Source of the DNA: an uncultured Clostridia bacterium
GTDB taxonomy: Bacteria; Bacillota; Clostridia; Oscillospirales; CAG-272
DNA length: 37,557 bases
NCBI GenBank assembly: GCA_947632135.1
Contig: CANRNZ010000006.1
Coordinates: 1-37,557 of the forward strand
Direction: 5' to 3'
Notes under the pieces: model-generated
Databases searched by the model: none
The model's input: the letters and a program-made list of their open reading frames with translations, nothing else
Told to the model about the DNA's origin: nothing
Program-made: the position numbers and the translations under genes
Shown: positions 1-37,557 of the stretch, in pieces
How positions within the stretch are numbered: position 1 is the stretch's first letter
Layout: the number at the start of each line of letters is the position of its first letter

Positions 1-47
1 AGGCTCTTGACGAAATGTACAACAAGATAGCCTCTCTCGGAAACTGA
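1..47 (+). CDS. 3' end of an upstream paralogous extracellular solute-binding lipoprotein (partial)
   Basis: Bases 1-66 are identical to 1675-1740, the last codons, stop and 3' flank of the 198-1721 CDS; the frame ends in TGA at 45-47. Confidence 0.8.
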   Translation, partial: ALDEMYNKIASLGN

Positions 48-81
48 TATAAAGTATCGGGAAAATCATTAAGCATTTTAT

Positions 82-125
82 CTCGGCGAGTAAAGTTTTA
101 CACAGCTTGAAATTTACTCGCCGAG
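82..125 (+). terminator. 3' hairpin after the first solute-binding gene
   Basis: Perfect 13-bp inverted repeat CTCGGCGAGTAAA / TTTACTCGCCGAG; no strong T-tract, so termination is uncertain. Confidence 0.5.
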
Positions 126-197
126 TAATTTAAATGAAGCAAGTAAGCATTATTTTTACATCGTAAATCGTAAGTAAAAGGAAAAGAGAGGCTCAAA

Positions 198-1721
198 ATG
201 AATTTCAAACGCATTATGTCTCTTGCGCTTGTTTTCTGTTTTTGCTTATCGGCTCTTCTTATGACGTCGTGCGGCGAGACAAAAGCTAACGTGAGGGAAG
301 AGGGCGAAACGTCGAATATCGACACAAACTTCCCCGCAGGAGACTATCAGGGTGAAACATTTACTTTTGCAAAGCTGACGAGTCAGACATCTTCCGGAAG
401 CGAATATTACTGCGGCAACTGGATTGCCGCGGAGGATATAAACGGCGTCGCCACAAACGATGCAATCTACAAGAGAAACGACGCATGCAAAACAAAGTAC
501 AATGTAAACATCGAGGAAAAGCTCATCGGCGAGGGATTTGACGACCTTGACAAGTACTATAAGGCAAACGACTTCTGCTTCGACGTTATCTACGGTTGGG
601 GCGTAAGAATGGCTCCCGCCGTTACAAACAACATGCTCTACGATTTCAGAGCGCTCGACGAGGCGGAGTACATAAACCTTGAAGCGGATTACTGGAATCC
701 CTCGGCGCTTGACGACCTCACGATTGCGGGAAAGACCTACCTCCTCGCAAACGATATCACAATGAGCAAGCTCTCGTGGTCCGGTTGTCTTTTCTTCAAT
801 CCTCAGATAATAACCGATATCGGTCTTGAGGACCCGCAGGCGCTCGTTGACGCCAACCAGTGGACTCTCGATAAGTTCCTTGAAATGGTAAAATCGGTTC
901 ACCTCGAGCTTGACGGAAACAGCTCCTTTACAAAGGACGACCAGTACGGACTTATCGGGTATGGCGGCGTAGACTTTCTCGAGGGCTGCGGAGTTACAAA
1001 CACAACGAAGGGCGCCGACGGCAAATACACTCTCGCCATAGGCGAGACGAAGGTCGTCGACCTTATAACAAAGATTAAGGAAGTGCTCACCGACAAAAAC
1101 TACGTTATGAGCAACGAAGATATCTTAAACGGCGCCGACACAAACGGTATGGACGAGTGGGAATATGTCCGTTCGTACTTCACAACGGGACATTCGCTCT
1201 TTGTCGGCGGAACGCCCGAGCTCACGCGTGAGTTCAGAGATATGGAGAACGGTTACGGCGTTGTTCCTTATCCCAAATATGACGAGAATCAGGACAGATA
1301 CTACGCTCCTATCGACAACTGCGCGGGTCTTTTCGGAATTCCCAACACCACAAGAAACGATTCCGACCAGAGCACAGCCTCCTATGAGCGCACCGGCCGT
1401 ATTCTTGAGTACCTCGCATACAAATCAAGCGAGGCGGGTTCCGTTGTCGACGCTTACTACGAGACGACGATAAAGAATCAGCGTCAGACAATCGAGAAGA
1501 ACAAGGAAATGCTCGATATCGTAAAGCAGTCCGGCTGCTATGAATGGACAGATATAATGCAGGTAGGTAAGACTGACAGCGGCGGCGGCAAAACCATCGG
1601 CGACGTTCTTGTCGACATGTACAATTCCCGCGGTGTCGCGTCCACTTACAGACAGTCCGCGACAAGACTTACAAAGGCTCTTGACGAAATGTACAACAAG
1701 ATAGCCTCTCTCGGAAACTGA
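198..1721 (+). CDS. ABC transporter extracellular solute-binding lipoprotein
   Basis: 507 aa; signal peptide with lipobox (LLMTSC) and mature sequence typical of solute-binding proteins; GAGAGG ribosome-binding site. Confidence 0.8.
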   Translation: MNFKRIMSLALVFCFCLSALLMTSCGETKANVREEGETSNIDTNFPAGDYQGETFTFAKLTSQTSSGSEYYCGNWIAAEDINGVATNDAIYKRNDACKTKYNVNIEEKLIGEGFDDLDKYYKANDFCFDVIYGWGVRMAPAVTNNMLYDFRALDEAEYINLEADYWNPSALDDLTIAGKTYLLANDITMSKLSWSGCLFFNPQIITDIGLEDPQALVDANQWTLDKFLEMVKSVHLELDGNSSFTKDDQYGLIGYGGVDFLEGCGVTNTTKGADGKYTLAIGETKVVDLITKIKEVLTDKNYVMSNEDILNGADTNGMDEWEYVRSYFTTGHSLFVGGTPELTREFRDMENGYGVVPYPKYDENQDRYYAPIDNCAGLFGIPNTTRNDSDQSTASYERTGRILEYLAYKSSEAGSVVDAYYETTIKNQRQTIEKNKEMLDIVKQSGCYEWTDIMQVGKTDSGGGKTIGDVLVDMYNSRGVASTYRQSATRLTKALDEMYNKIASLGN

Positions 1722-1835
1722 TATAAAGTATCGGGAAAATTATAAAGCTCTTTATAAAGCTCTTCATTTTTCCACTCGGCAAGTAAGGTTTTACACAGCT
1801 TGAAGCTTATATGCCGAAAAATAAAATGAAGTTGT

Positions 1836-1865
1836 CGGGGAACCCTTGCGGTTCCCCGCATTTTT
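1836..1865 (+). terminator. Rho-independent terminator after the solute-binding gene
   Basis: CGGGGAACC-CTTGC-GGTTCCCCG followed by CATTTTT. Confidence 0.85.
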
Positions 1866-1903
1866 CCGTCGGAATGCTCAAAAAAAGGAGTTACAAATAT
1901 AAA

Positions 1904-3028
1904 ATGGCAGTAACTGTTCTTCTGTTTGCGCTCGGTCTTTTGTGCCTTGTAAAGGGCGGGGACATGTTTGTCGACGGTGCGTGCAAAATCGCGAAGAGAT
2001 TTCGCGTGCCCGAGTTTCTTATCGGCGCGACCGTTGTGTCAATAGGGACGACTCTGCCCGAGGTCATGGTCTCGGCGACGGGCGCCGTCGGGGGAAACGG
2101 GGAAATGGCATACGGCAACGCCGTCGGTTCCGTGATATGCAACACGGCGCTTATTGCCGCGATAACTCTTATCGCCGCGCCGACCTCAAGGGTCGACAGG
2201 AAAACTCTGCGCACGCCTGTCGCTTTCTTTTTCCTCTCGGCGGCTTTTTTCTGCTGCATTTCGTACTTTATAGGCGATTTTTCAAGACTCAGCGGAATCG
2301 TTCTTCTTCTCATATTTATCGTGTATATGGTTTTCACGACGTCGTGTGAGATGAGAAAGGGAAGAAAGGATCCTCCGACGTCCGAAAACGCCGACGAACC
2401 GAATGATTCGAATAATTCGAATAATTTAAATAATTCTAAAGATTCGAGTAATTCGAATGATGCGAATGACGCGAATGATTCGAATGATGCGAAAAATTCC
2501 GAAACGGAAAACATTGAAAATAAAAAGCCCGAGGACGGGGGAAAAAATCGGGGCGGCGCGAGACGTGAGATTCTGATGCTTGTTATCGGAGCCGCAATAG
2601 TCGCCGTCGGAGCGAGACTTTTAATTGATAACGGAACAAAAATAGCGACCGCGCTCGGCGTTCCCGATTCGGTCATCGCTCTCACGCTTGTCGCCGTCGG
2701 CACGTCTCTCCCCGAGCTTGTGACCGCCGTCACATCAATTATAAAAGGGCACGGGGCGCTCTCCCTCGGAAACATCGTCGGGGCAAACCTTTTCAACCTC
2801 GTTCTGGTGCTCGGCGCCTCGGTCACACTGTCCCCGTTCAGTCTCCCCGCTGAAAAAACTATCTTTGGGGTAAACGCGTCGCTCGCGGTCGATTTGCCCG
2901 TGATGCTTGTGGTAATGCTGATACTTACCCTCCCCGCGCTTATTCGTGAAAAGCTCTCTCGCTTTCAGGGAATAGCACTGCTCTTAATATATGTCTCTTT
3001 CTGCGCTTTTCAGTTCGTCGGAGCGTGA
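1904..3028 (+). CDS. Calcium/sodium antiporter (CaCA family, YrbG-like)
   Basis: Two alpha-repeat motifs (GATVVSIGTTLPEV, TLVAVGTSLPELVTA), multi-TM; start placed at ATG 1904 after AAAGGAG instead of the upstream ORF start at 1811. Confidence 0.88.
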   Translation: MAVTVLLFALGLLCLVKGGDMFVDGACKIAKRFRVPEFLIGATVVSIGTTLPEVMVSATGAVGGNGEMAYGNAVGSVICNTALIAAITLIAAPTSRVDRKTLRTPVAFFFLSAAFFCCISYFIGDFSRLSGIVLLLIFIVYMVFTTSCEMRKGRKDPPTSENADEPNDSNNSNNLNNSKDSSNSNDANDANDSNDAKNSETENIENKKPEDGGKNRGGARREILMLVIGAAIVAVGARLLIDNGTKIATALGVPDSVIALTLVAVGTSLPELVTAVTSIIKGHGALSLGNIVGANLFNLVLVLGASVTLSPFSLPAEKTIFGVNASLAVDLPVMLVVMLILTLPALIREKLSRFQGIALLLIYVSFCAFQFVGA

Positions 3029-3030
3029 TT

Positions 3031-3102
3031 AGTGGGCAGTGGGCAGTGTTCAGTGGACAGTGGTCAGTGGACAGTGGGCAGTGGTCAGTGAATAGTGGGC
3101 AG
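3031..3102. repeat. Heptanucleotide tandem array, consensus AGTGGnC, 10 units
   Basis: AGTGGGC AGTGGGC AGTGTTC AGTGGAC AGTGGTC AGTGGAC AGTGGGC AGTGGTC AGTGAAT AGTGGGC AG read directly. Confidence 0.95.
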
Positions 3103-3136
3103 AAAAATCGGCAGGGTGCAAGCTCTGCCGATTTTT
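3103..3136 (+). terminator. Intrinsic terminator downstream of the antiporter
   Basis: AAAAATCGGCAG ... CTGCCGATTTTT perfect 12-bp stem ending in a T-run. Confidence 0.8.
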
Positions 3137-3147
3137 GTTGTGAACCT

Positions 3148-3314
3148 TTTTTGATGATGTACCGCCTTCGGCGGTATGATGTCGCGCCTTACGGTGCAAT
3201 GAAATATGAAGCGATGTTTGCCCCATGTCCCCGAAGGGGACACATCATTCGGCAGCGCCGACATCATGGGTAAAGCCCGCATCATTTGCCCGAGAGGGCA
3301 AACATCATTAAAAA
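3148..3314. repeat. 167-bp element with terminal inverted repeats and an internal hairpin array
   Basis: Termini TTTTTGATGATGT / ACATCATTAAAAA pair over 13 bp (one G-T); internal hairpins TACCGCC-TTC-GGCGGTA, TGTCCCC-GAA-GGGGACA, TCGGC-AGC-GCCGA, TTTGCCC-GAGA-GGGCAAA separated by ATGATGT/ACATCAT motifs. Confidence 0.75.
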
Positions 3315-3321
3315 TAAAAAA

Positions 3322-3355
3322 CGAAAAAGGCGACTGCTTTCGCAATCGCCTTTTT
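3322..3355 (-). terminator. Terminator downstream of tRNA-Glu (possibly bidirectional)
   Basis: AAAAAGGCGACTGC...GCAATCGCCTTTTT hairpin directly 3' of the tRNA on the minus strand. Confidence 0.75.
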
Positions 3356-3357
3356 GA

Positions 3358-3432
3358 TGGTGACCCGTGGGAGAATCGAACTCCCGTTTTCGCCGTGAGA
3401 GGGCGATGTCTTAGCCGCTTGACCAACGGGCC
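3358..3432 (-). tRNA. tRNA-Glu (anticodon CTC), CCA encoded
   Basis: Reverse complement GGCCCGTTGGTCAAGCGGCTAAGACATCGCCCTCTCACGGCGAAAACGGGAGTTCGAATCTCCCACGGGTCACCA: cloverleaf arms, GTTCGAATC T-loop, CTCTCAC anticodon loop. Confidence 0.92.
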
Positions 3433-3525
3433 ACATAACGTAACGTATTATATCACATCGGAAAACAAATTGCAATAGTTTTTTCAAAAAAATTTGCATT
3501 TATGGCTTCGAGTAAATTCTTGTGA

Positions 3526-3566
3526 ATTCCCAAAGTAAATTCCACTGTGGAATTTACTTTGGGAAT
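3526..3566. repeat. 20-bp perfect palindrome with 1-nt centre
   Basis: ATTCCCAAAGTAAATTCCAC-T-GTGGAATTTACTTTGGGAAT. Confidence 0.95.
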
Positions 3567-3729
3567 CTACCGGCGAAAGCGCCGTCGCCGAGGGCGACTT
3601 TGCCCTTGACACACAGATGTAAGAATGTTAAAATAATTTAAGACGGAAAATAAGAAGGAAAAGGCGTAAAAGCTTTTGGCGCTTTTTAATATGCGCAAAG
3701 CTCATAAAAATCAAGAGGATAAAATTCAA

Positions 3730-4800
3730 ATGGATACTGTTGTTGTTATCCCCGCTTACAAGCCCGATGAGAGGCTTTGCGCTCTTGCAAAGGCTCTTTG
3801 CGGAAATTTTCATATACTTATTGTCGACGACGGCAGCGGAGCGGAGTTCGACAGCGTTTTCGGTGACGCTTCACAGTACGCGTCTGTTTTGCGCTACGGC
3901 GCGAACAGAGGAAAAGGCGGCGCTCTGAAATGGGCTTTTTCAAATGTTGAGAAATTCTTTCCCGATGCAAAATACATAATCACCGCGGACGCCGACGGTC
4001 AGCACACACCCGAGGATATACGTCTCGTTTCAGAAACGCTCCGCGAAAAGGGCGGGCTCGTGCTCGGCTCCAGACGTTTTACGGGCAAGGTACCGCTCAG
4101 GTCAAAATTCGGGAACACCGTAACGCGCGCGGTATTCGCCTTTGCCTCGGGGAAACGGGTGTACGACACTCAGACGGGGCTTCGAGGGTTTTCGTCGGAG
4201 TATCTCTCGCGCTTTTCGCGCCTTGAGGGCGACAGGTATGAATATGAGATGACAATGCTGATGTACGCCGCCGAAAAGGGAATACCGATGTACGAGGCGG
4301 AGATTGAGACAATATACGAAAACGGCAACGAGACGTCCCACTTCAACGCGGTAAAGGACTCGATAAGAATTTATTCCGTCATATTCAAATGCTCGAACGT
4401 GCTGAAGTTTATGACGTCGTCGGTCGCGGCGTTTCTTATAAACTACGTCCTTGTGCTTATTTTTGCAAATTTGGTGTTCGTGTCGGGCAGAGTGAAGGAT
4501 TTTTCAATGGAGCTGTCCACGCTTGCCGCGTGGCCCGTTAGCTCTTTTGTGAATTTTATGATAAACAGAAAATGGGTCTTTACCTCGGACGCGCCGTTTT
4601 TCAAATCATTTGCGGAGTATTACGGACTCGCCGTATTCTCGTTTGCGTTTAAGAGTTACGTGCTGCTTGAAATTTTAAACAGGCTTATCGGGATACCGCT
4701 TGCGGCTGCAATGCCGATAGCGGAGGTTGCGATGTACGTTTTCAACTATTTTGTTCAAAAGAGGTTTATATTCAAGAAAAGGAAAAAGAGGGGGGAATAG
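3730..4800 (+). CDS. Family 2 glycosyltransferase fused to GtrA-like membrane domain
   Basis: N-terminal VVIPAYKPDE...VDDGSG...DADGQH GT2 motifs; C-terminal four-TM GtrA-like region (FMTSSVAAFLINYVLV...FNYFVQKRFIFK). Start at ATG 3730 after AAGAGGA. Confidence 0.85.
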   Translation: MDTVVVIPAYKPDERLCALAKALCGNFHILIVDDGSGAEFDSVFGDASQYASVLRYGANRGKGGALKWAFSNVEKFFPDAKYIITADADGQHTPEDIRLVSETLREKGGLVLGSRRFTGKVPLRSKFGNTVTRAVFAFASGKRVYDTQTGLRGFSSEYLSRFSRLEGDRYEYEMTMLMYAAEKGIPMYEAEIETIYENGNETSHFNAVKDSIRIYSVIFKCSNVLKFMTSSVAAFLINYVLVLIFANLVFVSGRVKDFSMELSTLAAWPVSSFVNFMINRKWVFTSDAPFFKSFAEYYGLAVFSFAFKSYVLLEILNRLIGIPLAAAMPIAEVAMYVFNYFVQKRFIFKKRKKRGE

Positions 4801-4807
4801 GCGCAAA

Positions 4808-5174
4808 GTTCGCGCAGACCCATTACAAAAGTTTTCGCCCGCCTTGCCTTTGGGGCCCCCACAAAAGCTTTGCTTTTGTGGGGTGTGGCTCAAAAAAGCG
4901 GCGGGGTTCGGGGCGGCGCCCCGACGATTGGCGTTTCTTTTGAAGCTTTTCTCCCGGCCGACGGCTTCAAAGAAAAGCGTCGATAAAGTTAGTTTCAGAA
5001 AAACTCGGGGGCTTTTCAGCCCCCGAATATTTTATCTTTAAAATTTTTAAAACCCCACCGACGCTTCGCGCCACCTCCCCTTTCAGGGGAGGCTCTGACC
5101 ACTGACCACTGACCACTGACCAACTTCTCCGTCGGCGAAGCCGACACCTCCCCTTTCAGGGGAGGCTCTTGAAG
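4808..5174 (+). repeat. Dispersed modular repeat, copy 1 (arm A plus hairpin/heptamer module; arm B absent)
   Basis: Starts GTTCGCGCAGACCCATTACAAAAGTTTTCGCCCGCC; contains CGGGGCGGCGCCCCG, GGCGTTTCTTTTGAAGCTTTTCTCCCGGCCGACGGCTTCAAAGAAAAGCGTC and TCGGGGGCTTTTCAGCCCCCGA. Confidence 0.85.
5074..5165. repeat. Hairpin-heptamer-hairpin module, copy 1
   Basis: CCTCCCCTTTCAGGGGAGG, (GACCACT)3, GTCGGCGAAGCCGAC, CCTCCCCTTTCAGGGGAGG. Confidence 0.9.
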
Positions 5175-5205
5175 TTTCTGCTCGGAATTCTATTTCCTCG
5201 TCAAG

Positions 5206-5233
5206 GAATATTCTCCATATATCCCCATATATA
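5206..5233 (+). promoter_or_regulatory. Candidate sigma-E-like sporulation promoter upstream of the SPOCS gene
   Basis: GAATATT, 13-nt spacer, CATATATA; resembles the Bacillus sigma-E type (-35 with ATATT, -10 CATACA-like). Confidence 0.4.
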
Positions 5234-5262
5234 TGTATAAAAACATATATGGAGGGTAAAAA

Positions 5263-6807
5263 ATGAATTTTGCCAAAGCGGGGGAGCAGAGCGCCCCCTC
5301 CTCTCTTAAAATGGATATGTCGTTCGGACACGACTCCGGAGGAGATTTCTCACTGCCGGACTATCTTCCCGAAATACAGCGACTGCTCAGCGTCACGCCG
5401 ACAGTTCTTCCCGAAACGAAATTTCTGTCGGGCAACGTCCTTGAGCTCGGCGGCACAATGTCATACTCCGTCCTGTATTACGGCGACGACAATACTCTCG
5501 CCTGCACCTCTCTTGTGAGCGAATACAACGCAGATACCGCGCTTCCCGTCGCCGTGGAAAACGTCGGGGATATAATCTGTGACTGCGATATTGAAAACAC
5601 CACGTGCAGAGTTACGGGCCCCAGAAGTCTGAACATTAAAACAAGGCTGAAAAGCAGAGTGATGTCCGACGAGACGGTAGCCGACGAGGGAACTGTTATA
5701 GGAATCGACGACAAGAAGGCAAGCGAGGCGTCTGCAGCGTCCGTTGAGCGTCTGAGACTTCCCGTGACGTCGATGACTCGCTCGGGAGGAATGACGACCG
5801 GCAGCGCGACAGGTGAGATGACACCTCCCTCCGACGCCTCGAAGCCCGTTCTCTGCGAGGGAACGATGGGGGTAAGCTACGCCGAGTCAAGGGACGACGG
5901 TGTGCTTGCAAGGGGAGATATTTATGTCAAGTGCATATTTGCCGAATCAGACGGGAAGAGCCGCTGTAGGAAAACAAAAATACCTTTTGAGATACTGATA
6001 CCCGTAAGAAACGTCACCGCGGGCTCGAAGGCGCGCGCGTGGGGGAGGGTGGCGTCCGTCACCGTCATGCCCTCGGGCTCCGCCGACGGAAGTTACAGCG
6101 TCAGCGCGGAATACGATATCGAGGGCGAGAGCCTTGCGGAATGCGAGACGACCCTTTGCTGCGACGCGTATTCCACCGAGCTTGAGAGCGAGAACGAAAT
6201 GAGGGAGGCGGAGCTTCTGCGTCCGCTCGCTTTCGGAGGCGGGCAGCTTACGGTAAGCTCTGACGCCGAGCTTAAAAACGTCTCTCCCGCCGCTTTTCTC
6301 GTGGATATCGCGGGGGGCGTCGGCCCCTTGCAGGTGAGCGCAAGCGACGGCAAGCTGACTGTCGCGGGGAGCGTGAAGTTCAAGGCGATAATAGAGGGCG
6401 AGAGCGAGATGACGGCTCCCGAATTTGAGATTCCCGTAAAATACGAAATTCCCGACAGGTCGGGGGAGGGGGTGTCTCAGTCGGAGCTGCAAAGCAGGGT
6501 GTCCTGCGCGGTTCTTAAAACAGAGGGTAAACTGTACGACGGCAAGATATCTGTAAACGCGGAGCTGTGCGTCAGCTATGAGATACTCGAAAAGCAGAAA
6601 AAGAGATTTGTCACCGCAGTAAAGCTCGGGGCGGAGCGAAAGGCGGACGACGGCGGAACGAGCGTTCGCGTGTATTTCCCTCAGAGCGACGAGAGTCTTT
6701 GGAGCGTTTGCAAAAAGTATCACGCCGACCGCGGCAGGATACTTAGGGCGAACAACATAGAGGGCGACAGGGTGAAGAAGGGGAAGCCGATAATAATTTA
6801 TCGGTGA
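5263..6807 (+). CDS. SPOCS (DUF3794) domain protein with C-terminal LysM; SipL-like spore coat/cortex morphogenesis protein
   Basis: DYLPEIQRLLSVTPTV...GNVLELGGTMSYSVLYYGDD DUF3794-type repeats and C-terminal SLWSVCKKYHADRGRILRANNIEGDRVKKGKPIIIYR (LysM). Confidence 0.8.
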   Translation: MNFAKAGEQSAPSSLKMDMSFGHDSGGDFSLPDYLPEIQRLLSVTPTVLPETKFLSGNVLELGGTMSYSVLYYGDDNTLACTSLVSEYNADTALPVAVENVGDIICDCDIENTTCRVTGPRSLNIKTRLKSRVMSDETVADEGTVIGIDDKKASEASAASVERLRLPVTSMTRSGGMTTGSATGEMTPPSDASKPVLCEGTMGVSYAESRDDGVLARGDIYVKCIFAESDGKSRCRKTKIPFEILIPVRNVTAGSKARAWGRVASVTVMPSGSADGSYSVSAEYDIEGESLAECETTLCCDAYSTELESENEMREAELLRPLAFGGGQLTVSSDAELKNVSPAAFLVDIAGGVGPLQVSASDGKLTVAGSVKFKAIIEGESEMTAPEFEIPVKYEIPDRSGEGVSQSELQSRVSCAVLKTEGKLYDGKISVNAELCVSYEILEKQKKRFVTAVKLGAERKADDGGTSVRVYFPQSDESLWSVCKKYHADRGRILRANNIEGDRVKKGKPIIIYR

Positions 6808-6832
6808 GAGAGGCGACAGCGCTTTTTTCAAA

Positions 6833-7331
6833 GTTCGCGCAGACCCACCACGAAAGCTTTCGCCCGCCTTGTCCTTGGGGAGCGGCTCCGAAGCTTGCGG
6901 GGTCGAGGGGCAGAGCCCTCGTTTATGGCGTTTCTTTTGAATTTTTTCTCCCGGCCGATTGCGTCAAAGAAAAACGTCAATAAAGTCAGTTTCATAAAAA
7001 CTCGGGGGCTTTTCAGCCCCCGAAAATTTTATCTTTAAAATTTTTAAAACCCCACCGGCGCTTTGCGCCACCTCCCCTTTCAGGGGAGGCTCTGACCACT
7101 GACCACTGACCAACCCCTCCGTCGGCGAAGCCGACACCTCCCCTTTCAAGGGAGGCTCTTGAAGTCGGCGCCTCGCCCCTTTGTGTGGCGCAAACCGCCC
7201 AACGCTTTTTCTTGACTCGGTAGCCGGGGAAAAAGCTTTGCAAAAAGAACGCGTAAAGTCGGGGCGCCGCCCCGAACCCTGCCGCCTTTTGAAAAAGGCG
7301 GTCGAAAACTTTTGTGTTGGGTGTGTGCGAA
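6833..7331. repeat. Dispersed modular repeat, copy 2 (both arms, hairpin/heptamer module nested between)
   Basis: GTTCGCGCAGACCC at the left, inverted ...GTGTTGGGTGTGTGCGAA at the right; arms and GC hairpins as in the other copies. Confidence 0.88.
7071..7155. repeat. Hairpin-heptamer-hairpin module, copy 2
   Basis: CCTCCCCTTTCAGGGGAGG, GACCACTGACCACTGACCA, GTCGGCGAAGCCGAC, CCTCCCCTTTCAAGGGAGG. Confidence 0.9.
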
Positions 7332-7332
7332 T

Positions 7333-9279
7333 TTACAAATCCCGAAAGCTTTCCTGTTCCTCGTAAAGTGTGAGAAGCCGTTCCTCAATCTCGTTTTTTC
7401 TCTTGTCAAGCTCCGCCGCCCTGACGTAGTCGGACGCCGCCTCTCCGTACAGCTCGTTTGAAACTCTCTCAAGCTCCTCCTCGAGCTCTTTTGTCTCGCG
7501 CATCACGTCTCGGCGGCGCTTTTCTGCCTGACGCGCCTCGGCGCTCTCTTTTTTTCTTCTGAGAAACAGCTCCTTTCCCGTGACGGCGTCTCCCTCGGGC
7601 GTGTCGCGCCTTATGTCCTCTTTCCCGCGCTCATCTCTTTCGGATTTCTCTCTTTTTCTTTTTTCTCTCGCTTCGAGGTACTCGTCGTACCCCCACCTGT
7701 AATCGACTGCCGATTTCTCGTATATTTCGATTACCCTCGTCGCGATTTTTTTCATAAAGTATCTGTCGTGGGATACTGCGATAACTGTGCCGTCGAAATT
7801 CTCCAGCGCGTTTTCGAGCGCCTCTCTCGACTGAATGTCAAGGTGGTTTGTCGGCTCGTCGAGTATCAGAAGATTCATTCCCGACATTATCAGCTTTGCG
7901 AGAGTCAGCCGCGCTCGCTCGCCGCCCGACAGAACATAGACTTGCTTAAAGGCGTCCTCCCCGCGAAACATGAACGACGCAAGAATATTTCTGAGGGCTG
8001 TTTCGTTTACGTTCGGGTGAGCGTCCCACAGCTCGTCTATCACTGTCTTTGAGAGGTCGAGAGCCTGATTTTCCTGGTCGTAGTAGCCTGTTTTTACGTT
8101 CGCGCCGAATTCGAAAAATCCGCCGAGAGGCGCTGCCTTTCCGAGAAGCACCTTCAAAAGAGTGGATTTGCCGACGCCGTTTGCGCCGGCGATAAACAGG
8201 CGCTCGCGTTTTTTTACCTCAAACGATACGTCCGAAAACAGTACGTTTGAGCCGTACCCCGCCGAGAGTTTTCTGACGGACAAAACGTCGTTTCCGCTCT
8301 CGACGTCGGACTTAAACGAAAATCTTATTGCGCGCGGCGCCTCTTTCGGCTTTTCGACCTTATCCATTCGCGCTATCGCCTTTTCACGGCTCTCGGCGGC
8401 GATAATATTACGCTCCCTGTTCAGTCGGCGCTGGTTTTCTATGTACGCCTCAAGCCGCGCTATCTCTTTTTGCTGAAGGTCGTACTTTTTTTCCGCCGCG
8501 GCGCGCTCCGCCGCCTTTTGCTTTACAAATCCCGAGTAGGGCGCGTTGTAAAGCTTTGCCCTGCCGTTTTCTATTTCGAGAGTTTTATTCGTGACTCTGT
8601 CGAGAAAATATCTGTCGTGGCTCACGACGATAAGAGTTTTTTTGTAGGACGCGAGGTGCTCCTCGAGCCATTCCATGGCGTCGGTATCGAGATGGTTTGT
8701 CGGCTCGTCGAGAATAAGAATGTCGGGTTCCCAAAGAAGCAGCCTTGCGAGTCCGATTCTCGCGCGCTCCCCTCCGCTGAAATCGGAAATCGGCTTTTCA
8801 AAGCTGTCGGGGGTAAATCCGAGGCGGAGCAGAATACTGCGGCACCTCGATTTGTAGTGCAGTCCGCCGTTTTCGACGTAGCGCGCGTTTACTCTCGAAA
8901 GCTCCGCGGCGAGAGTCGGGACGTCCTCTCCTTTGGCGTTTTCGAGAAGAGTCTCAAGCTTCGAAAGGCGCGCCTCGTCGCGGCACAGCTCGGGGTATGC
9001 GGCGTACATTCTCTCAAGCAGTGTGCCGCCGTCGGAATCGGCGTCGGAAAACGCCTCGTTTTGCTCCATCATGCCGACGGTGCGTTCTTTTGCCGTATAT
9101 ATGTTTCCCTCGGTCGGCTCCGTTTTTTTGCAAATCATATTCAGCAGGGTCGACTTGCCCGAGCCGTTGACGCCGACAATACCGAGTTTGTCCCCGTCCT
9201 CAACGGAAAACGACACGCCGCCGATTATTTCTTTTGCGCCGACATGAAAGGAAAGTCCGCTGACGCTGAGTATTATCAT
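7333..9279 (-). CDS. ABC-F family ATP-binding protein
   Basis: Two ABC domains, each with Walker A (GVNGSGKST, GANGVGKST), signature (SGGERAR) and Walker B (LILDEPTNHLD), no TM segments; coiled C-terminal extension. Confidence 0.92.
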   Translation of the reverse strand: MIILSVSGLSFHVGAKEIIGGVSFSVEDGDKLGIVGVNGSGKSTLLNMICKKTEPTEGNIYTAKERTVGMMEQNEAFSDADSDGGTLLERMYAAYPELCRDEARLSKLETLLENAKGEDVPTLAAELSRVNARYVENGGLHYKSRCRSILLRLGFTPDSFEKPISDFSGGERARIGLARLLLWEPDILILDEPTNHLDTDAMEWLEEHLASYKKTLIVVSHDRYFLDRVTNKTLEIENGRAKLYNAPYSGFVKQKAAERAAAEKKYDLQQKEIARLEAYIENQRRLNRERNIIAAESREKAIARMDKVEKPKEAPRAIRFSFKSDVESGNDVLSVRKLSAGYGSNVLFSDVSFEVKKRERLFIAGANGVGKSTLLKVLLGKAAPLGGFFEFGANVKTGYYDQENQALDLSKTVIDELWDAHPNVNETALRNILASFMFRGEDAFKQVYVLSGGERARLTLAKLIMSGMNLLILDEPTNHLDIQSREALENALENFDGTVIAVSHDRYFMKKIATRVIEIYEKSAVDYRWGYDEYLEAREKRKREKSERDERGKEDIRRDTPEGDAVTGKELFLRRKKESAEARQAEKRRRDVMRETKELEEELERVSNELYGEAASDYVRAAELDKRKNEIEERLLTLYEEQESFRDL

Positions 9280-9386
9280 AAGTTTTTCCCTTAATTTTTC
9301 TTTAACTTTTTTCTTATTTTTTCGTTTTTAAAGTTCTATAAAGCTTTGCCGTTTTAATTTTTAAAAATCAAAAAATCTTTTAAAAC

Positions 9387-9416
9387 GCGCCGTATCGTAC
9401 ATCTGCGACACGGCGC
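9387..9416 (-). terminator. Terminator downstream of the 9467-10645 gene
   Basis: GCGCCGT...ACGGCGC stem flanked by T-runs. Confidence 0.65.
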
Positions 9417-9466
9417 TTTTTTGTTTTTGTTTTTGAAATTTTAATTTTTTAAGTTTACATATTAAA

Positions 9467-10645
9467 TTAAAGCGCGATGTCGGTGTCCTCGCCGCCGTGT
9501 TCATCTTCACGGTCATAGTCATGTTCATAGCCGTCTAAATCGCCCGCTTTTGCCGACGCCGACCTTTTTAACCTTTTCGACGATTTTATATTCCCGTAGA
9601 ACGAGACGAGGATTTGCAGCCACAGCGCGACGCGGAACAGGCAGCTGACAAGAGAAAAGGAAAAGCCTTCGCTCTGAGCGAGAATGCATATAAGACGCGC
9701 GAGCGCCACCTGACCGCCGCAGCATACGGCGAAGACGGCGGCAAAAGCGTATTTTCTGTCTGTCCCCGGCCTTTCAATGCTCCTTCCTGCCTCCGCGGCG
9801 TAAAAAAGCATAAACGACACAAGCATGAGAAGCTCGTATGTCTTGACGGGGGAGTTCATCGCGCAGTTGTCATACGTGAAGTAAACGAGAAGGAGCATAA
9901 AAGCGCATTCGAGAGAGGCGCCCGCCGCGAAAAATCCGGTCGACGGCGCGCTTGACGGCATTCCGGTAACGAGCGAGACAAAATATACCGCCGCAATAAA
10001 GGCGAATATTGTTCTCAGTACGAAGAATATTTCGCGTCCCGTCGGAATGTCCTCGCTGAGAGAGAGCACACCGTACAGAACGGAAAAGCACGCCGCAAGC
10101 ATTGAAAAGAATACCTCGGCAAACGAAAGACTTCTTCTTTTGCCCTTTGAAAAGGAAAAATCCTTCCCGCACATAAAAAACGAAAAAATCGAAAGGAGAG
10201 CGCCGATAATAAATATCACGCAGGAAACGGCGGCGGAGGAGGAACCGTAAACGAAGTGACCGATTGAGGCGTCATATGAGAAGATCATCGCCCGGTAGAG
10301 AAAAACAGCGCCGATCAGCGCCAACGCCGGCGAAATAAAAAACAGCAGCATAAAAACTTTCTTTTTATCTACTTTATCTTTTTTTTGAATCCTTTCGGAT
10401 TTTTTTAACTTCTCGGAATTTTCGAAGCTTTCCGAATCTTCGGCCGCCTCGCCGATTTCGGCGTTTGCGGTATTTTCGGTATTTACGAGGCTCTCGGATT
10501 TTTCCGAGCTTTCAACCCCGTCGGGATTTTCGCCGTCACCAACCCCACCGCTTTTGTTAAAATTCAAATTATTAAAATTATTCAACTTTTTAACTCTCTT
10601 CAATATATAAATATAGTATACTCTCTGACGCCCGACATTTAACAA
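9467..10645 (-). CDS. Multi-pass membrane protein of unknown function with low-complexity charged N-terminus
   Basis: Several hydrophobic helices (VFMLLFFISPALALIGAVFLY, SCVIFIIGALLSIFSFF etc.); 5' end rich in Asn/Ser/Glu; true start uncertain. Confidence 0.6.
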   Translation of the reverse strand: MLNVGRQRVYYIYILKRVKKLNNFNNLNFNKSGGVGDGENPDGVESSEKSESLVNTENTANAEIGEAAEDSESFENSEKLKKSERIQKKDKVDKKKVFMLLFFISPALALIGAVFLYRAMIFSYDASIGHFVYGSSSAAVSCVIFIIGALLSIFSFFMCGKDFSFSKGKRRSLSFAEVFFSMLAACFSVLYGVLSLSEDIPTGREIFFVLRTIFAFIAAVYFVSLVTGMPSSAPSTGFFAAGASLECAFMLLLVYFTYDNCAMNSPVKTYELLMLVSFMLFYAAEAGRSIERPGTDRKYAFAAVFAVCCGGQVALARLICILAQSEGFSFSLVSCLFRVALWLQILVSFYGNIKSSKRLKRSASAKAGDLDGYEHDYDREDEHGGEDTDIAL

Positions 10646-10667
10646 ATATTTTATAATAACTCAATTC

Positions 10668-10805
10668 GATTGGACTGCACGCAAAATCCTTATGACATTA
10701 AACTGATAGAAACACCAAAACTTTCTAATGATTGCACGCGAAACCTCTGTGCCATTTAAACTGCGGTTACATCAAAAATTTCGGTAGATTGTTTACGAAA
10801 CCTCT
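10668..10805. repeat. Degenerate tandem repeat, period about 57-62 bp, about 2.3 units
   Basis: GATTGGACTGCACGCAAAATCCTTATGACATTAAACTG... / GATTGCACGCGAAACCTCTGTGCCATTTAAACTG... / GATTGTTTACGAAACCTCTGTGG... Confidence 0.75.
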
Positions 10806-10938
10806 GTGGTATTATACCACGAAGCAAAAATGCTTGCTTGCAAGAGCATTTTTGCGAGGCCGTCAATATCGAGCCTGCGGTGAAACCGCAGCAAAAGCGG
10901 AGCTTTTGGGATTTGCGAAGCAAATCTGCGAAGATATT
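10806..10938. other. Cluster of five short hairpins, the last three enclosed by an outer stem (candidate structured RNA or DNA element)
   Basis: GTGGTAT-T-ATACCAC; GCAAAAATGCT...AGCATTTTTGC; CTGCGGT-GAA-ACCGCAG; CAAAAGC-GGA-GCTTTTG; GATTTGC-GAA-GCAAATC; outer AATATC/GATATT. Confidence 0.6.
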
Positions 10939-11107
10939 ATAACATAATTATGGATATCTATCAAGTAATAAAACAATAAAAAGTAAGAAAAAGAAAAAAA
11001 CGGAAAAACCTCCCGTATAAACACACGCCTCGCAAACATTGTGCAAAATCAACAAAAAACACGCTTAAATTTCTCTGTAATTTCTAATAGACAAAAAATA
11101 AAAAATC

Positions 11108-11136
11108 TTGCAATTTAAGGATTCGTATGGTAGAAT
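11108..11136 (+). promoter_or_regulatory. Sigma-A-type promoter of the S10 ribosomal operon
   Basis: TTGCAA, 17-nt spacer, TAGAAT about 255 bp upstream of rpsJ. Confidence 0.7.
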
Positions 11137-11142
11137 ATCAAG

Positions 11143-11390
11143 GCATGGTGTGATTTACATGAGAGGTTGCTGTCGCCAAATGTCACAGCGGCAGGTAATT
11201 CGCGTGTAACTTGTCCCCTGTATATCGGTACGGCGGGACATTGTACACAAAAACACGCGGCAATCGTGATGTCGTATCCGGATTTGAGCCGTAGTTACTC
11301 ACGTCTCATTATCCGGTAACTTTCAGCAGGACATTGAAACGCCCGAGCGCGTGTACAACCCGTGACGATTATATAAGGAGGAAAAACAAG
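11143..11390 (+). promoter_or_regulatory. Structured 5' leader of the S10 operon
   Basis: Complementary segments: TTGCTGT/ACAGCGG; CGCGTGT/ACACGCG enclosing TGTCCC/GGGACA; CCGGAT/ATCCGG. Confidence 0.55.
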
Positions 11391-11702
11391 GTGGCAGCAA
11401 GTGAAAAAATCAGAGTGAGACTGAGCAGCTACGAGCACACGCTTATCGATTCCGCAGCGGCTAAAATAGTCGACATAGCGAAGAGAAACGGCGCCGAGGT
11501 GTCAGGTCCCATTCCCCTTCCCACGCAGAAGGAGATAATCACAATTCTTCGCGCGGTCCACAAGGACAAGGACAGCCGCGAACAGTTTGAGCAGCGCACA
11601 CACAAGAGACTCATCGAGATACGCAAGCCCTCAAAGGAGCTTGTCGAGGCTCTCATGGGCGTTGAGCTCCCTGCGGGCGTCGATATAGACGTAAAAATCT
11701 GA
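11391..11702 (+). CDS. rpsJ: 30S ribosomal protein S10
   Basis: S10 sequence ([43 protein letters not shown]); GTG start after AAGGAGG. Confidence 0.97.
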
Positions 11703-11878
11703 GCGTCCGCAAAAAAGCCGAACCCCGCCGTACAGAGCGCAGTTCCGCTTTGCCGAAAAAGGCACGGCGGCAGCTTGATGACGGTAAGGTCACGTTGGCG
11801 TTTTCGGGCGGCTCCCGACAAAATTAAGAATTAAAAAAGAAACGTCAACCAATAACCTTTAAAAGGAGAAAGAAATCA

Positions 11879-12511
11879 ATGAAAAAAGGAATCATCGGAA
11901 AAAAGCTCGGTATGACCCAGATATTTGCCGACAACGGTGAGGTTATTCCCGTTACGGTGATAGAAGCGGGACCTTGCAGTGTAGTTCAGAAGAAAACGGC
12001 TGAAAAAGACGGATACGACGCAGTTCAGCTCGGTTTCGAGGATATCAGGGAAAAGCTGGTAAACAAGCCCTTTGCGGGACACTTTAAGAAAGCCGGTGTC
12101 AGCGCGAAGAGACATCTCAAGGAGTTCCGTCTTGAGGGCGCCGCAGATATGGCTCCCGGCGATGTAGTGGCCGCCGATACCTTCGCCGCAGGCGAGAAGG
12201 TCGACATTACAGGCATTACAAAGGGCCGCGGATACACAGGCGCCGTAAAGAGATGGGGCAACCACATTCTGAAAATGACACACGGTACCGGTCCCATACA
12301 CCGCCAGGTCGGTTCAATGGGCGCGTGCTCGACTCCTTCCAGAGTTTATAAAAACAAGAAGATGGCAGGTCAGTACGGTAATGAGCAGGTAACGGTGCTC
12401 AATCTTGAAGTTGTAAAAGTAGACGCGGAGAAGAACCTCGTCGCGGTCAAGGGAGCTGTTCCCGGCGCGCGCGGCGGAATAGTTTTCATTCGCGACAGCG
12501 TTAAAGCATAA
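11879..12511 (+). CDS. rplC: 50S ribosomal protein L3
   Basis: [15 protein letters not shown]...[12 protein letters not shown]...[27 protein letters not shown]. Confidence 0.98.
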
Positions 12512-12531
12512 GTCGAAAGGAGGAAATGAAA

Positions 12532-13158
12532 ATGCCAGAAATCAAGGTAGTTAATATGGCGGGAAACGACGTCGGAACAATGGAGCTTTCCGATAAGGTT
12601 TTCGGTGCCGAAGTAAATACGGCTGTCCTCCACGCGGCAGTAGTAGCTTACCTGTCAAATCAGAGACAGGGCACACAGTCCACGCTCACTCGCACGGAAG
12701 TTTCCGGCGGCGGCAAGAAGCCGTGGAGACAGAAAGACTCGGGCAGAGCTCGTCAGGGTTCGACCCGCGCTCCTCAGTGGACTCACGGCGGAGTCGCTCT
12801 CGGTCCGAAGCCCCGTCTTTACAAAGTTAAGTTAAACAAGAACGTGCGTCGGGTAGCAATGTTCAGCGCGCTGTCCTCCAAGGTCGCCTCGGGCGAGATG
12901 ATAGTAGTGGACAGCATAGCGTGTTCGGAGTACAAGACGAAGACGATGGTAAAAATGCTCGCCGATATAAAAGCCGCAAAGAAGTCTCTCGTGGTTCTTC
13001 CCGAGAACGACAAGACGGTAATCGGAAGCCTTAACAACATCGAGGGCGTTAAGGTGAGCCAGTGGAACACACTGAATGTCTACGACATAATGAACTGTGA
13101 TTCGCTCGTCGTCGCAAAGGACGCCGTAAATAAGATTCAGGAGGTGTACGACGCATGA
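12532..13158 (+). CDS. rplD: 50S ribosomal protein L4
   Basis: L4 signature RQGTQSTLTRTEVSGGGKKPWRQKDSGRARQGSTRAPQW; start 12532 (or 12526). Confidence 0.97.
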   Translation: MPEIKVVNMAGNDVGTMELSDKVFGAEVNTAVLHAAVVAYLSNQRQGTQSTLTRTEVSGGGKKPWRQKDSGRARQGSTRAPQWTHGGVALGPKPRLYKVKLNKNVRRVAMFSALSSKVASGEMIVVDSIACSEYKTKTMVKMLADIKAAKKSLVVLPENDKTVIGSLNNIEGVKVSQWNTLNVYDIMNCDSLVVAKDAVNKIQEVYDA

Positions 13159-13448
13159 AATTCGCTCAGGATATAATTTTAAAACCGATTATCACAGAAA
13201 AGTCCATGGACATGATTGCGGATAAGAAGTACACTTTTAAGGTGGCAAAGAACGCCACGAAGCCCGAAATCGCAAGCGCCGCGGAGAAGCTTTTCGGAGT
13301 TGAGGTAAAATCCGTAAACACCGTAAACGTAAAGAGAAAGCCCAAGAGACTCCGCTACGCCGAGGGATACACGGCATCTTGGAAAAAGGCTGTGGTTCAG
13401 CTTACCGAAAAATCCAAGACGATTGAATTTTTTGAAGGTATGAACTGA
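13155..13448 (+). CDS. rplW: 50S ribosomal protein L23
   Basis: IILKPIITEKSMDM...YTFKVAKNATKPEI. Confidence 0.97.
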   Translation: MKFAQDIILKPIITEKSMDMIADKKYTFKVAKNATKPEIASAAEKLFGVEVKSVNTVNVKRKPKRLRYAEGYTASWKKAVVQLTEKSKTIEFFEGMN

Positions 13449-13466
13449 GAAAAGGAGGACTGAGAA

Positions 13467-14297
13467 ATGCCAACGATTAAATATAAGCCGACGACACCGG
13501 CAAGAAGACACATGACAGTTCCTTCCTTCGAGGAGCTCACGAAGTTCAAGCCGGAAAAAAGTCTTATCGAAATAAAAAAGAAGCATTCCGGAAGAAACAA
13601 TTTCGGAAGAATAACCGTCCGTCACAAGGGCGGCGGGAACAAGAAGAAGTACCGTATAATCGACTTCAAGCGCACAAGCGCCGAGAAGGCGACCGTCATC
13701 GGAATAGAGTATGACCCCAACAGAACCGCATATATCGCTCTTCTGAAGGATGAGGCGGGCAACAAGAGCTATATCATAGCTCCCGTCGGAGTGACGGACG
13801 GCGACGTCCTCTACACCGGCGCTGACGCCGACATCAAGGTCGGAAACACTCTTCCGATTGCGAATATCCCGGTAGGTACTTTTATTCACAACATCGAGCT
13901 TTACCCCGGAAAGGGCGGACAGCTCGTGCGCTCCGCGGGCGCTCAGGCGCAGCTTATGGCAAAGGAGGGCTCCATGGCTCAGGTCAGACTTCCCTCCGGC
14001 GAGGTTCGCTATATCCGCATGGACTGCGTTGCGACAATCGGTCAGGTGAGCAACATCGAGCACGACACCGTGAAAATCGGTAAAGCCGGTAAGAAGCGCC
14101 ACATGGGCGTAAGACCCACGGTCCGCGGCTCCGTCATGAACCCGTGCGACCACCCGCACGGAGGCGGCGAGGGCAAATCTCCCGTCGGCCGTCCCGGCCC
14201 TGTAACTCCTTGGGGTAAGCCCGCTCTCGGACTTAAGACAAGAAACAAGAAGGCAAGAACAGACAAGTTTATCGTAAAACGCCGCAACAGCAAGTAA
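13467..14297 (+). CDS. rplB: 50S ribosomal protein L2
   Basis: L2 sequence incl. [15 protein letters not shown] and [33 protein letters not shown]. Confidence 0.98.
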
Positions 14298-14314
14298 GGA
14301 AGGAGGCATAACAA

Positions 14315-14596
14315 ATGAGCAGAAGCTTAAAGAAAGCACCCTTTGTCGAGGCGAAGCTGTTTGCACGCGTTTGCGCCATGAACGATAAGGGGGAAAAGAA
14401 AGTACTCAAGACATGGTCGAGAGCATCTACGATATACCCCGAGTTCGTAGGGCACACGATAGCTGTCCACGACGGAAGGAAGCATTTCCCGGTATACGTT
14501 ACCGAGGATATGATAGGACACAAGCTCGGCGAATTTGCCCCTACGAGAACATTCAAGGGACACGCCGGCTCAAAGACGTCCAACAACGGCAAATAA
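14315..14596 (+). CDS. rpsS: 30S ribosomal protein S19
   Basis: [15 protein letters not shown]...[48 protein letters not shown]. Confidence 0.98.
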
Positions 14597-14621
14597 GTAA
14601 GAGGGAGGAAACGAGATAATT

Positions 14622-14963
14622 ATGGAAAAGGAAGCAAGATCATACCTTAAATTTGTCCGCATCTCCCCTCGCAAGGTCAAAATAGTGCTTGACCTTATAA
14701 GAGGCAAGGATGTCGCCACGGCGCGCGGTGTTCTGAAAAACACGCCGAAGGCCGCGAGCGAGCATCTCATAAAGCTTCTTGACAGAGTAGTTGCAGACGC
14801 AGAAAACAACTTCTCAATGGATCGTGAAAATCTCTACGTATCGGAGTGCTTTGTCACCCCCGGCATGACGCTGAAGAGAATAATGCCGCGCGGCAAGGGA
14901 AGCGCTGACAGAATACTGAAGAGAACAAGCCACATTACCATTGCGGTAAAAGAAAAGGAATAG
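14622..14963 (+). CDS. rplV: 50S ribosomal protein L22
   Basis: YLKFVRISPRKVKIVLDLIRGK...RIMPRGKGSADRILKRTSHITI. Confidence 0.97.
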   Translation: MEKEARSYLKFVRISPRKVKIVLDLIRGKDVATARGVLKNTPKAASEHLIKLLDRVVADAENNFSMDRENLYVSECFVTPGMTLKRIMPRGKGSADRILKRTSHITIAVKEKE

Positions 14964-14979
14964 GAGGAAAAACTGAATT

Positions 14980-15780
14980 ATGGGCCAGAAAGTAAATCCC
15001 CACGGTCTGCGTGTCGGCGTAATTAAAAATTGGGATTCGAGATGGTACGCAAAAGATGAAAAATTCGGCGATATCCTCGTATCCGATTACAATATCAGAA
15101 AATACCTGAAAACAAAGCTTCAGGCGGCGGGCGTCCCCAAAGTCGAGATAGAGAGGGACAACACCGGAAGAGTCAGAGTATTCATACACTGTGCGAAGCC
15201 GGGTATGGTAATAGGACGTCAGGGCGCGGACATCGAAAAGCTAAGAGTAGAGCTTGAGAAGATGGTGTCGGCTCCCGTATCGGTCAACGTCGTCGAGGTA
15301 CGCCCCGTCGACCTTTGCGCTCAGCTTGTCGCCGAGAACATCGCAAGCCAGCTTGAGCACCGTATATCCTTCCGCCGCGCAATGAAGCAGTCCATAGGAC
15401 GCACGATGAGAATGGGCGCGAAAGGTATAAAGGTAACGGTAAGCGGACGCCTCGGCGGAGCCGAGATAGCGCGCACCGAGCACTACCATGACGGAACAAT
15501 CCCGCTTCAGACTATCCGCGCCGATATCGACTACGGCTTCTGGGAAGCGAATACGACCTACGGAAAGATAGGCGTTAAGGTATGGATATACAAAGGCGAG
15601 GTCCTTCCCGAGGTTGCAAGAACTCAGACCGCAGCCACAGAGGAGCGCCGTCAGAGACGCGAGCGCCGCGACAGCCGTCCTCCGAGAAGGAACTACGGTG
15701 ACAGAAACAACGGCGAGCGCCGCGGAGCAAGACCTCAGAACAGAGGTCCGAGGACTTCCCAAGAAGGAGGTAACCGCTAA
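14980..15780 (+). CDS. rpsC: 30S ribosomal protein S3 with Arg-rich C-terminal tail
   Basis: [24 protein letters not shown]...; tail [36 protein letters not shown]. Confidence 0.98.
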
Positions 15781-16217
15781 TGTTGATGCCAAAGAGAGTA
15801 AAGTACAGAAGAGTACACAGGGGCCGTCTCAAGGGTGAGGCGCACCGTGGAAACAAAATAACAAACGGCAGCTACGGACTCGTCGCGCTTGAACCCGCAT
15901 GGATAACAAGCAATCAGATAGAGGCGGCCCGTATCGCCATGACCCGTTACATCCGCCGCGGCGGTCAGGTGTGGATTAAGATATTCCCCGACAAGCCGAT
16001 AACGGAGAAGCCCGCCGAGACCCGAATGGGTTCAGGTAAAGGCTCGCCCGAGTACTGGGTGGCGGTCGTAAAGCCGGGTCGCGTCATGTTCGAGATGGAC
16101 GGCGTTTCCGAGGAGGTTGCAAAGGAGGCTATGCGTCTCGCAATGCACAAATTCCCCATTAAGTGCCGCTTTGTCACAAAGGAGCAACTCGATAAGGAAC
16201 AGGAGGGTAAGCTGTGA
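15780..16217 (+). CDS. rplP: 50S ribosomal protein L16
   Basis: [16 protein letters not shown]...[22 protein letters not shown]; start overlaps the rpsC stop. Confidence 0.98.
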
Positions 16218-16402
16218 AAGCATCAGAACTCAGAAAGATGTCCGCTCAGGATCTGGACAAGAAACTCGCAGAGCTCAAGGACGAGCTTTTCAAGCTCCGT
16301 TTTCAGCATGCGATAAATCAGCTTGACAACCCTCACAAAATCGCGGATGTCAAAAAAGATATCGCACGTGTAATGACAGTCATTACCGAGAAGAATGCGT
16401 AA
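16214..16402 (+). CDS. rpmC: 50S ribosomal protein L29
   Basis: [40 protein letters not shown]. Confidence 0.97.
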
Positions 16403-16416
16403 AGGGGGAAGCATAG

Positions 16417-16680
16417 ATGGCAAACGAAAACCGTAACCTGAGAAAAACAAGAGTGGGAATGGTTGTCAGTGACAAGATGGACAAGACTGTCGTTGTCGCT
16501 ATCGTTGACAATGTAAAGCACCCCACATACGGAAAGATAATCAAGAGAACCACAAAGATTCACGCGCATGACGAAAACAACGCCTGCGGCGTCGGCGATA
16601 AGGTTCAGGTAATGGAGACGAGACCTCTTTCCAAGACAAAGAGATGGAGAATCGTCAGGGTTATCGAGAAGGCGAAATAA
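16417..16680 (+). CDS. rpsQ: 30S ribosomal protein S17
   Basis: [44 protein letters not shown]. Confidence 0.97.
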
Positions 16681-16790
16681 TTAAACGTTAAACACTTCAA
16701 TTAAACATTCAATTACTATTTAATTTTAATTGTTAATTGAACGGGGTACGTCAAAGAGCGTGCCGTAAAAATACAGGAGGACAGATAGCT

Positions 16791-17159
16791 ATGATTCAGC
16801 AGCAATCATTGATGAAGGTAGCCGACAACACCGGTGCTAAGGAGCTTATGTGCATCAGAGTGCTTGGCGGTACCGGCAGGCGCTATGCCAATATCGGAGA
16901 TGTTGTCGTAGCGTGCGTAAAGAAGGCGTCGCCCGGCGGCGTCGTCAAAAAAGGTGATGTTGTACGTGCTGTGGTCGTCAGAAGTGCAAAAGGTATTCGC
17001 CGCGCCGACGGTTCATATATCAGGTTTGACGAAAACGCAGCAGTAATAATCAACGACGATAAAAACCCCAAGGGAACACGTATATTCGGCCCCGTGGCGC
17101 GCGAGCTCCGCGAGAAGGAATACACAAAGATACTCTCCCTTGCGCCTGAAGTTCTTTGA
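16791..17159 (+). CDS. rplN: 50S ribosomal protein L14
   Basis: [33 protein letters not shown]; start at 16791 after AGGAGG, not 16737. Confidence 0.98.
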
Positions 17160-17174
17160 TCGGAGGAAGTAAAG

Positions 17175-17483
17175 ATGAAAGTACACGTTAGAGCAAATGA
17201 TACCGTAATCGTTATGTCCGGAGACGACAAGGGCAAAAAGGGCAAGGTAATAGAAGTATCTCCCAAAGAGGGCAAGGTCATCGTCGAGGGTGTAAACATC
17301 GTAAAGAAGCATGTAAAGCCGAGACCTCCCCAAGAGGCAGGCGGTATAGTGGAAGCCGAGGCTCCCATGTACGCGTCGAAGGTTCAGCTTTACTGCTCGA
17401 AATGCGGTCCCACACGAGCCGCCGTCAAGACGGAAAACGGCAAGAAAACCCGTGTCTGCGCCAAATGCGGCGCCGCACTGTGA
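17175..17483 (+). CDS. rplX: 50S ribosomal protein L24 with C-terminal zinc-ribbon-like CxxC pairs
   Basis: KVHVRANDTVIVMSGDDKGKKGKVIEV...YCSKCGPTRAAVKTENGKKTRVCAKCGAAL. Confidence 0.97.
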   Translation: MKVHVRANDTVIVMSGDDKGKKGKVIEVSPKEGKVIVEGVNIVKKHVKPRPPQEAGGIVEAEAPMYASKVQLYCSKCGPTRAAVKTENGKKTRVCAKCGAAL

Positions 17484-17501
17484 TAATGCGGAGGTGTAGT
17501 G

Positions 17502-18056
17502 ATGGCAAGACTTAAAGATTTGTATAAAAACGAAGTCGCTCCCGCGCTCATGAAAAAGTATGAGTACAAGAGCGTAATGCAGATACCGAAGCTTGACAAG
17601 GTGGTAATCAACGTCGGAGCGGGAGACGCAAAGGACAACTCCAAGGTCATCGACAGCATAATTTCCGACCTCGAGCAGATATCCGGTCAGAAGCCGGTCG
17701 CGACATACGCAAAGAAGTCCGTCGCAAACTTCAAGCTCCGTCAGGGCATGAAGATAGGCGTAAAGGTAACGCTGAGAGGCGACAGAATGTACGAGTTTGT
17801 TGACAGACTCTTCAGCTTCGCGTTCCCCAGAGTCCGCGACTTCAAGGGTATAAATCCCGACGCGTTCGACGGGCGCGGAAATTATTCTCTCGGACTTAAA
17901 GAGCAGCTTATCTTCCCCGAAATCGACTACGACAAGGTTGACAAGATAAGAGGAATGGATATCGCGTTTGTAACGACAGCCGCAACAGACGCCGAGGCGC
18001 GCGAGCTTCTTTCACTGCTCGGCGCACCGTTTGCAAAAGAAGGAGAGGAAAGATAA
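17502..18056 (+). CDS. rplE: 50S ribosomal protein L5
   Basis: [19 protein letters not shown]...[22 protein letters not shown]. Confidence 0.98.
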
Positions 18057-18241
18057 TGGCTAAGAAGTCAATGATACTCAAGCAGCAGAGAAAGCAGAAG
18101 TACTCCACACGCGAGTACACGCGCTGCAAAATCTGCGGCAGACCTCACGCTTACCTTCGTAAATACGGTATCTGCCGTATCTGCTTCCGCAACCTCGCGT
18201 ACAAGGGCGAGATTCCCGGAGTGAGAAAGGCAAGCTGGTAA
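18056..18241 (+). CDS. rpsZ: 30S ribosomal protein S14 type Z (zinc-binding)
   Basis: [41 protein letters not shown]. Confidence 0.98.
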
Positions 18242-18410
18242 AAGAGAGGTCGGAACGGAGAACCCGTTCCCCCGACTATCCGCGCCGATAGGAAAACCGA
18301 AAAAGCGAGCGCCGCAGGGCGCGGCAAAAGCGGCTTTAACCGTCGGCGAGCGACCGCGCGGCAGCGCGGTAGCAAGAATTATTTACTTGCATGACAAGGA
18401 GGAATTTATT

Positions 18411-18809
18411 ATGCAGATGTCAGACGTTATCGCGGATATGCTGACAAGAATAAGAAACGCAAGCAACGCAAAGCACGACACCGTTGACATCCCCGCGTCC
18501 AATATGAAGAAGGCGATAGCCGATATTCTTCTTGACGAGGGCTACATCAGAGGTGTTCAGATAATCGAGGACGGCAAGCAGGGCGTAATAAGAATAACGC
18601 TCAAGTACGAGGCGGGCAAGCAGAAGGTAATTCACGGTCTGCGCCGCGTCTCGAAGCCCGGTCTGCGTATGTATTCGAATTACGAGAACATGCCGAAGGT
18701 CATGAACGGACTCGGCATTGCAATCGTATCAACATCAAAAGGCATTATGACCGACAAGAAAGCAAGACGCGAAAAAGTCGGCGGCGAGATACTCGCTTTT
18801 GTCTGGTAA
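18411..18809 (+). CDS. rpsH: 30S ribosomal protein S8
   Basis: [49 protein letters not shown] 18411 after AAGGAGG. Confidence 0.97.
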
Positions 18810-18827
18810 GGGAAAGGGGAGAACGAT

Positions 18828-19367
18828 ATGTCAAGAATAGGCAGAGAACCGATCACCTTACCCGCAGGAGTAGAGGTTAAGGTCGAAGATGCAAACAAAA
18901 TAACTGTCAAAGGTCCCCTCGGGACTCTTACGCAGACGGTAAGACCCCAGATGACTGTAACGGTCGAGGGAAACACCGTAAAGGTAGCGCGTCCCAACGA
19001 CGAAAACGAGATGAAAGCGCTTCACGGGCTCACGAGAACTCTCATTGCCAACATGGTAGAGGGAGTCAGCAAGGGCTATGAGAAGAAGCTCGTTATCGTC
19101 GGCGTCGGATACAGAGCCGCAAAGAGCGGAAAGACTCTCACGCTGAACCTCGGATACTCGCACCCCATAAATGTCGAGGAGTCCGACGGCGTGACGTTTG
19201 ACGTACCCGACCCCAACACCGTAATCGTAAAGTGCGCCGACAAGCAGAAATGCGGTCAGGTCGCAGCGGAGATACGCTCAAAGAGACCTCCCGAGCCTTA
19301 TCACGGCAAGGGCGTCAAGTATGACGGAGAGGTAATACGCCGCAAAGCCGGAAAGGCCGGTAAGTAA
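18828..19367 (+). CDS. rplF: 50S ribosomal protein L6
   Basis: MSRIGREPITLPAGVEV...EIRSKRPPEPYHGKGVKYDGEVIRRKAGKAGK. Confidence 0.98.
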   Translation: MSRIGREPITLPAGVEVKVEDANKITVKGPLGTLTQTVRPQMTVTVEGNTVKVARPNDENEMKALHGLTRTLIANMVEGVSKGYEKKLVIVGVGYRAAKSGKTLTLNLGYSHPINVEESDGVTFDVPDPNTVIVKCADKQKCGQVAAEIRSKRPPEPYHGKGVKYDGEVIRRKAGKAGK

Positions 19368-19388
19368 TAAGAAAGGAGACAGACGCAG

Positions 19389-19748
19389 ATGGTAAACAAG
19401 AAGGATAAGAATGTTCAGCGTCTCAAGAGACACCGCAGGGTCCGCAGCAAGCTGTCGGGAACCGCGCAGCGTCCGAGACTTGCCGTATACCGTTCAAACA
19501 AAAATATCAGCGCCCAGATAATCGACGATACAAAGGGCGTGACACTTGTCTCCGCTTCTACTCTTGAGGCAGATTTTGAGGGTATCGGAAGCAACAAAGA
19601 GGCGGCAAAGAAGGTCGGCCTGAGACTCGCTGAAAAAGCGCTTGCAAAAGGTATAGAAGCTGTTGTATTCGACCGTGGCGGTTATATATATCACGGACGT
19701 GTATCGGAGCTTGCCGAGGGTGCCCGCGAGGGCGGTCTGAAGTTCTAA
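19389..19748 (+). CDS. rplR: 50S ribosomal protein L18
   Basis: [34 protein letters not shown]...[28 protein letters not shown]. Confidence 0.98.
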
Positions 19749-19857
19749 TAAAGCTTCACACGCAGCCGGCGCAAAATGCGCCGCACCCGGCAGAAAACCG
19801 GTTTGTACACTGTTTAATTACAAACCAATAATTAAACAAAAACTAAGGAGAAACAAC

Positions 19858-20361
19858 ATGGCAAAAAGAATAGACGCCGCAGAGCTTGACCTCAAGGAAA
19901 AGCTCGTTGTGGTAAACCGTGTATCCAAAACCGTCAAAGGCGGACGCATTTCCCGTTTCGCGGCTCTTATGGTAGTCGGAGACGAGAACGGACACGTCGG
20001 TTACGGTCTCGGAAAGGCGGCCGAGGTACCCGAGGCAATACGCAAGGGTATCGAGGACGCGAAGAAAAACATGATAGAGGTATCTCTCAAGGATACGACA
20101 ATCCCCCACGAGGTACTCGGGAAATACGGAGCGGGCTCCGTACTTCTCAAGCCCGCGGCGCCCGGTACCGGAATCATCGCCGGTAAGACGGTCCGCGCGG
20201 TACTCGAGCTTGCCGGTATCAAGAACATCAGGGCGAAATGCCTTCGTTCCAACAACCCGACAAACGTGGTAAAGGCGACATTTGAGGGACTCAAAACTCT
20301 GCGTACCGCCGAAGAGGTCGCAAGAACGCGCCAAATCAGCGTTGAAAAGGTCATCGGTTAA
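19858..20361 (+). CDS. rpsE: 30S ribosomal protein S5
   Basis: [46 protein letters not shown]. Confidence 0.98.
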
Positions 20362-20374
20362 GGGGGAGCTTGAA

Positions 20375-20554
20375 ATGGAAAAAGTAAAAGTAACTCTTAC
20401 GAAAAGCCTTATTTGCGCAAAGCCCAATCAGAAGGCCACAGCCGCCTCGCTCGGGCTCCGTAAGATCGGCGATTCAATCGTTCACGACGACGGTCCCGTA
20501 ATTGCAGGTAAGATAAAGGTGATAGGTCACCTTGTAAGCGTGGAGAAGGCGTAA
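20375..20554 (+). CDS. rpmD: 50S ribosomal protein L30
   Basis: MEKVKVTLTKSLICAKPNQKATAASLGLRKIGDSIVHDD; start at 20375 after GGGGGAG. Confidence 0.96.
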   Translation: MEKVKVTLTKSLICAKPNQKATAASLGLRKIGDSIVHDDGPVIAGKIKVIGHLVSVEKA

Positions 20555-20601
20555 GTCCTCTTTCACAAAACATTAAAGAATTTAAGTAAGGAGGATAAAC
20601 C

Positions 20602-21042
20602 ATGAAGCTCCATGAACTTTCACCTGCGGAAGGCTCCGTAAAGGCTAAATTCCGTAAAGGCAGAGGACCCGGCTCCGGAAACGGCAAGACTGCCGGAAAA
20701 GGGCACAAGGGTCAGAACGCCCGCTCGGGAGGCGGTGTTCGCCCGGGCTTTGAAGGCGGACAGCTTCCGCTGTACAGAAAACTTCCCAAGAGAGGTTTTC
20801 ACAATAAGTTTGCAAAGCAGTACGCTATCATAAACGTCGGCGACCTCAACAGATTTGAGAACGGCGCTACGGTAGAGCTTGAAATGCTCAAAGCCGCAAG
20901 ACTTGTTAAAAAGGCTCCCGACGGACTTAAGGTTCTGGGAGGCGGAGAGCTCACGAAGAAGCTCAACGTCAAGGCGGCGGTTTTTTCGGGCACAGCAAAG
21001 GAAAAAATCGAAGCCGCAGGCGGGAAGACAGAGGTAGAGTAA
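20602..21042 (+). CDS. rplO: 50S ribosomal protein L15
   Basis: [66 protein letters not shown]. Confidence 0.98.
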
Positions 21043-21043
21043 T

Positions 21044-22339
21044 ATGTTTAAGACTTTTGCCAATGCTTGGAGAATAGCTGACCTCAGAGACAAAATGCTG
21101 TTTTCCGCATTTATCATCTTGCTCTATAGGATAGGCGTCGCAATCCCCGTTCCCTTTGTAACGGCGGATCTCAGCTCAATGATGCAGAGCGCCAGCATCC
21201 TTCAATATCTCAACATCCTGTCCGGCAACGCATTCTCAAACGCAACTCTCTTCGCACTCGGCATTTCGCCCTACATCACGTCGTCCATCGTAATGCAGCT
21301 GCTCGCGGTAGCGATACCCGCGCTGGAGAGATGGTCCCACGACGAGGAGGGCAAAAAGAAGATAAACCAGATAACAAGAATCGTCACCGTCGTTTTGGCG
21401 CTCATCACAAGTATCGGATACTATGTGATGCTTGAGTCGAACGGTATAATAACAATTCCCGACGGCACAAGCAGATTCTTCGCTCAGGTTATAATCATAT
21501 CCTGCTATTGCGCAGGTTCCGCTCTTGTCATGTGGCTCGCCGAGAAGATAAACGACAGAGGTATAGGAAACGGTATCTCGCTGATACTCTTTGCAAATAT
21601 CGTATCCCGCGGACCCTCTATCGTAAACACTCTTTGGACATATGTCACGGGCGGCGCATCGGGTATTTCCGTTGCGGTCGGCATCATAATCGCCGTTGCC
21701 TCCGTCGTTATAGGACTCGGTATGATAACCTTTATCGTGTTCATGACGGACAGCGAGCGCAGAATACCCGTTCAGTACGCAAAGAAAACTGTCGGACGCA
21801 AGATGTACGGCGGTCAGAGCTCAAACATTCCGATAAAGCTCAACATGACGGGCGTTATGCCTATCATCTTTGCGAACTCCATCATATCCCTCCCCGCAAC
21901 AATCGCGGTGTTCTTAAAGGACGGCTCCGTAAAGAACTTCCTGAACAACGTGTTCGGTACGGGTACATGGGTATACGCCATAATGACCTTCGTTCTTATA
22001 GTAGCGTTTGCATACTTCTATGTGGCAATCTCCTTTAATCCCGTAGAGGTCGCAAATAACCTTCAGAAGAACGGCGGCTCGGTACCGGGTATCCGTCCCG
22101 GCAGACCCACATCCGATTATATCAGAAAGATAACCAACCGTATAACGCTTATAGGGGCATTGTTCCTCAGCGTAATCGCGGTGCTTCCCATCATTATAAA
22201 TATTTGCTCCGGCGGTAAAATGAGCGGGCTCGCGTTTGGCGGAAGCTCAATCATCATCGTCGTCGGCGTCGTTCTCGAAACGGCAAGGGAAATCGAAGGT
22301 CAGATGACAATGCGTCATTATAAAGGCTTTCTTGAGTAA
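21044..22339 (+). CDS. secY: Preprotein translocase subunit SecY
   Basis: Ten-TM SecY sequence (GISPYITSSIVMQLLAVAIPALERW, ADKINDRGIGNGISLILFANI-like). Confidence 0.98.
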   Translation: MFKTFANAWRIADLRDKMLFSAFIILLYRIGVAIPVPFVTADLSSMMQSASILQYLNILSGNAFSNATLFALGISPYITSSIVMQLLAVAIPALERWSHDEEGKKKINQITRIVTVVLALITSIGYYVMLESNGIITIPDGTSRFFAQVIIISCYCAGSALVMWLAEKINDRGIGNGISLILFANIVSRGPSIVNTLWTYVTGGASGISVAVGIIIAVASVVIGLGMITFIVFMTDSERRIPVQYAKKTVGRKMYGGQSSNIPIKLNMTGVMPIIFANSIISLPATIAVFLKDGSVKNFLNNVFGTGTWVYAIMTFVLIVAFAYFYVAISFNPVEVANNLQKNGGSVPGIRPGRPTSDYIRKITNRITLIGALFLSVIAVLPIIINICSGGKMSGLAFGGSSIIIVVGVVLETAREIEGQMTMRHYKGFLE

Positions 22340-22353
22340 TCGGTGAGGCGCAT

Positions 22354-22995
22354 ATGGCACGTAAAATCAAACTGATACTTCTCGGAGCCCCGGGAGCCGG
22401 CAAGGGCACTCAGGCGGAAATAATTTCAAACGATTATTCGATTCCCGCGATATCGACAGGCGCAATCATAAGAGCCGCAATAAAAAGCGGCACCGAGATG
22501 GGGCTTGCCGCAAAGGAATACACCGACAAGGGCGCTCTTGTTCCCGACGATGTGGTGATAGGAATAATCAAAGAGAGACTTTCCGAAAAGGACTGCGAAA
22601 ACGGCTTCATACTCGACGGATTTCCCCGCACGGTCGTTCAGGCGAAGGCGCTTGACGAGATGGGAGTGGAGATAACCGACGTTATAAGCATAGAGGTTCC
22701 GGACGAAAAAATCCTTGAGCGCATGAGCGGACGCCGCGTGTGCAAAGCCTGCGGCGCTACCTATCATGTCAAATACAATCCTTCTTCGAACGGTGACAGA
22801 TGTCATTGCGGAAGTGAGCTTACTATCCGTGCGGACGACGCGCCGGAGGTTGTTGAGAGCAGACTCGCAACTTATCACGAGCAGACAGAGCCCCTCAAGG
22901 CTTATTATGAGTCAAAGGGTCTCCTTAAAACGGTAATCGGTCAGGAAATACTGGCAGACACCACGGCTCTCACAAAAGCGGCGCTTGACGCGTAA
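22354..22995 (+). CDS. adk: Adenylate kinase with Cys4 zinc-type lid
   Basis: LILLGAPGAGKGTQAE...GFILDGFPRTVVQA; lid CKACGATYH...CHCG. Confidence 0.98.
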   Translation: MARKIKLILLGAPGAGKGTQAEIISNDYSIPAISTGAIIRAAIKSGTEMGLAAKEYTDKGALVPDDVVIGIIKERLSEKDCENGFILDGFPRTVVQAKALDEMGVEITDVISIEVPDEKILERMSGRRVCKACGATYHVKYNPSSNGDRCHCGSELTIRADDAPEVVESRLATYHEQTEPLKAYYESKGLLKTVIGQEILADTTALTKAALDA

Positions 22996-23016
22996 AGAGC
23001 GAGGCGACGCCAAATC

Positions 23017-23769
23017 ATGATTTTTGTAAAAAATCCCGAGCAGTTAGAAAAAATGAAGCTTGCCGGGCGCATAACCGGCGAGGCTCTCGCCATTGCCGGT
23101 GAGGCGGTGCGCGAGGGAATAACCACCGCGGAGCTCGACAGGAAGATACGCGCGCATATCGAAAAGTGCGGCGCAAGACCTTCCTTTCTCGGCTACGGAG
23201 GCTTTCCCGCGAGCGCATGTATCAGCATAAACGACGAGGTCATACACGGTATCCCCTCTTCCGAGAGATATCTCAAAGAGGGAGATATCGTGAAGATAGA
23301 CGTCGGCGCGTATATCGGCGGCTTTCACGGCGACAGCGCGAACACCTTTCCCGTCGGAAGAGTCAGCGACGAGGCGATGCGTCTTATAGAGGTTACAAAA
23401 GAGAGCTTCAGGCGCGGAGTCGAAAAGGCGCTCATCGGAGGACGAATCGGCGATATCGGCTCGGCTGTGGACTCCTACGTAACATCCTTCGGCTTTTCCG
23501 CCGTGAGAGAGTACGTGGGACACGGAGTCGGTCACGCGCTCCACGAGGACCCGAGCGTTCCGAATTTCGGAAAAGCCGGGCACGGCGTCAAGCTCTGCCG
23601 AGGTATGACAATCGCAATCGAGCCCATGATAAACGCGGGAAGCGCAAAGATAATAAATCTCGCCGACGGGTGGACGGTCAAAACCGCTGACGGAAAGCTC
23701 AGCGCCCACTATGAGCATACGGTCGCCATAACCGAGGACGGGCCGATACTGCTCACGGAGGTAAAATGA
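23017..23769 (+). CDS. map: Type I methionyl aminopeptidase
   Basis: GYGGFPASACISINDEVIHGIPS...GHGVGHALHEDPSVPNF...EPMIN...HYEHTVAITEDGPILLT. Confidence 0.98.
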   Translation: MIFVKNPEQLEKMKLAGRITGEALAIAGEAVREGITTAELDRKIRAHIEKCGARPSFLGYGGFPASACISINDEVIHGIPSSERYLKEGDIVKIDVGAYIGGFHGDSANTFPVGRVSDEAMRLIEVTKESFRRGVEKALIGGRIGDIGSAVDSYVTSFGFSAVREYVGHGVGHALHEDPSVPNFGKAGHGVKLCRGMTIAIEPMINAGSAKIINLADGWTVKTADGKLSAHYEHTVAITEDGPILLTEVK

Positions 23770-24068
23770 CTGACTGCCGAATGATAAAACGCGGCGACGT
23801 GGTTATCAGTCTTGGCGGACGCGACAGCGGCTGTGTGATGTTCGTCGCATCGACGGACGGGGAATACGCGCTTGTCTGCGACGGCAAAAAGCGCCCGCTC
23901 GAAAAGCCCAAACGAAAAAAGCTTCGCCATCTGAGGCGGCTTTCCTCCATGTCTTACTTGTCCGATAAGTCGGATGAATTTGATATTTCGGACATGACAA
24001 ACAGGAGGCTGCGGCGTCTTTTGAGAGAGTACGTCGAGGAGAGCACGGGAAACGACATAATAAAATAA
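23766..24068 (+). CDS. KOW-domain RNA-binding protein, translationally coupled to map
   Basis: IKRGDVVISLGGRDSGCVMFVASTDGEYALVCDGKKRPLEKPKRKKLRHLRR; ATGA overlap with map; position between map and infA typical of Clostridia. Confidence 0.8.
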   Translation: MTDCRMIKRGDVVISLGGRDSGCVMFVASTDGEYALVCDGKKRPLEKPKRKKLRHLRRLSSMSYLSDKSDEFDISDMTNRRLRRLLREYVEESTGNDIIK

Positions 24069-24178
24069 ATGATTTGAACCGATTAAAACCGATTAAACCG
24101 AGTCAAACGACTTGAGATTTGACTCGGACTTATGAAAACGGTACGCGGATATTCGCGGAAATTGAGGAGGAATGAGCC

Positions 24179-24397
24179 TTGCCCAAGGATGATGTAATTG
24201 AATTTGAAGGAGTAGTCGTCGAGGCGCTCCCGAACGCAAACTTTAAGGTAAAGCTCCCGAATGACCTGATAGTCACAGCGTGCATTTCGGGTAAGCTCAG
24301 AATGAACTATATAAAAATTCTTCCCGGCGATAAGGTCACGGTCGAGGTTTCGATCTACGACCCCACAAAGGGCAGGATAACGTGGCGCACGAAATAA
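24179..24397 (+). CDS. infA: Translation initiation factor IF-1
   Basis: [72 protein letters not shown] start. Confidence 0.98.
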
Positions 24398-24460
24398 GGC
24401 GCGAGGCGCGAAAGGCACTCGCCGTGCGCGTAAAATCTACTGTGAAAGGTGGTAAATACT

Positions 24461-24574
24461 TTGAAAGTAAAGCCTTCCGTAAAGAAAATATGCGATAAGT
24501 GCAAGATAATCAAAAGACACGGCCGTATAATGGTCATCTGCGAGAATCCGAAGCACAAGCAGAGACAGGGCTGA
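24461..24574 (+). CDS. rpmJ: 50S ribosomal protein L36 (zinc type); absent from the supplied ORF track
   Basis: TTG start: [37 protein letters not shown], 37 aa, stop TGA at 24572. Confidence 0.95.
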
Positions 24575-24636
24575 TAACGAACCTTGTCATGAGACCTTAA
24601 AAGTCAAAAAATAAGTTAAAGAGGAGAAAAAATCAC

Positions 24637-25005
24637 ATGGCTCGTATATCCGGTGTTGATATTCCGAATCAGAAGCGTGTAGAAATCGCCCTCACATATA
24701 TCTACGGTATAGGTCTTACAAGCTCGAAAGCAATCCTTGCAAAAACAGGGATTGACCCCGATAAGAGAGCTAAGGACCTTACTGAGGACGAGATATCGAA
24801 GCTTCGTGACGAGATTGAAAACAACTATAAGGTTGAAGGTGAGCTTCGCCGTGAAGTAGCGCTCAATATCAAACGTCTCGTTGAGATAAAGTGCTATCGC
24901 GGAACAAGACACAGAAAAGGTCTCCCTGTAAGAGGTCAGCGTACAAAGACAAACGCAAGGACTCGCAAGGGACCGGCGAAAACCATCGCAAACAAGAAGA
25001 AGTAA
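24637..25005 (+). CDS. rpsM: 30S ribosomal protein S13
   Basis: [26 protein letters not shown]...[26 protein letters not shown]. Confidence 0.98.
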
Positions 25006-25026
25006 GAAAGGAGCAGACAGAGTTCA

Positions 25027-25422
25027 ATGGCTAAGGTAACAAAGAAAGTTATTAAAAAGCGCCGCGACCGTAAGAATATCGAGAAAGGAGCAGCGCATAT
25101 CAGCTCGACTTTCAATAACACGATTGTAACTATTACCGACGTCGCCGGAAACACAGTTTCGTGGGCATCGGCAGGTGAAATGGGCTTTAAAGGCTCCAGA
25201 AAGTCTACTCCGTTCGCGGCTCAGACAGCGGCAGAGGCTGCTGCCAAAATAGCAATGGACAACGGAATGAAGACGGTCGAGGTATATGTAAAGGGACCCG
25301 GCACGGGACGTGAGGCGGCAATCCGCGCGCTTTCCACGACAGGGCTCAACATTACACTTATCAAAGACGTAACACCTATCCCTCATAACGGCTGCCGTCC
25401 GCCAAAGCGCCGCCGCGTGTGA
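25027..25422 (+). CDS. rpsK: 30S ribosomal protein S11
   Basis: [43 protein letters not shown]...[15 protein letters not shown]. Confidence 0.98.
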
Positions 25423-25444
25423 GAAACTGAAGGAGGAGTAAGAT

Positions 25445-26071
25445 ATGGCAAGATATACAGGACCTTCCTGCAAGCTGTGCCGCAGAGAGGGCAAGAAGCT
25501 TTTTCTTAAGGGCGAGCGCTGCCTTACCGACAAGTGCGCCGTAACGAGACGCGCGACCGTACCCGGTCAGCACGGAGCGGGCAGAAAGACGGTAAAGGAA
25601 TACGGTATGCAGCTCAGAGAAAAGCAGACGGCCCGCCGCTATTACGGTGTGCAGGAGAAGCAGTTCAAAAAATACTACGTGGCAGCCGACAAGAAAGAGG
25701 GCATAGCGGGTGAAAACCTTCTGTCTCTTCTTGAGCGCCGCTTTGACAATGCCGTTTACAGAATGGGAATGGCGTCGAGCCGTAAAGAGGCAAGACAGCT
25801 TGTTCGTCACGGACATTTTCTTCTGAACGGAAAGAAAGCGGACATCCCTTCAATCATTCTGAAGGTTGGCGACGTGATAACGCTGAAGGACAAGAGCCGC
25901 GATTCCGAGAAGCTGAAGGGGCTTATCGAGAGCATAGCGGACACAAACGCGCCCAAGTGGCTTGACGTCAACACTGAGGCTGTATCCGCAAAAGTCATCG
26001 CGATACCCGACAGAGAGGACGTTGACTTCGAGTTCAACGAACAGCTTATCATCGAGCTTTACTCCAAATAA
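25445..26071 (+). CDS. rpsD: 30S ribosomal protein S4 (C+ zinc type)
   Basis: [48 protein letters not shown]. Confidence 0.98.
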
Positions 26072-26229
26072 TAGCCTGTCAAGTGCCGAGGCGCCGCCTC
26101 ATTCCTTTGGAAATGGCGCGTGTCAAGGCGTCAATTACTTGCGAAAACATCAAATCAAATACCCGTGCGACGGGAAACAACGTGGATTTGCATAAATTGA
26201 TAAAATGAAAACAGGAGGGTAAAAACTCA

Positions 26230-27201
26230 ATGATTGAAATAGAGAAGCCCAATATCGCCGGAATGGATCTGAGCGAGGACGGCACAAGCGGTAAATTTGT
26301 GATAGAGCCTCTTGAAAGGGGCTACGGAATAACGCTCGGCAACTCACTCCGCAGAGTACTTTTGAGTTCTCTTCCGGGGGTTGCGGTAACAAATATCAAG
26401 ATAGACGGAGTTCTTCACGAGATATCGACTATACCGGGCGTCAAGGAAGACGTGACCGAGATAGTCGTCAACGTGAAAGGAATAACCGCAAAGCTCTATT
26501 GTGACACTCCTAAGACCGTTATGATAGACGTAACGGGCGCGTGTGAGGTAACAGCCGGCGACATCGTCGGGGACGCGGATATCGAGATACTCAATACCGG
26601 ATGGCATATTGCCACAGTCGGAGAAAACGTAAGGTTCCACATGGAGCTTACATTTTCGAACGGGCGCGGCTATGTCTCGGGTGAGAGGAACAAGCAGATA
26701 TATCTCGAAGAAAATTCCGACACACCGGCGCCGATCGGAACAATATTTACCGACTCCATATACACGCCTGTCTACAAAGTTGACTACAACGTAGAGAACA
26801 CGCGTGTCGGCAACATCACCGATTACGATAAGCTGACGCTTGAACTGTTCACAAACGGTACCATCTCGGCAAAGGAAGCGGTGTCGCTTGCAGCCAAGAT
26901 ACTCAACGAGCATCTCAACTTGTTCGTAGATTTATCGGACGAGGCAAAGAACGCTGAAATCATGGTTGAGCGCGAGGAAACGATTAAGGAAAAAGTCCTT
27001 GAGATGACCATTGAGGATCTTGAAATGTCCGTCAGAAGCTTCAACTGCTTGAAGCGCGCGGGCATCAATACGGTCGAAGACCTTACGAACCGCACCGAAG
27101 AAGAAATGATAAAGGTGCGCAATCTCGGCAAGAAGTCTCTCGACGAGGTCATACAAAAGCTCCACTCCCTCGGACTTGAGCTTAAAAAGGAAGAGGAGTG
27201 A
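26230..27201 (+). CDS. rpoA: DNA-directed RNA polymerase subunit alpha
   Basis: [48 protein letters not shown]...alpha-CTD. Confidence 0.98.
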
Positions 27202-27275
27202 CAGGTTCCCAAAAGAGGGGACATTCGAGCGGGACCCGCTCCCGAACAAAATAAGAAAAAGGAGGACACCTAAGA

Positions 27276-27620
27276 ATGCCCGGTACAAGAAAACTCGGCA
27301 GAACCACAGCTCACAGAAACTCCATGATACGCGGTCAGGTTACGATGCTTCTTGAGAACGGTTCTCTCACAACAACAGTTACCAGAGCAAAAGAGCTTCG
27401 CAGCATGACGGAGAAGATGATAACGCTCGGCAAGGCAAACACTCTTGCGAGCCGCCGTCAGGCTCTTGCTTATATAACGAAAGAATCTGTAGTCGCAAAG
27501 CTTTTCAGCGACATTGCGCCCAAGTATTCGAACAGAAAAGGCGGATACACGCAGATATATAAGCTCGGACCCCGTCGCGGAGACGCAGCGGAGATGGCGC
27601 TTATAAAGCTTGTGGACTGA
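27276..27620 (+). CDS. rplQ: 50S ribosomal protein L17
   Basis: [37 protein letters not shown]...[15 protein letters not shown]. Confidence 0.98.
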
Positions 27621-27652
27621 GCGGATTTAACAAAGCAACAAGAAGAACAGAA

Positions 27653-27679
27653 AAAAGCGGCAGAGAGTCTGCCGCTTTT
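27653..27679 (+). terminator. Terminator of the ribosomal protein superoperon
   Basis: AAAAGCGGCAGA-GAG-TCTGCCGCTTTT perfect 12-bp stem. Confidence 0.85.
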
Positions 27680-27693
27680 GTGTTTGTGGGGAA

Positions 27694-28036
27694 GTTCGCA
27701 CAGACCCAACACAAAAGTTTTCGTCCACCTTTTTTCAAAAGGTGGCAGGGTTCGGGGCGGCGCCCCGACGATTGGCGTTTCTTTTGAAGCTTTTCTTTGC
27801 GCCGATTGCGTCAAAGAAAAGCGTCATACAAGTTAGTTTCCGTTAGAATTTTTTTCAAACTGCCTGTTTTGTGCCTCGCCCCTTTATGCACCGCGAACCG
27901 CCAGACGCTTTTTCTTGACTCAGAAGCGCAAGAAAAAGCTTTGCAAAAAGAACGCATAAAGTCGGGGCGCCGCCCCGAACCCCGCAAGCTTTTGAAAAAG
28001 CTTGACCAAAACTTTTCGAAACAAGTTCGTGCGAAC
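27694..28036. repeat. Dispersed modular repeat, copy 3 (compact, both arms)
   Basis: GTTCGCAC...GTGCGAAC terminal inverted repeats; GCGCCGCCCCG hairpins in both arms, arm A and inverted arm B. Confidence 0.88.
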
Positions 28037-28041
28037 TTTGA

Positions 28042-29121
28042 TTACCTCTCTTTTTCCTCCCCTCCAAATGCCGCCTTCACAAGATACACCATAATCGGAA
28101 AAAGAAATATCCCTAAAACCCCAAACAGCACAAACCCCGCGTAAACAAAAAAGAGCGAGACAAGAGGATTTATACCCATGGCGCTTCCGATAATACGCGG
28201 CTCGATAAACTGTCGGACGACATACATTATGAGCCAAAGAACAAGCAGCCCGACTCCCCGCCGCACATCGGATAGAACAAAAGAGAAAATGCCCCACGGC
28301 ACGAGAACCGTGCCCGCGCCGAGAACGGGGAGCAAGTCGACGAGCGCTATGATAAACGCGAGAACAAGCGCGTATTCGACGCGAAGCACCACAAAGCCGA
28401 GCAGCAGCTCTGAAAACGTGACAAGCATTATAAGCATGTAGGATTTAACATATTTCCCTGCCGCAAAGAGTACTTTCACCTTGAATTTTTCAGCCGCGGC
28501 GAGCGCCCTTTCCCCGATAAGGAGCGAAATTTCCTTTTTTGCCGAGCCCTTGTCAGCGCAGATATAAAAGAGAGCGATGACTGTGGTGATAACGCCGAAA
28601 ATGAAAGACGGCATTCCGCCGATAAAACTTGTCGCAAAGGATGCAAGCGACGAGGAAATGTGAGAAAATCCTCTCTCTGCTACGTCGATAAGCGCGGAAT
28701 ATAATGATTCCGCAAGCTCGGGCGACCCCGCGCCTTGAGTTCTGAAAGAGAAAAAGCTCTTTAAATCCTCCGCCATTTCAAATACGCGCCGCAGGAAGTT
28801 GTCCTCCTCGCCGAGTTTTTCGGCAAGGTAGACGGCAAGTCCCCTGCCTTGGGAGACGAGCGCGGAAATGAGCCAAGACGCGCCTGCCGTCAGCGCGGTA
28901 ATAACGGCGCAAATGAGCACGGCGGAGCAAAAGCCGTATTTAATGTGAAGCTTTTTTGAGAGAAAAGCGGCGCACGGTTTTACGCCGAGAGAAATGAGGT
29001 ACGCGGCGATAAAGGGCACAAGGCAGGCAAAAATATATTTTGCGAAAAACCACAAAAGAACGGAGCCGAGGATCAGGGCAAGGGAGACAATAATAAAGTT
29101 TATCAAAGCATCTTTTTTCAT
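28042..29121 (-). CDS. AI-2E family / YtvI-like sporulation integral membrane protein
   Basis: 359 aa, multi-TM, AI-2E family motifs (AFIIALVDLLPVLGAGTVLVPWGIFSF; RQFIEPRIIGSAMGINPLVSLFFVYAGF). Confidence 0.85.
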   Translation of the reverse strand: MKKDALINFIIVSLALILGSVLLWFFAKYIFACLVPFIAAYLISLGVKPCAAFLSKKLHIKYGFCSAVLICAVITALTAGASWLISALVSQGRGLAVYLAEKLGEEDNFLRRVFEMAEDLKSFFSFRTQGAGSPELAESLYSALIDVAERGFSHISSSLASFATSFIGGMPSFIFGVITTVIALFYICADKGSAKKEISLLIGERALAAAEKFKVKVLFAAGKYVKSYMLIMLVTFSELLLGFVVLRVEYALVLAFIIALVDLLPVLGAGTVLVPWGIFSFVLSDVRRGVGLLVLWLIMYVVRQFIEPRIIGSAMGINPLVSLFFVYAGFVLFGVLGIFLFPIMVYLVKAAFGGEEKER

Positions 29122-29208
29122 TTTACCGCCGACCTTTATGAATTAAAGTTCGTATTAGTTATATGTATTTTTCAATGTAATATGACGAAACGGGATTTTT
29201 TGCACTAT

Positions 29209-29640
29209 GTTCGCACAGATCCAACACAAAAGTTTTCGCGCACTTTTTTCAAAGTTCGCACAAACTTGTCTCAAAAGTTTTGGTCAAGCTTTTTCAAAAG
29301 CTTGCGGGGTTCGGGGCGGCGCCCCGATGATTGGCGTTTCTTTTGCAGCTTTTCTTTGCGCCGACGGCTTCAAAGAAAAGCGTCGGTGAAGTTAGTTTCT
29401 GAAAATTTTTCAGCTTAAATTTTGAAGTTATTGCCCAGCCCCTTTGTGCAGCACGCACCGACGGACGCTTTTTCTTGACTCAGAAGCCGAGGAAAAAGCT
29501 TTGCAAAAAGAACGCGTAAAATCGGGGCTCTGCCCCTCGGACCCCGCAACCTTTTTGAGCCACTCCCCACAAAAGCAAAGCTTTTGCGGGGACCCCAAGG
29601 GCAAGCTTGAGCAAAACTTTTGGGGTGGGTCTGTGCGAAC
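29209..29640. repeat. Dispersed modular repeat, copy 4 (both arms; duplicated left terminus)
   Basis: GTTCGCACAGATCCAACACAAAAGTTTTCG... and ...TTTTGGGGTGGGTCTGTGCGAAC termini; second GTTCGCACAAACTTG start inside. Confidence 0.88.
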
Positions 29641-29689
29641 AACGCGCGCAAAGTTACCAAACAATCCTTTTCAAATAACCCATCGCGTG

Positions 29690-29718
29690 TTGACAAAGAA
29701 TACATTTTCTGATAAAAT
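29690..29718 (+). promoter_or_regulatory. Sigma-A promoter for cyclophilin gene
   Basis: TTGACA, 17-nt spacer, TAAAAT. Confidence 0.8.
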
Positions 29719-29742
29719 CAAGAAAAGTCTTTACGAATCTTT

Positions 29743-29777
29743 GAAAATCGAAAATCGAAAATCAAAAATCGAAAATT
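29743..29777. repeat. Five 7-bp units GAAAATC in the 5' leader of the cyclophilin gene
   Basis: GAAAATC GAAAATC GAAAATC AAAAATC GAAAATT. Confidence 0.9.
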
Positions 29778-29796
29778 TTAAAAACGGAGTACAAAA

Positions 29797-30327
29797 ATGT
29801 CAATAAAAACCTCAGACGAAAAAACAAAAACGGTAAAGGTGAAAATGGAAATAGAAGGCTTCGGAGCAATAAGCCTTGAGCTCTATCCCGAAATCGCCCC
29901 CATAACTGTCGAAAATTTTGTAAATTACGTAAAAGACGGCTTCTATAACGGTCTGACGTTCCACCGTATATACAAGGGCTTTATGATACAGGGCGGCGAC
30001 CCGTCAGGTACGGGAATGGGTGACTCCTCACTCAAAAAAATCAAAGGCGAGTTTGCGTCAAACGGAGTGAAAAACGATTTGTCCCACGAGCGCGGCGTTA
30101 TCTCCATGGCGAGAACAAGCGTCAAAGACTCCGCGTCGAGCCAGTTCTTTATATGCCATGCGGACGCGTCGTTCCTTGACGGTGAGTACGCGGCGTTCGG
30201 AAAAATGACGGACGGTTTTGACGTGCTCGACGCCGTGGCAGACGTTCCCGTGACATTCGGCGGGAGCGGCGAGAGGACAAAACCGATAACCCCCGTCGTT
30301 ATAAAATCCGTGGAGCTCGCGGACTAA
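29797..30327 (+). CDS. Cyclophilin-type peptidyl-prolyl cis-trans isomerase (cytoplasmic)
   Basis: VENFVNYVKDGFYNGLTFHRIYKGFMIQGGDP...SSQFFICHADASFLDGEYAAFGKMTDGFDVLD. Confidence 0.95.
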   Translation: MSIKTSDEKTKTVKVKMEIEGFGAISLELYPEIAPITVENFVNYVKDGFYNGLTFHRIYKGFMIQGGDPSGTGMGDSSLKKIKGEFASNGVKNDLSHERGVISMARTSVKDSASSQFFICHADASFLDGEYAAFGKMTDGFDVLDAVADVPVTFGGSGERTKPITPVVIKSVELAD

Positions 30328-30463
30328 CAGCGGGCAGGGTACTTACTTTGCAATAATTAAAAACGTACCGCTTGAACTTTTCGAGCGGGCGGTACGGCAA
30401 AATAAATTTCGGCGCGTGCGCTGAAATAAGGAGGTACGGCAAACGCCGTAATAAAATAATAAA

Positions 30464-31555
30464 ATGAAATACAGAGCAGAACTTAAAGATTCAAAAAGAC
30501 TTTGGATAGGTAACTATCCGTGCTGTGACATCGCCTCGCCCGACGGGCGTCTCCTTGTCGGGGTAAACGATAATTCGGGCGGGTATTGCGCGTACTCCGC
30601 AGACCGCGGCGATACTTGGGAGATGCTGCGCGAGGTCGGCAGAGTCCCGAGAATGATAAGGCTGTCCGACGGGACGTACTTTGCGGTCGGTTTCGGCAGC
30701 CTCGCGGTGCATCATTTTAACCCCAAAAAGCAGGAGAAGATACCTTATGTAATGAAGAAGATGCGCGCCGCCTCGTTCGACGACGTGCTGGAAGGCAACA
30801 TACAGTGTTCGTTTGAGAGCGTCGACATACCTGAGCTTGCCGTAGGGTACGGCGACTCGGGGGAGGCCGAAAGCTACCATACGGGCGTGACGAGCGGATT
30901 TATCGAGCTGCCCGACGGCAGCATTTTGCTTGCCATGTACGGTCAGTTCAAGTCGGACAGGACAAGGCTTGACTATTTTACAAATTACGATTTTTACCAA
31001 TACCGCACGTGGGTAATGCTGTCCCGCGACAGAGGCGAGCATTTCGAGTTTCTTTCCACCGTCGCGGACTGCCAGACATACCCGTTCGAGCCGGACGCCG
31101 AGGGATTTTGCGAGCCCGAGCTTATTTATCTCGGCGGAGAGCATGTTCTCTGCGTTATGAGGACTCAGGGTCACGAGGTGTACACCACGATGTACGCGTC
31201 CCACTCATACGACATGGGGCGCACGTGGAGCGAGCCGAAGGCTGTAAATCCTTACGGTGTGCTGCCGAGACTCATAAAGCTTTCCTGCGGCGCGCTGATT
31301 TGCGCCTCGGGCAAGTGGGGCACGTTTTTTCAGATATCAAGCGACGAGGGCGTCTCGTGGTCCGAGCCTGTGGTACTGTCCGACAATCGCGGAAGATGGG
31401 ACAGGGGACCGTCGGGATATGTGTCCGTTTTTGAGACGAAGCCCGACGAACTGCTTATCGTTTGGGACGAAACGGAGGATACCGAATCGGACGATATACC
31501 TGTGGGCGAGCGCCGCATAGTCTACGCGAACAGATACAAAATCATATCGGAATAA
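30464..31555 (+). CDS. Asp-box (BNR) sialidase-like protein without signal peptide
   Basis: Asp-box motifs SADRGDTW, SYDMGRTW, SSDEGVSW; no N-terminal hydrophobic segment. Confidence 0.75.
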   Translation: MKYRAELKDSKRLWIGNYPCCDIASPDGRLLVGVNDNSGGYCAYSADRGDTWEMLREVGRVPRMIRLSDGTYFAVGFGSLAVHHFNPKKQEKIPYVMKKMRAASFDDVLEGNIQCSFESVDIPELAVGYGDSGEAESYHTGVTSGFIELPDGSILLAMYGQFKSDRTRLDYFTNYDFYQYRTWVMLSRDRGEHFEFLSTVADCQTYPFEPDAEGFCEPELIYLGGEHVLCVMRTQGHEVYTTMYASHSYDMGRTWSEPKAVNPYGVLPRLIKLSCGALICASGKWGTFFQISSDEGVSWSEPVVLSDNRGRWDRGPSGYVSVFETKPDELLIVWDETEDTESDDIPVGERRIVYANRYKIISE

Positions 31556-31600
31556 GGTTCATCTCTCCTCACTTACAATCAGAATTACACAGCGTCGCGA

Positions 31601-31634
31601 AAAAATCCCGGTCAATGTGAAAGCATTGACCGGG
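31601..31634 (-). terminator. Terminator for the minus-strand lipoprotein cluster
   Basis: CCCGGTCAATG...CATTGACCGGG 11-bp stem; minus strand continues ATTTTTT. Confidence 0.8.
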
Positions 31635-31706
31635 AAAATTATTTCGGGTCCGTATTTTTATATTTTATAAAATCCGTCGAGTCTTTCTTCTCATATTGCA
31701 AGTTCT

Positions 31707-32021
31707 TTAATCTGTGTCCTGCTCGTAATATTTGTGAACTGCATCCGCTACATCCAGTTCAAAATAATGCATGTTCGGGTCGTTGAAAGGTATCGGAGGA
31801 ATGGATTCCTCAGCATTGAGAATTATTTCATTTATATAGCGCTCTACGGTGTCCTCATAACCCTCGGGAATCTCAATCCCCTGCTTTTTTACAAATTTAA
31901 TCTGCTCTTCCGTGGTCATTTCCGACAGCTTTCGGTTATCTTTTTCACATGAGCAGGAGAAAATCATAAGCACCGAAAGAATAATCAGCAACGCCGAAAT
32001 CCATATTTTTCTTTGTCTCAT
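31707..32021 (-). CDS. Small lipoprotein, paralogue 1
   Basis: Signal peptide ALLIILSVLMIFSCSC; good ribosome-binding site (AAGGAGG). Confidence 0.75.
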   Translation of the reverse strand: MRQRKIWISALLIILSVLMIFSCSCEKDNRKLSEMTTEEQIKFVKKQGIEIPEGYEDTVERYINEIILNAEESIPPIPFNDPNMHYFELDVADAVHKYYEQDTD

Positions 32022-32088
32022 AAGACGCGCCTCCTTTGTAAGTCGAACTATCCTATTTCATTTGCTTTATGTAATATTCGCGGGGCTT

Positions 32089-32397
32089 TTAATTCTTCTG
32101 CGCTTCATATTCAACGACAACACCGCGCAAATCTTCAAATAAATCCGCATACGGTGTATAACCTACTGCGGAAGTGGGAGAACTTGGGTCATTCTCCAAG
32201 TCAACAATCATAGAACGAATCGTTACTATATCTGCCCACTCGGGAATCTCCACTCCCGAATCGCTTATATATTGGATAAGCTCATCGTCTTCCATTTCAG
32301 ACAGTTTTTGTTTTTCGCTTCCGCATGAGCAGGAGAAAATCATAAGCACCGAAAGAATAATCAGCAACGCCGAAATCCATATTTTTCTTTTATTCAT
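32089..32397 (-). CDS. Small lipoprotein, paralogue 2
   Basis: MNKRKIWISALLIILSVLMIFSCSC; start internal to the supplied ORF (32499); body divergent. Confidence 0.72.
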   Translation of the reverse strand: MNKRKIWISALLIILSVLMIFSCSCGSEKQKLSEMEDDELIQYISDSGVEIPEWADIVTIRSMIVDLENDPSSPTSAVGYTPYADLFEDLRGVVVEYEAQKN

Positions 32398-32461
32398 AGG
32401 ATAACCCGCCTTTTTGAAAAAAGTTTTTGAGATTTGAGTCATAGCAAAAGGATTTCGGGAG

Positions 32462-32800
32462 CTAATCTGTCTCCTGCTCGTAATATTTGTGAACTGCATC
32501 CCCTACTTCCTTTGCAAACTCAGTCATTTTCGGGTCGTTGATAGTTGTCGGAGGAATGGGAGCCCAAGGATATTCCTCAGCCTTGAAAATTATTTCATTT
32601 ATACGGCGCTCTACGGTGTCCTCATAACCCTCGGGAATCTCAATCCCCTGCTTTTTTACAAACTTAATCTGCTCTTCCGTGGTCATTTCCGACAGCTTTC
32701 GGTTATCTTTTTCACATGAGCAGGAGAAAATCATAAGCGCCGAAAGGATAATCAGCAAAAATGATACAATAGTTTTGCTTTTTTTACTCAAAACATACAC
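32462..32800 (-). CDS. Small lipoprotein, paralogue 3
   Basis: SFLLIILSALMIFSCSCEKDNRKLSEMTTEEQIKFVKKQGIEIPEGYEDTVER; AAAGGAG ribosome-binding site. Confidence 0.75.
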   Translation of the reverse strand: MYVLSKKSKTIVSFLLIILSALMIFSCSCEKDNRKLSEMTTEEQIKFVKKQGIEIPEGYEDTVERRINEIIFKAEEYPWAPIPPTTINDPKMTEFAKEVGDAVHKYYEQETD

Positions 32801-32856
32801 TCCTTTCGAAAATGTGTTTTACAGCTTTAGTCAGATATTAAAAACATGCGATTCAA

Positions 32857-33705
32857 TTATACAACTTCAGGCTTTGGAGAATAGCTCCAAGGAGTTGCGC
32901 ACGGTGGCCCGGAACACGGAACACTTGTCCACTCCGTCTTTATATGTTCTCCGCAGTCACTGCAATCATATGAATAAAGATAATAGTGTCTTGATTGGGA
33001 ATGATAGTCCTTTCCTGTCCAAGTGGATTTAATCGAGCCGTGTTCTTTACTGTATATAAAAAAGTAAATTTCACTGTCATAATATGTACTCGGTGCATAA
33101 TCGACTCCTAAAAAAGAGGACTCATCTGACCATTTCCTTGATGTTGAAGGCACATATTTATATTTAAGTGGATTGCTTAAGCCGGGCTTATGATACCATG
33201 AGGAACCACTTAATTTCATAAGATGGTAATCGTCAGATGATTTTCGAATACATATGCAAGATTGACCGGATTTAAGCGATGTTGGTCTTGTTGTTGTCAT
33301 GTTTACGCACTTGTTGGAAAATGTAGCGGACTTCAAATCTGCCTTGACATCACAAGCTAATTTGTAAACTGAAGCATATTCATTAAAGTTGTCAATATTA
33401 GGGATTGTTGAAAATCTTCCGGGCCAGCAATTGTCTGTACGTCCAAGCGCGTATGCATAACAATTGTATTTTAGATAAGAATCACTCCAACTTCCGTATA
33501 CAGTGCTGTCTTGCAGGGTGTATGCGGCTGTTGTCTGTACGGTTTGAGCGCTGTCTTTTTGGTAATTTACCTGCTCATCGGTTGTAATCTCGGATGATGT
33601 AATTATGTCGGACGACAAAGCGTCGGACGTAAACATCATCGTTGGGAAAAAGTATGTTGATATAAGAGCGATAGTAAAAATAAACGCAAGTATTCTCTTT
33701 CTCAT
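32857..33705 (-). CDS. Secreted protein with NCYAYALG and DYHLMKL...WYHKPG motifs (putative Cys-His hydrolase/amidase)
   Basis: N-terminal signal peptide; Cys/His motifs; Cys-rich C-terminus CSDCGEH...PCSGPPC; start after GGGAGGT. Confidence 0.6.
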   Translation of the reverse strand: MRKRILAFIFTIALISTYFFPTMMFTSDALSSDIITSSEITTDEQVNYQKDSAQTVQTTAAYTLQDSTVYGSWSDSYLKYNCYAYALGRTDNCWPGRFSTIPNIDNFNEYASVYKLACDVKADLKSATFSNKCVNMTTTRPTSLKSGQSCICIRKSSDDYHLMKLSGSSWYHKPGLSNPLKYKYVPSTSRKWSDESSFLGVDYAPSTYYDSEIYFFIYSKEHGSIKSTWTGKDYHSQSRHYYLYSYDCSDCGEHIKTEWTSVPCSGPPCATPWSYSPKPEVV

Positions 33706-33834
33706 TGTATTACCTCCCATTTTAATGCTTTGAAACGGGTATGCCGTATTTTTTATCTGCTGAACAATTTACCTTCTTTCTTTTTCGACCTTTATTTCCG
33801 ATATCTTTTGTCTCATACTCAAAAGTTTTTGAAA

Positions 33835-33876
33835 TGGCGCATAAATCGAATGTATACCGTTCTGATTTATGCGCCA
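33835..33876. promoter_or_regulatory. 13-bp inverted repeat upstream of the secreted hydrolase gene
   Basis: TGGCGCATAAATC ... GATTTATGCGCCA, 16-nt loop. Confidence 0.7.
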
Positions 33877-34140
33877 AAACAAACGATTTTGATTCGGTTT
33901 ACCCATAAACGGGTAAAATGCTCTAATCGAACGCGCAAAAAATCAAACCGTGCAGCTGTTAAACGAGCCATAATGTCACCCCCTATCTTATTGAATTTTG
34001 TGTATTGTGGAATTTTTGTATTTTTTCAATTTTATTTTAACATGAATTTATACAAAATTGCAATACATAGTAATAAAAAAATAAGCCGATTGTGTAAATA
34101 CTTTATGAACTAAAGATCAAGCCAAACAAGCCGATAAATA

Positions 34141-34170
34141 AAAACCGCGGCAGTTCCGCGGTTTTTTTGC
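34141..34170 (-). terminator. Terminator of the cyclophilin lipoprotein (bidirectional)
   Basis: AAACCGCGG-CAGTT-CCGCGGTTTTTTT. Confidence 0.8.
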
Positions 34171-34180
34171 TCTTTAATAT

Positions 34181-34795
34181 TTACTCTTTTACGTAAACTC
34201 TTTCGATAATAACGGGATTTACGGGAGAGGTCGGCTCGGAGTCGACGCTGTTTGCGGCAAACTCAACCTCGACATCTGCAATGGCGTCGAGCACGTCGTA
34301 TCCGTCGGTGAGCTTTCCGAAAGCGGCATAATTGCCGTCAAGGAATGTCGAGTCCGCGTGGCAAATGAAAAACTGGCTCGTCGCGGAGTTGGGGTCATTC
34401 GTTCTCGCCATTGAAATTACCCCGCGCTCGTGGGAGAGCTTGTTTTCTACTCCGTTTGAGGCAAATTCACCCTTTATCGGCTTTAGCGTTTCCTTTTTGC
34501 CGCCCGACATATCGGGGTCGCCGCCCTGTATCATGAAGCCCTTGTATATGCGGTGGAATGTCAGCCCGTCGTAGAAGCCCGAGTTTACATATTCCAAAAA
34601 GTTTTCGACTGTTATCGGCGCTGTCTCGGGATAGAGCTCAAAGGTCATCGCGCCGAAGTCCTTCACTTCCATAACGACTGTGACAGGCGATGTGTCGTTC
34701 TCGTCCTTTTGGCATGAGACCATGCAAAGCGGAGTCAAAGCATCAAAAATTGTAAAAACGAGCGCAAGGCACAAAAGCTTTTTAAATCTTTTCAT
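34181..34795 (-). CDS. Cyclophilin-type peptidyl-prolyl isomerase lipoprotein
   Basis: N-terminal hydrophobic segment with Cys (MVSCQK) and full cyclophilin core (FHRIYKGFMIQGGDP...SQFFICHADSTFLDG). Confidence 0.9.
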   Translation of the reverse strand: MKRFKKLLCLALVFTIFDALTPLCMVSCQKDENDTSPVTVVMEVKDFGAMTFELYPETAPITVENFLEYVNSGFYDGLTFHRIYKGFMIQGGDPDMSGGKKETLKPIKGEFASNGVENKLSHERGVISMARTNDPNSATSQFFICHADSTFLDGNYAAFGKLTDGYDVLDAIADVEVEFAANSVDSEPTSPVNPVIIERVYVKE

Positions 34796-35011
34796 ACTTT
34801 TTAATATAAGTCCTTTCCGAAAATCAGTTTATTTTCGTTTTTGCGGTATTCGAATAAGAATTTTTATAAAAAATTCTTTGAAATCTATCGAAAAGCCATT
34901 TAAAATACATTGAAATTTTATCAGAAAACAGCGCTTTTGTCAATCGGTTTTGCAAAAAGCGCCGAGCGTGACGCCCCGCTCGCTTCGGCGTCAAATATTT
35001 TAAAAAACAAG

Positions 35012-35039
35012 TTGCATTTTGTCGTTTTTATGGTACAAT
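35012..35039 (+). promoter_or_regulatory. Promoter candidate for the PdaA-like gene
   Basis: TTGCAT, 16-nt spacer, TACAAT. Confidence 0.55.
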
Positions 35040-35091
35040 TATCACAAAGAGCATTTTTGTATATTATATTTATCGGGAGGAGTTTTGTTTT

Positions 35092-36246
35092 ATGGGCAAA
35101 GGGAAGAGCGATAACGGCAAAAATGTAAAAAACGGTAAAACAAAGAAAACGGGTAAAAAACCTTTAACGGATAAAAAAAGAGAAACGGGTAAAACCGAAA
35201 AAAATAAAAATAATAAAAATAATAAGATAGAGAAAAACTTTCGCGGCAGAGCAGCCGTCATAGCTTCGGTCGCGGCGTTTTTTCTGATATGCGCCGTCGT
35301 CGTCGGAGTCTCGCTTGCAGTCGGACATAAAAATTCGGCGCCCGATGATTCCTACAGCGAAAGCCAAACGGAAACCGAGAGCGAAACCGAAACGGAGACG
35401 AAAACCGAAACGGAGACGGAAAGCGAAACAGAAACAGAAACAGAAACGGAAACAGAAACGGAAACGGAAACCGAAACCGAACCGCCCGAGACGACTGATA
35501 CCGCCGGCCCGGCAGGCTACAGCGCCGTCGGAAGTCTTGACGCTGAGACGGTCGGGTATCTTATGAGCCTCGACAATACGCTTCGCGGCTGGGGACAAGG
35601 CGTAAATTTCGACGAGAAAAACCGTCCCGGCGGGGCGGTGTGGGCGCAGAACACATACGGAATCTACGATTCGTACTATATAATGGACGACGAGATGAAA
35701 ATGTATCTCACGTTTGACGAGGGATACGAAAACGGATACACTCCGGCGATTCTCGACACCCTAAAGCAAAAGGGAGTAAAGGCGGTGTTCTTCGTAACTC
35801 TCCCCTATGCCCAAAGCCAACCCGACCTCGTGCGGCGCATGATAAACGAGGGCCATATCGTCGGCAATCACAGCAGCGCGCATATATCCTATCCGAATCT
35901 CGGAGTAGACGGGGCGTATAACGATATTATGACCCTACACAATTACATACGGGACAATTTCGGTTACGAAATGAAATATTTCCGCTTCCCCGCGGGGGAG
36001 GCGAGCGACCGTATGCAGGCGCTCGTTCAAAAGCTCGGTTATAAATCTCTGTTCTGGAGTTACGCGTATGCCGATTGGGACCCGTCAAACCAAATGGAAA
36101 CGGGGGAGGCTCTTCAAAGGCTGAAGGACAGAGCGCACCCCGGTGCAATTTACCTGCTGCACGCGGTCTCGGCGACTAATACCGCAATCCTCGCTGACGC
36201 CATTGATTATTTCAGAGCCGCGGGATATGAACTGTGCTTGCCGTAA
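35092..36246 (+). CDS. PdaA-like polysaccharide deacetylase (delta-lactam biosynthetic type) with TM anchor and Glu-Thr linker
   Basis: NodB-domain motifs TFDEGYENGYT, GNHSSAH, RFPAGEAS, PGAIYLLHAVS; single TM; (ET)n low-complexity segment. Confidence 0.85.
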   Translation: MGKGKSDNGKNVKNGKTKKTGKKPLTDKKRETGKTEKNKNNKNNKIEKNFRGRAAVIASVAAFFLICAVVVGVSLAVGHKNSAPDDSYSESQTETESETETETKTETETESETETETETETETETETETEPPETTDTAGPAGYSAVGSLDAETVGYLMSLDNTLRGWGQGVNFDEKNRPGGAVWAQNTYGIYDSYYIMDDEMKMYLTFDEGYENGYTPAILDTLKQKGVKAVFFVTLPYAQSQPDLVRRMINEGHIVGNHSSAHISYPNLGVDGAYNDIMTLHNYIRDNFGYEMKYFRFPAGEASDRMQALVQKLGYKSLFWSYAYADWDPSNQMETGEALQRLKDRAHPGAIYLLHAVSATNTAILADAIDYFRAAGYELCLP

Positions 36247-36328
36247 TTTATTTGAGCTTTGTCTAATTTTACAAATGCCGATAAGATTTAACACAACTGC
36301 ATAAAATAAATAAAACAAAAACTCCGAG

Positions 36329-37180
36329 GTGGCAGAGTTGAAAAAGAAAAAAGAAAATATAATAGACGATAGCGAGCGCAAAACTCAGGACATGAGCGCG
36401 GTGCGTGACTACGACGGCGAAAAGTCGAACTCGGCAAAATTCGTCGAGTATATCGGGGACGACTACAAGGACGAACCCGCAGTCGATAACAGCATAGAGG
36501 GGCGCGCCGCAAACATCTGGTATCACTATAAGTGGCATATAATCATCTCACTGTTTTTTGCCGCCGTCCTCTTTGTCGGGATATCTCAGATAGCGACGAG
36601 GGAAAGGTACGATTTTTCGGTAATGTATTCGGGGCCGACAGTCATCGCCGACGAAAACGCCGAGTCACTCGCCGACGCGCTGTCGGACGTAATAAAGAAC
36701 GACGTCAACGGCGACGGAAAAACAAAGGTCAAAATCTACTCGTTCGCATATTGGTCCGAGGCGCAAATCGAGGAGAGAAAGAAGGCGGGACTGAACGTCG
36801 ACTACAGCGCGAACAGGGACGCCAAGACAAACTTCGACAATATGATTTTTACGGGCGAGTGCGGAATAATGTTCCTCGACTACGACCTGTTTGCCGCAGT
36901 CAGGGATTCGGGAGGGCTCGTCACTCTCGAGGACGCGCTCGGATATAAGCCCGAGGGGGCGCTTGACGAATACGGAATAAGGCTTTCGGATATCAAAGCG
37001 TATAACGTTTACAGCGCGTTTCGGCTTATGCCGTCGGACACTGTCGTCTGCCTTCGCGGGGTGTCGACTGTCGGCGGAGTTTTCTCGTCGAAGAAGAAAG
37101 CGGAGGAGCTTTTCGAGGAGAGCAAAAAGTCCTTCGCGGCGCTTGTCGGCGCGCAGAATTTCGAGGGGGACGGAGAGTAA
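36329..37180 (+). CDS. Single-TM membrane-anchored protein of unknown function
   Basis: Hydrophobic segment HIIISLFFAAVLFVGISQI followed by extracellular domain; start GTG 36329 or TTG 36338. Confidence 0.7.
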   Translation: MAELKKKKENIIDDSERKTQDMSAVRDYDGEKSNSAKFVEYIGDDYKDEPAVDNSIEGRAANIWYHYKWHIIISLFFAAVLFVGISQIATRERYDFSVMYSGPTVIADENAESLADALSDVIKNDVNGDGKTKVKIYSFAYWSEAQIEERKKAGLNVDYSANRDAKTNFDNMIFTGECGIMFLDYDLFAAVRDSGGLVTLEDALGYKPEGALDEYGIRLSDIKAYNVYSAFRLMPSDTVVCLRGVSTVGGVFSSKKKAEELFEESKKSFAALVGAQNFEGDGE

Positions 37181-37203
37181 TTTCAAAAGCTTTCGCGCTC
37201 AAT

Positions 37204-37557
37204 GTTCGCACAGACCCAACACAAAAGTTTTCGCCCGCCTCATCGCGAGGCACAGACTCTCTACGAAAGTTTTGCTCAAGCTTTTTTAAAAGCTTGCGGG
37301 GTCGAGGGGCAGAGCCCTCGTCGCGCTCCGCAGAGCGCGAAAGCTCCGATACGCGTTCTTTTTGCAAAGCTTTTTCTTGCGCTTCTGAGTCAAGAAAAAG
37401 CGTCCGGCGGTTAGCACAAAGGAAAATCGCGGGGCAAAAACTTCAAAAAGCCTCCCCTGAAAGGGGAGACTCTGACCACTGACCACTGACCACTTCAGAA
37501 ACTAACTTTTCTGACGCTTTTCTTTGACGCAATCGGCCGGGAGAAAAGCTTCAAAAG
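37204..37557. repeat. Dispersed modular repeat, copy 5 (opposite arm order, runs off the window)
   Basis: GTTCGCACAGACCCAACACAAAAGTTTTCGCCCGCC, arm B first, then hairpin/heptamer, then inverted arm A. Confidence 0.85.
37451..37495. repeat. Hairpin-heptamer module, copy 3 (short)
   Basis: CCTCCCCTGAAAGGGGAGACTCT(GACCACT)3. Confidence 0.85.

Follow-up and report, generated by a model that had tools for sequence, protein, structure and literature searches.

The element analyzed here occupies the interval between a tRNA-Glu gene and a convergent antiporter gene, and is flanked on one side by the terminator of the tRNA and on the other by that of the antiporter gene (Table 1). It lies in a window of 37,557 nucleotides, by which we mean the whole stretch of DNA under analysis. 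The original prediction had placed a 167-bp hierarchical palindrome at this position, and base-by-base re-reading of the window confirmed both its location and, to within a few bases, its coordinates. The palindrome is real, as both strands fold far beyond dinucleotide shuffles (z = -5.9 and -5.3 for the two strands, with 0 of 200 shuffles equal). Some details required adjustment. The inverted termini, TTTTTGATGATGT and ACATCATTAAAAA, do pair, but at 12 of the 13 positions claimed, and what had been described as at least four hairpins with mostly 7-bp stems proved to be six hairpins, just three of which have stems of 6-7 bp while the remaining stems are shorter. The ATGATGT and ACATCAT spacers said to separate the hairpins were located as read on the minus strand, which is also the functional reading direction, running from tRNA-Glu through its terminator into the element. 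Two folds compete within the element, because TTTGCC at the start of the left arm, part of the TTTGCCC extension of spacer 1, pairs either with the other arm of hairpin 1 or with the closing strand. A scan of the window with Rfam at the gathering level reported tRNA only. A short degenerate tandem repeat (CAGTGGACAGTGGTCAGTGG...) lies downstream of the antiporter stop codon, ahead of the terminator of that gene (3031-3102), and a palindrome, CCCAAAGTAAATTCCACTGTGGAATTTACTTTGGG, is present on the far side of tRNA-Glu (~3531-3568).

Table 1. Anatomy of the element and its flanks, in window coordinates
Feature	Position	Strand	Basis
Whole element, hierarchical palindrome	3148-3314	minus, read 3314 to 3148	fold, copies, covariance model R1
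Spacer 1, ATGATGT on minus strand, left-arm start	3302-3308	minus	sequence reading and comparison of copies
Hairpin 1, TTTGCCC-TCTC-GGGCAAA	3285-3302	minus	hairpin location
Spacer 2, ATGATGC on minus strand	3279-3285	minus	sequence reading
Hairpin 2, short stem	3268-3278	minus	hairpin location
Spacer 3, ATGATGT on minus strand	3261-3267	minus	sequence reading
Hairpin 3, TCGGC-GCT-GCCGA	3249-3261	minus	hairpin location
Spacer 4, ATGATGT on minus strand	3242-3248	minus	sequence reading
Hairpin 4, GTCCCC-TTC-GGGGAC	3227-3241	minus	hairpin location
Closing strand GGGGCAAACATCGC, complementary to left-arm start GATGTTTGCC	3211-3224	minus	most pairs kept in at least 25 of 28 copies
Hairpin 5 position, degenerate, lost in window copy	3199-3210	minus	comparison with other copies
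Hairpin 6, GCACC-GTAA-GGCGC	3184-3197	minus	hairpin location
Right-arm spacer, ACATCAT on minus strand	3177-3183	minus	sequence reading
Hairpin 7, TACCGCC-GAA-GGCGGTA	3160-3176	minus	hairpin location
Outermost right spacer ACATCATC on minus strand	3153-3160	minus	sequence reading
tRNA-Glu terminator, directly upstream of element	3324-3355	minus	
tRNA-Glu (CTC), transcription unit with element at its 3′ end	3358-3432	minus	
Terminator of convergent antiporter gene (1811-3028, plus), other flank of element	3103-3136	plus	

The structure in the window is not a chance arrangement, because its own genome holds nine copies, the weakest with E = 1e-9. A DNA search found the element in 22 of 59 relatives, and R1, a covariance model built on the first arm that matches the window at 3309-3189 (E 2e-25), detected it, with a threshold of E ≤ 1e-5, in 63 of the 199 genomes sampled from the order, figures drawn from a sample with many fragmented metagenome assemblies, whose contigs often end at repeats, and from pattern and model searches biased toward the TGATG class. 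The original prediction had staked its case on such a covariance-model search, on the existence of homologous copies and on compensatory change in the stems. Copies are present in its own genome and in relatives, and pairing is kept while sequence varies: among 324 distinct hairpins, 1806 of 1867 pairs are Watson-Crick. Named genomes with the pattern, once chance matches in unrelated genomes had been filtered out by R1, are for the most part assemblies designated 'Clostridia' or 'Oscillospiraceae' and obtained from gut samples, those of ruminants and deer included. In the open literature we found no report of comparable tRNA-linked palindromes. In IMG/VR, a 17-base core pattern occurs on 23 contigs and R1 confirms elements on just three of them (L247, L250 and L266), so that carriage by viruses was not concluded; filed as viral, these three contigs may derive from prophage edges or from host DNA that was misfiled.

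Complete copies follow one plan, which consists of a terminator hairpin and a run of T's, four TGATG-hairpin units, a closing strand, three CATCA-spaced hairpins and a CATCATT end. The closing strand of these copies, GGCAAACATCG, is the complement of the left-arm start, and most of its pairs are conserved as listed in Table 1. Applied to a mixed alignment, RNAalifold recovered only this closing stem because hairpin lengths vary among copies, and the hairpins were therefore scored individually: a perfectly paired hairpin, 4 bp or longer, is present in 299 of 520 inter-spacer segments, compared with 49 after shuffling.

Placement relative to neighboring genes obeys a strict rule. Of 120 oriented elements with an upstream feature nearby, 110 share their strand with that feature, whereas downstream strands are split 54:55 (Fisher p 7e-13). 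Of 113 model hits, 39 have an intact tRNA or tmRNA that ends 31-47 nt upstream, and other hosts are 3′ ends of protein genes, including those that we take, from their C-terminal sequences, to resemble the RNA methyltransferase RlmD (L367 and L368) and GMP synthase (L366). Orthologous tRNA-Glu loci of the same genus yielded neither an empty site nor a target-site duplication; they have diverged in both the terminator and the downstream DNA, so that insertion and divergence are indistinguishable there. Several tRNA 3′ ends (L150, L010/L154, L133, L156, L204, L223, L231, L296, L315 and L334) carry a second insert of ~140-215 bp, in which the intact tRNA is followed by a new terminator and often by a hairpin like CAGTCCGGTGGACTG together with an inverted, diverged duplicate of the tRNA 3′ end; next come 17-27 nt that repeat the tRNA 3′ end exactly (to CCA), beyond which lie the old terminator and the hairpin element. 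This insert has the appearance of an independent, very small insertion that targets tRNAs. Elements that do not follow a tRNA (L211, L212, L128, L115 and others) are often preceded by a recurrent hairpin without a T-run, CGGCGACCTGCGATAAAGCAGGTCGCCG or TAGCGTGATGCTCTTAACGGAGCATTCACGCTA, and then by AACGATG.

Besides TGATG/CATCA, the family includes the spacer classes TGATAT/ATATCA, GCGATAT/ATATCGC, TGAAG/CTTCA, TGAATT/AATTCA and a GTTATAT-like class. When a pattern search was allowed any combination of five codes, 151 of the 152 tabulated elements had identical codes in their left and right arms, and where several codes occur within one genome (L150, L294) each element is internally consistent. 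The two arms therefore change together, as base pairing or a single protein recognizing both orientations would require.

Several of the genes just behind elements belong to PF05635, the 23S rRNA-intervening sequence protein (E 6.5e-28; TIGR02436; PDB 2RLD by sequence), here called S23. An S23 gene follows 21 of 98 elements. In a search seeded with one S23 protein, the genes recovered were on the same strand as, and immediately behind, elements, with an R1 match at E<0.01 directly before the gene in about 25 of 29 evaluable loci and a same-strand tRNA within 450 nt upstream in 24 of 29. Relatives sampled by PF05635 only gave 4.8 hairpins per 300 nt upstream, versus 1.9 in control windows, and a same-strand tRNA upstream in 8 of 29 loci, versus 0 on the opposite strand. 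Most sampled S23 genes of the order stand right behind such an element. A phylum-wide S23 sample showed no upstream tRNA and a mean of 1.0 hairpin in its 26 scored loci, and the coupling therefore looks specific to the lineage studied. Mapping the seven spacer classes onto a tree of 55 S23 proteins takes 7 changes, against a minimum of 6 and a shuffled mean of 30.9 (0 of 200 as low), for a short protein of 119 columns placed by one quick tree method with several weakly supported forks, and with many loci coming from searches seeded by elements or by one S23 protein. S23 sub-clade and spacer code thus match almost one to one, an agreement that could stem from linked inheritance alone, without binding. 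Although about a fifth of elements are accompanied by an S23/IVP ORF, the window copy is not, and we found no PF05635 gene in its genome (93% complete), in which the nine copies are therefore presumably relics or served in trans. Single small accessory genes are found between consecutive elements behind tRNAs (L021, L294, L289, L017, L150 and L176); these encode DUF3990, a metallophosphoesterase, DUF218, a lipoprotein-like protein and a 142-aa protein without a Pfam match. At L311, a degenerate tandem array (TGATGACGCTGACGCTGATGATG...) at 363-700 lies behind an S23 gene.

The family is related to Gut-1, a non-coding RNA of the human gut without a cultivated carrier (Weinberg et al. 2010, PMC2864571), for which the listed papers offer the original description only. 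Against the Gut-1 model, RF01706, the window copy scores 28.1 bits, under the gathering cut-off of 50 bits. Two sister elements (L022 and L029), found at a permissive threshold, score 38.9 and 38.2 bits (E 6.6e-5 and 9.9e-5), also below the cut-off. The alignments of the window copy and of both sister elements span the whole model, with its three hairpins and constant spacers in the same order. True Gut-1 elements elsewhere score 50-78 bits. Across the class, RF01706 gives tight plus/minus pairs of matches, up to 29 matches per genome, and Gut-1 loci have a two-armed plan like that of the window family, with TGAAAT/ATTTCA spacers, ~30 nt behind tRNAs. The L150 contig carries both kinds, with R1 elements at 3376 and 4003 and one Gut-1 element, both arms of which are above the Rfam cut-off (65.6 and 56.4 bits) and which R1 in turn scores at 47 bits. 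Two bona fide Gut-1 loci (L045 and L050) each lie upstream of an S23 gene. The 'Gut-1 RNA' of RF01706 is one arm of a TGAAAT/ATTTCA-spaced sister element.

The Rfam entry for Gut-1 assumes that its subject acts as RNA, and a structured RNA was among the identities originally proposed for the window element, which could be transcribed by terminator read-through or from a promoter of its own. The homology to Gut-1, including the above-cut-off arms at L150, and the UNCG-like CTNCG loops of the left arm are consistent with this idea, as are loci such as L368, at which the element separates a coding gene from the S23 ribosome-binding site with no evident promoter in between and is therefore probably transcribed. 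Real RNA stems, however, strongly prefer G-U over A-C. The mismatches in the element stems comprise 26 G-T and 16 A-C, against 82 and 7, respectively, for the acceptor stems of tRNAs at those loci (p 5e-5), so that the elements show little or no such preference and no clear excess of G-U. Both strands fold equally, and the loop pattern, with CTNCG on the left and CGNAG on the right, is itself palindromic, which makes the strands equivalent and gives neither the preference. At tRNA loci, moreover, the element is situated between the terminator and the promoter-like boxes of the following S23 gene, and Gut-1 matches arrive as plus/minus pairs. A function as RNA accordingly seems unlikely to us, and selection or a copying process acting at the DNA level would be the simpler reading. 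Action on DNA could also be that of a non-mobile host element, selected because it blocks read-through, or because it binds gyrase or a nucleoid protein, downstream of highly transcribed genes. Strict orientation at 3′ ends and the preference for tRNAs are what such an insulator or topological element would display, yet its presence would hardly be expected to be as patchy as the genome counts above indicate. Tandem copies (L202), similar copies behind different tRNAs in different families, linked S23 and accessory genes and the occurrence of several codes per genome also speak against a host function of this kind, which we regard as distinctly unlikely.

Among mobile elements, the original prediction named MITEs and REP/BIME arrays. 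Terminal inverted repeats and a multicopy non-coding body are both present, and a MITE-like element is the best supported of the three proposed identities, as an analogy. A REP/BIME array moved by a RAYT (Y1) transposase would account for the oriented hairpin units and their inverted arrangement, but the genome of the window copy has no Y1 transposase, and neither do several element-bearing genomes (G003, G026, G046, G050, G054 and G058), while several Y1-bearing genomes are without the element. With zero model matches near 30 Y1 loci in relatives, we rejected this hypothesis, which is extremely improbable. Neither a recombinase nor a transposase was found linked to the elements in an analysis that targeted RAYT/Y1. 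The elements might instead be recombination sites around single-gene cassettes, in integron-like arrays anchored at tRNA genes, as suggested by mostly co-oriented runs of tRNA, element, small gene and element, and by the presence of another element within 1.5 kb for 8 of 27 elements with full flanks. Paired elements around one gene nevertheless often differ in code (L110, L150, L162 and L294), a single code-chimeric element among 152 means that exchange within elements was not seen, no integrase was noticed, and the unbiased set has few neighbor pairs. A literal integron is not supported, and we consider cassette boundaries of this type very unlikely. A search with an ART-like cargo gene yielded four homologues only, too few for a test of cassette exchange.

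Homology among copies, a fixed anatomy, arms that change code together, the orientation rule and S23 linkage with its clade-code match are the observations from which we interpret the locus. The window copy is probably a solo, MITE-like copy of an S23-linked palindromic DNA element that targets the 3′ ends of tRNA and other genes, movement being the conjectural part of this proposal. The palindrome is composed of oriented hairpin units joined head to head, four forward and three reverse, and occupies the 3′ ends of transcription units, tRNA genes above all, in a single fixed orientation. The fuller unit comprises the element, a PF05635/S23 four-helix-bundle gene and usually one small accessory gene. 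The S23 protein may bind the spacer/hairpin units of its cognate element, which could adopt a cruciform-like structure when single-stranded or supercoiled, and the unit may move, or may once have moved, as DNA into terminators and tRNA 3′ ends. S23 is not a known transposase, nor is one known for the element; a strand-transfer enzyme would presumably act in trans. S23-less copies, including that in the window, would then be non-autonomous or decayed. We offer more tentatively, as a possibility short of an even chance, that these units represent an undescribed class of DNA mobile element in which S23, as the specificity factor for the nested palindrome, reads the spacer code of its clade and guides or drives the element into sites behind the terminators of tRNA and other genes, with Gut-1 and the window element as solo copies. 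PF05635/S23, a common family of unknown function, thereby gains a testable hypothesis, namely that each sub-clade recognizes its own short spacer code, and the orphan Rfam RNA Gut-1 can be re-read as half of a DNA palindrome. If the units do move, they would constitute a small-element system for loading accessory genes downstream of tRNAs in uncultured Clostridia of the gut and rumen.

Comparison with known systems places the family near several of them. Like MITEs, the elements are short, multicopy and non-coding, with inverted ends and a longer gene-bearing relative, but their interior consists of nested hairpins. They share with REP/BIME sequences oriented hairpin units in head-to-head arrays, and differ in motif (there is no GTAG), in a fixed count and length, and in the absence of RAYT linkage. 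The resemblance to Gut-1 extends to at least three successive hairpins, a constant TGAnnT spacer, the same polarity and a position ~30 nt behind tRNA genes. The window copy, however, is spaced by TGATG/CATCA rather than TGAAAT/ATTTCA and scores below the family cut-off, and Rfam Gut-1 is a single arm, modeled as RNA and first known from human gut metagenomes only. PF05635 proteins resemble, in sequence and structure, the Avd protein of diversity-generating retroelements (PMC10053308), although we noticed neither a reverse transcriptase nor a template or variable repeat at the S23 loci. Intervening sequences of 23S rRNA with an S23/IVP ORF, such as that of Coxiella, likewise associate a hairpin-forming insert with a stable RNA gene and a four-helix-bundle protein of the S23 type, and a selfish character or former mobility has been suggested for their S23 ORFs (PMC4990558). 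In contrast to these insertions within 23S rRNA, the elements described here lie at the 3′ ends of tRNA or protein genes, place a multi-hairpin array before the ORF and also exist as solo copies.
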